A DNA stretch of 64,000 bases from Deltaproteobacteria bacterium IMCC39524 (GTDB lineage: Bacteria > Desulfobacterota > Desulfuromonadia > Desulfuromonadales > BM103): assembly GCA_029667085.1 (NCBI GenBank), contig JARUHJ010000006.1, forward strand, positions 1 to 64,000. Reading direction: 5' to 3'. The notes beneath the pieces were generated by a model, which had not been told where the DNA came from, made no database searches, and worked only from the letters and a program-made list of their open reading frames with translations. Shown here piece after piece: positions 1 to 64,000 of the stretch (its first letter is position 1; each line of letters begins with the position of its first letter). A program made the translations under genes and the position numbers.

Positions 1-86
1 GCAGCGGCTGTTCGGGCCGTTGACCCTGAAATAAAGAGCTCAATTAAGCGTTGTTGTTTGGACTCACTTAAACGACTTTTACGCAT
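1..86 (-). mobile_element. IS1595-family (IS1016-like) transposase, N-terminal part, cut by window edge
   Basis: Reading the minus strand from the ATG at 86-84 gives 28 codons, beginning MRKSRLSESKQQRLIELF and continuing ISGSTARTAA. This resembles the N-terminus of IS1016/IS1595-type DDE transposases (a short HTH-like segment). The rest lies beyond the left edge, so intactness cannot be judged. It sits directly inside the terminal repeat at 91-127. Family assignment is from recall of the N-terminal pattern, not from a search. Confidence 0.7.
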
Positions 87-90
87 ACTG

Positions 91-127
91 CTATCCTAGA
101 CGAAATTCAGTTATCTAGGACAGCCCC
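91..127 (-). repeat. Terminal inverted repeat end of the IS1595-like element
   Basis: On the minus strand the end reads GGGGCTGTCCTAGATAACTG and continues to CTAGGATAG just before the transposase ATG. It contains an internal inverted repeat (TCCTAGA near 113-119 and TCTAGGA near 93-99) that could fold in the transposase leader. The GGGGCTGTCC start is typical of IS1016/IS1595 ends. The outer boundary is probably 127, with a target duplication expected in the 8 bases from 128. The other end of the element lies outside the window. Confidence 0.6.
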
Positions 128-207
128 TTATTTTTTACGTTTAACTTTTAACAACTAAAATTCTTTTCAACTTTAACGTTTCATTTTTCATTTATTGACG
201 CTCCGCG

Positions 208-1089
208 TCAAACCGTGTCCATAAAACTCTTCTCAATCCGCGAGAACAAAACCACCCCCACGAAAAGCAGCACCAGAGTCATCACTGCACTCGTCACGAT
301 GCTGCCGATATCCACGGTACCAACACCCAAGAAAGCATAACGGAAGGCTTCGATGATCGGTGCCATAGGATTGAGCGCCATCAGCCACTGATATTTTTCG
401 GGGAGGATACTAGAAGGGTAGACAACCGGAGTTGCATACATCCAGAGTTGCACGCCGAAACCTACCAGTTGAGTCAGGTCACGATACTTGGTGGTGAGTG
501 AGGAGACGATAATGCCGCAACCAAGACCCAAGGCAGCCATCTGCAGGACCAAGAACGGCATGAGTAGCGCGGCAAACTGTAATTGAATTGCAGTGCCTTT
601 GGCGTAAAAGTAAAGCCAGAAACCAGCGAATAGAACCAACTGTATGGCAAAGGCAATCAGGTTGCTGATCACCACAGACAGCGGTACGGTCAATCTCGGA
701 AAATAAACCTTGCCAAAAACATGAGCATTACCGACGAACGTGTTGGAGGTTTTCGTCAAACAGTCGGCGAAATAACACCACGCGACGACACCGGAGAGAT
801 AAAACATAACTGGGGGCAGTCCATCGGTAGAAATATTGGCAACCTTGCTGAAAATCACTGTAAAGATCAGGGTCGTCATAACCGGCTGGATCAAGTACCA
901 CAAGGGGCCAAGGATGGTCTGCTTGTAGATCGCCACGAAATCCCTGCGCACAAAGAGCATGATCAGGTCGCGGTAGCTCCATAATTCACTGAGTTGGAGA
1001 TCAAACCAACCTGAGACAGGACGGATGGTCTTGGTCCATTGGATAGGGGCGGTTGAATCGTTGACTTGATGAATGGTTGAATTTCTCAT
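208..1089 (-). CDS. ABC-2 type polysaccharide export permease (Wzm/TagG-like)
   Basis: A 293-residue integral membrane protein with about six hydrophobic segments after an N-terminal cytoplasmic stretch. The region around residues 40-70 (LIMLFVRRDFVAIYKQTILGP) matches ABC-2 permeases that export lipid-linked O-antigen, teichoic acid or capsule. Such permeases work with a separate nucleotide-binding subunit (Wzt). None follows here: the gene ends in a small palindrome (196-210), then about 70 bases of AT-rich DNA, then an insertion sequence end. The ATPase may therefore lie beyond the IS or be lost. galE, which could supply a sugar nucleotide, is upstream on the same strand but separated by a decayed gene. 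Confidence 0.85.
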   Translation of the reverse strand: MRNSTIHQVNDSTAPIQWTKTIRPVSGWFDLQLSELWSYRDLIMLFVRRDFVAIYKQTILGPLWYLIQPVMTTLIFTVIFSKVANISTDGLPPVMFYLSGVVAWCYFADCLTKTSNTFVGNAHVFGKVYFPRLTVPLSVVISNLIAFAIQLVLFAGFWLYFYAKGTAIQLQFAALLMPFLVLQMAALGLGCGIIVSSLTTKYRDLTQLVGFGVQLWMYATPVVYPSSILPEKYQWLMALNPMAPIIEAFRYAFLGVGTVDIGSIVTSAVMTLVLLFVGVVLFSRIEKSFMDTV

Positions 1090-1180
1090 TTTCTGGAAAC
1101 CGTTGTTATTTAATTGTTATCAGCAAGAGGAAAGAGGATTAGTAACCAGTTGAAGCGTTGATTTGTTAAACCGATTTAAG

Positions 1181-1488
1181 TTAGTAGCAGCTTTCAATGT
1201 GCGAAGGCACTTCGGTATAGTCGCGATGTGCTAAAAGGTCTACGGTAACAGGAACAAACTTATTGCTCAGTTTGTCATCAGCCCATAGAGCTTTGCCGCC
1301 AGGTTATCGTCAAAGCCATCGATATTCTGATTCAGCGCAATGATCAGAAAAGTGCTGTTTTATAACTTGGCCGACAGGTCGCCACGAATTTCTTGTATTG
1401 CTGAGCGCAAAGGCTCCTGACCTTCTAGAACCAGATCAAATTTACCGCGGGAATTTTCCAGCCTCACCTCCAGAGACTTCTTTTTCAT
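1181..1488 (-). pseudogene. Decayed small hypothetical gene
   Basis: From the ATG at 1488 (preceded by GAGGGGTT) the frame reads 42 residues, beginning MKKKSLEVRLENSRGKFDLV, to a TAA at 1360-1362. Beyond the stop the same frame continues sensibly (NSTFLIIALNQNIDGFDDNL). A second frame then continues with LSNKFVPVTVDLLAHRDYTE and ends at 1181. The reassembled product is a charged, probably helical protein of about 95-100 residues, resembling small hypothetical proteins I recall from Geobacter-type genomes (LAAHRADTE-like motif). One stop and at least one frameshift make it a likely pseudogene. A 42-residue product from the first segment is still possible. Apart from this, 1090-1661 shows nothing I recognise. 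Confidence 0.5.
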
Positions 1489-1661
1489 AACCCCTCATTG
1501 CATAAGTTGTATTTCAAAAGATAACAAACAAATTGGACGTTGATTTTCTCGATGTGCTCTGACCAAAATATAAATCTAAGATCGGTATTTGGGCTCTAAA
1601 ACATGCCCATTCAGTGTTAATCTGCGCCACACTAAATCGTTGAGTTATTTATTGAGTCTAT

Positions 1662-2675
1662 TCAGAGATTTAAACGCTCCCTTTTTCTCGTCCATTGCCA
1701 TGCTGTTTCAATTATCGCTTTGAGGTCTTTATATTGTGGTTGCCAATTCAGCTCCTGACAAATTCGGGTGGCGTCTCCAACCAAAATAGGCGGGTCACCT
1801 GGGCGCCGCTCGCCGATTTGCACCGGGATAGTTTTTCCCGTAACCTCACCAACAGCCTCAATCACTTCTTTGACTGAAAACCCTTGACCGTTGCCTAAAT
1901 TGTAAGCTCGAGCAGGGGAACATGTGACTCTCAGCGTTTCCAATCGTTCTAATTCTTGAAGAGCCACAACATGTGCTTGGCCCAAATCGGTGACATGGAT
2001 ATAGTCACGAATGCAGGTGCCATCGTAAGTCGGATAGTCTTCACCGAACACTGTAACATGAAGTCTCTTGCCAGCCGCCACATCAAGCAATATAGGTATC
2101 AGATGTGTTTCAGGGTTATGATCTTCTCCAATATCTCCATCCGGATCGGCACCTGCAGCATTGAAATAGCGTAAAGTTATAGACCGCAACCCATAAGCCG
2201 AGCCACAATCTTTGATCATCTTTTCCACCATCAATTTGCTCATGCCGTACGGATTAATCGGGTTCTGCGAATGATCTTCAGCAATCGGCACTTGTAGCGG
2301 CTCACCATAGGTAGCGCAGGTACTTGAAAAGACGAGCTTATCGATGTCATGGTCGCTCATTGTTTCGAGCAGTGTCAAGGTATCTGCAACATTGTTGCGA
2401 TAATATTTGCCCGGGTTCTCAACAGACTCTCCGACATAAGCGAAGGCAGCAAAATGCAGGACGGCTGAGGGTTGGTACTTCTCAATGACTTCATCAAGGC
2501 GGTCACGATCGGCTATATCGCCGATCTCTAAAGGACCCCACTTCACAGCCCATTCATGGCCGGCAACCAAGTTGTCGTAGACCACGGGTCGATAACCGGA
2601 TTCAGCCAGAACCTTACAGGTATGGCTTCCGATATAACCGGCACCACCGGTAACGAGAATGTTATTTGCTGGCAC
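1662..2675 (-). CDS. galE: UDP-glucose 4-epimerase
   Basis: The 337-residue protein has the extended short-chain dehydrogenase fold of GalE. The N-terminal NAD-binding motif GGAGYIGSH (residues 10-18) is present. The catalytic Tyr-Lys pair lies in the stretch NPYGMSKLMVEKM (about residues 143-155) and SSTCATYG supplies the Ser/Thr. Length matches the family. GalE interconverts UDP-glucose and UDP-galactose for surface polysaccharides, consistent with neighbouring export and glycosyltransferase genes. It is about 90 bases downstream of the glycan operon, which could read into it. A related UDP-hexose epimerase (for example UDP-GlcNAc) cannot be excluded. Confidence 0.92.
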   Translation of the reverse strand: MPANNILVTGGAGYIGSHTCKVLAESGYRPVVYDNLVAGHEWAVKWGPLEIGDIADRDRLDEVIEKYQPSAVLHFAAFAYVGESVENPGKYYRNNVADTLTLLETMSDHDIDKLVFSSTCATYGEPLQVPIAEDHSQNPINPYGMSKLMVEKMIKDCGSAYGLRSITLRYFNAAGADPDGDIGEDHNPETHLIPILLDVAAGKRLHVTVFGEDYPTYDGTCIRDYIHVTDLGQAHVVALQELERLETLRVTCSPARAYNLGNGQGFSVKEVIEAVGEVTGKTIPVQIGERRPGDPPILVGDATRICQELNWQPQYKDLKAIIETAWQWTRKRERLNL

Positions 2676-2768
2676 TTAAACACCTGCTCAACGTTATTGG
2701 CCTAATAAACCCTGACATTGCTTCCGCCTGTCTAATCTTCGCATCCCTACCCGTAATTTATAACGCCA

Positions 2769-3494
2769 TTAAACACTTTTTATCGTCCGATATTTTCTCA
2801 AAAAGGGCAAACACCTTACCAAGGTGAACCCTGCAAGAGACAACCCCCACCAGAAAAATCCAAAATTTTTACGGACGATCTGCGTTAACTCTTGCAACTG
2901 TAAACGTTCGGTAAGGCCATCTGGTGCTGCATAACCTTGTAAGGCAGGTTCGAAAAAGAATTTTACATTACGCTTGTACAACCTCTGGTTGAAATCAAAA
3001 TCCGCGTACAACCGATAGATTGTATCAAATGGCGGTTCGGGATGGAGTCTTTTCGGAATCAGCAGGCCCTGGTGATGCAATGTATTGTAGAGTCTCAATC
3101 GGAAATCGACACCGGCATAAAACACTAACTGCTTTTCCAAACTAACATTCCCGTAAAGAACGCTGTAGGGCTCACGCGGCGCATCCAAGCTTACTGGCAA
3201 CGACAATAATCGGTCTCCCGCTCCTAGGAAAATCACCCAACTCTCCGGGTCCGCTAACGCCCATCCCTTGTTCATGGCATCATATACGCCATGATCCTTC
3301 TCGCTCACCCAGGCCTTTAGCCTCTCTTGGTACTTCCCAATTACATCGAGAGTTCCATCGGTAGAGATGCCATCAATAATAATGTATTCAAGATTTTCAT
3401 AGCAGCAATCCAATACACTTTTGATGGTTTCTTCAATGGAATCTACCGCATTCAACACGGCAGTAATCACAGTTATTTTACCTATCCCTGTCAC
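2769..3494 (-). CDS. Family 2 glycosyltransferase (WcaA-like)
   Basis: A GT-A fold enzyme. The N-terminus ITVITAVLNAVDSIEETIKS and YIIIDGISTDGTLDVI (nucleotide-binding DG..TDGT) mark family 2, and the stretch EKDHGVYDAMNKG is typical of enzymes that add a hexose or deoxyhexose to a lipid-linked glycan. I chose the GTG at 3494, giving about 241 residues, because it overlaps the stop of the upstream gene by one base and follows GGAAG at good spacing. The frame is open upstream to an ATG at 3539, but that would overlap the upstream coding region by 46 bases. This is the last gene of the overlapping pilA-linked glycan operon. Donor and acceptor are unknown. Confidence 0.85.
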   Translation of the reverse strand: MTGIGKITVITAVLNAVDSIEETIKSVLDCCYENLEYIIIDGISTDGTLDVIGKYQERLKAWVSEKDHGVYDAMNKGWALADPESWVIFLGAGDRLLSLPVSLDAPREPYSVLYGNVSLEKQLVFYAGVDFRLRLYNTLHHQGLLIPKRLHPEPPFDTIYRLYADFDFNQRLYKRNVKFFFEPALQGYAAPDGLTERLQLQELTQIVRKNFGFFWWGLSLAGFTLVRCLPFLRKYRTIKSV

Positions 3495-4537
3495 TAGGCT
3501 TCCGGTACTGGCAACTTGGCGGAACGAAAGTTCAGGCATAAAGAGAGAATCATCCGTACTCTATCCCACTGCCCTAATAAGGCGCGACTCAGTAGAGTCC
3601 CTACGAGACTGACATAAACTGTAGGCAGTGCCCATGGGAAAAATTTCCAAGTGAAAAACAACCGGTTGCGTATATTGCAAAAATCACAAACAATACTCTT
3701 CCTGCCAGGATGACTACTAGTGCCAACAGACGCCCCCACCTTGTGATAGACCAGACTGTCTGCAGCAAAGGCCAGTGAAAACAAAGGCTTGGCACGCATT
3801 GCCCAATCGATTTCTTCGAAGAAAAGGAAATAATCCTCGCACATCAAACCGACCTCCTTGAGACATGCTTTGGAAACTAGCATCGAAGCACCGACCACGT
3901 AGTCCATCCAGGATTCAATGCGTGAAGGATCGACTCTCTCACTCCTCTTTCTGAAGCGCCCCAGATGCCAGGCATAAGCAAACCATCTGCTATAATAAGC
4001 TCCCCCAAGAGCCTGGACCCTCTCGGGGCGATCATACTCCAGAAGGGTTGAGCCGCACATGCCAGCCGCCTTTTTATCCTTCAAACGACCTACCAAGGCC
4101 TTAAGGGCGCCCGGATCGACAACAGTGTCATTATTCAGAAGCCAGACAAAATCACAATCTTCTTTGCCTAACGCATATCTGAGACCGACATTATTACCAC
4201 CAGCGAAACCAAGGTTTGCCCCATTTTGAATCAAGGTCAGCGAAGCGGACTCCTCACTCTCGTTGTCAGGTGTTTCCGCAGCTTTCCTGTCAAGTTCAGA
4301 AAAATGGACAGGTTTATCAACAGGTGGGAAAGAGTAACGCTGCAATTCACCCAGGACCAGAACATCAATTTTCCCGTCGGCCCAATCTTTAATGTGTTCC
4401 AAGGAATGATCAGACGAGCCGTTGTCGCAGACGACAATTCTGAAATCAGAATAATCAATACGTAGAAGGCTTTCCAGGCACTCGACAGTATCTGGCCAGT
4501 TATTCCAATTAAGCAGCAGAATATAGACCTTGTTCAC
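3494..4537 (-). CDS. Family 2 glycosyltransferase, rhamnosyltransferase-like
   Basis: From the GTG at 4537 the 347-residue product begins MNKVYILLLNWNNWPDTVE, the usual opening of WbbL/RfbF-type transferases. It contains VVCDNGSSDHS, NLGFAGGNNVG, LLNNDTVVDPGALKAL (DxD-like) and a late FFEEIDWAMRAK, all typical of this subgroup. The frame is open much further upstream, to 4753, but that part reads antisense-like sequence inside the UbiA gene. The GTGA overlap with the upstream stop (4 bases) supports the shorter start. A large insert of about 40 charged residues follows the first nucleotide-binding motif. The likely role is sugar addition to a lipid-linked or protein-linked glycan; the sugar is not predictable. 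Confidence 0.85.
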   Translation of the reverse strand: MNKVYILLLNWNNWPDTVECLESLLRIDYSDFRIVVCDNGSSDHSLEHIKDWADGKIDVLVLGELQRYSFPPVDKPVHFSELDRKAAETPDNESEESASLTLIQNGANLGFAGGNNVGLRYALGKEDCDFVWLLNNDTVVDPGALKALVGRLKDKKAAGMCGSTLLEYDRPERVQALGGAYYSRWFAYAWHLGRFRKRSERVDPSRIESWMDYVVGASMLVSKACLKEVGLMCEDYFLFFEEIDWAMRAKPLFSLAFAADSLVYHKVGASVGTSSHPGRKSIVCDFCNIRNRLFFTWKFFPWALPTVYVSLVGTLLSRALLGQWDRVRMILSLCLNFRSAKLPVPEA

Positions 4538-5379
4538 TGGTATATGCTCCAGAACACCAAGACGACCCAGAGGAATCCGACGACCAGAAGTGGCAAGTCC
4601 TTCAGCAAGGCATTGGTCGGGTCGCCACTCTTCCCGGACTTGACCCGGAAGAGGTACCGCAGCAGGCCGAACATGCAGAGCGGCACGGTATAGACCATAT
4701 ACGGCCGACTCAAAGCATAGACCGAGTAAGTAACGATCACAGATCCGCCACAAAGGAACATGGCATTTTCCAAAAAACCATCCGGGTAGACTTCAAGCGT
4801 TCGGCGATGGTGTCCAGCCTTCTCACCAAGGTTGATTTTCTCACTTTGCCGTTTACCCAGGCTCAGAAACAATGAAAGCAGAAAAACAGTCAGGAACAGC
4901 CAGTCAGTAATATAGACACCAAAAGCTTCACCTCCGGCATAAAGCCGCAGCACAAAACCGAGCGAAACACAGAAAACATCGACGATCGGCCAGTCCTTCA
5001 GGGTCCATGAGTAAAACCCGGAGAAGAATAGGTAGAGCCCGACATAAACAAGGAAACGGGAGGAGATCTGACTCCCTAGAAGACCGCTGCCGAACAGCAA
5101 TATGACCATCAGTACGACTGCCTGAGTCTTACTCAATGCACCAGAAGCAAGCGGTCGTCGACATTTTGTCGGGTGTTGCCTGTCGCGCTCCTGGTCTCTC
5201 AGGTCATTGAAGATGTAGGTCGCACTTGAAGCGAGGGAAAAAGCCAAAAAAGGCACTATTCCGCGCAGTGCCATACCGGGTTGCATTAACGCCCCACCCA
5301 GAAAGGGAGGGAAGAACAACATCAGATTTTTCAACCATTGATGAAGGCGAAGTATTTTTACCATACTGATTGGATGCAT
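4534..5379 (-). CDS. UbiA-family prenyltransferase, decaprenyl-phosphate phosphoribosyltransferase-like
   Basis: A 281-residue, multi-pass membrane protein. After the short N-terminus comes LRLHQWLKNLMLFFPPF, then the aspartate-rich catalytic motif NDLRDQERDRQHPTKCRRP (about residues 58-76), which binds the prenyl (pyro)phosphate via Mg2+. Similarity to the Rv3806c-like branch suggests transfer of 5-phosphoribose to a polyprenyl phosphate, the first step toward polyprenyl-phospho-pentose donors. Its coding region overlaps both neighbours. The adjacent GT-C enzyme could use such a donor, but the epimerase and phosphatase of that pathway are not in this window. An ATG at 5364 is an alternative start. 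Confidence 0.8.
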   Translation of the reverse strand: MHPISMVKILRLHQWLKNLMLFFPPFLGGALMQPGMALRGIVPFLAFSLASSATYIFNDLRDQERDRQHPTKCRRPLASGALSKTQAVVLMVILLFGSGLLGSQISSRFLVYVGLYLFFSGFYSWTLKDWPIVDVFCVSLGFVLRLYAGGEAFGVYITDWLFLTVFLLSLFLSLGKRQSEKINLGEKAGHHRRTLEVYPDGFLENAMFLCGGSVIVTYSVYALSRPYMVYTVPLCMFGLLRYLFRVKSGKSGDPTNALLKDLPLLVVGFLWVVLVFWSIYQ

Positions 5380-7154
5380 TTCCCCTTCAAACTTTCGGCC
5401 AATTTTCGTGCCGGTTCCTTGTAGATCGAGTTATCAGGGAGTTCACTATAGGCTAGGGAAAAACTCACCTGGGCAGCAGAACAATTACCCCATTCCAAAT
5501 GCTTTTGACCGAGGCGGTAAAGGTAAAATGGCTTTTTCGTTCGTCGCCACAGCTGTTCTAGGTAGCTTACAATTTCATCATTATAGGTATCACGGAGGGC
5601 CAGAGAGGTGCTCTGCACGCTCAATCGTTCGACAACAACAATCAAACGTTCAAGTATTACCGTATGATATCCATTGGTACTGGATTTATTGAGATTTTCC
5701 AGGAGGAACTCCCTGGCCTCCTCAAGGCGCCCCTCCTCCATCAATATCAGCACCTTGTTCAAAAAAGCGACCTGCGTGTCGGGGATTTTCAGTTCACGGA
5801 GGATCTCGAGAGCTTCTTGTTTCCGGCCCCTTTTCCATAAGGCCTCGGCCATCTGGTTACGCCCTAAGGCAAATCCGGGGGATTTTTTGACCGTGTCAGT
5901 AAATAGTGTCAAGTTGTCCTGCCAAACGATTCCGCGTTGAAAAACCGCTACAGCACAAAACAGGAGGAGACTCGCAACCCCTAAACCTATAGATAGCTGC
6001 CAAGCACCATAGCCTTTGTCTCGCAACCACTCTCCCCCGACAAGGCTGCCACTAATTGCCAGCATTGCTGCTGGAGCGTACATGTAACGTTCTGCAAATG
6101 GTGTCCATGAAATATTCCCCATAGCCACCAATAGCGCGACAGAAGTAAGACTCATTGCGATCAACACAAAACTCCCCTCCCAGGTTAAACGCCGGAGAAG
6201 AATAGTTATCAAGAAGACAAGAAGACACCCGACCCAGAAATACCAATCAGGCACCTCAATGATACCAAAATTAAGAGGAAAAGGCTGCACCAGCTTACAG
6301 GCATAAAAACCGGCGCCACGCAGAGCAATATCTAATGATTCCAGCCAGCCAGTAAAATCAAGGCCTTCACTATAAGATCTTACTCCAGGACTGTAAGAGC
6401 CAGATAAAACCTGAGAGACCTGGCGCACTCCAGCATCACTATCCCGTAATACCGACACGCGCAAGAGAGCATATATTACTGCACTGAGCAGACAACCCAA
6501 AGCAGGCAGGAAAGCCTTGTTTACCAGAAATGCCTTCGGCATAATCAGCGATTCTTTACATACAAGCCACCCCATAATGAATAAACCCGGCAACAGAAAG
6601 AGTGATGTCTCCTTGGCCAAAGAACCAACAAAAAACGCAAAAACCGCAGCAACACACCAAGTAACAACGCCACTATTGTAGAACTTAATTGCGCAGGCCA
6701 GAGATACAAGCACAAAGGTGGTGGCGAGCAGATCTGCCCTCCCAGCCACCCAAATCACAGCTTCAGTATTGATCGGATGTAGTCCAAAGAATAAGGCCGC
6801 GATGGTCGGGATGGCCACCGTGTTCAGGCCCTTACGCTGGGCAACCTGCATTGCAACACAATAAACAAGCAAAGTATTCAGCCAGTGAAGCAAGACATTT
6901 TCCAAATGCACAAACGAGGCTTCAAAGCCCCAGACCAAGGAATCAACTATAAATGAAGAGTTAACAAGCGGTCGAAAATAGCTTTTAGATTTAGGAATCC
7001 AGAAGTCACCCCAAGTAAACTCGGAGCGATTGAGCAAATCATGGGCCAGTCGCAAATCATCAACAGAGTTGAGGGGGGCTGACAGTGCGGGGTAATAAAC
7101 AATCCAGACAACACAAGTAATGAACGCAATAGCATGCCAGCATTTAAACTTCAC
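5358..7154 (-). CDS. GT-C type membrane glycosyltransferase with C-terminal TPR region
   Basis: A 598-residue protein with about ten hydrophobic segments up to residue ~410. The first lumenal loop has SVDDLRLAHDLL, carrying the acidic DD pair where GT-C enzymes hold their catalytic residues. The stretch FFGLHPINTEAVIWVAGRAD (about 125-145) is characteristic of the TMTC/PMT-like family found with TPR repeats. The last ~170 residues are hydrophilic, helical and TPR-like (ALGRNQMAEALWKRGRKQEA). Such enzymes take polyprenyl-phosphate sugars and glycosylate proteins or lipids on the outer face of the inner membrane. The start is GTG after TAGGGAAATTC. It lies 8 bases after the ABC ATPase gene and overlaps ubiA, so the three are probably co-translated. 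No acceptor is known. Confidence 0.75.
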   Translation of the reverse strand: MKFKCWHAIAFITCVVWIVYYPALSAPLNSVDDLRLAHDLLNRSEFTWGDFWIPKSKSYFRPLVNSSFIVDSLVWGFEASFVHLENVLLHWLNTLLVYCVAMQVAQRKGLNTVAIPTIAALFFGLHPINTEAVIWVAGRADLLATTFVLVSLACAIKFYNSGVVTWCVAAVFAFFVGSLAKETSLFLLPGLFIMGWLVCKESLIMPKAFLVNKAFLPALGCLLSAVIYALLRVSVLRDSDAGVRQVSQVLSGSYSPGVRSYSEGLDFTGWLESLDIALRGAGFYACKLVQPFPLNFGIIEVPDWYFWVGCLLVFLITILLRRLTWEGSFVLIAMSLTSVALLVAMGNISWTPFAERYMYAPAAMLAISGSLVGGEWLRDKGYGAWQLSIGLGVASLLLFCAVAVFQRGIVWQDNLTLFTDTVKKSPGFALGRNQMAEALWKRGRKQEALEILRELKIPDTQVAFLNKVLILMEEGRLEEAREFLLENLNKSSTNGYHTVILERLIVVVERLSVQSTSLALRDTYNDEIVSYLEQLWRRTKKPFYLYRLGQKHLEWGNCSAAQVSFSLAYSELPDNSIYKEPARKLAESLKGKCIQSVW

Positions 7155-7162
7155 GAATTTCC

Positions 7163-8059
7163 CTATTTGATTATTTTCAGAAAAAAATCTTCCAGACTTT
7201 TGCGGTGTGGTTCAATCATTTGCACTGCACAACCAGCCTCATCCACTTGCCGCATAAAGACGCTCAACTTCTTGCAGGGAACAAACAGTTCTGGTGAATC
7301 AGCCGGAATATGTTCAAGGGAATATTCTTGCAAACTTACGGGAGTATCCTGCTCAAGACGGACAAGGTAACCATCTACACCTTTGGAAATGATCGTACTG
7401 ACGGCAGTCTCAGTGCGCAATTCACCTTTGGCAACAATTCCGACTCGATCGCAGACCGCCTCGACGTCTGCTATAACATGAGTACTGAAAAATACTGTTT
7501 TCCCCCGCCGCTTAAGGTCTAACATGATCTGCTTAACTAAGGCACGCCCCACTGGGTCAAGACCACTCATCGGTTCATCAAGAATATACAGTTCCGGATT
7601 GTGAAGTAAGGTTTGAGCCAAACCCAGGCGCTGCACCATACCTTTGCTGTAACCGCGGACAGGGCGGTTCGCAGAATCGGCCAGATCAAGCAACTCAAGT
7701 ACACGTTCCGACTCACGGGCAATTTTTGCCGCAGACATGCTGAAACTGCGGCCGACTAGGCCGAGATATTCCCGAGCAGTTAAGTAGTCGTAGAAAGCGG
7801 GATTTTCTGGCAAGTATCCGACCTTGAGCCGCGTCTTAGGAGAAGACACAGGTTGATTGAATATGCGGGCATAACCACAGGTCGGATTAATCTGGCCGAC
7901 CAGTGTTTTGATCGTGGTGCTTTTCCCTGCTCCGTTAGGCCCTAAAAAACCAAACACCTCACCTTCAGCCACTAATAAGCTGAGATCCTTGAGAGCCTCT
8001 ACTCGCTGTCGTTTTTTACCACGGAATGTCTTGGACAAGCCTTTTATCTCAATCGCCAT
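7163..8059 (-). CDS. ABC transporter ATP-binding protein, ABC-2 exporter type
   Basis: Starting at the ATG at 8059 (MAIEIKGLSKTFRGKKRQRV) the protein is 298 residues. It has Walker A GPNGAGKST near residue 42-50, signature YSKGMVQRLGLAQ, Walker B LYILDEPMSGLDP and the switch His in FFSTHVIADVE. The NatA/CcmA-like arrangement, with a ~80-residue C-terminal extension, matches drug, lipid or sodium exporters. Upstream start codons would intrude further into the preceding gene; the chosen ATG overlaps its stop by 11 bases. Its permease partner is most likely the gene at 8921-9727, separated by the TPR gene. The substrate is unknown. Confidence 0.88.
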   Translation of the reverse strand: MAIEIKGLSKTFRGKKRQRVEALKDLSLLVAEGEVFGFLGPNGAGKSTTIKTLVGQINPTCGYARIFNQPVSSPKTRLKVGYLPENPAFYDYLTAREYLGLVGRSFSMSAAKIARESERVLELLDLADSANRPVRGYSKGMVQRLGLAQTLLHNPELYILDEPMSGLDPVGRALVKQIMLDLKRRGKTVFFSTHVIADVEAVCDRVGIVAKGELRTETAVSTIISKGVDGYLVRLEQDTPVSLQEYSLEHIPADSPELFVPCKKLSVFMRQVDEAGCAVQMIEPHRKSLEDFFLKIIK

Positions 8060-8924
8060 AAGCGTTCCCGTTTTCATCAGACATCGACTCATGTTGAATA
8101 AGTTCGCTGGTGGTGCGAACCCGTCCACGCTCATCTAGATAGAAGCTTCCGCCATAGGGATCATCAGGTGCTGCTGACAACAACCCAAAATTAAGTAGTT
8201 GCTCAAGATCTATCGGCATGGCACCGTATCGCTCACGATAGGCATCTCGCGCGCGTTCGATGGCCAAGGTTGCAAGCAATGCATCACGGCGCAGTTCATA
8301 ATTCCTGCGTACAGTTTTATCCCGGGCGTTGTTTATCATCGTTTCCAGAAAGGCAAGCCCCAAAGCAGCTTGTTCGGATTCGTAAAAATAGCGTGCGGCA
8401 AGTTGTGCATACAGCGGGTTCCCCGAGAGCTCCGCGGCAGACTGCATATATTCTGCTGCCTTTGTATAATCTTTAAGGAAATAGGAGTAATTGAAACCGA
8501 GATAGAAAGGTATATATGGATCCCAGGTACGATATTTAGCGCCCTGCTCAAGAAGTGCATTAACTTCTTGAACACGTCCAAGATCCCATGTAAACACAGA
8601 TTGGGCGAAATAGTAAGAGTCCATATTATATGGATCAAGAGCAACAATAGACCGGATAGTCCGGTACATATTCAGGAATTCTGGAGAGACAATTACATTA
8701 TCCTGGAACTTTTGTAAAATTGACCCGAAGTAAAACAACACACGCATGACAAGCATCCCGGCAACTGACGAACGGTGCTCACCGCTGATTACCTTCAAAA
8801 CCTGCGCATGCGGGAGATACCCCAGTTTGACTTCTATCGGTCTATTTTTCTGTAAATTGACAAAAGGTATGATCAATAAGACATAGATCACAAGCAGAAC
8901 ACCGAAGAACAGGCGCTTGTTCAT
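8049..8924 (-). CDS. Membrane-anchored TPR-like protein of the pilA-linked ABC operon
   Basis: I do not recognise a named family. The 291-residue protein has one N-terminal membrane segment (about residues 4-23) and an otherwise soluble body, probably in the periplasm. The middle (about 95-215) has TPR-like helical pairs (PYIPFYLGFNYSYFLKDYTK, AAEYMQSAAELSGNPLYAQL). The end has a pilin- or secretin-associated look (DDPYGGSFYLDERGRVRT, close to the C-terminal DPWG-like motif of some pseudopilins). It overlaps the permease gene by 4 bases and the ATPase gene by 11, so it is very likely a subunit or adaptor of that transporter. Confidence 0.7.
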   Translation of the reverse strand: MNKRLFFGVLLVIYVLLIIPFVNLQKNRPIEVKLGYLPHAQVLKVISGEHRSSVAGMLVMRVLFYFGSILQKFQDNVIVSPEFLNMYRTIRSIVALDPYNMDSYYFAQSVFTWDLGRVQEVNALLEQGAKYRTWDPYIPFYLGFNYSYFLKDYTKAAEYMQSAAELSGNPLYAQLAARYFYESEQAALGLAFLETMINNARDKTVRRNYELRRDALLATLAIERARDAYRERYGAMPIDLEQLLNFGLLSAAPDDPYGGSFYLDERGRVRTTSELIQHESMSDENGNAYGD

Positions 8925-9727
8925 GGTAGCTCTCTTCTTTCGAAATTAACCACTGCAAGCAACAGAAGGATGCCAGTATAAACTAAAGTATACAACATGG
9001 TTAACGATAGCCCGGTGAGTGACACCGGCAGACCATAAACAGCATGCACGTGGAAATCGAAGGCAGCAAAGTTAGGCAGAAGATAATATGCACCTTTAAC
9101 AGCTGAGATCGCCATTAGAGACATACCGCTGCCAAATTCACCGGTTACGTACTCATAAACTTCTTGAGAGGCTGACCCACAGAAATAGATGACCAAGGTA
9201 CCAAAAAAAGGCAGGTAGAATGAAGTGCTAAGGGAAGATAACAGTAAAGAAAAGGCAGTCAGCAACATGTACTTGAAGAGGTCTCCACCTATCGTCAACA
9301 GAATATTCCCCCAGTGAATCGGAATATCTGACGGATAAGAAGATGAGGCCAGCTTAATGGCTACCGCACAGCCCATACCGAGCACCATGGTAGACAGTGT
9401 CAGGAAGAGGAGGATGCTACAGAACTTACTGACAAGAAAAGTTGCGCGACTGATCGGCAGAGTCAGTATCGAGTGGAGATAACGACGCTCGATATCGCGC
9501 CAGACTGAGGAAGCACCTAGCAACAGAGTGGTCACCAACAAGGTCCCGGAAATCACTGAGAGGGAAAGAGTTATCGAAAGCTCCTGAACTTGACGCATAG
9601 AGAAACTGCTCATGGAGGGAATCATAAGGATCATAAAAACAGAAACGCCTAAGACACCGTACAGTACGCGGTCTCTCAGAATACCCTGCAAATGGCATTT
9701 GGTAAGGATTATGAATTGGTCAAACAT
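8921..9727 (-). CDS. ABC-2 type transporter permease
   Basis: A 268-residue membrane protein with six predicted hydrophobic segments. The N-terminal LTKCHLQGILRDRVLYGVLG and the later WRDIERRYLHSILTLPISRATFLVSK are typical of ABC-2 permeases of the NatB/CcmB-like kind, where the membrane and ATPase subunits are separate. It is the first gene of the seven-gene overlapping operon running down to 2769. A hairpin (9745-9775) separates it from pilA-C, so it may be expressed at lower level by read-through from the pilA promoter or from its own start. Confidence 0.85.
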   Translation of the reverse strand: MFDQFIILTKCHLQGILRDRVLYGVLGVSVFMILMIPSMSSFSMRQVQELSITLSLSVISGTLLVTTLLLGASSVWRDIERRYLHSILTLPISRATFLVSKFCSILLFLTLSTMVLGMGCAVAIKLASSSYPSDIPIHWGNILLTIGGDLFKYMLLTAFSLLLSSLSTSFYLPFFGTLVIYFCGSASQEVYEYVTGEFGSGMSLMAISAVKGAYYLLPNFAAFDFHVHAVYGLPVSLTGLSLTMLYTLVYTGILLLLAVVNFERRELP

Positions 9728-9744
9728 AGGTGGATGCTAAAGGA

Positions 9745-9775
9745 AAAGCCGACGGGAGTCAATCCCGCCGGCTTT
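9745..9775 (-). terminator. Intrinsic terminator or attenuator after pilA-C
   Basis: Arms AAAGCCGACGGGA (9745-9757) and TCCCGCCGGCTTT (9763-9775) pair with one mismatch around a 5-base loop. On the minus strand the stem is followed by CTTTTCC, a short T-run, so termination is probably partial. It would let a strong pilA promoter feed the downstream ABC/glycan operon at reduced level. Confidence 0.65.
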
Positions 9776-9800
9776 CAGTATTAAGTGAAAGGATGTCAGC

Positions 9801-10184
9801 TTACATCGAAGTCCAGGCATCACCGAACGCGCCGTTGTCAGCCGAAGACAATGACCACGCACCGGCAGCGGCCTGATCGCCGATATCTTGGAAGAAGATT
9901 GCTGTGGAGTTGTGGGCCGTGCCATAAGACTTACTGCCGCTCATATGATATGTCGCTGCAGAAAAACCACCGACTAAGTATGCAGACCTAAAGCTGACGC
10001 CCTTAGACATTTTACCAAGCAACACGCCATTGGTACGAGCAGCGTCAGCAGCATCAACACCACCGTAAATTTGCATGCCGTCAGTTGTCGTCACAGTGTT
10101 CGAAGCAAGAGCTGCTCCGTCGGCAAAGGCGTAGCCACTAACAGCAAGTATCATCACCATGGTAAGAAAAACTATCTTTTTCAT
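9801..10184 (-). CDS. PilA C-terminal partner protein (Geobacter PilA-C / GSU1497-like)
   Basis: The 127-residue secreted protein has a cleavable signal peptide (MKKIVFLTMVMILAVSGYAFA, cut before DGAALAS). The mature part has the pattern typical of the protein encoded next to the short pilin in Geobacter: IYGGVDAADAARTNGVLLGK, MSKGVSF, KSYGTAHNSTAIFF. In Geobacter the short pilin and this C-terminal partner correspond to the two halves of a full-size pilin and form a heterodimer in the assembled filament (known from structural work). It begins 30 bases after the pilA stop, so both are one transcript, with a terminator-like hairpin following. Confidence 0.88.
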   Translation of the reverse strand: MKKIVFLTMVMILAVSGYAFADGAALASNTVTTTDGMQIYGGVDAADAARTNGVLLGKMSKGVSFRSAYLVGGFSAATYHMSGSKSYGTAHNSTAIFFQDIGDQAAAGAWSLSSADNGAFGDAWTSM

Positions 10185-10214
10185 TTATTCATCCTCCGTT
10201 TTTAGTTAGATTAA

Positions 10215-10442
10215 TTAGCGCTGATTGAGAGCTGCCGGGTATCTCTGGGTCTCGGCCATGTAAGCCTCAAAGCCTGTCTTGATGTTCTTCAGGTCGCTGT
10301 TGGCCGCGCTATTGTAAGCCTTCTGGCGATAAGCAGAAAACTGAGGGATAGCGATAGCAGCGAGGATACCAATGATCGCAACAACGATCAGCAACTCGAT
10401 CAGGGTAAAACCCTTTTGGGACTTGCGAAACTTCTTAAGCAT
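10215..10442 (-). CDS. pilA: Short type IVa pilin, PilA-N (Geobacter type)
   Basis: The 75-residue prepilin has an 11-residue leader ending in KSQKG, then the N-methylated Phe and FTLIELLIVVAIIGILAAIA with Glu5. The mature 64 residues stop soon after the helix, as in Geobacter; the globular half is encoded separately by the next gene. I chose the ATG at 10442 because GGAGA lies 8 bases upstream. In-frame ATGs at 10478, 10472 and 10469 would add up to 12 residues (MDMMSTFERRKI). Aromatics of the mature chain are F1, F24, Y27, Y32, F47, Y50 and Y57. Export is by PilB/PilC; transcription is from the sigma-54 promoter at 10519-10534. Confidence 0.95.
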   Translation of the reverse strand: MLKKFRKSQKGFTLIELLIVVAIIGILAAIAIPQFSAYRQKAYNSAANSDLKNIKTGFEAYMAETQRYPAALNQR

Positions 10443-10462
10443 AATCTTTCTCCTTTCGAATG

Positions 10463-10477
10463 TGGACATCATGTCCA
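10463..10477 (-). promoter_or_regulatory. Perfect palindrome in the pilA leader
   Basis: TGGACAT-C-ATGTCCA is a perfect 7-1-7 inverted repeat 21 bases upstream of the pilA ATG, between the predicted sigma-54 start (~10508) and the ribosome binding site. It covers two of the in-frame upstream ATG codons (10472, 10469). It could be an mRNA hairpin that controls start choice, or an operator. Confidence 0.4.
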
Positions 10478-10518
10478 TGTATATTTTTACGATTTTCTAC
10501 CGTTCGCGAAGTTAATAA

Positions 10519-10534
10519 AGCAATCACTGTGCCA
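10519..10534 (-). promoter_or_regulatory. Sigma-54 (RpoN) promoter of pilA
   Basis: On the minus strand the sequence reads TGGCAC-AGTGA-TTGCT, a complete match to the -24/-12 consensus with correct 5-base spacing. The transcription start would be near 10508, leaving a ~65-base leader before pilA. The adjacent pilR encodes the matching enhancer-binding activator, and pilA transcription by PilR/RpoN is established in Geobacter and Pseudomonas. Confidence 0.9.
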
Positions 10535-10650
10535 ATAAGCTTAACCACAGTAAAACAAAAAAGGAAAGCCCTCAACGCCAGAAAATAAAGCAATCGGAGG
10601 GGATGAACGAGTGCTGGTGGGGGCTCCGTTTTGCCTACAAGGGACAGGGA

Positions 10651-10689
10651 GTGACACCCTAAGTGACAAATTTGGTCACGCCGTGTCAC
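10651..10689 (-). promoter_or_regulatory. Probable PilR upstream activating sites
   Basis: Two nested inverted repeats lie 120-155 bases upstream of the sigma-54 promoter: GTGACAC (10651-10657) with GTGTCAC (10683-10689), and inside them GTGAC (10663-10667) with GTCAC (10675-10679). TGTC cores resemble the (C/G)TGTC elements bound by Pseudomonas PilR, and another TGTC lies just outside at 10643-10646. The outer arm overlaps the pilR stop codon. Distance and symmetry fit an enhancer for an NtrC-type protein. Confidence 0.6.
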
Positions 10690-12080
10690 TCTTCTGAGTC
10701 ATCGTCACCTAAGCCATACTTGGTGAGCCGATAACGGATTGAGCGAAAGGTGATCCCTAAAAGCCCCGCAGCTCCCTTTCGCACACCATCGGTCTTGAGA
10801 AGGGCCTTAACCAGGATCTCTTTCTCAATTTCACCGAGGTAAGCGTCCAGATCCATGCCAGCATCAGGGATATCGGTCAGGGGTGTCACAGATGAGGACA
10901 TCCCGGTCACTAGGTTTGGCGGAAGACAGTCGAGGGTTATCTCATTCTCTCTACCCAAGACTGTAGCACGTTCAATAACATTCTCCAGTTCCCGTACGTT
11001 GCCCGGCCAATGATAGTCGATCAAACGGCGCATGGCATCCTCGGCCACCTTGACTCCTGCCTCTCCGGTAAATCTCTCCCAGAAAAAATCAATCATGACC
11101 GGAATATCTTCGCGCCTTTGTCGCAACGGTGGCAAATCGACACGAATAACGTTGAAGCGATAGTAAAGATCCTCACGAAAAGAGCCTTCGCTAACAGCGT
11201 CCTCAAGGTGACGATTGGTCGCTGCCAGAACACGTACGTCTGTTTTGATATCTTTTGTTCCACCCACCCGACGGAACTCATTCTCCTGCAGAATACGCAA
11301 TAGTTTAACCTGCATCATTGCAGGCAACTCGCCAATTTCGTCAAGAAAGATTGTCCCGCCAGCGGCGGTTTCGAATAAACCCTGCTTCTGTTTTATCGCT
11401 CCTGTAAAGGAGCCTTTTTCGTGTCCGAAGAGTTCACTTTCCAGAAGATTCTCAGGGATAGCGCCACAGTTAATCGGCACAAAAGGACCTTCACGACGGT
11501 CGCTGTTGTAATGAATCGCTCTTGCAATCAGTTCTTTTCCAGTACCAGATTCACCGGTCACCAGGACCTTAACAGGACTGGCTGCGACTTTTTTGACCAT
11601 TGTGAAGACACCCTGCATCGCCTTCGATTTGCCAACCAGCCCTTCAAAAGAGAAACGTCGTCCCAACTCCTCTTTCAGTGCCAGATTTTCCTGGCGCAGC
11701 TCACGACGTTCAAGGGCGTTTTTAACAATAAGGCGGATCTCTTCATTCTTGAAGGGTTTGGTTATGTAATCATAAGCTCCCTGCTTCATGGCCTCCACGG
11801 CTTCATCCGTCGTTGAAAAAGCCGTCACCATCAAAACAACTGTTTCTGGTGTGCGCTCCTTGATGTGGGCGAGCAATTCCAGGCCTGTCATACGCGGCAT
11901 TTGAATGTCCGATATAACCAGATCGTAGCTGTGGTCACGCAGATGAGCAACAGCCTGTGAACCATCCACGGCGGTATCGACGTGATAACCTTCGCGATGA
12001 AGCATAATACTTAAAAAATCACGCATACTTTCTTCGTCGTCGACGATCAGGATGCGATATTTATTTTGTTTTGCGCTCAT
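10686..12080 (-). CDS. pilR: Sigma-54-dependent response regulator PilR
   Basis: The 464-residue NtrC-family protein has a receiver domain (ILIVDDEESMRDFL; phospho-acceptor Asp in DLVISDIQMP; Lys in YITKPF). A sigma-54 AAA+ domain follows, with Walker A GESGTGKE, the GAFTGA loop (GSFTGAIKQ here) and the arginine-finger region. The C-terminus is a Fis-type helix-turn-helix (VRKGAAGLLGITFRSIRYRLTKYG). The GAFTGA loop reads GSFTGA, a common natural variant. PilR activates pilA from the promoter immediately downstream. Its cognate kinase PilS is encoded 231 bases upstream. Confidence 0.95.
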   Translation of the reverse strand: MSAKQNKYRILIVDDEESMRDFLSIMLHREGYHVDTAVDGSQAVAHLRDHSYDLVISDIQMPRMTGLELLAHIKERTPETVVLMVTAFSTTDEAVEAMKQGAYDYITKPFKNEEIRLIVKNALERRELRQENLALKEELGRRFSFEGLVGKSKAMQGVFTMVKKVAASPVKVLVTGESGTGKELIARAIHYNSDRREGPFVPINCGAIPENLLESELFGHEKGSFTGAIKQKQGLFETAAGGTIFLDEIGELPAMMQVKLLRILQENEFRRVGGTKDIKTDVRVLAATNRHLEDAVSEGSFREDLYYRFNVIRVDLPPLRQRREDIPVMIDFFWERFTGEAGVKVAEDAMRRLIDYHWPGNVRELENVIERATVLGRENEITLDCLPPNLVTGMSSSVTPLTDIPDAGMDLDAYLGEIEKEILVKALLKTDGVRKGAAGLLGITFRSIRYRLTKYGLGDDDSEE

Positions 12081-12145
12081 ATGTAAACAACTCCTTTGTA
12101 GTGGACAGGTGCAAACTCAAGCTTAAACAATTAACACACTTAATT

Positions 12146-12230
12146 TACAGGGATGAAGGGGATAAATGGGATAGGTAAGACCAAAAGCTTTCGATATTGT
12201 TCTATCCTATTCAACCCCTTTATCCCTGTT
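12146..12230. repeat. Inverted repeat of GGGATAA-type units between pilS and pilR
   Basis: The left arm (12146-12175) and the reverse complement of the right arm (12202-12230) both read close to ACAGGGAT(A/G)AAGGGG followed by a GGGATAGG-like or AATAGGAT unit. Within each arm a GGGATAA-like unit is repeated. A transcript would fold into a stem of about 25 bp. The motif resembles short dispersed repeats seen in Geobacter-type genomes. It occupies most of the 231-base gap between pilS and pilR and could reduce read-through or stabilise the pilS end. Confidence 0.55.
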
Positions 12231-12311
12231 AAACATAAAAAGCCTGTTTAGGATATTGATCAAAGCGATTCGTCCCTTAGCACATCCTACATATTCTGCA
12301 AACTCCAGCCT

Positions 12312-14000
12312 CTAGCCCCGAGTCTCCAATCCCCCTTTTTCAACGATAGGAGAAGAAGCCATTCGACATTGTTCAGGAAGCTCTACAATAAACCTCGCAC
12401 CACCGAGATTTCCGGGCTCTACGTAAATCCGCCCCCGGTGCGCTTCAACATTTGCGTAAACGTTTGCCAAGCCAAGACCTGTCCCCTTATCTTTCGTCGT
12501 GAAAAAGGGCTCAAACAACCTGTCCCGATCAACATTGGCAATACCTGCACCGGTATCCTCAATGACGATTTCACCTTGTGCTGCATTAACTTCAATCCGT
12601 ACCCTGCCCTCAGGCCTGGCAGCATCACCGGCATTGATAAGAAGGTCCCAAAAAACCTGATGCATCTTCTGGGGGTCAACATTCATCTGAATCGGCCCCT
12701 GATAGTCTTTTTCAATGGCTATACCCTGGAATTGACCACTTGCATTAATTAATGCAATCAATTCATCAAGCAACGCCGATATATCAATCAACTCCAGCTG
12801 CAAAGCCGATGGTCTGGCAAAGTTGAGAAAATCGCTGAGCAACGAGCTTAAACGATCGGCCTCCTTGACAACAATGTTCATCAAGAGGCGATCCTCCTCA
12901 CTGACTTTTTCATCTTCGAGAAGCAACTGCACCGAACCACTGATCGATGCCAGGGGATTGCGAATTTCGTGTGCCAGCCCCGACGCCAGGCGACCAACAG
13001 CTGCCAGACGGTCGGAGCGTTTAAGTTGTTCTTCAAGAGCCTTGTATTCCGTTAAATCCTGGAAAGCAATCAAAAGGCCCAAAAAGTAATCATTTTTATC
13101 AACAACCCGACTGGCTGAATACCCCAAGGTCAAAACTTCTTTTTCGTTTTTGAAGTAATCAGTCTCTCCACGCTCAACATCAACCATGCCAACAGGGTCA
13201 AAGGGGCCAAACTCCGGAAGGATCTCCTCGATTGGGCGGTTATAAACTTCTTCCAAACTATAACCGGTGATTTTGCTTGCCGCGCTGTTGAAAGAGCGAA
13301 TGCGTCCGGCAGCATTTACAACCATCAAACCGCTATTGATATTAGTCAAAATCGCCTGATTCAAGCGTTCGAGTTCGCCGTAATCAATCTCCCGTTTTTC
13401 TCGTGCCTCTTCGCTGCGACGTAACCGCTCTGCCAAAGCGCCACTCAATAAGGCCGTCAAGAAAAATGCACCTACATGCAAGAAAACGGCATAAAAAACA
13501 TCGTAATGTTGAAGGTCTTTAGAATCTAGAGTTCCCGTAACGACCGGCAGGTAGCCATAGTATTGGAGGTCAAGCAAGCTGCCGTAAAGAATAGAAGAAG
13601 CGGAAGCGACCAACAACAACTGAGGTCTGGGGCAGAAAATACTCGAGGCAATGATAACCAGGATAAAAAGGAAAGAGTAGAGGCTTTCGACGCCACCGGT
13701 CAGGTAAAGAATTAAAACGACAAAAAGGAGATCCCAACTGAGTTGAGCATTAATAAAGTTCCGATAGTGTTTTAATCGTAACAGTATAAAGCCCGACGCA
13801 ATCGTCTGCAGGACAGCAAAGAGAGTAAGGTACGTTAGATAACGTGCAGCAGAAGAAGAGGCCCATGAGCCTTGCTGCAACTGATAAAATATTGTACCAC
13901 CAAGGAAAAGGCAGACAACAGCCAAACGAACGGCAAGATACCACGACAGAAATCTGCGTGGCACGCTATGAACGTCAATTTGTACAGGCGTTGCCGCCAT
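12312..14000 (-). CDS. pilS: Sensor histidine kinase PilS
   Basis: The 562-residue kinase has six N-terminal membrane segments (about residues 20-185), matching the PilS family in which the membrane domain senses PilA in the inner membrane. A coiled linker is followed by a PAS domain (ILTNINSGLMVVNAAGRIRS, about 215-320). The HisKA domain has the phospho-His in GLAHEIRNPLASI (about 352) and the catalytic domain has N, G1 and G2 boxes (LLINAGDAARPEG, VIEDTGAGI, GTGLGL). It pairs with PilR, encoded next on the strand, to control pilA. Its start lies 78 bases after the pilC stop, so it is probably in the pilBTC transcript. Confidence 0.93.
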   Translation of the reverse strand: MAATPVQIDVHSVPRRFLSWYLAVRLAVVCLFLGGTIFYQLQQGSWASSSAARYLTYLTLFAVLQTIASGFILLRLKHYRNFINAQLSWDLLFVVLILYLTGGVESLYSFLFILVIIASSIFCPRPQLLLVASASSILYGSLLDLQYYGYLPVVTGTLDSKDLQHYDVFYAVFLHVGAFFLTALLSGALAERLRRSEEAREKREIDYGELERLNQAILTNINSGLMVVNAAGRIRSFNSAASKITGYSLEEVYNRPIEEILPEFGPFDPVGMVDVERGETDYFKNEKEVLTLGYSASRVVDKNDYFLGLLIAFQDLTEYKALEEQLKRSDRLAAVGRLASGLAHEIRNPLASISGSVQLLLEDEKVSEEDRLLMNIVVKEADRLSSLLSDFLNFARPSALQLELIDISALLDELIALINASGQFQGIAIEKDYQGPIQMNVDPQKMHQVFWDLLINAGDAARPEGRVRIEVNAAQGEIVIEDTGAGIANVDRDRLFEPFFTTKDKGTGLGLANVYANVEAHRGRIYVEPGNLGGARFIVELPEQCRMASSPIVEKGGLETRG

Positions 14001-14077
14001 AGGAAGATACCTGTCCCCGGGACAAATGGCGGAGAGGGACTGTTATTCTGTTAATCTGGCAATGGCTCTGGAATGTT

Positions 14078-15292
14078 TTATCCAACCGCACCGGCCATTT
14101 GGAAGATAGGCAAGTACATGGCGATAACCAGACCTCCAACCGTGGTACCGAGGAAAAGCATCAGCAACGGTTCCATCATCGCCGTGAGGTTACCTACGGC
14201 ATCATCAACCTCATCGTCATAGAAGTCTGCGATTTTATTAAGCATGGTATCAATAGAGCCGGACTGCTCACCAATAGCAATCATCTGGCAAACCATCGCA
14301 GGAAAAACGCCTGATTGTTCTAATGGTTCAGCAATTGTTTTACCTTCACTAATACTCTTAGCCACTTTGTAAATTGCATTCTCGACGATCTTGTTACCTG
14401 CCGTTTTGGCGACAATATCCAGACCGTCTAGAATCGGCACACCACTGGAGATCATGGTGCCTAGGGTTCTAGTGAATTTGGCTACGGCAACCTTACGAAT
14501 CAGCATGCCCATAACAGGCAACTTAAGGAAAAAGGCGTCCATAAATAGCTGGCCTTTAGGCGTCTTGTAAATACGCTTTAAAATCCAAAGGGTTCCATAA
14601 CAACCACCAACAATCACAAAAATATAGCTCTGGATAAAGGCACTCATGGCAATAACAATGCGGGTCGGTAACGGTAATTGCTGGCCAAAGGACTCAAACA
14701 TAGATTGAAACTGGGGGATAACAAAAACCAGAATAACAGCAATGACAATAACAGCTATACCGATAATCGTTGCCGGATATGTCATTGCGCTCTTGACCTG
14801 TTTTTTCAGCTTCATAGCCTTTTCGATGTAAGCCGCAAGGCGATTTAGGATGGTATCGAGAATACCGCCAATCTCACCAGCAGCAACCAAGTTGACATAG
14901 AGAGTATCAAAGGCATTGGGATGTTTTTTTAAGGCATCGGCAAAAGTTGAACCGGCCTCTACATCTTCTTTGACCTGAGTAAGATTTGCTTTAAAGGTTT
15001 TATTCTCCTGCTGTTTACTCAGGATATCGAGACACTGCACAAGCGGCAGACCCGCATCGATCATGGTGGCGAACTGACGGGTAAATACGACGATATCTTT
15101 GGTGGTAACCTTCGGCTCAAATCCGGGGATTTTGATCTCCATATCAAAACCCTTACCAGCCTCCTTGATATCCCCGGGAGAGATCCCCTGACGACGAAGT
15201 TGAGCCTGAACAGCCTCAGCATTAGGGGCATCCATCTGCCCTTTCATGGACTGACCGGACTTTGTCGTGCCTTCCCATTTAAATTTACCCAT
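14078..15292 (-). CDS. pilC: Type IV pilus inner-membrane platform protein PilC
   Basis: A GspF-family protein of 404 residues with two T2SSF domains (about 65-190 and 270-395), each having the conserved FTRQFATMIDAGLPLVQCL or FTRTLGTMISSGVPILDGL opening and hydrophobic segments after it. The N-terminal part (KFKWEGTTKSGQSMKGQMDA) binds the ATPases. The ATG at 15292 has GAGG six bases upstream; an in-frame TTG two codons earlier is less likely. PilC couples PilB and PilT rotation to pilin insertion and removal. The gene lies between pilT and pilS. Confidence 0.95.
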   Translation of the reverse strand: MGKFKWEGTTKSGQSMKGQMDAPNAEAVQAQLRRQGISPGDIKEAGKGFDMEIKIPGFEPKVTTKDIVVFTRQFATMIDAGLPLVQCLDILSKQQENKTFKANLTQVKEDVEAGSTFADALKKHPNAFDTLYVNLVAAGEIGGILDTILNRLAAYIEKAMKLKKQVKSAMTYPATIIGIAVIVIAVILVFVIPQFQSMFESFGQQLPLPTRIVIAMSAFIQSYIFVIVGGCYGTLWILKRIYKTPKGQLFMDAFFLKLPVMGMLIRKVAVAKFTRTLGTMISSGVPILDGLDIVAKTAGNKIVENAIYKVAKSISEGKTIAEPLEQSGVFPAMVCQMIAIGEQSGSIDTMLNKIADFYDDEVDDAVGNLTAMMEPLLMLFLGTTVGGLVIAMYLPIFQMAGAVG

Positions 15293-15395
15293 GATCAACC
15301 TCGTCAGTTATTAAACCGTTATAAAATCACAAATTATTGAATTTACTTTGTCCGCCTTAAAACAGCCCCCAACCCCCAGCATCCAGCCCCTGCTC

Positions 15396-16514
15396 CTACC
15401 TTTTCGCACCAGTACCGGATTGAACTCCTCGCTTGAGAGCCGCATTAGGATTGGCCATCATCTCTTTGAGTTCCTCAATATCCGATGAGCGGGACAGAGC
15501 ATCATCCATGGTAATCTTTTTCGTATGGTACAAAGAGAAGAGGCTCTGGTTCATCGTTTGCATGCCGTACTTTTCCTGGCCCATCTGCATCTGAGAATAA
15601 AGTTGGTGAACCTTGTCATCACGGATCAGGGCACGAATTGCTGTATTCGGCACCATGATTTCGAGAGCCAGCGCCCGCCCCTTGCCATCCATACGTGGCA
15701 GCAAGGTTTGCGAGAGGACACCTTCCAGAACGAACGAGAGTTGGGTTCGCACCTGCTGCTGCTGATTCGTGGGGAAAACATCAACGATACGATTGATCGT
15801 CTGCACCGCACCGTTGGTATGCAGCGTGGCAAAACAAAGGTGACCGGTCTCTGCGATTGTCAGTGCAGCTTCGATCGTTTCCAGATCACGTAACTCGCCA
15901 AGCAGGACTATGTCCGGATCCTGACGAAGAATGTACTTCAGGGCATTTTTGAAGGAATGGGTATCTGAACCAACTTCCCGTTGATTGACGACACACTTTT
16001 TGTGCGGATGCAGGTATTCAATCGGGTCTTCAATCGTGACGATATGATCTTCACGTTCTGAGTTGATCCTGTCAATCATCGAAGCCAGAGTGGTGGACTT
16101 ACCTGACCCGGTTGGGCCTGTCACAAGAACGAGACCGTTCGACTTATTGGAAATAGTCCTGATAACCGGCGGCAGGCCAAGTTCCTCAAAGGAAAGGAAC
16201 TTGTAAGGGATCAGGCGAAAAACGCCAGCGAGAGCACCACGCTGGACGAAGACATTGCCACGGAAACGGGCCAGTCCCTTGACGCCGAAAGAGAAATCGA
16301 GTTCGTTGATCTCTTCAAATTTGCGTTTCTGGGTTTCGGTCAGGATGCTGTAACAGATGTTCTTGGTGTCAGATGGCAACAAGGAGCGCATCTTCATCGG
16401 TGTCATCTTGCCATTGACACGAATCTGCGGCGGCGTTCCAGTCGTGATATGGAGGTCAGAAGCGCCGAGCTCCACCATGTGCTTGAGCATTTGTTGAATC
16501 GAAAAATCTGACAT
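15396..16514 (-). CDS. pilT: Pilus retraction ATPase PilT
   Basis: The 372-residue hexameric ATPase has the N-terminal PAS-like domain (MSDFSIQQMLKHMVELGASD), Walker A GPTGSGKS at residues 133-140, the Asp box in DPDIVLLGELRDLETIEAAL, the His box GHLCFATLHTNGA, and the retraction-specific C-terminal motif AIRALIRDDKVHQLY (canonical AIRNLIRE). It powers pilin removal. The gap to pilB holds an array that can form a large hairpin. Up to four pilT paralogues are usual in Geobacter; this is the one in the pil cluster (PilT4 position). Confidence 0.94.
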   Translation of the reverse strand: MSDFSIQQMLKHMVELGASDLHITTGTPPQIRVNGKMTPMKMRSLLPSDTKNICYSILTETQKRKFEEINELDFSFGVKGLARFRGNVFVQRGALAGVFRLIPYKFLSFEELGLPPVIRTISNKSNGLVLVTGPTGSGKSTTLASMIDRINSEREDHIVTIEDPIEYLHPHKKCVVNQREVGSDTHSFKNALKYILRQDPDIVLLGELRDLETIEAALTIAETGHLCFATLHTNGAVQTINRIVDVFPTNQQQQVRTQLSFVLEGVLSQTLLPRMDGKGRALALEIMVPNTAIRALIRDDKVHQLYSQMQMGQEKYGMQTMNQSLFSLYHTKKITMDDALSRSSDIEELKEMMANPNAALKRGVQSGTGAKR

Positions 16515-16531
16515 AATTCACCTGGGACAGT

Positions 16532-16671
16532 GTGGCGCGTGGCGCGTGGCGCGTGGCGCGGACATTTTTAGGGATAATCCCCTTGTTTGATCTGTTCCGA
16601 CGAAGCCGTAATGAGCAGTTCTCTAAAAGCTTCGCAAGTTTTTTATACTCGCGCTACGCGCTACCCGCTAC
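16532..16671. repeat. Facing heptamer arrays in the pilB-pilT gap
   Basis: GTGGCGC is repeated four times without a break at 16532-16559. At 16651-16671 lie three heptamers of (G/C)CGCTAC, the opposite orientation of a near-identical unit (GTAGCGC). The two arrays can pair over about 21 bases using G-T wobbles, giving a long stem in either transcript with a loop of about 90 bases. The same GTGGCGC unit occurs three times at the start of the htrA gene (30906-30926). Confidence 0.75.
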
Positions 16672-16677
16672 CGGAGT

Positions 16678-18378
16678 CTAGTCGTCAGCGATGGTGCAGC
16701 GCAGTGTTTCTTCAAACGAGGTAATTCTCTCGTCCATCTTCGTCAGAGCCGCCTGGCGCATGGTCTTGACGCCAAGACGCATCGACTCACGTTTCAGCTC
16801 TGCAGTGTTGGCACCAGCCAGAATCAGCTCGCGCAACTCCTCGAACATCGGCATAACCTGGTAGAAACCGACCCGGCCTTTGTAGCCCGTGTCATTACAC
16901 TTTACACAACCCTCACCCTTGTAGCTGTTAAAACTATCGACCTGGTCTTCGGGGACACCGGCCTGAACAAGTGTCTCTTTGGGGATATCTTCCGGCACCT
17001 GGCATTCCTGACAAAGGCGACGGCCAAGACGCTGGCCGGTAATCAGGTTGACTGCGGAAGCCACAAGGAAGGGTTCGATCCCCATGTTGAGAAGACGGTT
17101 GACAGTACTCGGGCAGTCATTGGTGTGCAGCGTGGAAAGGACCAAGTGACCAGTCAGTGCGGCCTTGACCCCGATCTCAGCCGTCTCAAAGTCACGGATC
17201 TCACCAATCATGATGATATCCGGATCCTGTCGCAAAAAGGAACGCAGTGCAGCCGCGAAGTTAAGACCTATCTCTTCATGCATCTGACATTGGTTGATAC
17301 CTGCGAAGTTGAACTCGACAGGGTCTTCAGCTGTTGAGATGTTTTCCGAAGGCGTATTCAATTCACCCAGAGCGGAATAGAGGGAAACGGTTTTACCAGA
17401 ACCCGTTGGCCCGGTCACCAGAACCATTCCGAAAGGCTTGTGGATCTGTTCCTTGAACCATTTCAGCGACTGCTCTTCGTAACCGAGCTTGGTCATATCC
17501 AACTGCAGGTTCGACTTATCGAGCAGACGCAGAACAATCTTTTCGCCAAACAGGGTCGGCAGGCAGCTGACGCGGTAGTCCATGTCTTTGCCCCCGGGCA
17601 GTTTAATCTTGATACGACCATCCTGAGGCAAACGTCGTTCAGAGATGTCCATCTCCGACATGATTTTGATACGTGAAGTCAGAGCGTTCTTGAGCTTCAA
17701 AGGTGGCTTCATAACTTCGTGAAGAACACCGTCAATACGGTAACGGACCCTGAATGATTTTTCGTAGGGTTCGACGTGGATATCGGAGGCGCCTTTTTTG
17801 ATCGCATCAGTAAGGATCAGGTTGACCAGCTTGACAACCGGAGCATCCTCACTGGATCTTTCAAGCTCGCTGGTATCAATTTCATCATCGTCGTCAATAA
17901 CCTCAAGATCAATATCATCAAGGTCGCCCATGACATCATCGAAGGACGCGCTCTGGTCGTAATATTTATCGATAGCGGACTTGATGCTGTTTTCGGCAGA
18001 GACAACGATTTCGACGTTATAGCCGGTCATGAACTTGATATCGTCGATGGCGAAGATATTGGAAGGGTCGGCCATGGCGACGATCAGCGTCGAGCCTGCG
18101 CGGTTGACCGGAATCAGCTGATACTTCTGCACGACTTCGGCAGGAATCAACTTGATGACGCTTTCATCGATTTCAAATTCACTGAGATTAATCGACGGGA
18201 CGCCATATTGACGTGACAGAAAAGCCGCGAGGTCTTCTTCTTTCAAGAAACCAAGTTTAACCAGACTGGCACCAAGTCGGCCACCAGTGGCTTTCTGTTC
18301 TTCAAGAGCCTTGGTAAGTTGTTGTTCGTCAATCAGTTTGTTGCGAACCAGAAGTTCGCCGAGACGATTAGCAGCCAT
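16678..18378 (-). CDS. pilB: Pilus extension ATPase PilB
   Basis: The 566-residue GspE-family ATPase begins with an MshEN domain made of two repeats, RLGELLVRNKLIDEQQL and RLGASLVKLGFLKEEDL (residues 5-21 and 34-50), the fold that binds cyclic-di-GMP in MshE and some PilB proteins. An acidic linker (150-178) precedes the core. Walker A GPTGSGKT is at 323-330, with an Asp box (DPDIIMIGEIRDFETAEIG) and His box (GHLVLSTLHTND). Zinc-binding cysteines are CQEC and CVKC near the end. It drives pilus polymerisation with PilC. It has its own sigma-70 promoter at 18516-18545 and is the first gene of pilBTCSR. Confidence 0.95.
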   Translation of the reverse strand: MAANRLGELLVRNKLIDEQQLTKALEEQKATGGRLGASLVKLGFLKEEDLAAFLSRQYGVPSINLSEFEIDESVIKLIPAEVVQKYQLIPVNRAGSTLIVAMADPSNIFAIDDIKFMTGYNVEIVVSAENSIKSAIDKYYDQSASFDDVMGDLDDIDLEVIDDDDEIDTSELERSSEDAPVVKLVNLILTDAIKKGASDIHVEPYEKSFRVRYRIDGVLHEVMKPPLKLKNALTSRIKIMSEMDISERRLPQDGRIKIKLPGGKDMDYRVSCLPTLFGEKIVLRLLDKSNLQLDMTKLGYEEQSLKWFKEQIHKPFGMVLVTGPTGSGKTVSLYSALGELNTPSENISTAEDPVEFNFAGINQCQMHEEIGLNFAAALRSFLRQDPDIIMIGEIRDFETAEIGVKAALTGHLVLSTLHTNDCPSTVNRLLNMGIEPFLVASAVNLITGQRLGRRLCQECQVPEDIPKETLVQAGVPEDQVDSFNSYKGEGCVKCNDTGYKGRVGFYQVMPMFEELRELILAGANTAELKRESMRLGVKTMRQAALTKMDERITSFEETLRCTIADD

Positions 18379-18473
18379 AAAAAATAATCTTCTTCCCCCG
18401 GAAGCCCGTCGGGTCTGATAAAGGTCTACAACTTAAAGCATTATCTGACACCGACACCCAATCCCTCTATACC

Positions 18474-18493
18474 GGCTGTCAAAGCAGACAGCC
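18474..18493 (-). promoter_or_regulatory. Hairpin in the pilB leader
   Basis: GGCTGTC (18474-18480) and GACAGCC (18487-18493) form a perfect 7-bp stem with a 6-base loop, about 25 bases downstream of the pilB -10 element. It lies in the ~130-base untranslated leader and could affect mRNA stability or translation. No T-run follows, so it is not a terminator. Confidence 0.4.
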
Positions 18494-18515
18494 TCACAAT
18501 AAAAACAATTCTGGC

Positions 18516-18545
18516 ATTCTAGCGAAAGCGCAAGAGGCCTGTCAA
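18516..18545 (-). promoter_or_regulatory. Sigma-70 promoter of the pilBTCSR operon
   Basis: On the minus strand TTGACA (18540-18545) and TAGAAT (18516-18521) are separated by 18 bases, close to a consensus housekeeping promoter. It lies about 140 bases upstream of the pilB start and downstream of aroE, so the pil genes can be transcribed apart from the ribF-aroE unit. Confidence 0.7.
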
Positions 18546-18578
18546 GCGAGATACCATGTAACCCGCTGGAATCAAAAA

Positions 18579-19439
18579 TCAAATCTCATCTGACACATCC
18601 AGGGCCCGGCGCATGACAAGCGGCTCAGGAGCTTGACCAAACCAGAGAGCAAATGCGGCCTCACCCTGTGCTGCGAGCATCCCCAGACCATCGGCGGCGG
18701 CCAGGCCACACTTCCTCGCCTGATCAAGCAACACCGTCGGCTCAGGAGTATAGACCATGTCAAACACGGCACCACGGGGCTTGAGGCAATCCACAACCGG
18801 AAAACCGAAGTCTTCCCCTTTGAGGCCAACTGCCGTGGTGTTAACCAGTAAATCAACCGGCTCGTCACATGTGTTCAGCAAGGATGTGCCCAGTTCATAC
18901 TCAGCAAAAGCCGTGCCTGAAAACTTACCGGAGAACTCTTCGACCAGTTTTTGCGACCTGTTACGCGTTCTATTGGCAATCCCGACCCAGGACACCTTTG
19001 CCTGACAAAGAGCAACCAAAGCAGCACGACATGCGCCACCGGCCCCAAGCAAGAGGACCCGCTTACCAGCCACATCGCAGCCAAGCTCCTGTTTCAGAGC
19101 CTTTAACAGGCCGAGGCCATCTGTATTGTAACCCTTGAGGCGGCCGTTATCGTTAACGATTGTATTGATCGCACCAATCATTTGCGCCGAGGGATCAAGT
19201 TCATCGACCAGGTGGCAGGAAGCTTCTTTGTGCGGGATGGTCAGATTGACTCCTCGTATCGACATGGCACGAATTGCTTTCACAGCGTCACATAACTGTG
19301 CCGCGGTGACGTGAAATGGCACGTATACCGCGTCCAGGGCACTGGCCTTAATCGCCGCGTTCTGCATACATGGCGAAAGGGAATGTGCTACCGGATCACC
19401 AAAGATGCCCACCACATCTGTCTTGCCGCTCACCTGCAT
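18579..19439 (-). CDS. aroE: Shikimate 5-dehydrogenase
   Basis: From the ATG at 19439 the product is 286 residues. It has the shikimate-binding segment GIFGDPVAHSLSPCMQNAA, the catalytic Lys-Asp pair in NLTIPHKEA and NTDGLG, and the NADP site LLLGAGGACRAAL. It reduces 3-dehydroshikimate to shikimate in aromatic amino acid synthesis in the cytoplasm. The frame extends far upstream to 19610, but that would lie inside ribF; the chosen ATG is one base after the ribF stop with GGAG upstream. It is probably co-transcribed with ribF. Confidence 0.93.
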   Translation of the reverse strand: MQVSGKTDVVGIFGDPVAHSLSPCMQNAAIKASALDAVYVPFHVTAAQLCDAVKAIRAMSIRGVNLTIPHKEASCHLVDELDPSAQMIGAINTIVNDNGRLKGYNTDGLGLLKALKQELGCDVAGKRVLLLGAGGACRAALVALCQAKVSWVGIANRTRNRSQKLVEEFSGKFSGTAFAEYELGTSLLNTCDEPVDLLVNTTAVGLKGEDFGFPVVDCLKPRGAVFDMVYTPEPTVLLDQARKCGLAAADGLGMLAAQGEAAFALWFGQAPEPLVMRRALDVSDEI

Positions 19440-19440
19440 A

Positions 19441-20430
19441 TCACTTCGCTCCACTGGGCCTGACGTTATCACCACAATCGAGGTATTCTCGATATTCAAC
19501 AACCTGTGCGTCTGCCAATTTACCGCGGGCCCGATCAATATCCATGAGGACCGCTTCCTGCAACGCGTCAACCGAGGCAAATTTCCGTTCGCCGCGCAGT
19601 CGGTCAACAAAGTAGATTCTCAATCGTTCCGCATAAAGATCACCCTGAAAATCGAGGAGATGAATCTCCAGCGTTGTTTTCTCCCCGGAAAAAGTTGGTC
19701 TATGGCCGATATTGATAACGCCATTGAAATAACGATCACGCCACTTCACCTTGACGGCATAGACGCCATCACAAGGAAGGAGCTCCTTTTCTGTAGAGAG
19801 GTTCGCGGTCGGGAAACCGAGTTTTCGCCCTCGCCCGTCACCGTGAACAACAACACCATCGAGAGTATAATTACGACCGAGAACGTTCACCGCATCGGCA
19901 ACCCTGCCATCTTTCAGAATTTCCCGGATGGCCGTTGAGCTATGCACCTGTTGCGAAACCTGGACCGGCTCCAGAACTTCCAGCGTAAATCCATACTCCC
20001 GGCTCTTCTCCTCAAGGAAAGAGGCATTGCCCTCACGATTGCGACCAAAAGCATAGTCATAACCGATGATCAGGTGTTTGACGCCCAACTTGCCAACGAG
20101 CAGATCACGGACAAAATCTTCGGCGGACATTTCGGCAAGTTGCTTATTAAAGTTGAGGACGACCAGTAGATCGATACAGGAAGCAGTAAGAAGACGAACT
20201 TTTTCTTCAGGGGTGTTCAAACGCAGCGGGGCCTTCTCGGGCGCCAGCATATGTAGCGGATGCGGCTCAAAGGTCACCACTGCAGCCTTGCCCTTCAACT
20301 CGCGCGCTCTGGCAACGACGCGCCGAAAGATCTCTCGATGGCCAAGATGGACACCGTCAAAATTGCCGATCGTCAGAACCGTCCGGCAAGGTCTTTCTGG
20401 AAAATTATTGAGATCTCTGACTACCTGCAT
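19441..20430 (-). CDS. ribF: Bifunctional riboflavin kinase/FAD synthetase
   Basis: The 329-residue enzyme has an N-terminal FMN adenylyltransferase domain with the nucleotidyltransferase motif IGNFDGVHLGHREIF (about residues 22-36) and TAIREILKDGRV. The C-terminal riboflavin kinase domain has GRKLGFPTANL and the later PTF(S)GEKTTLEIHLLDF. It converts riboflavin to FMN and FAD, relevant here because the frdA flavoprotein needs covalent FAD. No FMN riboswitch is visible upstream. A short hairpin (20446-20462) lies just before the gene. It is followed by aroE with a one-base gap. Confidence 0.93.
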   Translation of the reverse strand: MQVVRDLNNFPERPCRTVLTIGNFDGVHLGHREIFRRVVARARELKGKAAVVTFEPHPLHMLAPEKAPLRLNTPEEKVRLLTASCIDLLVVLNFNKQLAEMSAEDFVRDLLVGKLGVKHLIIGYDYAFGRNREGNASFLEEKSREYGFTLEVLEPVQVSQQVHSSTAIREILKDGRVADAVNVLGRNYTLDGVVVHGDGRGRKLGFPTANLSTEKELLPCDGVYAVKVKWRDRYFNGVINIGHRPTFSGEKTTLEIHLLDFQGDLYAERLRIYFVDRLRGERKFASVDALQEAVLMDIDRARGKLADAQVVEYREYLDCGDNVRPSGAK

Positions 20431-20445
20431 TGCAATATCGGGCTA

Positions 20446-20462
20446 CCTCCGAATGGCGGAGG
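20446..20462 (-). promoter_or_regulatory. Small hairpin upstream of ribF
   Basis: CCTCCG (20446-20451) and CGGAGG (20457-20462) form a perfect 6-bp stem with a 5-base loop. On the minus strand the GGAGG arm lies 16 bases upstream of the ribF ATG, so pairing would hide a Shine-Dalgarno-like stretch. Function is inferred only from position. Confidence 0.35.
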
Positions 20463-20534
20463 CCCCTTCCTGAAACCTATCGTTTAAAGAGGACGGCCTT
20501 GTTCGGAAACGGTCCCTCACAGTTTACATTATCC

Positions 20535-22703
20535 TTAGCGTTTTCTTTTGCCGCGCCCCTCGCGCCGCGTTCCTCGTACCGGGTGTTTTTCTTCAACTAG
20601 ACGGAAATCGATTTCACGGCGGTCAAGATCAACCTTATGAACAGACACCTCAACCGGGGAACCGATGCTGAACTCACGCCTGCGATTCATACCGATCAAG
20701 CGATGACGTTCCTCTTCGTATTGATAGAAATCGTCCTCCAGGCTGGAGACATGAACCAGCCCTTCAACGTAGATTTCATGCAATTCGACAAAGAAGCCGA
20801 AAGCGTGCACCGAGGTTACCATGCCAGAAAATTTTTCGCCTACTTTATCTGTAACAAATTGACATTTTTTCAGCTTGACGATGTCCCGTTCAGCCTCCAT
20901 TGCCCGTCGCTCCGTAACTGAAGAAATTTGAGCAATCTCAGCCAATGGCAACTCACTCAGCGGCCCTGCCAACGACCCCTTCTCCAGCTTTTTCTTCAGG
21001 ACACGATGGACCATAAGGTCAGGGTAGCGCCGAATTGGTGAGGTAAAATGGCAGTAGTTGTCAGCGGCCAAACCGAAATGACCCAGGTTATTCACTGAGT
21101 AGTAAGCCTGCGGCAAACTCCGCAACAGGACGTGATTAATAACGTGCTCTTCCGGCTGACCAGCCACCCGCTCAAGAAATTCCTGCAGGAGCTTCGGCTT
21201 AACACCTTCCACCGGCAAAGAAATCCCCTGATTGAAGTAGGCAATAAACTCCTGAAAGGCTGCCATCTTCCCTTCACTTGGAGACTCATGAACCCGGAAG
21301 ATCATCGGCTCCCGCTGTTGCACCAGCCAAAGAGCGACCGCCTCATTAGCCGCCAACATGAATTCCTCGATCAATCGATGCGCCAGGTTGCGTTCGGTCC
21401 GGATAACATTTTCCGGACGCCCCCGCAGATCCAGAATGATCTGGGCCTCAGGGAGGTCGAAGTCCAGGCTACCGCGCTGATGACGACAAGCGATACGTAA
21501 CTCGGCAAGCTCACGCATGAGTTCAAGATCGTCAATCAGGACTTCATGCTCAATACGAGCGTCCGTGTCCTCCTCAACAAGGATCGCAGCAACCGTGGTG
21601 TAGGTCAAACGAGCCCGGCTATGCATAACCGCCTGGCAAAAGCGCATTCCGACACGCTTGCCAGTCGAATCGAAATCAAGCTCAGCGACCATCACCAGTC
21701 GATCGACCTGTGGGTTCAAAGAACAGATGCCGTTGCTCAGAGCCTCGGGAAGCATCGGCAGACAGGTCCCGGGGAAGTAGACGCTGGTGCCGCGTTCAAG
21801 AGCCTCCTTGTCGATCACACTGCCAACGGTAACGTAATGAGCAACATCAGCAATCGCTACCCAGAGACGGTAGCCATCAGCGCTCCGTGCAACGGCGACC
21901 GCGTCATCGAAATCTTTCGCTGTTTCACCATCAATCGTCACGAAATTCACATGACGCAGGTCTTCGCGTCCGGCGATATCCTCGTTAGAAACCTGCAGAG
22001 GAACTCTGCCTGCCGCGGCGAGCACTTCAGCAGAAAATTCATAAGGCAGGCCGAACTGGATGGCCGCAATCTTGATCTCAACTTCAGGATCGGTCGCGTC
22101 ACCAATGACTTCAGTGATGCGACCAACAGCACCACGCGAGCGACCCGGGTAGTTTTCAATATCAACCAGGACCATCTGTCCCTGACGAGCGCTACCGGAG
22201 GCGCCGGGAGGGATCAGGATGTCATCCTGAAGACGGGAATCAACAGGAGAAACATAACCGACTCCATGCTCCAGCTGATACCGGCCAACGAGAGTTCTAT
22301 GCGCCCTCTTCTCAACACGAATCACACGACCTTCGGGCTTTCCGGTTCGTGCAGATCGTTCCAGGCGCACAACCACCATGTCGCCATGCATCGCCGGACG
22401 AAGATGGCGAGCGGGAATAAAAACATCCTGGGCGTTCTCATCAGCCGGAGAAACAAAACCGTAACCGTCGCGGTGCACAGAGATCGTTCCAACGACTAGG
22501 TTTACCTTATGCGGCAAGGCAAACTTTCCCCCTTTCAGTTGCACCAGAGAGCCGTCCCGAACCATGTCTTTCAGGCTCTTGCCGAGCAGCTTGCGCTCAC
22601 CAGCGCTCAGATCAAGCATCGACTGGAGCTCTTTAAGGCCCAGAGGACGATTGGCACGCTTCTGCAATAACTCGAGGATGTCGTTGAAATCCATTTTGTT
22701 CAT
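20535..22703 (-). CDS. rnr: Ribonuclease R
   Basis: The 722-residue protein has the RNase R/RNB order: N-terminal winged helix (residues ~5-65), two cold-shock OB domains, the RNB catalytic domain with the metal-binding aspartates in TIDGETAKDFDDAVAVA (about 263-279), and a C-terminal S1 domain (GEKFSGMVTSVHAFGFFVEL) followed by a short basic tail. It degrades structured RNA 3' to 5' and processes stable RNA. The shadow frame on the opposite strand (21546-22499) is not a gene. About 50 bases upstream lies a strong palindrome (22752-22778). Confidence 0.93.
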   Translation of the reverse strand: MNKMDFNDILELLQKRANRPLGLKELQSMLDLSAGERKLLGKSLKDMVRDGSLVQLKGGKFALPHKVNLVVGTISVHRDGYGFVSPADENAQDVFIPARHLRPAMHGDMVVVRLERSARTGKPEGRVIRVEKRAHRTLVGRYQLEHGVGYVSPVDSRLQDDILIPPGASGSARQGQMVLVDIENYPGRSRGAVGRITEVIGDATDPEVEIKIAAIQFGLPYEFSAEVLAAAGRVPLQVSNEDIAGREDLRHVNFVTIDGETAKDFDDAVAVARSADGYRLWVAIADVAHYVTVGSVIDKEALERGTSVYFPGTCLPMLPEALSNGICSLNPQVDRLVMVAELDFDSTGKRVGMRFCQAVMHSRARLTYTTVAAILVEEDTDARIEHEVLIDDLELMRELAELRIACRHQRGSLDFDLPEAQIILDLRGRPENVIRTERNLAHRLIEEFMLAANEAVALWLVQQREPMIFRVHESPSEGKMAAFQEFIAYFNQGISLPVEGVKPKLLQEFLERVAGQPEEHVINHVLLRSLPQAYYSVNNLGHFGLAADNYCHFTSPIRRYPDLMVHRVLKKKLEKGSLAGPLSELPLAEIAQISSVTERRAMEAERDIVKLKKCQFVTDKVGEKFSGMVTSVHAFGFFVELHEIYVEGLVHVSSLEDDFYQYEEERHRLIGMNRRREFSIGSPVEVSVHKVDLDRREIDFRLVEEKHPVRGTRREGRGKRKR

Positions 22704-22751
22704 ATTGCCTGTGGTTTGTCTCTGCTTAGGGGATTATTGTCAATAATTATT

Positions 22752-22778
22752 CTAGCAACCTGTCTGACAGGCTGCTAG
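22752..22778. promoter_or_regulatory. 27-base near-perfect palindrome upstream of rnr
   Basis: Arms CTAGCAACCTGTC (22752-22764) and GACAGGCTGCTAG (22766-22778) flank a single T and are complementary except for one position. The structure is symmetric, so it is either a protein-binding operator or a hairpin in the rnr leader. No T-run follows on either strand, which argues against a terminator. Confidence 0.45.
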
Positions 22779-22866
22779 CTATCAACTTCGCTTCAATAAA
22801 CATACTACAGAAACGTGAAACCGGAAAAACATGAACAGATTCTAGCCCGTTCGCTCTGCTCACTCG

Positions 22867-22933
22867 AGGCGCAGAGATCGCAGAGTGAGCATAAAGGCTT
22901 TCGTTAAATTTGACCTCTGCGGTTTCTGCGCCT
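22867..22933. repeat. GCAGAG-type hairpin repeat
   Basis: The 19-base arms AGGCGCAGAGATCGCAGAG (22867-22885) and CTCTGCGGTTTCTGCGCCT (22915-22933) are complementary with three differences, around a 29-base loop. Related units occur at 35396-35404 (a half copy) and 63461-63536. Such GCAGAG repeats are dispersed in many Desulfuromonas-type genomes. The 22704-23065 gap otherwise holds only the rnr palindrome and a terminator. Confidence 0.6.
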
Positions 22934-23024
22934 CCACTTAAGGCAGGGTCTGTTTAGGGGCCTTCCCTTTCATCAATAATCATTTAAACAACGGGCAGCA
23001 CCCGTTCGGGGATAGTTCCTGACC

Positions 23025-23054
23025 AATAAAAACGCCCCCAAAAAATGGGGGCGT
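23025..23054 (-). terminator. Intrinsic terminator of the actin-like gene
   Basis: The 9-bp stem ACGCCCCCA (23032-23040) with TGGGGGCGT (23046-23054) has a 5-base loop. On the minus strand it is followed by a run of T. It lies just 12 bases after the stop of the gene at 23066. Confidence 0.85.
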
Positions 23055-23065
23055 ATCGGAAGCAT

Positions 23066-24121
23066 TTAAGTTGTAGGCGCTGCCGGTGCCTTAGGCGGGG
23101 TGTTGCCACGGGCCCAGAGGTGTTGCCCGAATTTGCGATAGCCATGCACATTGTAAAGCCGCATATCCAGGTCAGGGTCAGTCTCCATGATCTCGCCATT
23201 GAGAAGCGGCTTGAGATATTTAGCCAGGACCGCTCCACCGCCACCAGTGATAACCATGGCATCGATATCCCAGTCATCGACCCAGAGACGATCAACTTCA
23301 TTGGCGATCGATGTCGCCAGCTGGCTGAAAACCTGATCTGTCAAACTTTTAAGATCGTAGACCTTGCCTCTGATCTTGATACTGCCTTCATCAATCGCTT
23401 CATAAAGACGGTAGAGTTCAACATTGATACCGCTGTTCTCACGCAACTTGGTCGCAATCACATTGAAAGCCCTGGCAATACCAGAATCCGTGGTGCGGCT
23501 ACCTCGTTCGGAATAGCGCATTTTGTCAGAGATGGTGTAATCGGAGGTACGGAAACCGACATCGATGATACCGATTTTATCCTTGATCAGACGTTTGTCA
23601 CCCATTTCACCAAGGTCATTGAGCATCATGTTGAAAAGAGAACCAAAGGGTTGCGGTACAACACGAACTTTGTTGATGCTGAGCGACTTCTCGTCCTGCT
23701 TACCGTCGGCATCAATCACGGTTACCTTGTGCTCGCCGACAAGGAGCTTGGCCAACTCATCCTTGTACTGCCGGTAATAGCCGATCGGCAAACCGGTCAC
23801 CAGGTTAACGGGGACAAAGCCTTTAACCATTTGAGCCGTAGCCGCCAGGGCAAAGACCTTGGCAAACTTCCCTATAAACTGGGCCTGGTCGAGAGTAAAG
23901 AAACGTACATTACTTTGCCTCTCAGCAAGTTCACCGACAAAATAAGATTTGCCGTCGACCTCGATCTGCAGATGTTTTTCATCTTCACCAGGTGCAGCAA
24001 TCATCTCGTCGCGAAACTGTATATCTGTCGATTCACCCAGAACAGATTTAAAAACCAGGTCACGTTTGCCATCTGTCGCCTTCGTAAAACCGAAGCCGAT
24101 ATCAATTCCCAGAGTTTCCAC
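23066..24121 (-). CDS. Chromosomal ParM/Alp-like actin ATPase
   Basis: The 351-residue protein has the actin/Hsp70 ATPase fold. Phosphate-1 motif is METLGIDIGFGFTKATDG (N-terminus), phosphate-2 is KIGIIDVGFRTSDYTI (about 183-198), and adenosine binding is AMVITGGGGAVLAKYLKP (about 293-310). These fit the ParM/StbA and archaeal/plasmid actin-like families, not MreB or FtsA. No ParR-like partner or centromere-like repeat array is seen beside it, and it has its own terminator, so it is a single-gene unit. The function on the chromosome is unknown; cytoskeletal or segregation roles are inference. The C-terminal tail is rich in Pro and Ala. Confidence 0.75.
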   Translation of the reverse strand: METLGIDIGFGFTKATDGKRDLVFKSVLGESTDIQFRDEMIAAPGEDEKHLQIEVDGKSYFVGELAERQSNVRFFTLDQAQFIGKFAKVFALAATAQMVKGFVPVNLVTGLPIGYYRQYKDELAKLLVGEHKVTVIDADGKQDEKSLSINKVRVVPQPFGSLFNMMLNDLGEMGDKRLIKDKIGIIDVGFRTSDYTISDKMRYSERGSRTTDSGIARAFNVIATKLRENSGINVELYRLYEAIDEGSIKIRGKVYDLKSLTDQVFSQLATSIANEVDRLWVDDWDIDAMVITGGGGAVLAKYLKPLLNGEIMETDPDLDMRLYNVHGYRKFGQHLWARGNTPPKAPAAPTT

Positions 24122-24255
24122 TCATTCCTCCTTCTTCAGGGAGCCCCCAACCATAATCATCGACCACCCGGAGGATGGCATAAAAGATTACTAACTATAG
24201 GTAATCACAAAGTTGGTTGCAAGAGATAAAGAACTCTTGAATAGTCAGAAAACAA

Positions 24256-24903
24256 CTAAGCTTTGCGCACAAAGATTTCCCTGGCAAGCTCAGCATCCAC
24301 CGCGAACTCCGAATACCCCACCTTAAAGATGTACGACGGGAAGGTTCTGGTGACCACAAGGTCGCTACCCGGCAGGACGCCCATACTCATCAATTTCTGC
24401 ATTTTACTGACATCAGTTGCAGCCAGGTAGGCGATTTCGCCCTTCTCTCCAGCTTTAAGTTCGGTCAGGGCGACAACACCGACCTCACCTTCCTGACGCG
24501 CTTGTTCACAGCAACTCCCCGGAGGGATCGGCTTGCCATGAGGACAAGTGGTTGGATGATTCAGAAGGGTGCAAATCTTGGTGTCCACGCCATGGTGCAA
24601 CAGATGCTCGAACTCACAGGCCCGTTCATCACCAGTCACCCCTTTGATATCAAGGATATCCATCATCAGGCGCTCCGCGAGACGATGCCGACGGACGGTC
24701 ATGCGTGCTTCTTCGCGACCTTCCTTGCGCAAACGAACCCATTCGCCAGTGACCTCAACAAAGGCCAGACCAACCAGTTCAGTCAGGCCTTCGTTATCCG
24801 GAGCAATATTAAGTCTCTCGAAATGAGCGGCATCTTCGCCCTTCTCTTCCGTTGTTATCCAGAGAGATTCGAGGATTTCCTCAGCCTTGGCCGAAACGTT
24901 CAT
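24256..24903 (-). CDS. DtxR-family regulator fused to FeoA domain
   Basis: The 215-residue protein has an N-terminal winged-helix/dimerisation region of the DtxR/MntR type (residues 1-140), including the metal-site-like stretch ERACEFEHLLHHGVDTKICTLLNHP and the CPHGKPIPPG motif found in IdeR-like proteins. The C-terminal ~75 residues form an FeoA/SH3-like domain (VVALTELKAGEKGEIAYLAA; MGVLPGSDLVVTRTFP). No separate feoA gene is present, so this fusion probably serves FeoB both as regulator and as FeoA partner. It is the last gene of the feoB operon, 48 bases after the zinc-ribbon gene. Confidence 0.85.
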   Translation of the reverse strand: MNVSAKAEEILESLWITTEEKGEDAAHFERLNIAPDNEGLTELVGLAFVEVTGEWVRLRKEGREEARMTVRRHRLAERLMMDILDIKGVTGDERACEFEHLLHHGVDTKICTLLNHPTTCPHGKPIPPGSCCEQARQEGEVGVVALTELKAGEKGEIAYLAATDVSKMQKLMSMGVLPGSDLVVTRTFPSYIFKVGYSEFAVDAELAREIFVRKA

Positions 24904-24951
24904 GCAGTGTTCCCTTTCTTACAGCCTGCCGGACTATCAACAAGCGGGTTA

Positions 24952-25125
24952 CTAAGCTTTATGTTTATCATCTTTAAGAAATTTTTCGAGCAACTCTGGC
25001 ACGATCGGATTTTCCTGGCCACAGTAGGGGCAATGAATTTTGCGACATCCGCCGAGACAGCCACCGCAGCCTTTTTCACGGAGCATCTCGGGAGTCAATT
25101 CATGTTCGCAGAAAGTACACTTCAC
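24952..25125 (-). CDS. Small zinc-ribbon protein of the feoB operon
   Basis: A 57-residue protein from a GTG at 25125 whose GTGA overlaps the feoB stop. It begins MKCTFCEHELTPEMLREKGC and has seven cysteines: CxxC at 3-6, C20, C23, C27 and a closing CPYC (32-35), then a basic lysine-rich tail. The cysteine pairs should hold Zn or Fe, or an iron-sulfur centre. The position between feoB and the DtxR-FeoA gene recalls FeoC, but it lacks FeoC's winged helix. A role as Feo accessory factor is inferred from the overlap. Confidence 0.7.
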   Translation of the reverse strand: MKCTFCEHELTPEMLREKGCGGCLGGCRKIHCPYCGQENPIVPELLEKFLKDDKHKA

Positions 25126-27077
25126 ACAAGAAACCCCGTCATCAACAAGAACTTATTAAGTGCCCAGCCCACGGCAAAAGCCAGACCGGTCACCAGGAAG
25201 AAGATCGTCAGAGAGGTTTTCCAGCCACGCTCCTTCTGCATAACCAGGAACTGCGCAACACAGGGGACAAACAAGGTCAGGGTGACCGCGGCAACCGTCA
25301 GTTGGACAGGGTCAAGCAAACCTTCTGTCTGCAGATCATAAAGGCCGGCCGCGCCAAAATCACGGCGAAAGAAACCGAAGATAAACGCTGCCGAAGCCTC
25401 GTTCGGCAAGCCGAGCAAACGCATCACCGGGTTGAACATGCCGACCAGCCATTCCAACGCCCCGGAAAGTTTTCCAGCCACGAGCAAAACAGACGCGATC
25501 ATGAAAAGCGGGAAAATTTCCATAAAATACCACTGCATGCGGGTGAGGGTCTTGATCATTACGTTCTGTATCTGGGGCAGACGCATCGGCGGGATTTCCA
25601 TGTAGAACATCGGCCGCTCACCGGGCACGATTTGCGCAGCCAGAAAGCCAACCAGCAAGAACACACCGACCATGCTCACCATCCAGGCCATCAAGGCGCC
25701 AGGAACTCCAGAGAGAAGGCCAAGGATAACTCCCATCTGTGCACTGCAGGGGATGGCCAGAGCCAGCAGCAGGGTCGCAATAATCCGTTCACGGGTCGAC
25801 TCAAGAGTGCGGGTGACAACCGTTGCCATGGTATCGCAACCGAAACCGAGGACCATGGGGATAACCGCACGCCCGTTCAGGCCAATTTTTTTAAAGACCC
25901 TGTCAACCAACATCGCCAAACGGGGGAAATAGCCACTGTCTTCGATGACGGCAAAGGCAACAAAGAAGGTTCCGACAATCGGCAGGATGATTGCAACGGC
26001 ATAGCGAACCCCGAGGGTGAACAAACCGTATTCACCGACGAGCAGTTCGTTAAGCCAGTACCAGGGGATATACGTCTCACACAGACCGATCACCCAGGGG
26101 TTGAGAAACTCTTCAAAAACAGCCCCCTCAAGGAAATCAACAATGGTTCCTGCACCGAAGCCGCCGACAAACTGGTAGAGGCCCAGATAGAGGACGATCA
26201 GCAGCAAGGGCACACCGGTCCAGGGGTTCATGGTCCAGTTGGAGACATGATCGGCGAAGGTCTGCTGATTGCCATCTTTCTGAGTTATGACGCCACCCAG
26301 GAGGCCGTTACAGATCCGTTTGCGCTCCAGGCTGATACGCAGATGCAGGTCCACTCGTCGATCAAAGATGGTGTCGTTAACAGCCTTTTCCACCCTTTCG
26401 TAGCGATCACCTTCCCTGTCCTTGACTCTCTCAGCAATCTCCTCATCACGCTGTAACAGCATAAGGGTCAAGCTACGCCGGTTGAGGGTGTAGTCCCCTT
26501 GCATCAGTTCACTGATGCCATGGATGTCTTTTTCGAGATCTGTTGCATAGTTAAAGGTCGCTTTACTGACTTCAAAATCACGTATCGCATCTCGCAGCTC
26601 CCACAGGCCTCGTTTGGCACGTCCCATCGCACCGCCAACAACAGGGATTTGCAACTTCTCCTGCAGAAGGGCGATATCGACATGCATGCCGACCCGTTCC
26701 GCCTCATCCATAATGTTGATCAGAAGGACAACCGGCAACCCGGCTTCGATGAGCTGGAGTGTCATCGGCAGCATTCTCTCAAGATTGCGTGCATCGATGA
26801 CGTGCACCACCACATGCGGCGATTCCTCAAGGAGAATCCGCCTGGCCACCCGCTCTTCCTCGGTAATAGGAAGCAAAGAGTACATACCAGGTGTATCAAG
26901 AACCTGATAATGCTCACCGGCAATCTCGCATTGGCCCCGAGAGACCTCAACAGAGGTACCAGGGTAATTGGAAACTGTCGTGTAGCTGCCGGTCATGGTA
27001 TTGAACACCACACTTTTACCGACATTCGGGTTACCAACCAGGATAATTTTCTTTTCAGTTTGCGTTTGGCTTTGCAT
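25122..27077 (-). CDS. feoB: Ferrous iron transporter FeoB
   Basis: The 651-residue protein has an N-terminal GTPase domain: G1 GNPNVGKS at residues 15-22, G3 DTPG, G4 NIMDEAE. A helical GDI-like domain follows (about 170-270), then about eight to ten membrane segments with two Gate domains (FGCDTMATVVTRTLE and FGFFRRDFGAAGL hold conserved Cys/Asp/Phe positions). FeoB moves Fe2+ across the inner membrane under reducing conditions. A strong Fur box (27108-27122) lies 31 bases upstream. The two downstream genes overlap or closely follow. Confidence 0.95.
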   Translation of the reverse strand: MQSQTQTEKKIILVGNPNVGKSVVFNTMTGSYTTVSNYPGTSVEVSRGQCEIAGEHYQVLDTPGMYSLLPITEEERVARRILLEESPHVVVHVIDARNLERMLPMTLQLIEAGLPVVLLINIMDEAERVGMHVDIALLQEKLQIPVVGGAMGRAKRGLWELRDAIRDFEVSKATFNYATDLEKDIHGISELMQGDYTLNRRSLTLMLLQRDEEIAERVKDREGDRYERVEKAVNDTIFDRRVDLHLRISLERKRICNGLLGGVITQKDGNQQTFADHVSNWTMNPWTGVPLLLIVLYLGLYQFVGGFGAGTIVDFLEGAVFEEFLNPWVIGLCETYIPWYWLNELLVGEYGLFTLGVRYAVAIILPIVGTFFVAFAVIEDSGYFPRLAMLVDRVFKKIGLNGRAVIPMVLGFGCDTMATVVTRTLESTRERIIATLLLALAIPCSAQMGVILGLLSGVPGALMAWMVSMVGVFLLVGFLAAQIVPGERPMFYMEIPPMRLPQIQNVMIKTLTRMQWYFMEIFPLFMIASVLLVAGKLSGALEWLVGMFNPVMRLLGLPNEASAAFIFGFFRRDFGAAGLYDLQTEGLLDPVQLTVAAVTLTLFVPCVAQFLVMQKERGWKTSLTIFFLVTGLAFAVGWALNKFLLMTGFLV

Positions 27078-27107
27078 AGACGTACGGAGAGCCTTCCATC
27101 TTGTTAT

Positions 27108-27122
27108 TGATAATCATTTTCA
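27108..27122 (-). promoter_or_regulatory. Fur box upstream of feoB
   Basis: On the minus strand TGAAAAT-G-ATTATCA is a 7-1-7 inverted repeat with one mismatch to the Fur consensus (TGATAAT-N-ATTATCA). It lies 31 bases upstream of the feoB ATG and just beyond the fur stop, where an iron-dependent repressor would block feoB transcription. Confidence 0.8.
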
Positions 27123-27144
27123 GAACAACACAAAAAAAAGAGAC

Positions 27145-27591
27145 TTATCTTAAGTTGTTAGGGGAACAGTCTGCGCAAGAACCGTAAAGCTCAAGACGAT
27201 GGCGTTCAATAGAAAAGCCATGCTCTCCGGCGACTTCCACCTGGAGAGCCTCGATACGAGGGTCCTCAAATTCGACGATTTTCCCGCAGGAGACGCAGAT
27301 CAGGTGATCATGATGCTCGTCATGATCGCTGGCCTCGTAACGTGCCTGGCCATCTCCAAAATGACGTTGCTCGGCGATACCGCATTGTGCAAACAGTTTC
27401 AAGCTGCGATGAACAGTTGCATAACCGATACTAGGGTGCTGCTTGCGCAAACGCAGATAAAGCTCTTCCGTCGAAAGATGTGACCCGGCACGAAGAAACT
27501 CCGCGAGAATAAGCTCACGTTGGTTGGTTGATTTCAACCCCTGAGAAAGAAGGAAATCTTTAAATTTTTTTTTGCTGTCAGCATGTCCCAT
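27145..27591 (-). CDS. fur: Fur-family transcriptional regulator
   Basis: The 148-residue protein (ATG at 27591) has the Fur winged helix (LKSTNQRELILAEFL; PSIGYATVHRSLKLF) and the metal-site signature HDEHHDHLICVSCGK, with a C-terminal CADC pair. The frame is open 19 codons further, to 27648, but the upstream segment (LFLFNLKIVF) would encode the Fur box region itself; GGAATGGG precedes the chosen start. It probably represses feoB via the box at 27108 and itself via that at 27606. Assignment as Fur rather than Zur or PerR rests on the feoB context. Confidence 0.88.
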   Translation of the reverse strand: MGHADSKKKFKDFLLSQGLKSTNQRELILAEFLRAGSHLSTEELYLRLRKQHPSIGYATVHRSLKLFAQCGIAEQRHFGDGQARYEASDHDEHHDHLICVSCGKIVEFEDPRIEALQVEVAGEHGFSIERHRLELYGSCADCSPNNLR

Positions 27592-27605
27592 AAACCCATT
27601 CCAAT

Positions 27606-27620
27606 TGAAAACGATTTTCA
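27606..27620 (-). promoter_or_regulatory. Fur-box-like palindrome in the fur leader
   Basis: TGAAAAC-G-ATTTTCA (minus strand) is a 7-1-7 inverted repeat 15 bases upstream of the fur ATG. It resembles the Fur/PerR consensus with changes at the inner positions, which suggests autoregulation. Its location inside the possible longer reading frame supports the shorter fur start. Confidence 0.6.
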
Positions 27621-27681
27621 AATTAAACAAGAAAAGAGATACTGTCAAGTGAAATTTGAGAGAAGAAACTCCCTCTGCTGG

Positions 27682-28428
27682 CTAACCCTGGACAGGGAAA
27701 ATCTGGTAAAGATACATGGTGAGCTTGCCCATCAGGTTGAACATGAGCATGATGCCAACGGCCATCAGCATGGCTCCGGTAAAAACTTCAACGAGACGGA
27801 TATATTTCCTGAACCTGTTGAAGGCAACCAAAAACTGGTGAAACAGAAGGCCTGCGAGCAGGAAGGGAACTCCGAGACCCAGAGAATAAACAGCGAGCAG
27901 TCCAATGCCCTCACCAATATGCCCAGACGACGCAGCAATCATCAGAATGGACGCCAGGATCGGCCCGATACAGGGCGTCCAGCCCGCGGCAAAGGCAACA
28001 CCAACCACAAAGGTACCGATGTAACCGCTGGGTTTCTTGTGCAGTTGAACCCTCTTCTCACCAAGCAACACACCGAAATGAAAGAGGCCTGTCATATGAA
28101 CACCGAAGAGGAAAATTAATAAACCGCCAATCTTTTCGACCCATTCCAAGCCTTCGCGCAAATAGAATTGAAACTTACTCGAAGCAACTCCGGCAATGGC
28201 TCCCAGCATGACAAATACGACAGTGAAGCCGAGGATAAAACAGAGCGAATGCAGAAGAACCGTGATCCGCACTCTCGCATTGGGATGTGCGTCTTCAAGT
28301 TGGCTGAACGAGAGCCCGGTAATGTAAGTCAAGTAAGACGGGATCAGTGGCAACACGCATGGAGAAGCGAAGGATAGAATCCCGGCGGTAAAAGCAATCC
28401 AGTAAGTTATGTTAGCGGCTTGCTGCAA
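27682..28428 (-). CDS. ccdA: Cytochrome c biogenesis protein CcdA
   Basis: The 248-residue membrane protein has six hydrophobic segments and the two conserved cysteines of the DsbD-gamma/CcdA family in FASPCVLPLIP (TM1) and GWTPCIGPIL (TM4). It carries reducing equivalents from cytoplasmic thioredoxin to periplasmic acceptors, needed to reduce apocytochrome c CxxCH cysteines. It overlaps no gene but follows the TlpA-like gene by five bases, its likely partner. The many multiheme cytochromes in this genome make this function important. Confidence 0.92.
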   Translation of the reverse strand: MQQAANITYWIAFTAGILSFASPCVLPLIPSYLTYITGLSFSQLEDAHPNARVRITVLLHSLCFILGFTVVFVMLGAIAGVASSKFQFYLREGLEWVEKIGGLLIFLFGVHMTGLFHFGVLLGEKRVQLHKKPSGYIGTFVVGVAFAAGWTPCIGPILASILMIAASSGHIGEGIGLLAVYSLGLGVPFLLAGLLFHQFLVAFNRFRKYIRLVEVFTGAMLMAVGIMLMFNLMGKLTMYLYQIFPVQG

Positions 28429-28433
28429 GCGGA

Positions 28434-28970
28434 TTAGCCTTTCGCCAACTCCTTAAAATACTCAATCGTCGTAGGGTGCGCCCAGTCTATAGCACCAATA
28501 ATTTTATCATCAACGACACCATCTTTTCGAATCACATAAGACTCCGGGAACTTGTATACTCCGTAAAGATTCTGCGCAACGCCCTGATCATCGTAAAGGA
28601 CAGAGAACTTATGTGGCGATTTCTTCAGGAATTCAGGGACGACACTCCGCCCATTTTCCTCGACATTGATCGCCAGCATTACGAAGTCTTCACCGGCCAT
28701 AGCCTCATTGAGCTTCTCCATTGAGGGCATTTCCGCCCGGCACGGGGGACACCAGGTCGCCCAGAAGTTCACCAAGACAACCTTGCCTCTTAATGACGCA
28801 AGGGAGACCTTGTTTCCAGCGGTATCCTCCAGCAGGAAATCAGGCGCCTGATCACCCATATCAACAATCTTAACCGGCTCATAAGAGGGTCGTGAACTGC
28901 TTGCAGTGACGAGATAAACGGATCCGCAAACCAGGAGAATGACAACAATGATAAGAACGAGACGACGCAT
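28434..28970 (-). CDS. TlpA/ResA-like periplasmic thioredoxin
   Basis: From the ATG at 28970 (AAGGG 8 bases upstream) the 178-residue protein has a single N-terminal membrane anchor (RRLVLIIVVILLVCGSVYLV) and a thioredoxin fold with active site FWATWCPPCRAEMPSM. The cis-Pro lies in KFPESYVI. TlpA/ResA proteins reduce the haem-binding cysteines of apocytochrome c, receiving electrons from CcdA. The two genes form one unit. A TTG eight codons upstream is less likely. Confidence 0.88.
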   Translation of the reverse strand: MRRLVLIIVVILLVCGSVYLVTASSSRPSYEPVKIVDMGDQAPDFLLEDTAGNKVSLASLRGKVVLVNFWATWCPPCRAEMPSMEKLNEAMAGEDFVMLAINVEENGRSVVPEFLKKSPHKFSVLYDDQGVAQNLYGVYKFPESYVIRKDGVVDDKIIGAIDWAHPTTIEYFKELAKG

Positions 28971-29112
28971 GGAAGAGCCCTTCTTTTGAGTCAAAAAAGA
29001 TTAGATGTGATTAAGTTTTAAAGACATATAGGAAAAACAATATTGACCTAACATGTAACCTTACAGGGGAAAAATGTCAACCGGGTTGGTTGCCATTCCG
29101 GCCGAGACAAAG

Positions 29113-29562
29113 TCATTTATCCTGGCGAGAAACTTTAAAAACAGTGGTCAGAAGAGCATAGGTTTCATCATCCTCACCAAGCAACGCACACTCACCATTA
29201 AAAGACCGCTCTCCTGTTTCCCGAACGCTGGCATAGGCGTGGACCTGCCCCTCAAGAACCGGAGCAATAAACTGCATGGACAGATCAGTCGTCGCAAAGA
29301 CGGTTCCGGGCGGCAGCAGGCTTTTTATCGCCATGGCGACGGCCGTATCCGCTAGGGAAGTCAAGGCCCCGCCATGCATGACTCCGCCGCCATTGGAAAG
29401 CTTGAGAGTGAATGGCAAGGATAAATGAGCCTGACCCTCTTCAGCGCTGAGAATCTGCACTCCCAGCAGCCGTTCAAAAGGGGAGCTATCGATCCACTCT
29501 TCGAGTTCAAACTGTACAACCTCGGACTGCCTGGGCTCATCAGGATCTGAATACAACTTCAT
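29113..29562 (-). CDS. PaaI-type hotdog-fold thioesterase
   Basis: The 149-residue protein has the 4HBT domain: PFERLLGVQILSAEEGQAHL, then NGGGVMHGGALTSLADTAVA, where the HGG and the nearby Asp form the active site. It probably hydrolyses an acyl-CoA, substrate unknown. The start codon is preceded by GGGACG. It lies between the TlpA-like gene and htrA with no sign of an operon link other than strand. Confidence 0.85.
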   Translation of the reverse strand: MKLYSDPDEPRQSEVVQFELEEWIDSSPFERLLGVQILSAEEGQAHLSLPFTLKLSNGGGVMHGGALTSLADTAVAMAIKSLLPPGTVFATTDLSMQFIAPVLEGQVHAYASVRETGERSFNGECALLGEDDETYALLTTVFKVSRQDK

Positions 29563-29595
29563 TGAACGTCCCTTTCATAACACATTCACAGTTTT

Positions 29596-30951
29596 CTAAG
29601 GCATCTCAACCAGGTAGCCACGTTGTCCCCTGAAGAGAGTGAAGCGCAACGGCAAGCGGCCGAGAGTCTCTTCCATCCGCGCAACAAAAGCTTCCAGACT
29701 ATCCACACGAACGCCTTCAAGTTCTGTGATCCGATCACCTGGCCTTAACTCTATCTGCGCCGCCGGCGACCTTGAGAGAACTTTTGTAATAACAATCCCC
29801 TGTCGGTCTTCTTCTACCGAAAGGCCGAAAATCCGCTCTAAATAACGCATCGCGTATCCCGAAGGAAGCTCCACAAGGTTGATCGTTTGACTTAGCACCT
29901 CTTCGCCGCGCAACAACATCAATATGATTTTTGCTCCCGGCGGGTAGGTACGTAACAAAGCCAGGTATTCCGAAGCTGAATCGGTTTGCACGCCATCGAC
30001 TTCCAGAATGACGTCAGCGACATTAATCCCTGCTTTTTCCGCAGGAGAGCCATGATCGACCTCAGTTACCAGGGCACCGCCGGCTCCTCGTGATTTCACC
30101 ATGGATTTGCTGATCTCGCCTGGAAGAATCCCCGCATAAGCTGAACGTAAGCGACCATGTACAACCAGGTCGTTAACCACCCGGCGAACGACCTTGACGG
30201 GGATGGCGAAGCCTATTCCCTGGGCCTGTTGGGCAATGGCCGTATTGATCCCGATCAGCCTTCCGTTGATATCCAGAAGGGGCCCACCGGAGTTGCCGGG
30301 GTTAATCAGGGCGTCGGTCTGGATAAAAGCTGCAACGCCCCCCTCCCCGTCCGGCAGTCTGCGCTTTGGCGCACTGACAACCCCGGTCGTTACCGAGTTC
30401 TCCAGGCCGAGGGGGTTACCGATCGCAATAACCGTTTCTCCGAGCAAGAGATCGTCATCATCAGCAAAAGTAAGATTCGGCAGACTCTGCTCTGTAACCA
30501 CCTTGATTACGGCAAGATCCGTCGCCTGGTCCAGGCCGACCAAAGAGGCTTCACGCTCCTTGTGTTCTCCAGGCAGGGCAACATAAATTTTCGAAGCTTT
30601 TTCTACAACGTGAGCGTTTGTCACCAGGTAGCCGCGACTGTCGATAATCGCTCCCGAGCCGAGGGACTGTGTCCGATAGCTGCGCGTCTGTGAAAACTGG
30701 CGGAAGAAGTCATCAAAGAAGGAATCGCCGAAACCGAAAAAAGGCGAGCTGCGTCGCTGGACAATCTGTTCAGTGCGAATATTGACGACCGCCGGACCTG
30801 CCTTGGCAACCGTATCGACCACGGCAGAACGCCGTTCATAGGCCAACGATGGCAAGGTGATGATTATGACAAGTATCGTCAGCAACAGGATTTTACAAGT
30901 TCCTCGCGCCACGCGCCACGCGCCACGCTCCTCAGCTTTTCTTGATATCAT
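29596..30951 (-). CDS. Periplasmic serine protease of the HtrA/DegP family
   Basis: The 451-residue protein has a signal/anchor segment (KILLLTILVIIITLPSLAY), a trypsin-like domain with His in VTNAHVVE, Asp in ATDLAVIKV and Ser in NPGNSGGPL, and two PDZ domains (about 265-360 and 370-451). It degrades or chaperones misfolded envelope proteins. The ATG at 30951 overlaps the regulator gene by 20 bases. Residues ~8-16 are encoded by three GTGGCGC heptamers (GAWRVARG), which look like a repeat insertion in front of the signal peptide. The true start could be a TTG downstream (LLLTIL). The upstream two-component pair may control it. Confidence 0.88.
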   Translation of the reverse strand: MISRKAEERGAWRVARGTCKILLLTILVIIITLPSLAYERRSAVVDTVAKAGPAVVNIRTEQIVQRRSSPFFGFGDSFFDDFFRQFSQTRSYRTQSLGSGAIIDSRGYLVTNAHVVEKASKIYVALPGEHKEREASLVGLDQATDLAVIKVVTEQSLPNLTFADDDDLLLGETVIAIGNPLGLENSVTTGVVSAPKRRLPDGEGGVAAFIQTDALINPGNSGGPLLDINGRLIGINTAIAQQAQGIGFAIPVKVVRRVVNDLVVHGRLRSAYAGILPGEISKSMVKSRGAGGALVTEVDHGSPAEKAGINVADVILEVDGVQTDSASEYLALLRTYPPGAKIILMLLRGEEVLSQTINLVELPSGYAMRYLERIFGLSVEEDRQGIVITKVLSRSPAAQIELRPGDRITELEGVRVDSLEAFVARMEETLGRLPLRFTLFRGQRGYLVEMP

Positions 30952-32308
30952 ATTTTTCCATCCGGTAAATCAAGGTATGTCTTGGAATCTGCAGAAAATC
31001 GGCAGCCCGGGTCTGATTCCAGTCATTTCGTTCCAGAGCCTGGACCACCACCTCCCGCTCCAGCGTTTCAAGAGAATAGCCTTCCGGGGGGAGCTCAACG
31101 ACACGACTCCTTTTAGCAGTGGGTGCCGCGCGAAACTTGGTGGGAAGGTGCTCTGGTTCAACCACATCACCGTGGCTTAATACAACCAGACGTTCAATGG
31201 CATTTTGCAACTCCCTGACATTTCCTGGCCAGGTGTAGGCTTTTAGACATTCAAAGGCAGCAGGGCTAACAGAAATTGGAGCCCCGTCGCTGAAGCGTTT
31301 CAGGAAATATTCAATCAAAAGCGGGATATCGTCCAGACGCTCACGCAAGGGCGGTAGTTCAATCGGGATGATAGCCAGTCGGTAGTAAAGGTCTTCACGG
31401 AAGCGTCCTTCCTCTATTGCGAGTTCCACATCCTGGTTGGTGGCTGCAATGATACGTACATCAACAGAACGGACTTTTCCGCCAATCGGTTCGACTTCCA
31501 TCTCCTGTAGAACTCGTAACAATTTCGGCTGCAGCTCCAGGGGCATCTCACCGACTTCGTCGAGAAAAAGTGTGCCGCCATCAGCCTGCTCGAATTTCCC
31601 GACACGATCGCGTACCGCATCGGTAAAGGCGCCACGCACATGGCCGAAGAGTTCACTCTCCAGAAGGTTGGCAGGAATAGCCGCACAGTTGATCGCAACG
31701 AAAGGCTCTTTACTGCGCCCCCCTCCCTGGTGAATGGCCTTGGCAATCAATTCCTTTCCCGTGCCACTCTCACCAGTGATTAGCACGCCAGCCTCCGTTG
31801 GCGCGACCCTTCTGACGACATCGAAGACCTTCTGCATAGCGTCTGAGCTGCCAACCATATGGCTAAAATCGACATGGTGTTCAAGTTGCTCCCTCAGCCT
31901 CTGGTTCTCTTCCTGCAAGCCAAGCAGGTTAAAGGCTTTTTCCACAACCATGACCAGTTCATCACGACTGAAGGGTTTGGCCAGATAGTCATAGGCACCC
32001 TGCTTCATAGCTTCAACAGCTTTTTCTACAGAGCTGTAAGCAGTAATGACAATGACGACGGTTTCCGGTCGCGCAGCTTTGATCTGTTGCAGGACTTCGT
32101 ACCCTGAAACGCCAGGCATCTGTATATCGGTGATGACCACCTGGGGATGGTCAGCCTGGAAAGATGCCAACCCCTGTTTTCCATCGGACGCGCTTAAGAC
32201 CTGGAATCCGGCAGAATGGAGAGAATACTCTGTTACGCGCCGGAGCGAGGCATCATCATCAATCAACAAAACCTTACGGGAGGGTGTATGAGGCTGTTGT
32301 ACACTCAT
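30932..32308 (-). CDS. NtrC-family sigma-54-dependent response regulator
   Basis: The 458-residue protein has receiver (VLLIDDDASLRRVTEY; phospho-Asp in VVITDIQMPG; Lys in YLAKPF), a AAA+ domain with Walker A GESGTGKE and loop GAFTDAVRD (canonical GAFTGA), and a C-terminal Fis helix-turn-helix (NDWNQTRAADFLQIPRHTLIYRMEK). The loop reads GAFTDA, so one residue of the sigma-54 contact motif is changed; whether it still activates is uncertain. It overlaps the sensor kinase gene by four bases and htrA downstream by 20, so the three form a unit. It resembles ZraR/AtoC; the signal is unknown. Confidence 0.9.
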   Translation of the reverse strand: MSVQQPHTPSRKVLLIDDDASLRRVTEYSLHSAGFQVLSASDGKQGLASFQADHPQVVITDIQMPGVSGYEVLQQIKAARPETVVIVITAYSSVEKAVEAMKQGAYDYLAKPFSRDELVMVVEKAFNLLGLQEENQRLREQLEHHVDFSHMVGSSDAMQKVFDVVRRVAPTEAGVLITGESGTGKELIAKAIHQGGGRSKEPFVAINCAAIPANLLESELFGHVRGAFTDAVRDRVGKFEQADGGTLFLDEVGEMPLELQPKLLRVLQEMEVEPIGGKVRSVDVRIIAATNQDVELAIEEGRFREDLYYRLAIIPIELPPLRERLDDIPLLIEYFLKRFSDGAPISVSPAAFECLKAYTWPGNVRELQNAIERLVVLSHGDVVEPEHLPTKFRAAPTAKRSRVVELPPEGYSLETLEREVVVQALERNDWNQTRAADFLQIPRHTLIYRMEKYDIKKS

Positions 32309-33429
32309 GATTTCTCATTCTCCATGTCTCTCATCGAAATAGGCAGGCAGAGGGTGAAACTTGAACCCTGGCCAGGCGTACTCTCAAGATCGATATGACC
32401 GTCATGGCCCTGGATGATTCTCTGGGTTATGGCCAGGCCGAGGCCGGTGCCGCTGTCACGGGTCGTAACAAAGGGATTGAAGATTCTATCACGGTCTTCC
32501 ATGGCAATCCCCGGACCGCTATCGCTGACATGAATGCCGACTTCATTGCCATGAACCGTCGATGACACCTTAAGTTGTCCGCCATCGGGCATCACCTGCA
32601 GGGCATTCAGGACCAGGTTGAGCAGAGCCTGCTGGATCTGTTCTCCCCGCCCGGGGATTTCCATATCTTCAGCGAGGGCAACCTCGACTTCGACCCGGTT
32701 GCTGAGAGCCTGCTGCCGGGTCAATTCAAGAACTTCTTCAATAACTTTATTTGGTGAAAAACGACCAAGCTCAACAGGTTCCGGTCGAGCAAAACGCAAA
32801 AAGTCTTCCAGAACCTTATTGAGACGATCGACTTCCTTGATCAAGATATCGGCAAACTCCAACTTGGGGTCATCAGGCGCCACACCGTCGCGTAAAATTT
32901 CTGCCGTCCCCTTGATAGATCCCAGCGGGTTGCGTATCTCATGGGCCATACCCGCAGAAAGCTCGCCGAGAGCGGAGAGTCGGTCCGCGCGCCTTAACTG
33001 CCCTTCAATTTCTATGATCTGGTCTGCCTGCTCGCGCAACTTGCGATAACTTTCTTCCAGCGTCTCGGCCGTCTTCTGATAACGCAATTTCTGCTGTCGT
33101 TCCCGTTCCGCCAGAAAGCCGGTAAGACAACCGATCACGTTGTACAGGACGATTTCCAGGTATTGTTCGAGAGCGATACTCGGATGATGTTGCCAATGGA
33201 AAAGGACATGCGGCATATAAAGCAAAGAGGCAAGGATCGAAGTCACAATCCCTCCACGCAAAGCAAACCAGACCCCCCCAAGGACAATCGGCACGTAGTA
33301 TAGGCGCCGATAGACGTCATGGGCATTAACCAACTGTGTTGTTGTCAGGTAATGCATGGCAGTCACCGCTAACAACAAGCCAGCAATGATTGAAAGACGT
33401 AATCGATTTGCTTTTAGAATACTCGGCAT
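32305..33429 (-). CDS. Membrane sensor histidine kinase
   Basis: The 374-residue kinase has an N-terminal membrane domain with about four segments (residues 12-110; YYVPIVLGGVWFALRGG is typical of DUF4118/NtrB-like sensors), a coiled linker, HisKA with phospho-His in GMAHEIRNPLGSIKG, and HATPase with LNLVLNALQVMPDGG, DSGPGI and GTGLGL. It signals to the regulator whose gene overlaps its stop. No extracytoplasmic sensor domain is evident. The 266-base gap upstream (33430-33695) separates it from a divergent transporter gene; I see no clear motif there. Confidence 0.9.
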   Translation of the reverse strand: MPSILKANRLRLSIIAGLLLAVTAMHYLTTTQLVNAHDVYRRLYYVPIVLGGVWFALRGGIVTSILASLLYMPHVLFHWQHHPSIALEQYLEIVLYNVIGCLTGFLAERERQQKLRYQKTAETLEESYRKLREQADQIIEIEGQLRRADRLSALGELSAGMAHEIRNPLGSIKGTAEILRDGVAPDDPKLEFADILIKEVDRLNKVLEDFLRFARPEPVELGRFSPNKVIEEVLELTRQQALSNRVEVEVALAEDMEIPGRGEQIQQALLNLVLNALQVMPDGGQLKVSSTVHGNEVGIHVSDSGPGIAMEDRDRIFNPFVTTRDSGTGLGLAITQRIIQGHDGHIDLESTPGQGSSFTLCLPISMRDMENEKS

Positions 33430-33695
33430 ACAAACCCTTTATGGTGATGGCACGAATAAACAAGTGAATACTTCTATATTTGTAGAATATTACACAACAG
33501 GCCAAAAAGGGAAGTTCTGAAAAATTATTCGTTCATAACCAGCGCCCTAAGCGCCTCTTCCAAAAGGTCTGTCCTTTGACTTCGTAAGAAAGAATTGGCC
33601 CCTCACATAGACTAAATAGAGAACCAGGTTGTTTTTTATGTATATTCAGCCGTTTGAATTTTGTATTCTGTAACAATTGAACAGAAAGTTTCTAA

Positions 33696-34640
33696 ATGCA
33701 CCTTTTTACTGACATTATTAATATTGTTCTGCCGGTTTTCTCTGTCATCGCTCTCGGCTGGCTGTTGCGCCGCATTGGATTGATTGACAGCACCTTCTTA
33801 AAGCAGACGAACAGGCTGGTTTATTATGTCTGTTTACCGTTGCTGCTCTTCTACAAAATTGGTTCGGCAGACTTCTTTGCAAACTTCAATGGCCGCCTTA
33901 TTGTCGGCTCAATCATCGCGATTACCGTTACCTTTATCGCCTCTTACGCTTACTCAGTTTTCCGCGATTACCCGAACAACGCTCGAGGCGTTTTTGCTCA
34001 AGGAGCCTTCAGGGGAAACCTTGCCTACATGGGTCTGGCGATCACCCTCAACGCTTATGGCGAAACAGGCCTGACCAAGGCTGGCATCCTTATGGGTTTC
34101 CTGGTGCCCTTTCTAAACCTCTACGCAATCTTCGCCCTGCTCTGGCCTCATCGAGGAGATGGCGAACAACGTGGGGCAAGTTTCTGGCTTCGTCAAATCA
34201 TCCTTAACCCTCTGATTATTGCTTCGTTCCTTGGCATCATCTGGAGTTTTCTGGATTTGCCAACACCTCTGGTTTTTGAACGCAGTCTGAAGATAGCAAC
34301 CGGGATGACCCTGCCTCTGGCCCTGCTGGCTATCGGCGGAGGATTCTCTGTTGAACGCCTTCGCGGAGACCTCTTTAAGGCGGCTATGGCGAGCGGTATA
34401 AAGACCATCTGGCTGCCGATCCTCGCCGCAGCACTTTTGATAAGCATGGGCGTCGAAGGAATGGATCTGGGGATCGGAGTTCTGATCGCCGGGACACCTG
34501 CGGCAACAGCAAATTATATAATGGCGGATCAGCTTAAGGGAGATGCGGAACTGGCTGGAACAATCGTTATGCTCTCCACGCTTCTCTCGGCAGTAACCTA
34601 CACAGTTGCTTTGTTGATTTTACGCAGCCAGGGGATTTAG
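33696..34640 (+). CDS. AEC-family membrane transporter (auxin efflux carrier superfamily)
   Basis: The 314-residue protein has about ten hydrophobic segments in two halves. Features are the N-terminal NIVLPVFSVIALGWLLRRIG, the GNLAYMGLAITLNAYGE and the late VLIAGTPAATANYIMADQLK, characteristic of AEC transporters for organic acids, amino acids or malate in bacteria. It sits alone after a 266-base gap. The substrate is unknown. Confidence 0.87.
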   Translation: MHLFTDIINIVLPVFSVIALGWLLRRIGLIDSTFLKQTNRLVYYVCLPLLLFYKIGSADFFANFNGRLIVGSIIAITVTFIASYAYSVFRDYPNNARGVFAQGAFRGNLAYMGLAITLNAYGETGLTKAGILMGFLVPFLNLYAIFALLWPHRGDGEQRGASFWLRQIILNPLIIASFLGIIWSFLDLPTPLVFERSLKIATGMTLPLALLAIGGGFSVERLRGDLFKAAMASGIKTIWLPILAAALLISMGVEGMDLGIGVLIAGTPAATANYIMADQLKGDAELAGTIVMLSTLLSAVTYTVALLILRSQGI

Positions 34641-34711
34641 CCGCCAGCCTATCATGGCAAGCCGCGCGGATTTAAATCAGAGCGTCCGCATCGGTACAAT
34701 CCGGAGTCAGC

Positions 34712-35299
34712 ATGTACAAACCCTTCACGATTGGATCTCAGTTTCGCATCACACCACCGAACGGCCCTGCCGGCACAGGCAGCTGTGTTGATCTTGTCAT
34801 GCAAAGGGGAGCCTTCGGTTCAGGTGAACACGAGACCACAGAGAGTTGCCTGAAACTTCTTGAGCAGAGACCGGAAGTGAAAGGCGCGCAGGTTCTTGAT
34901 CTGGGAAGCGGCACCGGGATTCTGGCGATAGCCGCACTTAAACTCGGTGCAAGTCATGTGGTCTGCGTTGACATCGAGCAGGACGCCGTTGAATCGGCAC
35001 GTATCAACTGCCGACTCAATCATATCGATCACCAGGTGACCCACATCACAGGCACTCTTGATGCGGTTACCGAAAACAATTTTGACTTCATACTGGCAAA
35101 CATCTACGGGGACATCCTGCTCGACCTTGCAGAATCATTGACGACAAAACTGAAGCCAGGCGGATTGCTCTTACTGTCTGGCATCTTGTGGGAATACAAC
35201 TTTGATGTGCGGCAGGCTTATGAACGAATGGGTTGCGAGGTTGTCTCCAATCATATGCTCGAGGAATTCAGTACCGCCTTGATGATCAGGCAAAGCTAG
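34712..35299 (+). CDS. PrmA-like SAM-dependent methyltransferase, short form
   Basis: The 195-residue protein carries the methyltransferase half of PrmA: RGAFGSGEHETTESCLKLLE (PrmA RFGTGTHPTT-like), the SAM motif VLDLGSGTGILAIAALKLGA, VDIEQDAVESAR and the catalytic-type NIYGDILL (PrmA has NIL or NPP-like). Full PrmA is about 290 residues with an N-terminal domain that binds ribosomal protein L11; that domain is absent. It may methylate a different substrate. Start is ATG with TCAGC before; it follows the AEC gene by 71 bases. Confidence 0.82.
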   Translation: MYKPFTIGSQFRITPPNGPAGTGSCVDLVMQRGAFGSGEHETTESCLKLLEQRPEVKGAQVLDLGSGTGILAIAALKLGASHVVCVDIEQDAVESARINCRLNHIDHQVTHITGTLDAVTENNFDFILANIYGDILLDLAESLTTKLKPGGLLLLSGILWEYNFDVRQAYERMGCEVVSNHMLEEFSTALMIRQS

Positions 35300-35395
35300 C
35301 CGACAGTCCTACGCCCATTCACCTCAAAAAAGCGATTTTATCCGGAAACCCTTTAAATAAAAAACAATTCAAGCCAAACCGTTTATTAACGCAGA

Positions 35396-35404
35396 GGCGC
35401 TAAG
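35396..35404 (+). repeat. Half copy of the GCAGAG-type repeat
   Basis: GCAGAGGCG is present in a short stretch (AACGCAGAGGCGCTAAG) matching one arm of the repeat at 22867 and related to 63461. Only one arm is visible, so it is probably a remnant. The 272-base gap (35300-35571) also holds the terminator of frdB. Confidence 0.3.
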
Positions 35405-35513
35405 ATGCAAAAAAAATGAACAATTCTCTATATAACTAGTTTTGAGACGTTCTTTTTACATCTTGGTTCGAAAGCGCGCACTTCTTTGAGTTAAATCATT
35501 TTTTAGATTAATG

Positions 35514-35546
35514 TAAAAAAAAGGGCGAACCATTTGGTTCGCCCTT
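35514..35546 (-). terminator. Intrinsic terminator of frdCAB
   Basis: The stem AAGGGCGAACCA (35521-35532) pairs with TGGTTCGCCCTT (35535-35546) around a 2-base loop, with no mismatches. Minus-strand T-run (8 or more) follows. It lies 26 bases after the frdB stop. Confidence 0.95.
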
Positions 35547-35571
35547 AACTCATCCATAAGATGATATTGAA

Positions 35572-36312
35572 TTACTTGACCAGTGCCTTCATGTACTCCC
35601 GGTTGAGCTTGGAGATGAACTTGACATCGACGCCTTTCGGACACGATGCCTGGCACTCGTAATGGTTTGAGCAGTTACCAAAGCCATTGTCCTTGGCAGC
35701 TTCGGTCATAGCCATAACACGCTTAGCAGCTTCTATCTTACCTTGAGGCAGGACAGCAAGCTGAGCCACCTTGGCGCTGGTGTAGAGCATCGCAGAGCTG
35801 TTAGGGCAAGAAGCAACACAGGCACCACAGCCGATGCACTCTGCAGCATCCATAGCGTAGTCAGCTTCAGGCTTGCCAATCAGCAGCGCGTTACCATCGG
35901 CAACACCACCGGTATGGCAGGAGGTGTAACCACCAGCCTGCATAATTTTCTCCAGACCGTTACGATCAACGACCAGGTCCTTGATCACCGGAAAAGCACG
36001 TGCTTTCCAAGGCTCGATGAAGATCTCATCGCCATCGTTGAATTTCCGCATATGCAGCTGGCAGACCGTAGTCCGGTCCTGGCCGCCGTGAGGAACTCCA
36101 TTGATAACCTGTGAGCACATGCCGCAGATCCCTTCGCGACAATCGTGATCGAATGCAATAACATCTTTGCCTTCAAGAGCCAGAGCTTGATTGACGTCGT
36201 CCAACATCTCCAGAAAAGACTGGTCAGGACTTACATTTGGAGCATCAATCGTCTCCAACTTTCCTTTATCTGTTGGCCCGTTTTGGCGCCATACGTGCAG
36301 TTTGAGTTTCAT
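35572..36312 (-). CDS. frdB: Fumarate reductase/succinate dehydrogenase iron-sulfur subunit
   Basis: The 246-residue protein has the plant-type [2Fe-2S] ligands CREGICGMCSQ plus a fourth Cys (about residues 57-78), and the bacterial ferredoxin domain with CIGCGACVASCPN ([4Fe-4S]) and CSNHYECQASCPKGV ([3Fe-4S] end). It passes electrons between the flavin and the haem b subunit. The start overlaps the frdA stop by one base. In Geobacter the FrdCAB complex works in both directions, as fumarate reductase and succinate dehydrogenase. Confidence 0.95.
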   Translation of the reverse strand: MKLKLHVWRQNGPTDKGKLETIDAPNVSPDQSFLEMLDDVNQALALEGKDVIAFDHDCREGICGMCSQVINGVPHGGQDRTTVCQLHMRKFNDGDEIFIEPWKARAFPVIKDLVVDRNGLEKIMQAGGYTSCHTGGVADGNALLIGKPEADYAMDAAECIGCGACVASCPNSSAMLYTSAKVAQLAVLPQGKIEAAKRVMAMTEAAKDNGFGNCSNHYECQASCPKGVDVKFISKLNREYMKALVK

Positions 36313-38228
36313 TATTTGTAACTCCTTACGGCCAGCTTGACATTATCAAATTTCAAAGGCTCTTTGTGCAGTTCAGGCTCAACACCCGCACCTTTGAACT
36401 CCCAGGCAGCAACGTAACAGAAGTCTTCATCGTTACGCATCGCTTCGCCATCATCAGTCTGATGCTCGGTACGGAAGTGACCGCCGCAAGACTCTTCGCG
36501 GTTGAGTGCATCCTTAGCGAGAATTTCGGCAAACTCGAAGAAGTCAGCCAGTCGACCGGCATTTTCGAGCTCCTGGTTGAACTGCTCATTGGTGCCAACC
36601 ACTTTGACGTTCTTCCAGAAATCATCGCGAAGCGCCGGGATAAGCTTGAGAGCTTCCTTGAGGCTTTCATCACTACGAGCCATGCCAACGTTCTCCCACA
36701 TGATCTTTCCGAGTTCACGATGGAACTCAGAAGGAGTCTTGGTGCCGTTGATCGAAAGTAGCTTGTCGATGTTGGCTTTGACCTCATCGGCAGACTGTTT
36801 GAATGCCTCGTGATCGCCTTTTACTTCGCCCGGCTTCACAGTTACCAGGTAGTTGGCAATCGTGTAAGGAATAACGAAGTAGCCATCGGCCAGGCCCTGC
36901 ATCAGTGCCGAAGCACCGAGACGGTTGGCGCCGTGAACGGAGAAGTTTGCCTCACCGAGAACGAACAGGCCTGGGACGTTGCTCATGCAGTTATAATCGA
37001 CCCAGAGACCACCCATGGAGTAGTGTGGTGCAGGGTAGATGCGCATCGGTTGCTTATAAGCATTTTCGTCTGTAATCTTCTCGTACATCTCGAAGAGGTT
37101 ACCGTAACGCTCACGAATGGTATCTTCACCAACACGGTCGATTGCTGATTGGTAGTCGAGATAAACACCACGTTTACCGGGGCCGACGCCACGATTTTCG
37201 TCACACTGCTCTTTGGCAGCACGGGATGCGATATCACGTGGGGCGAGGTTACCGAAAGATGGGTATTTACGCTCCAGGTAGTAGTCACGATCTTCATCTG
37301 CGATATCTGCCGCAGGCTTCTCACAATCTTCTACCTTCTTTGGAACCCAGCAGCGACCGTCGTTACGAAGCGATTCAGACATCAGAGTCAGTTTCGACTG
37401 CTGATCACCATGCTGCGGAATACAGGTCGGGTGAATCTGTGTGTAGCAAGGATTAGCCATGTAGGCGCCTTTTCTGGCGGCCTTCCAGGCGGCAGTAACG
37501 CTACAGCCCATGGCGTTGGTCGAAAGGTAGAAAACGTTGACGTATCCACCAGTGGCCAGAATGACAGCATCACCCCAGTAGGACTCGATCTCACCCGAAA
37601 CCATGTTGCGGCAGGTAATACCCCTGGCAACACCGTCAACGACAACCAGGTCAAGCATCTCACGGCGCTCAAAGAGCTTAACCGTACCAGCCTTAACCTG
37701 GCGAGAGAGCGCCGAATAAGCGCCGAGAAGCAGTTGCTGACCGGTTTGACCACGAGCATAAAAGGTACGGGAGACCTGGGCGCCACCGAAGGAGCGGTTG
37801 TCAAGGTAGCCAGCGTAGTCGCGAGCGAAAGGGACGCCCTGAGCAACGCACTGATCAATGATGTTGTTTGACACCTGGGCCAGACGCCAGACGTCTGCTT
37901 CACGGGCACGGAAGTCACCGCCCTTGATAGTGTCGTAAAAGAGACGATAAACAGAGTCACCGTCGTTCGGGTAGTTCTTCGCAGCATTGATGCCGCCCTG
38001 TGCAGCGATAGAGTGAGCACGGCGGGCGCTGTCCTGGTAACAGAAAGCTTCGACCTGATAGCCGAGTTCACCGAGTGATGCAGCTGCGGCGCCACCGGCG
38101 AGGCCGGTACCAACACAGAGAACTTTGTATTTACGTTTATTAGCTGGATTGACAAGCTTCGATTCGAAGCGATGACGATCCCATGAAGTTTCAATTGGTC
38201 CTGTTGGACACTTACCGTCGAGTATCAT
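36312..38228 (-). CDS. frdA: Fumarate reductase/succinate dehydrogenase flavoprotein subunit
   Basis: The 638-residue enzyme has an N-terminal FAD-binding motif [19 protein letters not shown], the covalent-FAD His in [17 protein letters not shown], the catalytic Arg/His regions [12 protein letters not shown] and [14 protein letters not shown], and [13 protein letters not shown]. Its length and the GxG start match the Wolinella/Bacillus-type flavoprotein family. It oxidises succinate or reduces fumarate in the cytoplasm. It lies between frdC and frdB. Confidence 0.95.
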
Positions 38229-38240
38229 TAAATCGACCTC

Positions 38241-38909
38241 CTAAAGCTTGATGCAGCCGAAAACGATCGACAAAGGAATGGCGATGTACCCCAGGAGGAG
38301 AACAAAACCAACCAATTTGCTGACCATTCCCGTGACCGGGAGTGACTTGTCATTGCTCAGTCCCAGAGTCTGGAACAGGCTTTGGAAGCCGTGACTGACG
38401 TGCAGGAACAGGAAGAGCATACCGGCGAGATAAATAATGACCGGCAAGACACTCTTGAACCCATTGACCACCATGAAGTAGACATCGACCATGCCATGGT
38501 CACCGAGCGGAACGTAGATCTCAGGATTAGTCACTCGAACGGTGAAGTGCAGCAGGTGATAGATGACAAAAGCCAACATCACCAGGCCCGAAACGATCAT
38601 GGTTTCGGCACCGAAACCTGTCTTCAGGCGTTTAACTTGAACATTCGCCTCGGGGGTTGCGGCCTTGTTCTCCAGTGTTAACTGGATCCCAAAAGCGATG
38701 TGTAAAGCAAAAGCTACCAGCATAACCAGCCGGAAGACCCAGACGAATGGTCCGAGACTGTGCAGCTTCTGCGCATAAGCGTTGATTGCGTCTGCACCGA
38801 CAAACATGGACGAATTGCCCAGGAGGTGCACACAAACAAAGCCGACCAACACGATGCCGGTAACGGCCATGATGATCTTTCTGCCCACAGAACTTTGCGT
38901 CAGTTGCAT
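38241..38909 (-). CDS. frdC: Fumarate reductase/succinate dehydrogenase cytochrome b subunit
   Basis: The 222-residue protein has five hydrophobic segments and histidines positioned as dihaem b ligands of the Bacillus/Wolinella b558 family (VCVHLLGN, FALHIAFG, YHLLHFTVR, LHVSHGFQS). It anchors FrdAB and connects to the quinone pool. It is the first gene of the operon; the 397-base gap upstream (38910-39306) holds a possible operator with GTATAC elements at 39133-39158. I see no strong consensus promoter. Confidence 0.9.
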   Translation of the reverse strand: MQLTQSSVGRKIIMAVTGIVLVGFVCVHLLGNSSMFVGADAINAYAQKLHSLGPFVWVFRLVMLVAFALHIAFGIQLTLENKAATPEANVQVKRLKTGFGAETMIVSGLVMLAFVIYHLLHFTVRVTNPEIYVPLGDHGMVDVYFMVVNGFKSVLPVIIYLAGMLFLFLHVSHGFQSLFQTLGLSNDKSLPVTGMVSKLVGFVLLLGYIAIPLSIVFGCIKL

Positions 38910-39132
38910 GATTTTGATCCCTTACTCAATGTGTTGATGGATGAAACCCGAAAAAGACCAACTCGAAAACCGGTTGAACCAGTTCACAAAACAAAACAAG
39001 ACGAGCTGCCTTGCCATGCCTACCGAGGAGGTCCTCGCCAACGACTTGACAATCCCATATTAATAGCCCTTGTCACACTGCAGCGACCAGCGATACTTCT
39101 CTCTCTCCTGATTCGCCGCACATATAACTGCA

Positions 39133-39158
39133 TACTGTATACAAGACTTCCGTATACT
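39133..39158 (-). promoter_or_regulatory. Candidate operator with two GTATAC units upstream of frdC
   Basis: On the minus strand AGTATAC-GGAAGTCTT-GTATAC gives two copies of the palindromic GTATAC. The 10-mer TTAGTATACG here recurs at 59713-59722 between hypF and the cytochromes. It lies about 225-250 bases upstream of frdC. In Geobacter, frd genes are known to respond to a transcriptional repressor of central metabolism, but I cannot assign this site to it. Confidence 0.3.
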
Positions 39159-39306
39159 AAACACCGTTTGAGAAAAAATAAAGTAAAAATTTAAAGAAAA
39201 TGGCTTTATCAGTTTTCCCTCAAAACCTTACAGGAATAGTCCCTTTTCTAAGGTTCAGGGTGAACACAACAACACTAAAGATTGGAGGTGAATTTGGAGC
39301 GAAGAG

Positions 39307-39891
39307 CTATGTGAGGAACTCAACAATTTGTCGTAACGCCTGCCCACGATGGCTGATACGATTTTTAACATCAAGCGGTAACTCCGCCATGGTGCAGTTG
39401 AATTCAGACAACCAGAAGAGAGGGTCATAACCAAAGCCACCATCCCCCTGTAACTGTTTCAGGATATGACCCTCAACACGACCTTCGAACAGACGTGTTT
39501 GTTGACCGGGCAGACAGAGGGCCATCACGCAACAAAAAGCCGCCTGGCGTTCATTCTCAGGGACTGAAGCCATCTCCACAAGCAGTTTGCGGTTATTGCT
39601 GCAGTCAGTGGCCTCTTCACCGGAGAAACGTGCAGAATAAACCCCCGGGCGGCCATCAAGAGCAGCAACGGTCAAGCCGGAGTCATCGGCCAGGCAAGGC
39701 AAACCCGTAGCACGGGCAACTTCCTCGGCCTTCTTGGTGGCGTTGGCCGCAAAGGTGTCACCATCCTCTTCGACATCCGGAAGCTCAGGGAACTGGTCCA
39801 GGCCGAGAACACCGACACCTTGTGCTTCGAGGAGCCGACGAATCTCTTTGAGTTTACCTGCATTTCGTGTGGCGACAACGAGTTCCATCAC
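39307..39891 (-). CDS. rdgB: Non-canonical purine NTP pyrophosphatase (RdgB/HAM1)
   Basis: The 194-residue protein has the Ham1 signature [19 protein letters not shown] at its start, [22 protein letters not shown] and the [10 protein letters not shown] motif. It hydrolyses ITP, dITP and XTP, preventing their incorporation. It starts two bases after the rph stop, so it is in the same transcript. Confidence 0.93.
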
Positions 39892-39893
39892 GG

Positions 39894-40625
39894 TTACTTG
39901 AGGGCATCCAGCTGTAGTGTCGTCAACTCACGACAACCATGACTGGCCAACTCCCGTAGTGAATCCAGTTGGTCGGCTGTAAAAGGCTCCTCTTCTGCCG
40001 TACCTTGAACTTCGACAAACCGACCCTCACCGGTCATTACAAAGTTCATGTCAACCTCGGCGCCGGAGTCTTCAACGTAGTCGAGGTCGAGGACCGGCTG
40101 GCCCTTAAAAATTCCCGAACTGATCGCTGCAACGCTGTCTTTCAAAGGCGACTTTTTGATCAGCCCCTGCTCGAGTAGCGTTTCTACCGCGTCGGCAAGA
40201 GCAATCCAGGCCCCGGTGATTGAAGCAGTACGGGTTCCCCCGTCGGCCTGCAGGACATCACAGTCAATGACGATAGTACGTTCTCCAAGCAACTCGAAAT
40301 CGACGATGGCGCGTAAAGCCCGACCGATCAGTCTCTGGATCTCCATAGTCCGGCCACCCAGCTTGCCACGAGCGGCTTCACGCCCGGAGCGGGTTTGCGT
40401 CGCACGTGGCAGCATGCTGTATTCGGCGGTCACCCAACCACGACCCTGGCCGCGCATGAATGATGGCACCTTCTCTTCAACAGAAGCGTTACAGAGGACT
40501 CGCGTTTCTCCGAAACAGATCAGCACCGAGCCTTCCGCATAGCGAGTAAAACCACGTTCGATCTTAACCTGGCGAAGCTGATTGGCCCGACGGCCATCGT
40601 GACGGGCGGGTAGAGTAGAACTCAT
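39894..40625 (-). CDS. rph: Ribonuclease PH
   Basis: The 243-residue phosphorolytic exoribonuclease has the conserved opening [20 protein letters not shown], the [19 protein letters not shown] segment and [18 protein letters not shown]. It trims tRNA 3' ends using phosphate. The gene overlaps the amidase gene by four bases and is followed by rdgB, a common bacterial pairing. Confidence 0.95.
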
Positions 40626-41701
40626 TGATTGACTCCAGAGAAGCTATCGAAAAACGCCTGCAAACCATCAAAGAGAGCGCGGGCGAAATCCTGTTGACGA
40701 ATCGGATCCTGCAAGGTGGTAAAGTCGATAGAGTTGCTCAAGCTGCCCATCTCTACCAGTACGCGAGGCAAGTCACCTCGTCCAAGGGGATAAATCGGAA
40801 GCTCTTTAATAGCGTTAACGTCAAAGCCGTTTTTCTGCAGCTTTTCACGTAACCTTTCAGCGAGCTTCAAACTGGAGTTCTCCACAACCAGACCATCGGG
40901 AACATCGCGCTCGGTTTGCGGCTGGACATAAAGATTGACGCCTGAAGCCTCTTCAGAGAAAAACGCCTGGGCATGCAAGGAGATCAACACATCAGACTGG
41001 CCCTGTGCAACAACTTCAAGCCGACGGTCCATGTCGAGAGCGTAATCTCCGTCACGCGTCAGAACAACCGGTGCATCCTGATGCATCTTCAGAAGCTTTT
41101 CCAGTCGCTGGCCGACAGCGAGCGTCACAGCCTTCTCTTTACTACCGTTCAAGCCCAGCGCTCCGCTATCCTCTCCGCCATGTCCGGGATCAATGGAAAC
41201 CGTCCACTTGCTGCCATCAGCGACCGGCTCTTTCTTGCGCAACAGGAAAGCAAAGAGACGATCGAGGGGGTCCTCATTTTGTGTCGGCGCGGGAGGATTA
41301 TGATTGCGATAGTGAATAGGCTCTGTCAGCAGAGGTGCCAACTGCTGCAGCAGAAAGACTTCTGAAATTTGCAGTTTGCCGTCGATAAAGCGTGGACGAT
41401 GAGAGATCGGGATAAAGTTGTCACCCAACTTCAGATACTGACTCCCGGGGGATATAATGGCCCGGCCATGCGGAGTTTTAATGACATAAACATGGGCGAC
41501 AGAATTCCATTCACCCTCCAAAGCGAGGGCCGCCATAACATCATCGATGGAAACAAAGGCCGTTCCCTCACGCAGGTAGACATCCTCAACCACCAGAGAC
41601 TCTTCACCGGGGCGACCAATTTCAACAAGAGCACTGGCCGGCAAAACGGCCACAAGCAGAAAAATGAACAGACAGAATGATTGCAGTGTAAAGCGAGGCA
41701 T
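40622..41701 (-). CDS. N-acetylmuramoyl-L-alanine amidase (Amidase_3)
   Basis: The 359-residue exported protein begins [20 protein letters not shown], a signal peptide cut after ASA. A first domain (about 25-125: [20 protein letters not shown]) resembles the copper-amine-oxidase-like N-terminal domain found on some amidases. The catalytic domain has zinc ligands in [14 protein letters not shown], a later Glu, and the end SLHAQAF and EMGSL. It cleaves peptidoglycan cross-links in the periplasm, for cell separation. The start at 41701 is preferred over upstream start codons that lie inside the DHH gene. It is upstream of and overlaps rph. Confidence 0.88.
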
Positions 41702-41759
41702 GGCGCGTTTTATACTCCAGATGCGCGAGGGTGTCAACGCAGACATTTTCGAGGGAATA

Positions 41760-42809
41760 CTAGTGATTAACCAGAAGTTCAGGTTCGCTGTGCTCCCGAC
41801 CCAGGGCGGCCAGAAGACGGCCGGCCAAATCATACTCCAAGGCACCGAGACTCCTGCGCTCAGCCGGCAAAGACCGGACCTGACCACCAGCCGTCATACT
41901 ATGACCACCACCGGTACCAAGACCTTCAACTATCTTTTGCATGAGAATCCCGGCATGGGTCTCCTGATGACTGGTTCGCATGGAAAGAACACCCTCTTCG
42001 TGGTAACAACCTATGCCTAAAACGATTTCTATGCCCTCAACACGCATCAGAAAATCCGCAATTTCCGCGACAATTTCAGGGTGATCAATCAAGTAAAGAT
42101 TAAAAATCAACGCATTTCCATAAATCTTCGCATTCTTTATACCCGTATCAAAATACTTAAAATAAACCCGAGATGATTTTGGATGGGTGATTTCATGCAG
42201 GATGCGATTATTGCAAAGGGGCATCAGTTTCAAGTAGGCGTCACGATCCGACTTGGTCCAGTCTCGACCGAGGTCTTCTGTCTCTGACTTGATCGCATAA
42301 AAGAGGATTGTTGCCAACTTGGTGGCGATCTTGACCTCCTGAGACTGCAGATATTCGAAAAGGATACTGGCCGAAGCCCCGTATTCAGGACGAACATCAA
42401 CCCAACGACTTGCCTGTGTGCACTCTTTTATCTGATGATGATCAATCACCAGATCCACTCGCCGATCAGCCGGATAAGAATTATTGCCGGTACCCGGCTG
42501 GGTATCAACCATGCAAATCGCATTAAACGTATCAAGGTCAAGATCGTCGATCGACTTTGTCTTGATCTCCAGTTCGTTAACCATCACCAGGTTTTCACGG
42601 CGACCAATAACGCCACCGAAAGCGATCGTGGCTTCCTGTCCGGTCTTAACCAGGATCAAATGTTGCAAAGCCACCGCAGCGGCAAGGGCGTCGGGATCAG
42701 GATGATCGTGGGTGACAATCAGGATTGACCCCTTGCCACGAAGTCCTTCTATAATCTCCGTAGAGAACTCTTTAGAGTGAGATTTGTTACAGTCCATTTT
42801 TGAGGTCAT
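41760..42809 (-). CDS. DHH/DHHA1 phosphoesterase (NrnA-like)
   Basis: The 349-residue protein has DHH motif residues VTHDHPDPDALAAA (about 31-44), DTQPGTGN and VIDHHQI, which bind two Mn ions, and a C-terminal DHHA1 domain ending in GTGGGHSMTAGGQV. It most likely degrades nanoRNA or pAp. Cyclic-dinucleotide phosphodiesterase activity is known in this family, but cannot be deduced here. It overlaps the LOG-like gene by four bases. Confidence 0.87.
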   Translation of the reverse strand: MTSKMDCNKSHSKEFSTEIIEGLRGKGSILIVTHDHPDPDALAAAVALQHLILVKTGQEATIAFGGVIGRRENLVMVNELEIKTKSIDDLDLDTFNAICMVDTQPGTGNNSYPADRRVDLVIDHHQIKECTQASRWVDVRPEYGASASILFEYLQSQEVKIATKLATILFYAIKSETEDLGRDWTKSDRDAYLKLMPLCNNRILHEITHPKSSRVYFKYFDTGIKNAKIYGNALIFNLYLIDHPEIVAEIADFLMRVEGIEIVLGIGCYHEEGVLSMRTSHQETHAGILMQKIVEGLGTGGGHSMTAGGQVRSLPAERRSLGALEYDLAGRLLAALGREHSEPELLVNH

Positions 42810-43273
42810 CGTTTCATACTTTCAAAAGCAAGAGTCACCGCTTCCTGCGGAGAACTCACTGCGACAGTTCCAGCAAGTTGTGGCCCGCCGGGCAAGACAA
42901 AGACCGGCTTGCAGAGTTTACACGCAATCGCCGCCTCGGAGAGGGTACCGTACTCCCCCTCAACAGCGATCAAAGCATCAGCAGTATGAGCAATAATCAC
43001 ATTGCGAGCATGGCCCATATTTGTCGGCACCGCAATTGTCACGTAAGGGTTTACATGTGCCTTGTCAGAGCCTGGCAGGACTCCAAGCACTTCGCCTCCG
43101 GCCTCGTTTGCCCCCTTTGCAGCGGCTTCCATAACACCACCGAGACCGCCACAGGCAAGAACCGCGCCCTGCGAGGCAATCTCACGACCGACAGCTTCTG
43201 CCATAACCAGGCCCTCTGGCGAAGGTTGCGAAGCACCGATAACACCGATAATCGTTTTACAACAATTGTTCAT
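42806..43273 (-). CDS. LOG-like protein (TIGR00725 family)
   Basis: The 155-residue Rossmann protein has VIGASQPSPEGL at the start, the family stretch CGGLGGVMEAAAKGANEAGGEVLGVLP and a later GEYGTLSEAAIACKL. These mark the TIGR00725/YvdD-like relatives of LOG (lysine decarboxylase-like) proteins, which lack the full PGGxGTxxE cytokinin-activating motif. No substrate is known. It is the first gene of the minus-strand unit running to rdgB. Confidence 0.8.
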   Translation of the reverse strand: MNNCCKTIIGVIGASQPSPEGLVMAEAVGREIASQGAVLACGGLGGVMEAAAKGANEAGGEVLGVLPGSDKAHVNPYVTIAVPTNMGHARNVIIAHTADALIAVEGEYGTLSEAAIACKLCKPVFVLPGGPQLAGTVAVSSPQEAVTLAFESMKR

Positions 43274-43507
43274 GAAGGTCTCTAAAATACAAGCAGGCGT
43301 TTAAACTCGAAGAAGCATTAAACCCCAAAAAAAAGAAAAACGCAAAACAGGACGACAGAAAGAAGGAACAGTCAGTGTCTGCGCACTCAGTATAATCATG
43401 GCTGAAGACAAAAACAAATCTGGCCGTCAGCCAGAGAAGAGCATATTATCATTTTCTGCATTAAGCCAACGGGGAAACACCAGAATTCACAAGCGACAGG
43501 GGTCATC

Positions 43508-43855
43508 GTGAGAAATAAACTGAGGCAACTTGCTGATTATATCCAGGAGGACTTCCCCGAAAAAATTGTGGAAGCCTTTAAATACGACGAAGACCAGACC
43601 CTGGAGAAGCAACTGGCAATCACGAGCGAGGCCATTGCCTTTCACCAGAAGCGTTCCGGTGAGCTGTGGCTCGAAGCCGGGAAGAGGACAACGTTGAGAG
43701 AAAAGCACGCGACCGCACAGGCCACGCTGGCATCCTTTCTGTTTGCGTACCTCACCGGAGAAGCAAAAGAACACAGCGAGAGTACGATTGAAACGCTAAG
43801 AGCGCTGGGCCGACAGAGAGAAGTTGACATAGTAAGAAGCCTGACAAGGCGTTGA
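43508..43855 (+). CDS. Hypothetical protein, small helical
   Basis: I do not recognise the family. From the GTG at 43508 the product is 115 residues, highly charged and probably all-helical (LRQLADYIQEDFPEKIVEAF at the start). There is no membrane segment or signal peptide. It ends 110 bases before the FEN-RNase HI fusion on the same strand and might share its transcript. The gap upstream (43274-43507) shows nothing else. Confidence 0.55.
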   Translation: MRNKLRQLADYIQEDFPEKIVEAFKYDEDQTLEKQLAITSEAIAFHQKRSGELWLEAGKRTTLREKHATAQATLASFLFAYLTGEAKEHSESTIETLRALGRQREVDIVRSLTRR

Positions 43856-43965
43856 TGCGCAGCGGCTTCACCGACATGCACCCTTTAAACGTCCACAAAG
43901 CAGCAACGCAGGAGCAAAACAAAGCTGTTTGATGAACGCCCGGAATATGCGATTCTAAAACCATC

Positions 43966-45456
43966 ATGAAAACAATAAATCAACCCGCTGAGAGCCGCAT
44001 ATCATCAGAGCCGGCAGAGACGCCTCGAGAACTCTACCTGCTCGATGGATCGAGCTACATATATCGGGCCTACTACGGCTACAGAGATCTTGCGACCTCG
44101 ACCGGCATGCCAACCAATGCCGTCTTCGGCTTCACAAAGATGCTCCTGAATCTTCTTCAGGAGAAGCAACCCGATTACCTGGCCATCATCTTTGATCCTC
44201 CCAGAGAAGAGACCTTTCGGAGAGAGCTCTACCCAGAGTACAAAGCAAATCGGGACGCCATGCCTGAAGACCTGGCCGACCAGATTCAGTACATCAGGAA
44301 AATTCTGCAGGCACTCAATATTTCAACGATGAAAATTGCCGGCTTTGAGGCTGACGATGTCATTGCGACGCTGGCGCGACGCTATACCAGCGAAGAACTG
44401 CAGGTGACCGTCGTTACCGGCGACAAAGACTTGATGCAGATTGTCGACCAAAAGATCTCCCTGCTGGACACCATGAAGGATAAACGTTCCGGCCCCCAGG
44501 AGGTTCTTGAGCGCTTCGGGGTCCCCGCAGAAAGTGTACCAGACGTACTGGGGTTGGCCGGAGACACCTCGGACAACATTCCGGGTGTTCCCGGGGTTGG
44601 TGAGAAGACCGCAGCCGAACTGGTTCGACGCTTTGGCTCACTCGAAGATGTCCTCAAATGGAAACATCTGGTGAGTGGCAAAAAACGAAAGGAGAACCTG
44701 CAACTCTATGCCGACCAGGCCAGACTATCGAAAACTCTTGCAACAGTCCGCTACGATGTTGAGCTAGACGTTTCTCTTGACGATCTCGCAAGACAGGAAC
44801 CGAACCTTATGACCTTGATACCCTTGTTGCGCGAGCTGGAGTTCGAGGCTTTGGAAATTGCTTTTACAGCACCGGCTCCGGGTGTGGTTGAGCTCTACAG
44901 TGACGGCTCGGGCACGGACTCAGGCCCCGGTGGATTTGGTGTCGTGCTGCGCTATGCAGGTCACGAAAAAGAGTTGAGTGGTTATGAACCTGAGTCGACA
45001 TCGCAACGGATGGAGCTGATCGCTGCGATCAAGGGTCTGGAGGCCCTGAATAACCGCAGCAGGGTTCATGTGTTCAGCGACTCCCAGTATCTCGTCCAGG
45101 GCATGGTCAAATGGATTCACAACTGGACTCGCAATGGACGACTGGAAGAACCGGGGGCACTCGCCAACCAGGATCTCTGGAAACAGCTTGAAATTCTCTC
45201 CAAACAACATGAAATATCCTGGGAATGGGTTCGTGGGCACTCAGGGCACCCGTTCAATGAACGTTGTGACAAGCTGGCCAAGCGTGCAGTCGAAGTCAAT
45301 ATCAGAAAGACTGAAGAGACCCATTCACCCGAGAAGGCCGTGGCGTTCGAAGAGGCCGTAGCCGAGCCTTTACCGCCGGTCAAACAGGAATCGGTTCCGG
45401 TCAGGGAAGAGTCAGAATTCGACAGTGACGAGGATGGTCAACTACGCTTGTGTTGA
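43966..45456 (+). CDS. Fusion of Pol I-type 5'-3' exonuclease (FEN) and ribonuclease HI
   Basis: The 496-residue protein joins two RNA-primer-removing enzymes. Residues ~22-300 are the 5'-3' exonuclease domain of Pol I: D27, D77, GFEADD (E128, D130, D131), TGDKD (D153, D155), GDTSDN (D200, D203) and the helix-hairpin-helix GVPGVGEKTAAEL. Residues ~306-450 are RNase HI with the full catalytic set: D313 (LYSDGS), E350 (RMEL), D372 (VFSDSQ) and D435 (NERCDKLAK). A ~45-residue acidic tail ends in DEDGQLRLC. No polymerase or 3' exonuclease domain is present. A single protein could hydrolyse the RNA strand in RNA-DNA hybrids and remove the flap; this is inference. Confidence 0.92.
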   Translation: MKTINQPAESRISSEPAETPRELYLLDGSSYIYRAYYGYRDLATSTGMPTNAVFGFTKMLLNLLQEKQPDYLAIIFDPPREETFRRELYPEYKANRDAMPEDLADQIQYIRKILQALNISTMKIAGFEADDVIATLARRYTSEELQVTVVTGDKDLMQIVDQKISLLDTMKDKRSGPQEVLERFGVPAESVPDVLGLAGDTSDNIPGVPGVGEKTAAELVRRFGSLEDVLKWKHLVSGKKRKENLQLYADQARLSKTLATVRYDVELDVSLDDLARQEPNLMTLIPLLRELEFEALEIAFTAPAPGVVELYSDGSGTDSGPGGFGVVLRYAGHEKELSGYEPESTSQRMELIAAIKGLEALNNRSRVHVFSDSQYLVQGMVKWIHNWTRNGRLEEPGALANQDLWKQLEILSKQHEISWEWVRGHSGHPFNERCDKLAKRAVEVNIRKTEETHSPEKAVAFEEAVAEPLPPVKQESVPVREESEFDSDEDGQLRLC

Positions 45457-45484
45457 TACACATCTGCAATTCACAAAACAATAA

Positions 45485-45525
45485 TCAAAAAAATCGGGGA
45501 CACATCAGTGATGTGCCCCCGATTT
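45485..45525 (-). terminator. Intrinsic terminator between convergent genes
   Basis: The arms AAATCGGGG (45491-45499) and CCCCGATTT (45517-45525) enclose the inner palindrome CACATCA-G-TGATGTG. On the minus strand a run of about seven T follows, so it terminates the GAF gene; on the plus strand the T-run is short, so it would stop the fusion gene only partly. Confidence 0.85.
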
Positions 45526-45548
45526 GCCTGCATGGTGGTGTGTAAGGA

Positions 45549-46712
45549 TCAGTCCTGCATGTAGCCAAGAGTCGCCGTCCAGAAAGACAGGTCATTGTTG
45601 GTTTTTTCGTAGATTTTCGCATTCATGATGGCGATACCAGAGATCTCAGCCAAGGCAGAGAGGAAGGTAATCTCCTCCTGGCTGTAGAGTCTCTTCTCGG
45701 CACTGTAAAGGCGGAGAACGCCAACCACACGTTGCTGGGCGATGATCGGCATGGAGAGAATCGAAGCAATCCCTTCGGCAACGGTTTCAACAGGGTATTC
45801 CAGGCGCGGATCATTGGCGGTGTCAGTAATCAGAACGGGCCTTCCGGCCAGGGTCTCGCTGATACTCTGGTCAGTGTGCGGTTGCCCTTTGGCCAGGAAC
45901 GTCTCACTCAGACCAGACGTGGCGATCAGCTCAAGCTCATGGGTTGTTTCATTCCTCAGGCGCAGCGCGCTCGCTTTAACCTGCATGATGCTGATCACCT
46001 TATCAACAATCAGCTGGACAACCTCTTTGGAATCAAGAGTCGAGAGAACCGCACTGGTGATTTCATGCAGCGTGCGGAAATAGCCCAGACTCTTACTCGG
46101 ATCAATCTCCTGGACGGCAGAGACGCTGAGCTCCTGGATTACCGCTTCAACCGTCGTCGGCAGGTCTACACCTATCTCTTCGAACAGGGATGCAAGCTGC
46201 TCATCCTTATCCTGATAAATCCGTGCATTGACAATCGCCATACCGCCCATTTCAGCAAGAGCCGAGACGAACTCGATATCCTCATCACTGTAATCATGAG
46301 GCTCCGCGCTATAGAGGCGCAACACACCAATCACTTTATCGCTGGCAATAACAGGCACCGACAGAACAGAAGCGATCCCTTCTGCGCGCATGGCCTCCGG
46401 GTACTGGATACGAGGGTCGCTACAGGCGTCCTTGACATAAACGACCAGCCCATCCAACACTTCAGGGATACTCTGGTCAGCATTAAGCGCGCCTTTATTC
46501 AAATAGGTTTCACTTAAACCGAACGATGAAACCTGTTTCAGGTTATGGCTCTCCTCATCAATCAGTCGCAAGCCGCCCGCTTTAATCTCCAGAGCAGCAA
46601 CAGTACGTTGCACCAGAGAATCGAGAGTTTCCTGCAAGCTGCTAGCAGAAAGAATCGCCTGGGCCGTTTCGAAAAAGAGTCTGAAATATTCGTTGGTGTT
46701 GGACTGGATCAT
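45549..46712 (-). CDS. Tandem-GAF domain protein without output domain
   Basis: The 387-residue cytoplasmic protein has two GAF domains, about 15-170 and 215-375, which are clear copies of one another (GLSETYLNKG and GLSETFLAKG; VIGVLRLYSAE and VVGVLRLYSAE; FVSALAEMGGMAIVNARIY and FLSALAEISGIAIMNAKIY). No kinase, cyclase or DNA-binding domain follows. It may bind a small ligand or nucleotide and act on a partner. The N-terminus is preceded by a possible GAGGTACTT ribosome site. It is divergent to the ychJ-like gene. Confidence 0.8.
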   Translation of the reverse strand: MIQSNTNEYFRLFFETAQAILSASSLQETLDSLVQRTVAALEIKAGGLRLIDEESHNLKQVSSFGLSETYLNKGALNADQSIPEVLDGLVVYVKDACSDPRIQYPEAMRAEGIASVLSVPVIASDKVIGVLRLYSAEPHDYSDEDIEFVSALAEMGGMAIVNARIYQDKDEQLASLFEEIGVDLPTTVEAVIQELSVSAVQEIDPSKSLGYFRTLHEITSAVLSTLDSKEVVQLIVDKVISIMQVKASALRLRNETTHELELIATSGLSETFLAKGQPHTDQSISETLAGRPVLITDTANDPRLEYPVETVAEGIASILSMPIIAQQRVVGVLRLYSAEKRLYSQEEITFLSALAEISGIAIMNAKIYEKTNNDLSFWTATLGYMQD

Positions 46713-46853
46713 GTTTCAAGTACCTCCACAGAAAATGTAACCATTAAAGAATATCCGTTAGATTATAGTTGAAAAAACTGAAATGGGTACCCTGTTTTAC
46801 TGACAGCAGGGGCTTTTATCTCCTCGACTCGGTTTTTAAAGGGGACGGTTATC

Positions 46854-46882
46854 TTGACAGCCGCCCCCTGGATGAATAGACT
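46854..46882 (+). promoter_or_regulatory. Sigma-70 promoter of the ychJ-like gene
   Basis: TTGACA (46854-46859) and TAGACT (46877-46882) are spaced by 17 bases. The predicted start is about 45 bases before the ATG at 46933. Part of the promoter also falls in a small GC-rich hairpin (GGGG..CCCC, about 46841-46867). Confidence 0.6.
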
Positions 46883-46932
46883 TCGGCAGACTTTTGAAGC
46901 CGGTCTGATGACCAATCAAGGAGAATAAACCT

Positions 46933-47412
46933 ATGAACAGCTGTCCATGCGGAAGTGGCAATGATTACGCTGCCTGCTGCGAACCGATCATAAGCGGCAC
47001 GAAGAAGGCCGACACAGCAGAACAAACGATGCGGGCGCGTTATTCAGCTCATGTAAAAGTCGAGGTCGACTTCATTTACAACAGCACCCATCCCAAACAT
47101 CGAGAAGGCTACGATCACAAGGGAACACGCAAGTGGGCCGAGGAATCGGAATGGTATGGCCTGGAGATTGTCAGCACCAGCCAAGGTGGCCCCGAAGACA
47201 AGCAAGGGGAAGTGGAATTTATTGCCAAATTCCGCGACAAAGAAGGTCGACGCAGCCATCACGAGCGAGGTCAATTCAAACGCGAGAAGGGAACATGGCT
47301 GTTCACAGAAGGTGAGAGGGTCAAATCTCAGCCGATAACCGCAAACAAAATCGGTCGCAATGATCCATGCAGTTGTGGCAGCAGCAAGAAATATAAAAAG
47401 TGCTGCGGGTAA
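46933..47412 (+). CDS. YchJ-family protein with two SEC-C zinc motifs
   Basis: The 159-residue protein opens with [20 protein letters not shown] and ends [16 protein letters not shown], two SEC-C type zinc-binding motifs (CxCxSx8CC). The centre ([20 protein letters not shown]) is the UPF0225/NTF2-like YchJ fold. Function is not established. The ribosome site AAGGAG precedes the ATG by eight bases. It lies 30 bases before the next small gene. Confidence 0.82.
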
Positions 47413-47442
47413 TTATTTAACGAAACAAGAAAGGTCCAATCT

Positions 47443-47667
47443 ATGACTCAGCAAGAGATCACCGATGCCGTAATGGCGCTATCACTCGAAGAAAAACAAG
47501 CATTCATCCTTGAAACCCTTCCCGGCCTGGCGAAGGATGCCATGGAAGACAAAACTTTTCTGATGCAGCTATTGCCTGTCTTCCTCGGCATCGTTCAGGA
47601 AAGCGGCTTGGACCTGGCGCAACTGATGCCGTTGCTCGGCTCGATGCCAATGGGTGGCAGCAAGTAA
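47443..47667 (+). CDS. Hypothetical protein of 74 residues
   Basis: I do not recognise it. The product begins MTQQEITDAVMALSLEEKQA and ends in a hydrophobic helix with a MPMGGSK tail. AAGAAAGG precedes the ATG at good spacing, and codon use fits the neighbours. It is probably co-transcribed with the ychJ-like gene. A strong inverted repeat follows its stop. Confidence 0.55.
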   Translation: MTQQEITDAVMALSLEEKQAFILETLPGLAKDAMEDKTFLMQLLPVFLGIVQESGLDLAQLMPLLGSMPMGGSK

Positions 47668-47684
47668 ACCGGACACAAAAATAA

Positions 47685-47737
47685 GGTGACAGTCACCTCA
47701 TTTCTCAACACAACATTTGGATGAGGTCACTGTCACC
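47685..47737. repeat. 17-bp inverted repeat (GGTGAC type) between convergent genes
   Basis: Arms GGTGACAGTCACCTCAT (47685-47701) and ATGAGGTCACTGTCACC (47721-47737) are complementary except for one base, with a 19-base loop. The GGTGACAGTCACC core is itself nearly palindromic. Sequences of this kind are dispersed in many proteobacterial genomes (REP-like). Here it could act as a two-way terminator between the 74-residue gene and copA, although T-runs are modest. Confidence 0.6.
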
Positions 47738-47762
47738 AATTTTCCCTTCATCTCCTGCATTA

Positions 47763-50216
47763 TCAAAGTTTTCCGGCAAACCTCTTTAGCAGCAAACTAT
47801 TTGTCACCACAGACACACTCGAGAAAGCCATGGCCAGTCCGGCGAACTCCGGTTTGAGGACAATACCGAAAGCCGGGTAGAGCAGGCCTGCAGCTATCGG
47901 GATGCCAACAACATTATAGAAGAATGCCCAAAACAGGTTCTGTTTGATTTTGGCAAGTGTCTTACGGCCAAGGCGGATACTACGCTCGACATCACGGATA
48001 TCCCCTTTAACCAAAACCAGGTCACCGGTTTCCTTGGCGACATCGGTACCACTGCCAATCGCAATGCCGACATCAGCCTGAGCCAAAGCCGGAGCATCGT
48101 TGATACCGTCTCCAACCATACCGGTCCGTCTGCCCTTCTCCTGGTAGCGCCTCACCACGTTGAGTTTGTCGGCAGGCAAGACTTCGGCTTCAACAAGGTC
48201 AATGCCCAGTTGAGAGGCAACTGCATCGGCTGCAGCCAGCCGGTCTCCGGTCATCATGACCGTTTCCAAACCGAGCTGCCGTAATCGGGAGATTGTTTCT
48301 GCGGCCCCTTCCTTGATCGTGTCAGCCAGAGCAAGGACGCCCATCGCCTGCCCGTCCCTGGCCACATAAATCACAGACTTGCCAACCTCGGCCCAGGCGT
48401 TGACCTGATCTTGAAAAGCCGCAACGTCGATCGACTCACGTTCCATCAAGCGATGGCTTCCAGCCAGAAGCCGAGCACCATCAACCTGGCAGACCAGACC
48501 GTAGCCGCCCACTTCCTCAACATCACCAACCGACGGGTAAGTGACCGCATTGCTCTCGGCATGCTCGACAACGGCCCTGGCGAGGGGATGACTGCTGGCC
48601 GCCTCCACGGCGGCCGCGTACTTGAGCAACTCAGCGTCACTAACAGCATCTACGCTCTGCAAATCAGTCACGGAAAACGCGCCTTTGGTCAGAGTTCCGG
48701 TTTTATCGAGCAGGATCACCTGCAAGCGCGAGATGTTTTCCAAAACCGAAGCCTTTTTGAAAAGAATCCCGGCTGAAAGGCCAACGGAACTGCCCACCAT
48801 AATCGCCGTTGGTGTGGCCAGGCCAAGAGCACAGGGGCAGGCAATCACCAGGACAGCAATCGCCATCTTAAAGGCAAACAGGAAGCCGGCATCGACCAGG
48901 CTGTACCAGGTGATAAAAGTCAGGGTTGAAATGACCACGACAACCGGCACAAACCAGTTGGAGACCGCATCAGCCAATCTCTGGATCGGCGCTTTATCGC
49001 CCTGGGCCTCTTCGACCATGCGCACAATCTGCGCCAGCACTGTTTCACTGCCAACCCGGGTCGCTTCAACAACCAGCCGGCCACAGGTGTTGATCGTCGC
49101 TCCGGTAACCTCGGCTCCCGGCACTTTTTCCGCCGGCAGCGATTCACCTGTGACCATCGCCTCATCAACTGCCGAAGAACCTTCCACAACAATGCCATCC
49201 ACAGGGATTTTCTCACCGGGGCGGACCACCACCTGGTCACCGACCCGCAGCTGACTGGCAGGCACTTCCTCTTCCTTGCCATCCACCAGCAGCAGGGCGC
49301 GATCGGCCTGCAGGTTTAAAAGCGTTTTCAACGCCTGGCTGGCCTTCCCTTTCGCACGGGCTTCCAGCCACTTGCCGAAACGGATAAAGGTGATCAGCAT
49401 AGCGCTGGTTTCGAAAAAAACTTCACCGAAAAGACCAAAGATATGAAAGAAGGCCAGCAGCGAATAGCCATAGGCGGCAGTGATCCCCATAGCGACCAGC
49501 ACATCCATATTGGTCGAAAGATTTTTAAGCGATTTCATGGCGCTGCGATAAAAAGTTAAACCGGCACTGAACTGAACCAGAGTCGACAGACCACAGATGA
49601 GATAGAGAGTTGCGGAACCGAAAGGGGTGAACCACATCAGCGGCATGATCGGCAGTGACAGGCTGGCGGCAAAAATCAGCCAATAGAGTTGTCTGCGACC
49701 TTCATGCAGATCTTCGGAATCTTCGGCGGCAGCGCGATACCCGAGAGCGTCGACCTTGAGGATCAGATCAGTGCTTTGCACGAGATTGGGATCATAGCTA
49801 ACAGAGAGTTTTTCGGCAGCAAAGTTGACAGTGGCCGAAGAGACACCAGGCATTCTGGCGAGGCCTTTTTCAATGGTTTGCGCACAATTGGCGCAAGTCA
49901 TTCCCTGCAAGAAAAATGTACTCGTGCGTTTTTTTTCCATCTTGACGGAATTCTCGGGAGCACGGTTCTCTGCTGTCTCAGCTTCATCCTTGGCAATAGG
50001 TGCCACGACCTGAAAGCCCGTAGCGACAACGACACCCAGCAGCTCTTCGCGACCAGGGCCTCCACCCACAACCTGAACTCGACCCTGTTGCTCTTCTAAC
50101 GAGACCACAACCGCACTCACCCCGTCCACCGCCTGCAAGGCCGCAGAGACCTTGGCAACACACTTTTGACAGCTCATGCCGTAGATCGGCAAAGTGATTT
50201 CAGCTTTTGTGGTCAA
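47763..50216 (-). CDS. copA: Copper-exporting P1B-type ATPase
   Basis: The 817-residue protein has two N-terminal HMA domains (GMSCQKC at about 13-19, GMTCANC at about 104-110), eight membrane segments, the TGES loop, the CPC ion motif [15 protein letters not shown], phosphorylation site DKTGT and [20 protein letters not shown]. The CPC-type motif identifies Cu+ (or Ag+) export. It overlaps no gene and is followed upstream by two Gate-domain genes four bases away, so they probably share a transcript. Confidence 0.93.
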
Positions 50217-50219
50217 GAA

Positions 50220-50678
50220 TCAAACCTCCGGACCGAATGATCCCTCTTGAGGTTTCCAGAGCCAGGCCAGCAGGCTGGTTAAGAAGATGGCCAAGGCGAG
50301 TCGCAGACCAAGCATGACAACAGCATCGCCGCCTAAAACAACAAAGATCAAAACGTCTTCAATCACAGCATGGCAGGTGGCCAGAAAGAGTCCCGTAAGA
50401 AAAAGCTCGCGCTTATCCATCTGCCCGGTAGCCGCCGAACGAATGATAATGCCAGCGCCATAAGCGATGCCGAGGAATATCCCGGTAAAGAGCGGCAGAA
50501 CAGCAGATTTTCCCAAGCCAAGACAACGCATAGCCGGTTCGGTCCGTGAACCGAGGTCACGAAACACTCTGACATAACGCAGGACTTCAAAGGCTGCTAC
50601 CAGTGGCACGACTATGATTACCAGCTTACCACATAGCATCAATCCGCCGAGGATGGCCTCATAGAGGATCGTCATCAT
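50220..50678 (-). CDS. Gate-domain (nucleoside recognition) membrane protein, half 2
   Basis: The 152-residue protein has about four hydrophobic segments and a Gate-like core (FTGIFLGIAYGAGIIIRSA; ATCHAVIEDVLIFVVLG). Similar short Gate proteins occur as pairs (SpmA/SpmB, YjiG/YjiH-like). It starts in overlap with the neighbouring Gate gene (4 bases) and ends 4 bases before copA. The transported substrate is unknown; the copA position hints at a link to metal handling. Confidence 0.7.
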   Translation of the reverse strand: MMTILYEAILGGLMLCGKLVIIVVPLVAAFEVLRYVRVFRDLGSRTEPAMRCLGLGKSAVLPLFTGIFLGIAYGAGIIIRSAATGQMDKRELFLTGLFLATCHAVIEDVLIFVVLGGDAVVMLGLRLALAIFLTSLLAWLWKPQEGSFGPEV

Positions 50679-51136
50679 CCTGCCACCCCCAGGACCTGCA
50701 TGCCGAACATCAACCAGCCGGCCACGGCCGCAAGCAGAATGCGGCAGAGAGTCAGAACGCCACCACGGGCACCGGTACTGCTTAACACACCGCCTTCAAG
50801 GACCAGGTTATGGGCGATGCCCATCATGACCCCGCACTGGGTAACCTGCCATGGCGTCAGGTCAAGGGGTGCCAGAACCGCAATAGCGGCGTAGAGGTTG
50901 ATCAGTCCCCCGGCGATAAAGGCAAAAGCCGTTGCCCCAGGCAGACCGAACAGTTCCATGAGCGGAGCACACCAGACCCCCAGACTGTCGAGCAGACCAT
51001 AGGCTTTGCAGAGGTCGACAATAATATAGAGCGGCAGGACAAACTTGATCATCTTAAAAACCGTCCACCAGCCTTCGATGGCCCCAAAACGAATACGCTG
51101 CAGGATTGGCGGAACCTGTTCCTCTGTTATTTCCAT
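50675..51136 (-). CDS. Gate-domain (nucleoside recognition) membrane protein, half 1
   Basis: The 153-residue protein has a hydrophilic start (MEITEEQVPPILQRIRFGAI) and about four membrane segments with a Gate-like sequence (LFGLPGATAFAFIAGGLINL; QCGVMMGIAHNLVLEGGVL). It is not a close copy of the other half, but the two have matching architecture, as expected for a heteromeric Gate transporter. It is the first gene of the copA transcript. Confidence 0.7.
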   Translation of the reverse strand: MEITEEQVPPILQRIRFGAIEGWWTVFKMIKFVLPLYIIVDLCKAYGLLDSLGVWCAPLMELFGLPGATAFAFIAGGLINLYAAIAVLAPLDLTPWQVTQCGVMMGIAHNLVLEGGVLSSTGARGGVLTLCRILLAAVAGWLMFGMQVLGVAG

Positions 51137-51197
51137 ATTTTAAGCACTCTTCCTAGTGATGTTGACATATCCAAAGCCCAGTCCTATAGTGACGGCC

Positions 51198-51938
51198 ATG
51201 AGAGCAATTTTCCTGGCAGACGCGCACCTTTGCGAGCCCTCCGATCCGAACTACCATGCCATGCTGGCCTTCCTTAAAGATCAGTGCGGCAAAACGGACA
51301 CGCTGGTTCTGCTTGGCGACATCTTCGAATTCTGGATCGGCAAGGCAAGCGTGGTTGAAGCCTACGTGCCTGTCATCGATGCCCTCGAGAGAATGCACCA
51401 GCAAGGCACAAAACTGGTTTACGTGGAGGGCAACCACGACTTCCACCTGGGGCCGATCTTTACCGATCGGTTAGCTTGCCAGGTTCTGCCTGAGGGCGGC
51501 AGTATTGAGCTTGACGGCAAAAAAGTGTTCCTCGCGCACGGCGACCTTGCCAACCCCGCAGACAAAAGCTATCGCCGCCTGCGCACCTTTCTGCGCAGCG
51601 GTTTGATACGCACTCTGCTCCGTTTCGCGCCAAACAGCCTGACCATGGCTATAGCGACCCGGGGCAGCTACAACAGCCGGAAGAGTGTGGGGGAAAGGCG
51701 CAGTCGCTGGCCGGCTCGCGAAATCTTGCGGCCCTACGCTGAAGCAATTCTTGCCGAAGGTTACCAGGCTCTTGTCACCGGTCATTACCATCACCCTTTT
51801 CACGAAAAACTGGGCGATGGAGAACACATCGCCCTGGGTGACTGGATCACGCAATTTTCCTACGCAGTCTACGAAAACCACGCCTTCAGCCTGAAGACCT
51901 ACCCGGTCGACACCAACCCGTCCAATTCTGTATCCTGA
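51198..51938 (+). CDS. lpxH: LpxH-like UDP-2,3-diacylglucosamine hydrolase
   Basis: From the ATG at 51198 the 246-residue metallophosphoesterase has FLADAHLCEP, LLGDIFEFWIG, VEGNHDFHLGP, a central His and GHYHHPFH, matching the calcineurin-like LpxH/YbbF group that makes lipid X in lipid A synthesis. The frame is open to 51156, but the earlier residues are not conserved-looking. The 3' end overlaps the convergent YihY gene by 40 bases. The family also includes LpxH2 and related hydrolases, so exact activity is probable rather than certain. Confidence 0.82.
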   Translation: MRAIFLADAHLCEPSDPNYHAMLAFLKDQCGKTDTLVLLGDIFEFWIGKASVVEAYVPVIDALERMHQQGTKLVYVEGNHDFHLGPIFTDRLACQVLPEGGSIELDGKKVFLAHGDLANPADKSYRRLRTFLRSGLIRTLLRFAPNSLTMAIATRGSYNSRKSVGERRSRWPAREILRPYAEAILAEGYQALVTGHYHHPFHEKLGDGEHIALGDWITQFSYAVYENHAFSLKTYPVDTNPSNSVS

Positions 51939-53281
51939 TCGCCCGATTCTTCGACCCTTAAGACCAGATCTCTTAACGTCATATCAGCCAGCGCCTCACG
52001 CTCGGCCCGTTGCAAAGTCTCTTCTAGGCTGGCGACCATCCCACGTTCAGGACTCTGACGAAGGTGGCTGTAGTCTGTACCGTCAACGGCCAAACCTCGA
52101 ATCACATCGTGCAAGCGGATCTTTTCCAGAGCCCGCGCTGGCTGGTATCCGGAGCCATCGATTTCCTGTGTCGTCTCCACAACAAAACCGAGACGCGTCA
52201 ACTCCTCAAGAATTGTCCGTAAAAGACGAGGGGGGACATCAAGATGCGAAGCCAGGTCCTCTTGACCCAGAGCCGGTTTGCCGGCGTAGAAGCGCCGGGA
52301 GACAAAGAGAAGCACCGTCAGAGCAATAAACTCGATACTGGCGAAACTAACCCTCTGGCCCCTGAGATCCTGACGAATAGTCCTCAGGTTCTGCGTGGCG
52401 TAGGTCATTTCCAGGCCCAGGAGAACGATCATCCAGGAAAGATAAATCCAGATCATGAGGATTGGCAGGGCCGCCATAGTTCCGTAAATAGCGTTGTAAC
52501 GGGCCACGCCAACCTGAAAGTTAAGATAACCCCACTGGCTCAGTTGCCAGAGTGTACCACCGAAGACTCCACCGATCAGGGCAGCTCGTGGGCTGACCTT
52601 GACGTTCGGCATAAAGAGATACAGCCCGGCAAACACCAGCCACATCACCATAAACGGTAAGATTTCGAACATGAAGAGTAAAACCTCTCCAAGGTATTCG
52701 TACTTAATCAGGGTTATCACCAGCTGCTGGCTTTTCAAAGTACTGGTCATGGAAATTGCAACCACCACCAACAACGGACCAATGGTGACTACCGAGAAAT
52801 AATCGGTAAAACGTCTCAGCATAGGGCGTGTTTCCACAACTCCCCAGACACGGTTAAATGATTTTTCGATATTGGACAAAAGAGTCAGTACGGTAACGAT
52901 CAGGAAAATCAGGCCATAACTGCCCAGACGGGCAACATTGGTGTTATTGATGTATTCAACGATCTTGGTGACTGCGGCGCCACCACCAACGGCCAACTGC
53001 TCGAGGAGGAGTGGTTCAAGTTCATTTTGCACACCAAAACCCTTGAGAACCGAAAAGACCAACGCCAGTAGGGGAACAAGTGACAAAAGAGTCGTAAAGG
53101 TCAGCGCCGAAGCCCGCAACATACAGCCATCAGCAATGAAACCACGGACCACAATAGCCAGTATCTGCCCCTGATTAACAAGAAACTTTTGCCACCAGGG
53201 CTTGTCAACCGCATCCATTTCCCACAGCTCATGCTCCAGGAAATTACGGCTTCGATCAATCAGAGAATGTAATGCGCTCAA
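51899..53281 (-). CDS. YihY/BrkB-family membrane protein
   Basis: The 460-residue protein has the YihY core (about residues 35-310; GCMLRASALTFTTLLSLVPLLAL, then SIEKSFNRVWGVVETRPMLR) with six membrane segments. The C-terminal ~150 residues are cytoplasmic with a winged-helix-like DVPPRLLRTILEELTRLGFV segment. The family was once called RNase BN; this is now known to be wrong. Role is unknown. Its end overlaps lpxH by 40 bases on the opposite strand. Confidence 0.85.
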   Translation of the reverse strand: MSALHSLIDRSRNFLEHELWEMDAVDKPWWQKFLVNQGQILAIVVRGFIADGCMLRASALTFTTLLSLVPLLALVFSVLKGFGVQNELEPLLLEQLAVGGGAAVTKIVEYINNTNVARLGSYGLIFLIVTVLTLLSNIEKSFNRVWGVVETRPMLRRFTDYFSVVTIGPLLVVVAISMTSTLKSQQLVITLIKYEYLGEVLLFMFEILPFMVMWLVFAGLYLFMPNVKVSPRAALIGGVFGGTLWQLSQWGYLNFQVGVARYNAIYGTMAALPILMIWIYLSWMIVLLGLEMTYATQNLRTIRQDLRGQRVSFASIEFIALTVLLFVSRRFYAGKPALGQEDLASHLDVPPRLLRTILEELTRLGFVVETTQEIDGSGYQPARALEKIRLHDVIRGLAVDGTDYSHLRQSPERGMVASLEETLQRAEREALADMTLRDLVLRVEESGDQDTELDGLVSTG

Positions 53282-53307
53282 GAGAACCTCACTTTTCCAG
53301 AAAGCCG

Positions 53308-54741
53308 TCAGGGAGTCTCATTCAGGTCGACTTCGATGACGGGCAAGCCGAACTGTTTCAGCTCATCGCTAAATTCTTCCGGGTTGCCCACCAGCACAAT
53401 CTGCTGCCTCGAGGGGTCAATAAATTCCTGTGCCACCCGCTGCACATCGGCAATCGTCACAGCGGCAATCTTGTCACGATAGTCAGCGAGGTAATTCGCC
53501 GGATACTCGAAAAATGCCAGAGACATCTGTTGACTGACGACCGAATGGGTGTTTTCAAAACCGAAAACGAAGGAGTTAATCTGGCTTTCTTTGGCAAGCT
53601 GCAACTCCTCATCAGTGACCGGGGTGTCACGCAAATCGTTCATGATTTCTCGCGTCAGACTGAGCGCCGGAACAACAGACTCATTCTTGGTCTCAGTGCC
53701 CGCAACAAAAGGTCCGGGTAAACGTCGACCGACTTGAAAATAGGAGTAGGCTGAATAGGCCAGACCTCGGTTTGAACGGATCTCACGCATCATGCGTGAA
53801 TTAAAACCGCCGCCACCGAGGATATAGTTAAGCACCCGGACAGCGTATTGATCGGGATTCTCTTTACTCAAACCCAGGTCTCCAATAAGGATGGAGGTCT
53901 GCGACAGGTCCTTGGCCGCCAATTGAATCAGGCCGGCATCAGGGGCCTTAACCGGAGGCAGTTGCTGTTCGGGGACATGACCTTGAGGCCAATCGCCCAG
54001 TTCCTTATTGAGGGCCTCCAGCAGAGTGTCTCGATCGAAGTCACCAGACACGGCAATCCAGAGGTTGTTCGGTGCAAAATAAGTGTCATGAAAATCAACC
54101 AGATCCTGTCTGGTGATTGCCGCCAGGCTTTGCTCGGTTGCGGTTCTGCCGAGATAATGACCCGGATAGAGCGCCTTCATCAGGAGTCGTCGGGAGATGG
54201 AACCGGGGTTGTCGTTCTGACGCCGCAGATGCTCCTGCGCCTGGAGTCGAGCCAGTTCGAGTCTTTCTGAGTCAAAGCCAGGACGTAACAACAGATCACT
54301 CAGTATGCTCAACCCTGCGGGGAGATCTGCTGACCGTAAAGAGAGATCCAGCTGGGACGAATAGGTGTCCATACTGGAACTCAGGTTAGCTGCCAGGAAG
54401 TCAAGGTATTCATCCAGGGCTTCAGGCGTCCGGTCGCCCGCACCACCACTGCGCCAGACGCTGCCAAAGAGATCATCGAACCCTGTCTTCTCCTCTGCAG
54501 AGCTGATCCCACCAGAACCGATCATGGCTGTTACTTGCACCAGGGGCAACTCATCATCAGCCTTGAGGTAAAGACGAATGCCGTTGTCCAGAACCAGAGT
54601 TTCCACTTCAGGGAGCTGGAACGTCAGATCGGGATATTCAAGCTGCTGGTAAGAGGTTGGCAGAGGCGCGCCGCACCCGGAGAAAACCAGAGCAGAGGTC
54701 ATGCCGACCAGGCACAGTTGTAGCTGGCGAAGATACATCAT
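53308..54741 (-). CDS. M16 peptidase-like lipoprotein, catalytically inactive subunit
   Basis: The 477-residue protein has a lipoprotein signal peptide with lipobox SGC (Cys about 23) and two M16 domains. The zinc-binding HxxEH motif is replaced (GFDDLFGSVWRSGGA), so it cannot cleave alone. The C-terminal domain has the RSNRGLAYSAYSYFQVG substrate-binding RxxY pattern. It overlaps the active M16 gene by four bases, as in mitochondrial-processing-peptidase-like heterodimers. Location is the periplasm or outer membrane. Confidence 0.87.
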   Translation of the reverse strand: MMYLRQLQLCLVGMTSALVFSGCGAPLPTSYQQLEYPDLTFQLPEVETLVLDNGIRLYLKADDELPLVQVTAMIGSGGISSAEEKTGFDDLFGSVWRSGGAGDRTPEALDEYLDFLAANLSSSMDTYSSQLDLSLRSADLPAGLSILSDLLLRPGFDSERLELARLQAQEHLRRQNDNPGSISRRLLMKALYPGHYLGRTATEQSLAAITRQDLVDFHDTYFAPNNLWIAVSGDFDRDTLLEALNKELGDWPQGHVPEQQLPPVKAPDAGLIQLAAKDLSQTSILIGDLGLSKENPDQYAVRVLNYILGGGGFNSRMMREIRSNRGLAYSAYSYFQVGRRLPGPFVAGTETKNESVVPALSLTREIMNDLRDTPVTDEELQLAKESQINSFVFGFENTHSVVSQQMSLAFFEYPANYLADYRDKIAAVTIADVQRVAQEFIDPSRQQIVLVGNPEEFSDELKQFGLPVIEVDLNETP

Positions 54742-56234
54742 AACGCGTCCTCCCGCTTCAGAACGACAACCGTGCGGTTGGAGTCTGTGAAATAAGTGTT
54801 CGCGACAAGCTTGATATCCTCAACCGTCAACTGTTCGATTTCACGTTGATAATTCGAGACATAGCGCCAGTCTCCGGCAAGAGATTGATAGCTGGTGAGT
54901 AGCCGGGCAAGGCCTGAGTTACTTCTGAGTTGACGTAACTGGTCGGTCAACAGGCGGTTACGGACCTTATCGAGCTCGGCCACCTCGACCAGCTCCTGCT
55001 TGAGCTTATCCAGCTCAGCGTAAACGGCCTCCTCAAGCTCAGCCGTGGTGTGGGGATAACGTGGGACGGCATCGATCACAAACAGGTTGGCATAGCGCGA
55101 ACCCGGCGCGCCATACACGGAGACGGAGGTCGCCAGTTTCTTCTCTTCAACCAGGGACCTGTAAAGTCGCGACGTCCGACCGTTGCCGAGGATCTGATCA
55201 ATGAGGTCAAAGGCGTAATCGTCCTTATGCGGCATGGTCGGCTTGTGCCAGGCCATGGCGAGACGCGGTTCGGCATCAAAGATATCGATCACCCGTTTTT
55301 CGCCATTCTGTTCCGGCTCAATAGCCGATACATTGGGAACCGGGGTGCCCGGTTGCAGGTCACCAAAATAGCGTTCCACCATGGCGATAGCATCGTCGGC
55401 CTTGACGTCACCGACCAGCGCGATCACGGTATTGACCGGAGCGTAATATTTCTGCAGAAACTCACGGGTCTTTTGCGGACTCAGGTTGGCGATATCGGAA
55501 TGCCAGCCAATGATCGGGTTACGATAGGGGTGCACAGTAAAGGCATTGGTCACCAGCGTCTCATAGTGGCGCCGACGAGGATTGGTGTCGTAGGAACGCC
55601 GCCGCTCTTCGCGAATAACGTCTCGCTCGGTGTAAAACTCACGTAGGACAGGGTTCTTCATGCGATCCGACTCGATCAGTGCCCAGAGTTCCAGCTTGTT
55701 AGACGGCAGGGAGATCAGGTAGGTCGTCAGATCCTTGCTGGTAAAAGCGTTATAACCGACGCCGCCATTCTCAGAATAAATATTCGAGAAAACATCTTTG
55801 ACCACGTACTGCTTGTGCTCGGCCTGCAGAGCTAACAGCTCTTCCTTAAGGGCTGTAACAGCGACCGGATCGGCATCAGTCTGCAGACGCAGGGCATCGA
55901 GCCTGCTGCCGACAACTTCTATTTTCTCAAGGAGAGGTTTTTCTTTCTCGTAGTCAGTAGTGCCCAGGGTCTTGGTGCCCTTGAACAACATATGCTCGAG
56001 CAGATGAGCGACGCCACGGGTCTCGCTGGTTTCATGCACCGAACCGACCCCGATGGTGATATAGGCGGAAACAACCGGGGTGTCATGGCGTTCGACCACC
56101 AGTAGTTTGAGGCCGTTGGCAAGTTGATGCTCAACCACCTTCTCCTCAAGGGAACTACTCGCCAAAGCAATACCGGCAGAACCGAGCAGCAGCACCCCAA
56201 AAAGTAAATATTTCAAGCCTTTGATCTGTCTCAT
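54738..56234 (-). CDS. M16 zinc peptidase, active subunit
   Basis: The 498-residue protein has a signal peptide (about residues 1-25) and the inverted zinc motif HLLEHMLFKGT with the third ligand Glu further on (about residue 155). The C-terminal domain has RTSRLYRSLVEEKKLATS. With the inactive partner encoded next it should form a periplasmic heterodimeric peptidase; in relatives such pairs degrade peptides or process secreted proteins. The substrate is not known. Confidence 0.9.
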   Translation of the reverse strand: MRQIKGLKYLLFGVLLLGSAGIALASSSLEEKVVEHQLANGLKLLVVERHDTPVVSAYITIGVGSVHETSETRGVAHLLEHMLFKGTKTLGTTDYEKEKPLLEKIEVVGSRLDALRLQTDADPVAVTALKEELLALQAEHKQYVVKDVFSNIYSENGGVGYNAFTSKDLTTYLISLPSNKLELWALIESDRMKNPVLREFYTERDVIREERRRSYDTNPRRRHYETLVTNAFTVHPYRNPIIGWHSDIANLSPQKTREFLQKYYAPVNTVIALVGDVKADDAIAMVERYFGDLQPGTPVPNVSAIEPEQNGEKRVIDIFDAEPRLAMAWHKPTMPHKDDYAFDLIDQILGNGRTSRLYRSLVEEKKLATSVSVYGAPGSRYANLFVIDAVPRYPHTTAELEEAVYAELDKLKQELVEVAELDKVRNRLLTDQLRQLRSNSGLARLLTSYQSLAGDWRYVSNYQREIEQLTVEDIKLVANTYFTDSNRTVVVLKREDAL

Positions 56235-56389
56235 TTTTATTATGTCCTATCTAAATTATTTCATTAAGTTATCGTACATTATAACCATGTCGTCTCGCCC
56301 GGTCGAGCAAGACATTACGTTTTTTAGATGTATCACATCTTTGCAGGAAAAAACCAGAATTCGCAGCGAGCGATCTATCGGTCCAGATT

Positions 56390-56418
56390 TTGACAAAGGG
56401 TCTGTCTGCTGTTTAACT
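56390..56418 (+). promoter_or_regulatory. Possible sigma-70 promoter of pfkA
   Basis: TTGACA (56390-56395) and TTAACT (56413-56418) are spaced by 17 bases, about 40 bases before the pfkA ATG. The -35 is perfect and the -10 is weak. Confidence 0.4.
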
Positions 56419-56456
56419 TCATACACATTTAAACTGTATCAACATGGGGAGACAAT

Positions 56457-57419
56457 ATGAAGCGCATAGCAGTACTGACCAGCGGCGGCGATTGTTCCGG
56501 AATGAACGCAGCGATTCGCGCCGTAGTCCGTTCAGGGCTAAGCAATAACCTGGAAGTGATCGGCATTCAGAAAGGTTATCAAGGGCTGATTGATCAACAA
56601 TATGAGCTGCTGACAACCAAATCGGTGAGTGGCAAACTACAGGTCGGCGGAACGTTTTTACAAAGTGCCCGCTGTCTGGAAATGCTCGAAGAACCAGGTC
56701 GCAGACAGGCAGTCAAAACCCTTGAAGAGATGGGGGCTGAAGGGCTGGTTGTCATAGGCGGCGACGGCTCTCATCGCGGCGGCTATGAACTGCAAAAACG
56801 CGGCGTGCCTGTGATAGCGATCCCGGCCTCTATTGACAACGACATCCCCTTTACCGACATGTCCCTCGGGGTCGACACGGCCCTGAATAATATCCTGCAC
56901 GCCGTCGATTGCCTGAAAGACACCGCCTCATCCCACGACCGCACCTTTGTCGTTGAAACCATGGGCCGAGACTGCGGCTACCTCGCCCTCGTCTCCGGTA
57001 TTGCCTGCGGTGCCGAGTACGCCCTGATTCCAGAATCAGCCTACGACATCGACGAGATCAGCAAACACCTGTTGCAGCGTTTTCAGGAGGGTCGAGACAA
57101 CTCGATTATCATGGTCGCGGAAGGAGCGGGCAAAGCCCAGGACATCGCCGACCAGATCAAGGATCGTATCGGCTTTGAAACACGCATCATGGTGCTTGGC
57201 CATTATCAGCGCGGAGGCTCGCCTTCTTCTTTTGACAGACTTTTGGCCGCCCGCTTCGGCGTGACCGCAGTAGAGGCGCTTCTTCAAAGGACATCAGGGA
57301 AAATGCTGGGGCTTGGCTGCGGAGCGATTATCCAGACAGATCTGGAGAAAACTGTTCAGGCCGGTCGCAGAAACATTGATGAGACTTTGCTCAAGCTGGC
57401 GGCGACTTTGGGGATTTAA
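56457..57419 (+). CDS. pfkA: ATP-dependent 6-phosphofructokinase
   Basis: The 320-residue protein has the PfkA opening MKRIAVLTSGGDCSGMNAAI, the GGDGSHRGG motif (Gly after Asp, the ATP-type rather than PPi-type residue), the catalytic Asp in SIDNDIPFTDMSLGVDTAL and the substrate site ETMGRDCGYLA. The loop before the Asp is PASIDND instead of the usual PGTIDND. GGAG precedes the ATG by eight bases. Its stop shares bases with the hypF stop on the other strand (TTAA at 57416-57419). Confidence 0.92.
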   Translation: MKRIAVLTSGGDCSGMNAAIRAVVRSGLSNNLEVIGIQKGYQGLIDQQYELLTTKSVSGKLQVGGTFLQSARCLEMLEEPGRRQAVKTLEEMGAEGLVVIGGDGSHRGGYELQKRGVPVIAIPASIDNDIPFTDMSLGVDTALNNILHAVDCLKDTASSHDRTFVVETMGRDCGYLALVSGIACGAEYALIPESAYDIDEISKHLLQRFQEGRDNSIIMVAEGAGKAQDIADQIKDRIGFETRIMVLGHYQRGGSPSSFDRLLAARFGVTAVEALLQRTSGKMLGLGCGAIIQTDLEKTVQAGRRNIDETLLKLAATLGI

Positions 57420-59686
57420 CTCACGGCCACAGCAGTCTGACCCAAAGCAATACCCCCATCATTAGGCGGAACCAGTGAGTGGGTCAGGACCTGAAAACCG
57501 GACCGCTCAAGACGGGTTAAGGCCAGTTCGGTGAGCAGGCAATTCTGAAAAACCCCTCCGGAAAGAACGACCAAAGAAAGGCCGGTTTGCTTGCGAACTT
57601 GCGAGCAGACCTCCTCAATCATCATGGCAAGAGAAACATGGAAGCGACCGCCAATCTCAGCAACAGGTCTACCCTCTGAACAGTCTTTTACGATCGCATC
57701 AATCATCAGCAAAGGATCAAAGATCAATCGCTCTTCATGGTCAGACAACAAGTAGGGATAAGGTTTTGACTGGAACGGGTCAGAGATCATCTCCAGTTGC
57801 ATCGCCGCCTGCCCTTCGAAGGAAACTTTCTGTCTCAAGCCCAGCAGAGCGGCGACCGCGTCGAAGAGCCGGCCACAACTCGAGGTCAGCGGCGCATTGA
57901 TCCCCTTCAGCGTAGCCTGGCCAACCAGACGCAACTCATTGTCGGAAACACCTTCGAAAGCATTCACTTCTTCAGGGATTTCACCGTAAGCTGCAAGCAG
58001 GTAACTCAAAGCCATTCGCCAGGGCTCTTTGGTGGCCAGATCGCCTCCCGGCATCGGTTGGTAGCGAAAATGCCCGGCCCTTTCATAATGGCCAAGATCG
58101 CCAACCAGAAATTCACCGCCCCAGATATGGCCGTCGTCACCGTAGCCGACACCATCAAAGATGATACCGATAGCCGGCTCTTCAACGCCATGTTCAGCCA
58201 GGCAGCTGGTGAGATGAGCATGGTGATGCTGAACGGCAACAGGCTCCAGACCACTCTCTTCCAGGGCATAACGGGTCGAATAATAATCAGGGTGCAGATC
58301 ATGGGCGATCTTTTCCGGTTGCACTTCGAGGATCGACTGCAGATGAGAAATCGTCTGTTTGAAAGATTCGTAAACGTCCAGGTTCTTGAGATCGCCGACG
58401 TGCTGACTCAAAAAAGCCCGGTCACCACGGGTCAGGCAGAGGGTGTTCTTCAACTCTGCGCCGACGGCAAGGACCGATGGGGCCTCACGGGGCAAAGCGA
58501 TTGCACGCGGCACAAAACCCCGCGAACGACGCAAAAGCAGCGGCCTGTCAGCCATCACCCGGGCGATCGAATCATCGGTGCGGGTGTGGATGCGACGGTT
58601 ATGGACCAGAAAGGCATCTGCAATTGTCTTCAGGCGCCGACAGGCCTCATGATCCTCAAAGGCAATCGGTTCATCGGAGAGGTTGGCGCTGGTCATAACC
58701 AGCACCTCAAATTCATCCTGCAACAGGAGATAATGTAACGGCGTGTAAGGAAGCATGACCCCGAAGTAACGGTTGTCAGGAGCAATGTTTTCGGCGAGAT
58801 TGTGATCTTCCCTCTTCTGCAGCAAAACGATCGGCCGTTCAATGCCCAGCAACAAGCGAGCTTCGTCATCACCGATCAGAGCCAGTCGTTCAGCCACTTC
58901 AAGGCTTCGAGCCATCAGGGCAAAGGGCTTTTCGTCGCGTTGTTTGCGTCGCCGAAGTTCCTGAACCGCATCAGGGTTAGTCGCGTCAACAGCGAGATGG
59001 TAGCCACCCAAACTCTTGACAGCGACTATCTGGCCATTTCCAAGGCGACGGATGGTCTCATCAAGTGGATCTTGAACTTTTAAAGATTGACCCTTTGCAT
59101 CAAGCAACTGCAGCTGCGGGCCACATTCAGGACAAGCGTTCGGTTGCGCATGAAAGCGCCGCGACGCGGGGTTTTCGTATTCACTTTGACAGGCCGTGCA
59201 GAGGGGGAAATCGGCCATGGTCGTTAAAGGGCGATCGTAGGGGATGCCGGTCACTATGGTGTAGCGCGGACCACAGTTCGTGCAATTGATAAAAGGGTAG
59301 CCATAGCGACGGTCCTCAACATCAAAGAGCTCTTGCAAGCAGTCGTCGCAAACAAAGGTGTCCGGCGAGATCTGGGCGCGACGTGTTTCATCTACGGCGC
59401 TCTGCAAAATGGAAAAACCGACACAGCCCTTGAGCGCAACAGTTTCGGTATAAATATTTTGAATAACTGCTAAAGGCGGCTTTTCGTTCTGGATTGCGGC
59501 AAGAAAAAGGTCAAGGACTTCAGGCTCGCCCTCAACTTCGATCGTCACACCGCGAGTGTCGTTGCATACAGAGCCTGCCAGAGCAAACCGCTCAGCCAAC
59601 TGGTAGATAAACGGGCGGAAACCAACACCCTGCACAATTCCTTCGATGACGATCTTTTGTCTTTGCAAGTGAGTTCTTCCAGACAA
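57416..59686 (-). CDS. hypF: Hydrogenase maturation carbamoyltransferase HypF
   Basis: The 756-residue protein has an N-terminal acylphosphatase domain (EGIVQGVGFRPFIYQLAER, residues ~15-33), two zinc-finger motifs (CDDCLQELFD; CTNCGPRYTI; CTACQSEYEN; CPECGPQL), a YrdC-like domain and a C-terminal Kae1-like carbamoyltransferase domain (HHHAHLTSCL; GVGYGDDGHIWGGEFL; LSGGVFQN). It makes the carbamoyl group for the CN ligands of NiFe hydrogenase together with HypE. No other hyp gene is adjacent in this window. Confidence 0.94.
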   Translation of the reverse strand: MSGRTHLQRQKIVIEGIVQGVGFRPFIYQLAERFALAGSVCNDTRGVTIEVEGEPEVLDLFLAAIQNEKPPLAVIQNIYTETVALKGCVGFSILQSAVDETRRAQISPDTFVCDDCLQELFDVEDRRYGYPFINCTNCGPRYTIVTGIPYDRPLTTMADFPLCTACQSEYENPASRRFHAQPNACPECGPQLQLLDAKGQSLKVQDPLDETIRRLGNGQIVAVKSLGGYHLAVDATNPDAVQELRRRKQRDEKPFALMARSLEVAERLALIGDDEARLLLGIERPIVLLQKREDHNLAENIAPDNRYFGVMLPYTPLHYLLLQDEFEVLVMTSANLSDEPIAFEDHEACRRLKTIADAFLVHNRRIHTRTDDSIARVMADRPLLLRRSRGFVPRAIALPREAPSVLAVGAELKNTLCLTRGDRAFLSQHVGDLKNLDVYESFKQTISHLQSILEVQPEKIAHDLHPDYYSTRYALEESGLEPVAVQHHHAHLTSCLAEHGVEEPAIGIIFDGVGYGDDGHIWGGEFLVGDLGHYERAGHFRYQPMPGGDLATKEPWRMALSYLLAAYGEIPEEVNAFEGVSDNELRLVGQATLKGINAPLTSSCGRLFDAVAALLGLRQKVSFEGQAAMQLEMISDPFQSKPYPYLLSDHEERLIFDPLLMIDAIVKDCSEGRPVAEIGGRFHVSLAMMIEEVCSQVRKQTGLSLVVLSGGVFQNCLLTELALTRLERSGFQVLTHSLVPPNDGGIALGQTAVAVS

Positions 59687-59712
59687 TTCATTATTGTTTA
59701 AAGAGGAAACAA

Positions 59713-59737
59713 TTAGTATACGCAGTAATCATACTCG
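59713..59737. promoter_or_regulatory. TTAGTATACG motif between hypF and cytochromes
   Basis: TTAGTATACG at 59713-59722 repeats the 10-mer found upstream of frdC (39151-39160, opposite strand). It also forms an AGTAT / ATACT inverted repeat over 59715-59735. It lies 27 bases upstream of the hypF start and ~200 bases from the cytochrome gene. A shared regulator is possible. Confidence 0.3.
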
Positions 59738-59812
59738 ATAACAGCTGAAGAATAACCCGTTTGGCGTTCGATATCCAAGGCACTTTGTTGAAAAATAAAT
59801 GTATGCTAACAA

Positions 59813-59841
59813 TTGAATCTAAGCTATGATTAAAATATACG
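59813..59841 (+). promoter_or_regulatory. Possible sigma-70 promoter of the cytochrome operon
   Basis: TTGAAT (59813-59818) and TATACG (59836-59841) have 17-base spacing and lie about 85 bases upstream of the first cytochrome gene. The region is AT-rich. Confidence 0.4.
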
Positions 59842-59923
59842 TTCCAAGTTGCCTATAGATAATTGAAAAATTACATCATTTTGTGAATTCTTTTAATGTC
59901 AACTTTTCACACAGGGGTTCTCC

Positions 59924-60727
59924 ATGAAAAAGATATGCACCCTCGTTCTAGCTCTCTTGTTGGCACTTATTTTCACGGGACTAGTTCAAGCAAAAGACGG
60001 GATGAAAAAAAAGCGGGTTAGACCACACCTCTATGGTCGAGTCATTATTGACAATTACTCCACCAACATAGGGCTTGCCCCAGTAGCTTTTGACCATTGG
60101 CTACACCGTGCCAATGCGACCTGTCGATTATGTCACGTAGACATCGGTTTTGCTATGGAAGCGAATGGCACTGAGATTACTGCTTCTGACAACATCCGCG
60201 GGTTTTTCTGCGGCACCTGTCATAACGGCAAGGTCCAGTATGATGGCAAGTCTCTTTTTAGCGCTTGCTCAGAGGAATCATCAAATCTGAAAATCGAAGA
60301 ATGTCAACGCTGTCATAACAATGGTGAAACTCCGGACCTCGAAGAGAAGTTTTATAAATTTTCGGCCAAACTCCCCAAAGAGCGCAAAGGCAATGGTATT
60401 AACTGGGAGCAGGCTGAAGCCAAGGGGCATATCTCACCGATTGATTACATCGAAGGGCTTTCAGCAGAAGGTATGGACCTTGCCATTGTTGACGACTTTG
60501 CAATCACATCAAAGATTGAGGGTATGCCTGACATTATTTTCTCGCATGCCAAACACACGGTCTGGAACGGCTGTGAAGTTTGTCATCCAGACATCTTCAT
60601 GGGCGTACGTCAAGGGGCAACGACCTACACTATGATTGATCTTTTCCAGGGGAAATATTGCGGCGTCTGTCATGACACAGTCGCGTTCCCGCAATCTGAT
60701 TGTAAAAGATGTCACACAAAACTTTAA
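59924..60727 (+). CDS. Hexaheme c7-type cytochrome, two triheme domains (first copy)
   Basis: The 267-residue exported protein has a signal peptide (cut near residue 23) and six CxxCH motifs at residues 67, 96, 127, 217, 246 and 260. They form two groups of three with similar spacing, the pattern of the nanowire-type c7 triheme domain (TIGR04257-like). Each domain begins with FxHxxHR-like (FDHWLHR; FSHAKH) and has CGTCHNG or CGVCHDT. It is likely a periplasmic or outer-surface electron carrier; haem attachment needs the Ccm/CcdA system. The next gene is a paralogue, overlapping by 19 bases. Confidence 0.9.
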   Translation: MKKICTLVLALLLALIFTGLVQAKDGMKKKRVRPHLYGRVIIDNYSTNIGLAPVAFDHWLHRANATCRLCHVDIGFAMEANGTEITASDNIRGFFCGTCHNGKVQYDGKSLFSACSEESSNLKIEECQRCHNNGETPDLEEKFYKFSAKLPKERKGNGINWEQAEAKGHISPIDYIEGLSAEGMDLAIVDDFAITSKIEGMPDIIFSHAKHTVWNGCEVCHPDIFMGVRQGATTYTMIDLFQGKYCGVCHDTVAFPQSDCKRCHTKL

Positions 60728-61479
60728 AACTGGTTCTTTTCATTTTAATCGCAAGTGCGGTTCTCCTTACCCAACCTGTTTGGTCGCGAGGGTTTTATGC
60801 CCTCCTGCCGATGTTGCCACCTGAAGAGTATGGGAATATTCTCATCAACCGGACCTCAGAGCAAGAGAAAGTCCTTCCGGCGTCATTCTCTCACTGGACA
60901 CATCGGCTGAGGTACACCTGCGAAGTGTGCCATACAGAGCTCGAGTTCAGCATGAAAGTCAACACTACCGAGATAAGCCATGAAGAATTGAAGAATGGCC
61001 GCTATTGTGGAGCATGCCATAACGGCACAACCGCCTTCAGCCATCAGCAGGACTGCATCAAATGTCATAATAACGACAATTCCTACGTCAAAGATCAGTT
61101 CGTCTACTTCGGAAAAAAACCATTCCCGACAACCGAGTATGGAAATACTATTGACTGGACGCAGTCGCTCCAACGAGGGCTGATATCGCCACGCCGATAC
61201 TTGAGGGAGGAGCCCACTGTCATGGATTTTGACAGGACGATTGAACTGACAGCCGAGATGAGGAGAATCCCCCCTGCATACTTCTCCCACAAATCTCATC
61301 TTGACTGGATGGGTTGTGACATGTGCCACCCGGAAGTGTTCAACATCAAGAAAAAGGGGACTGAGAATTTCAGCATGAGAGAGATTTTGAAGGGCAGGTT
61401 CTGCGGTGGCTGTCATCTCAACGTAGCCTTCCCCATCGACGACTGCAACCGGTGTCATCCAGGGGTGAGGGCTTATTAA
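60709..61479 (+). CDS. Hexaheme c7-type cytochrome, two triheme domains (second copy)
   Basis: The 256-residue paralogue has a signal peptide (cut near residue 26) and six CxxCH motifs at residues 71, 100, 116, 203, 232 and 246. The two domains begin FSHWTHR and FSHKSHLD and hold CGACHNG and CGGCHLN. It overlaps the first copy by 19 bases, so translation is coupled. Copies are clearly diverged but share domain order, so they arose by an old tandem duplication. The product may be an extracellular conduit component. Confidence 0.9.
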   Translation: MSHKTLKLVLFILIASAVLLTQPVWSRGFYALLPMLPPEEYGNILINRTSEQEKVLPASFSHWTHRLRYTCEVCHTELEFSMKVNTTEISHEELKNGRYCGACHNGTTAFSHQQDCIKCHNNDNSYVKDQFVYFGKKPFPTTEYGNTIDWTQSLQRGLISPRRYLREEPTVMDFDRTIELTAEMRRIPPAYFSHKSHLDWMGCDMCHPEVFNIKKKGTENFSMREILKGRFCGGCHLNVAFPIDDCNRCHPGVRAY

Positions 61480-61480
61480 A

Positions 61481-61831
61481 ATGAGCAAACGCAGAATCTT
61501 TGTCCGTGCGTGTCTATTTATATTTTTATTCAGTCATTTCATTTCATTCGACTGTGTTGCCGGTCGCCTGACATTCAACCTTCACGCTGAAGAGATCCCT
61601 TCCAGCGAGGCCTGGAAAGACGAATTTTCAGATATAAGCTCAAAGACTGTCAACTCCATGGCCCTCTCAACTGAGACTCTTCAAGCCCTCGTGGAGAGAT
61701 GCGACAAACTTCAGCCTGTCATTGAGGGCCTGGAAGCGACACCCCGTAAGATTTATCTAAAAAGACTCATGAAATCGAAATCAATTTTTATTTTTGTCAT
61801 TGAATCACGCAAAGATGTTCCAAACAAATGA
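61481..61831 (+). CDS. Small secreted hypothetical protein
   Basis: I do not recognise the family. The 116-residue product has a signal peptide (ACLFIFLFSHFISFDCVAGR), then a charged middle (AEEIPSSEAWKDEFSDIS) and a basic end. It lies one base after the second cytochrome gene and overlaps the SEL1 gene by four bases, so it belongs to that operon. It has no CxxCH motif. Confidence 0.7.
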   Translation: MSKRRIFVRACLFIFLFSHFISFDCVAGRLTFNLHAEEIPSSEAWKDEFSDISSKTVNSMALSTETLQALVERCDKLQPVIEGLEATPRKIYLKRLMKSKSIFIFVIESRKDVPNK

Positions 61832-62307
61832 ATGCAATGAAGCCTGAAAAGAAAAAAGCACCGAAGCATCATATATGGCTATATAGAAACTTATTGCTTG
61901 TTTTTATCAGTGTGGCGGTCTTGACTCAGTCGGTGTGGGGACTGGAAACGGCGCAAGTCATGAATGACGCTGCACAAGGTGACGAGAATGCGGCCTACTT
62001 CCTAGGAACGATGTACCAAACAGGATCGGGTGTCTCTCCCGATTGCGACAAGGCCTTGAAATGGACAGAAAAGGCCGCCCTGCAAGGACATACACTTGCA
62101 CAGAGCCATCTGGGCATGATGTACAGTAAAGGTTGCGGAGAGAAGCTCAAAAAAAACCTCTTTGAAGCCTACTATTGGACCGCTTTGGCCGCAAAACAAG
62201 GGTTACAGTTCGCCAGAGAAAATCTCAAAAAGTTAGAAGGGCAACTCCATCCTTATTTGATCGCGGAAGCACAAAAAAAAGTTAAGGATTTCAAGCCTGA
62301 CAAATAA
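61828..62307 (+). CDS. Exported SEL1-repeat protein
   Basis: The 159-residue protein has a membrane/signal segment (LLLVFISVAVLTQSVWG), followed by three SEL1/TPR-like repeats: GDENAAYFLGTMYQTGSG, GHTLAQSHLGMMYSKGCG and a final AAKQGLQFA unit. SEL1 repeats bind protein partners, so it may scaffold the cytochrome products. Its signal segment resembles that of the second cytochrome (SAVLLTQPVWS), hinting at a local duplication of secretion sequence. It ends the operon. Confidence 0.8.
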   Translation: MNAMKPEKKKAPKHHIWLYRNLLLVFISVAVLTQSVWGLETAQVMNDAAQGDENAAYFLGTMYQTGSGVSPDCDKALKWTEKAALQGHTLAQSHLGMMYSKGCGEKLKKNLFEAYYWTALAAKQGLQFARENLKKLEGQLHPYLIAEAQKKVKDFKPDK

Positions 62308-62399
62308 CATGGGGCGGCCATAAATAACGAGATTATCGCCAACCAGCCAACCATGTTTATAAAGCTGAGAGCGTAAAAAAGGCAGGACTATTTTTAACC

Positions 62400-63149
62400 T
62401 CAGACAGGCTCGATAATCGGTTCCGTCTGTTCCGCGATGATATCACCAATCAACAGATTAGCGACAAGTTCCGACACGACTTGAAGGGTCGCTACTGTCA
62501 AGCGATCAAACTTGATAGCCATTCCCTGAGACGCCACAGGTCCGCCACCATTTTGAGTTTTGCCATAGATCACCGTGCCACCGACCTGCATTGTTTCACC
62601 GGAAGGCAACGGCAGATCAATCTCGACATGGGAACCCTTCGCAAATTGCTCTCGCATGCACAGAAAGATACCGCGCTCCGAAAGTGTAACACTAGAAACG
62701 GCGTAAAGATTGCCCTGATGATGCAAACCGACTGTCTCTGCAAATGGCGCGCGCAGATAGCGACGACGGCCTCCAGAATACAGATCACAGCGCTGGATGG
62801 CCTTGTGCAGTCGCCGCAGATCCACCGGTTTGTCCAGCACATCAATACAGCCGAGACTTAAAGCCTCCCACTGCTTGTTCTTATTCTGGTAACTGGAAAT
62901 CATGATGACTGGAAGGTCTGCCAGTTCGCTATCACCACGAATGACATGCAAGGCCTCAAGGCCATCCATATCAGGCATCATCATATCCATTGTAATCAGG
63001 CTGGGACGGGTCACCCGCGAAATTTCAATGGCTTCAGCAGTATTGTTAACCGGCAGGACCTCGAGATTCATGCGGTTAAGCAGAAGGGAAAGGTACATAA
63101 GGAATGGTTTGCTGTCATCAACGACAACGGCTATCGGTCGTGTTTCCAT
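62400..63149 (-). CDS. Response regulator receiver fused to PilZ domain
   Basis: From the ATG at 63149 the product has 249 residues. The receiver domain has PIAVVVDDSKPF, phospho-Asp D55 in ITMDMMMPD and Lys in DVLDKPVD. The C-terminal PilZ domain (about 125-235) holds the c-di-GMP motif RRRYLR with LSERGIFL (canonical RxxxR and DxSxxG). Upstream ATG at 63185 lies inside the terminator T-run, so it is not the start. A GEMM-I riboswitch controls it. It probably links phosphorylation and c-di-GMP to motility, pili or exopolysaccharide. Confidence 0.87.
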   Translation of the reverse strand: METRPIAVVVDDSKPFLMYLSLLLNRMNLEVLPVNNTAEAIEISRVTRPSLITMDMMMPDMDGLEALHVIRGDSELADLPVIMISSYQNKNKQWEALSLGCIDVLDKPVDLRRLHKAIQRCDLYSGGRRRYLRAPFAETVGLHHQGNLYAVSSVTLSERGIFLCMREQFAKGSHVEIDLPLPSGETMQVGGTVIYGKTQNGGGPVASQGMAIKFDRLTVATLQVVSELVANLLIGDIIAEQTEPIIEPV

Positions 63150-63173
63150 GAAAACCCCAACAAATTCATCAAT

Positions 63174-63206
63174 AAAAAAACCCATCTTTGACCAGCGAAG
63201 ACGGGC
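63174..63206 (-). terminator. Intrinsic terminator as expression platform of the GEMM riboswitch
   Basis: On the minus strand the stem CCCGTCTT pairs with AAGATGGG (one G-T wobble) and is followed by T7. The stem lies between the aptamer and the REC-PilZ start, in the usual position for ligand-controlled termination. It overlaps the discarded upstream ATG (63185). Confidence 0.85.
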
Positions 63207-63225
63207 TTACATGCTTGACTACCCC

Positions 63226-63324
63226 TCTTCGGTAACCCGGCTATCCTCGTGATCAAAGATCTTAAAAAGAGGACCCGTGGCTTTGCGTCCCCGGGTTACC
63301 CCGAGTTTGCCATTATCGGTGAGA
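63226..63324 (-). ncRNA. GEMM-I riboswitch aptamer (c-di-GMP-I or cGAMP class)
   Basis: On the minus strand the core reads GGCAAACTCGGG-GUAA-CCCGGG, then GACGCAAAGCC, a P3 stem of variable length, and a closing GATAGCCGGGTTACCGAAG. These match the conserved Vc2-type elements GGCAAACC, GNRA tetraloop, GGGACGCAAAGCC and GGTAGCGGGGTTACCG. The GEMM-I class recognises c-di-GMP; a variant in Geobacter-type bacteria recognises 3',3'-cGAMP. By eye the specificity base aligns as G, favouring c-di-GMP, but this alignment is uncertain. Confidence 0.88.
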
Positions 63325-63460
63325 TAATGTTGTTGAGTGAAACCATAGCACATCAACCTCAAAAATTTGTCACATTTGCATATAAAGTTGGTAGAGATTG
63401 AAAAAAGCTTAATGCCCGGCCAAAGAAGGAGGCAAATTTAAACCATTGATTAATGCAAAA

Positions 63461-63536
63461 GCGCAGAGCTCGCGGAGGAAGACCAGTCACATCCTGGCTT
63501 TCTGAATTTTGGTTTGCTCTGCGATCTCCGCGTCTC
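63461..63536. repeat. GCAGAG-type hairpin repeat
   Basis: GCGCAGAGCTCGCGGAG (63461-63477) can pair with CTCTGCGATCTCCGCGT (63518-63534) in 13 of 17 positions across a ~40-base loop. Related to the repeat at 22867. The 63325-63683 stretch has no gene; it holds this hairpin and AT-rich spacer only. Confidence 0.5.
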
Positions 63537-63683
63537 AAGTGAGCATTGCGAACGGCCGTGAGTCAGACTTAGCTTTTGTCTAGCAGCTTTCGGTGCTTGC
63601 CTGCGTTAAAAAATCTAACCAACCAATCAGAGCCTAAGTTGAGTAAAAGGGACAACCAGAAAACTTTTTTTGAGTCCTGAACG

Positions 63684-63721
63684 AAAAATGCCCCGTTTCT
63701 GTCTACATGCAGAAACGGGGC
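63684..63721 (-). terminator. Intrinsic terminator of the DASS transporter gene
   Basis: The 12-bp stem GCCCCGTTTCTG (63690-63701) pairs perfectly with CAGAAACGGGGC (63710-63721) around an 8-base loop. On the minus strand it is followed by ATTTTTCG. It lies 24 bases after the transporter stop. Confidence 0.9.
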
Positions 63722-63745
63722 AAATCATTTTTTTCAAGGCATAAA

Positions 63746-64000
63746 TTACTTTGGAATGTTTTGTGCCCAGACCGGCAATTCGTTAATTACGACACCAAAC
63801 ATCGGAAGCACCAGCAAGTAGGTCACAACTACAGTCACCACGATACCGATGATATTCAGACCAAAACCACTTTTGGCCATCTGCGGGATAGTGACATAGC
63901 CGGAGCCAAAAACAATTGCATTGGGAGGTGTCGCCACCGGCAGCATGAAAGCACAGGAAGCCGCAATGGCAGCAGGAACAACCAGCAACAGCGGGTTTTG
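63746..64000 (-). CDS. DASS-family (SLC13-type) sodium/dicarboxylate transporter, C-terminal part
   Basis: Only the final 84 residues are inside the window; the gene continues past 64000. The visible part has the conserved [20 protein letters not shown] motif of the DASS C-terminal substrate and sodium site, followed by a hydrophobic TM helix ([20 protein letters not shown]). Dicarboxylate uptake would supply succinate or fumarate to the frdCAB complex, but this is only by function. Stop is TAA. Confidence 0.85.

Follow-up and report, generated by a model that had tools for sequence, protein, structure and literature searches.

Introduction

In primer removal, RNase H nicks the primer RNA and a FEN-type flap nuclease clears what is left at the 5' end, after which a polymerase fills the gap and ligase closes the strand. 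In eukaryotes and archaea, FEN1 and RNase H2 are tethered to PCNA by a short tail motif. In Bacillus subtilis, a discrete FEN (FenA) and RNase HIII are reported to act in Okazaki maturation (PMC10191290), and the accessible parts of two papers place them in two pathways (PMC10191290, PMC13220808). According to the accessible part of a recent review, how Pol I is brought to the bacterial fork is an unsettled question (PMC11253446). As far as the available portions of the sources go, the bacterial clamp motif is Q-L-x-L-F, which in transposases is mostly C-terminal (PMC4549789), or QL[S/D]LF with a highly conserved Gln (PMC3716654).

Natural fusions of RNase HI have been described. The accessible part of a 2007 survey of prokaryotic RNases H reports fusion to a dsRNA/hybrid-binding domain and, in Streptomyces coelicolor, to an acid phosphatase (PMC1950709); the words exonuclease and Geobacter are absent from the main text of that survey. 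Solo FENs are counted in a 2026 survey of bacterial polymerases, whose available portion makes no mention of a FEN-RNase HI fusion (PMC12926913). RNase H, ribonuclease H and exonuclease are words absent from the main text of the Pelobacter carbinolicus genome paper (PMC3543383). Searches of the open-access literature listed no FEN-RNase HI fusion, judged by title and the start of the abstract; domain databases may well list the architecture. The first-pass annotation of the locus studied here had called such a fusion unusual and known of no characterised example, and this agrees with the open-access literature searched.

One reading frame joins a PolA-like FEN to RNase HI

The window, which is the whole 64,000-nucleotide stretch of DNA that was analysed, contains at 43966-45456 (+) one ORF of 496 amino acids plus stop with an ATG start, as read directly from the DNA. 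The ATG at 43966 is the sole conventional in-frame start; the starts of other members appear by eye to lie nearer the nuclease domain. The gene and its parts are as follows.

43966..45456, + strand: FEN-RNase HI fusion gene (ORF, Pfam; found in 62/277 genomes of the class)
44032..44520, + strand: FEN N-terminal (resolvase-like) domain, residues 23-185 (PF02739 5_3_exonuc_N, E 5e-61)
44521..44805, + strand: FEN C-terminal (SAM-fold) domain, residues 186-280 (PF01367 5_3_exonuc, E 1e-30)
44806..44886, + strand: junction, residues 281-307 (alignment)
44887..45291, + strand: RNase HI domain, residues 308-442 (PF00075 RNase_H, E 5e-38; NF001236 above cut-off)
45322..45417, + strand: predicted disordered linker, residues 453-484, poorly conserved (AlphaFold2 pLDDT <50; alignment)
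45418..45453, + strand: conserved C-terminal tag, residues 485-496, acidic and then terminal GQLRLC (alignment of relatives)

The first-pass annotation had proposed a single protein with a Pol I-type 5'-3' exonuclease, an RNase HI and no polymerase domain. The ORF together with the Pfam and NCBIfam searches bears this out. 5_3_exonuc_N, 5_3_exonuc and RNase_H all match, each far above cut-off, and the Pfam search returned no polymerase or 3'-5' exonuclease family. The NCBIfam RNase HI model NF001236 passes with 166.2 bits against a cut-off of 160. Two NCBIfam Pol I models fail, reaching 312–343 bits against cut-offs of 600–720; their matches cover residues 22-301 and end at 299-301. The discrete-FEN models NF011545, NF011546, NF011547 and NF007017 also match, all below cut-off. 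The junction of about 27 residues is nearly constant in length across the first 22 aligned members. It lies at the point where PolA would enter its next domain, and nearly all complete PolA matches in the search of relatives end at residues 296-308.

Both active sites are conserved

Every catalytic residue that had been named in the first-pass annotation sits at its given position, so the claim of two intact nuclease sites holds. The N-terminal FEN domain carries D27, D77, E128, D130, D131, D153 and D155, and D200, D203 and the sequence NIPGVPG are conserved in the FEN C-terminal domain. Among 53 aligned fusions D27, E128, D130, D131, D153, D155 and D203 are invariant, while D77 is kept in 51 (E in the other 2) and D200 in 52 (A in the remaining one). 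Thus 7/9 of the named FEN metal-binding positions are invariant. In the RNase HI half D313, E350, D372, D435 and H425 are invariant in 53/53.

AlphaFold2 was run with the 53-row alignment and gave a mean pLDDT of 86 and a pTM of 0.79. Both domains are mostly at pLDDT ~90 or above; residues 1-17 and 453-484 fall below 50 and are predicted to be disordered. Foldseek matched the FEN half to PDB entries for a plastid-localized exonuclease, ExoIX and the M. smegmatis flap endonuclease, and the second half to E. coli RNase HI. Homology predicts both nuclease activities and the substrate.

The fusion is a patchy gene family that adds to PolA and RnhA

The spread of the fusion was surveyed, as the first-pass annotation had proposed. 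Among relatives it is present in 24/58 genomes, own genome counted. Twenty-two of these carriers have a single match, one (G006) has two matches, and one (G019) is cut by contig ends; the two G006 matches share a single frame of 515 codons, which contains a small internal repeat. The fusion is found in 35/136 genomes of the order and in 62/277 genomes of the class, which we take to be Desulfuromonadia, and the carriers are spread over 16/25 numbered families of the class. Only 3/395 genomes drawn from the phylum carry it, all among the 17 from this class, leaving 0/378 sampled phylum genomes outside the class. None was found in 398 genomes from the phylum to which a Bowmanella belongs, labelled Pseudomonadota, where three matches were RNase HI alone. 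These surveys used thresholds of E 1e-45 to 1e-55 on residues 186-445, at which very divergent fusions could escape. One of 12 genomes from named records of several phyla has the fusion, Citrifermentans bremense R1 (488-codon frame); phyla beyond the own phylum and Pseudomonadota were sampled by single genomes. The fusion is a recurrent gene family with a patchy distribution, and within the genomes sampled it is restricted to the class.

An assembly artefact that joins two genes is conceivable for any single draft genome. The same fusion in one ORF recurs in many other genomes, several of them single-contig (G024, G033, G040 and G044 among them). Therefore the fusion is not a sequencing join, and the chance of an artefact is practically nil.

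The own genome (3.78 Mb, 99.99% complete) has one fusion, one PolA (944-codon frame), one RnhA (176-codon frame) and one RNase HII. The separate polA and rnhA genes that the first-pass annotation had suggested looking for are both present. Because PolA, RnhA and RNase HII accompany it, the fusion is an addition and not a replacement in this genome. Since these enzymes are already present and 215/277 genomes of the class have no fusion, it is evidently dispensable for replication.

We considered whether the fusion replaces RnhA elsewhere in the class. A separate RnhA match is missing from 6/62 carriers (G037, G049, G151, G162, G178 and G184) and from 13/215 non-carriers, so RnhA loss is not clearly commoner with the fusion and replacement is unsupported. 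In the six carriers absence of RnhA means a single match with an E-value like that of the fusion itself. Genomes at least 90% complete without RnhA are G037, G049 and G162, which have the fusion, and G068, G070 and G235, which do not. A separate RnhA match is present in 56/62 carriers. In two of these rnhA is frame-broken, lying in two frames (G009:C4:19083-19513 and G031:C15:111078-111442) as a result of either rnhA decay or sequencing error.

Because so many carriers have a separate RnhA match, the RNase HI activity of the fusion could be redundant. The RNase HI domain might then mainly bind hybrids and position the FEN, with one active site mattering in vivo. The four RNase HI carboxylates and the histidine that are invariant in all 53 members would be needless in a pure binding domain, and we consider this explanation very unlikely.

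A probable single origin with two parents

The two halves were placed in separate trees. In the FEN-part tree (91 rows) 33 fusions form one clade (100/100), which falls in an unresolved three-way group with 20 PolA (93/80, below the tool's star). Eight of these PolA are titled Desulfuromonadales, Desulfuromonadaceae or Geobacteraceae, 7 come from the window's order, and 5 are loosely titled Delta- or Proteobacteria. The RNase HI tree (71 rows) left out the frame-broken rnhA of G009 and G031, which are too short. Here too the 33 fusions form one clade (100/99), with a long stem, and it lies outside the class's own RnhA, which make up a 30-row clade (98/97). The nearest sampled neighbours of the fusion RNase HI are two Pseudomonadota RnhA, weakly placed (85/72). 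The simplest reading is one origin, in which a PolA-like FEN was truncated close to where its nuclease part ends and fused with an RNase HI of different ancestry. Between G000 and C. bremense the FEN parts are 69.8% identical in the fusions and 56.5% identical in PolA, which fits either stronger constraint on the fusion or later horizontal movement.

A promoter-like element stays with the gene

Two features flank the reading frame.

43929..43957, + strand: promoter-like element (-35-like 43929-43934, -10-like 43951-43956)
45491..45525, no strand assigned: stable hairpin in the gap that separates the fusion from the convergent GAF gene, resembling a terminator for the - strand (MFE -24.9 kcal/mol, z -3.4)

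The promoter-like element is made up of AAAAA, TTTTG and, after these, a 17-base core whose end resembles an extended -10. The core occurs at ≤4 mismatches in 31/58 upstream regions and in 0/1160 shuffles, a control that overstates its rarity because the core was drawn from the same upstream regions in which it was then counted. The element is not called by a sigma-70 consensus scan, so the promoter may be a weak one or one under regulation. With the ATG at 43966 lying 9 bases past the element, the transcript may have almost no leader.

A core search of 10 genomes at ≤2 mismatches gave 10 sites in 7 genomes, against 1 with the reversed control. Six of the ten are at fusion genes (G001, G031, G032, G161, G186 and G258); of the other four, three are in G186 and one is in G000. 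With 6/10 sites at the fusion genes themselves, no regulon sharing the element is evident. One of the three further sites in G186 is an exact copy of the core, which lies 3.5 kb upstream of the G186 fusion (L250:2102; G186:C1:1435101) with no fusion behind it and is possibly the remnant of an earlier copy.

The genes around the fusion were compared over 20 contexts of ~13 kb. G005 retains most of the window's neighbours; G001, G024 and G031 retain single ones. Directly upstream is a 115-residue ORF (window 43508-43855) without a Pfam match, which among the 20 contexts has relatives beside the fusion in G005 (97%) and G024 (52%) only. The convergent gene at 45549-46712 (-) has two GAF domains and no other Pfam domain, and of the 20 contexts it lies beside the fusion in G005 only. 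At window 41760-43273 (-) a DHH/DHHA1 phosphoesterase-like gene overlaps a SLOG (LDcluster4) nucleotide-binding gene; this pair is kept in G005 and lies upstream of an N-acetylmuramoyl-L-alanine amidase-like gene, rph and rdgB, the three named by eye. The promoter-like element stays with the fusion gene across families while these neighbours are lost.

The sole recurring neighbour of the fusion is not a replication gene but a GNAT-family acetyltransferase gene of ~177 residues. It was found near the fusion in 25/60 distinct genomes whose fusion locus was examined, always on the same strand, and this count is a minimum because many loci include well under 1 kb of downstream DNA. Three examples are listed.

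L245:5337-5867: GNAT gene, same strand as the fusion
L244:7356-7868: GNAT gene, same strand as the fusion
L258:6853-7365: GNAT gene, same strand as the fusion

The count is based on a direct search, and a narrower motif search recovers 7 of the 25. The GNAT gene is downstream of the fusion in 20 genomes, directly upstream in 3 (G095, G096 and G155) and ~3.7 kb upstream in 2 (G160 and G161). In nine of the 20 (L012, L013, L014, L017, L020, L022, L023, L279 and L282) it lies 12–63 bases past the fusion stop, so these pairs are probably co-transcribed. The 64-kb window itself has no GNAT match. Eukaryotic FEN1 is regulated by acetylation, and one may speculate that where GNAT follows closely in relatives the pair is tuned in this way.

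The fusion could also be a horizontally moving spare nuclease that helps plasmids or other elements to replicate or be repaired, keeping both activities but bringing its host little gain. Its patchy distribution, the loss of the window's neighbours beyond close relatives and a promoter-like element that travels with the gene are all compatible with such a history. We nevertheless hold it to be improbable. Among plasmid and phage records none matches 80% of the query at any one place, and 0/80 viral loci contain the fusion, on which grounds a phage or plasmid origin was rejected. The active sites are strongly conserved, the gene is present in single-contig genomes, and the GNAT neighbour in 25/60 loci points to a settled gene unit, or to a unit moving together. 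A role in anti-phage defence was also rejected, as 0 PADLOC families match the fusion at E 0.01.

A conserved C-terminal tag resembles the clamp motif

The first-pass annotation had made no mention of the C-terminus. This end of the protein is complete in 59/62 fusion genomes; a contig end removes the tail in G007, G127 and G200. [DE]GQ is kept in 59/59 complete members and 58/59 end in GQ[LFY]x[LF][CYV]. The 58 include G049, with an extra Arg behind the tag, and the one exception is G089 with GQQRLC. In 53/53 members the G and Q of the tag are invariant. Position 4 of the motif is L in 52 and F in one, and position 5 is C in 46, Y in 5 and V in 2, while the third position is unconstrained (R in 25, L in 18, another residue in 10). 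The codons vary as well, with four Gly codons, two Gln codons and six Leu codons in use among the 53 members, and the linker before the tag diverges. The free third position and the synonymous variation show that selection acts on the tag at the protein level.

The ending was then sought in other proteins. Among 947 ORFs of at least 100 amino acids in the 20 context loci there were 19 matches, each of them the fusion; the twentieth fusion is that of G089. At the same minimum length, the fusion alone has the ending among 162 window ORFs, and it is found in none of 115 ORFs from 37 rnhA loci and in none of 1736 ORFs from 79 mostly polA loci. A scan of the whole genome for QLxL[FC] before TAA or TGA gave 21 matches, against 16 in the reversed control, and two of the 21 end long frames, namely the fusion and PurF. 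PurF, an amidophosphoribosyltransferase-like protein named by eye (G000:C1:603167, L301), ends in QLGLF and fits the clamp consensus by sequence; such an ending by itself proves nothing on clamp binding. DnaE of the own genome has an internal GQESLF that resembles the clamp motif.

Compared with the clamp consensus, the tag has the Q and the hydrophobic residues at positions 2 and 4 in 58/59 members, and C, Y or V at position 5 in place of the published F. Because its last residue is Cys rather than Phe, we call the tag clamp-motif-like and not clamp-binding. Its resemblance to the motif suggests that it may bind the clamp; without the consensus Phe the affinity could be weak, or the partner could be another protein. 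The tag is the strongest clue to where the fusion works.

Discussion

The natural reading of the domain content is a role in the removal of RNA primers or hybrids. We propose, with a probability of roughly 0.5, that the fusion is a lineage-specific chromosomal accessory enzyme that is tethered to the clamp and removes RNA primers and flaps, perhaps also R-loops, at or behind the fork. RNase HI would cut within the RNA of an RNA-DNA hybrid, either an Okazaki primer or an R-loop, and the FEN domain would take off the remaining 5' RNA/DNA flap. The disordered linker and the GQLxLC tag would hold the two nucleases on the beta sliding clamp that stays behind on the lagging strand and let them reach nicks and flaps from there. 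Pol I or another polymerase would then fill in and ligase would seal. As PolA, RnhA and RNase HII are still there, the fusion most probably provides a second pathway that would help when primers or R-loops build up. The discrete FEN and RNase HIII of B. subtilis are a precedent for this reading. Against it stand the missing consensus Phe of the tag, the presence of PolA, RnhA and RNase HII, the many genomes of the class that do without the fusion, RnhA loss that is not clearly commoner among carriers, and a recurring neighbour that is an acetyltransferase gene and not a replication gene.

We wondered whether the main task might instead be the clearance of R-loops and transcription-replication conflicts, or stress repair, with the tag recruiting the protein to an SSB-binding hub, RNA polymerase or a similar partner. 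A dispensable gene with a patchy distribution (62/277) fits an accessory stress function, and the fusion has its own conserved promoter-like element. Furthermore, the accessible part of a recent review has E. coli RNase HI recruited to the fork via SSB and not the clamp (PMC11253446). Conversely, it is not obvious what the FEN half would do in plain R-loop removal. To our knowledge, no other short motif suits the invariant Gln and spaced Leu as well as the clamp consensus does, which argues against another partner, and we regard this alternative as somewhat unlikely.

The preferred reading, clamp-tethered primer and flap removal, has a narrower form. In some Desulfuromonadia the fusion may be a one-polypeptide, clamp-tethered enzyme for Okazaki primer removal, analogous to PCNA-tethered FEN1 and RNase H2; we put this forward tentatively, at somewhat less than even odds. 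If true, both nucleases would be delivered to lagging-strand nicks without the nuclease of Pol I itself. A natural fusion of the two primer-removing activities with a candidate clamp handle is a testable case for coupled, clamp-directed steps in bacteria, and it could serve as a one-enzyme reagent that takes RNA out of hybrids and trims flaps.

The fusion is built of two known families; the partnership and the tag are new. It is under selection and is undescribed in the open-access literature searched. Its FEN has the same two Pfam domains and metal-binding residues as that of Pol I and is 57% identical to the FEN of the host's own PolA; RNase HI replaces the 3'-5' exonuclease and polymerase domains. 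Like the discrete FENs (B. subtilis FenA/YpcP, the M. smegmatis flap endonuclease and E. coli ExoIX/Xni) it is a predicted flap nuclease without a polymerase that occurs besides PolA. It differs from them in scoring below their model cut-offs and in adding an RNase HI domain and a conserved tag. As an RNase HI it passes the family cut-off, has the complete catalytic set and is 51% identical to the host RnhA. It differs from RnhA in forming its own clade, in being fused to a FEN and in ending in a tag that no ORF of at least 100 amino acids in the 37 rnhA loci shares. The RNase HI fusions in the accessible part of the 2007 survey are likewise two-part proteins with RNase HI as one of the modules, but have no FEN partner (PMC1950709). 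FEN1 and RNase H2 are separate proteins with another clamp motif, whereas the fusion carries both nuclease domains on one polypeptide and, by analogy, may use its tag as the clamp tether.
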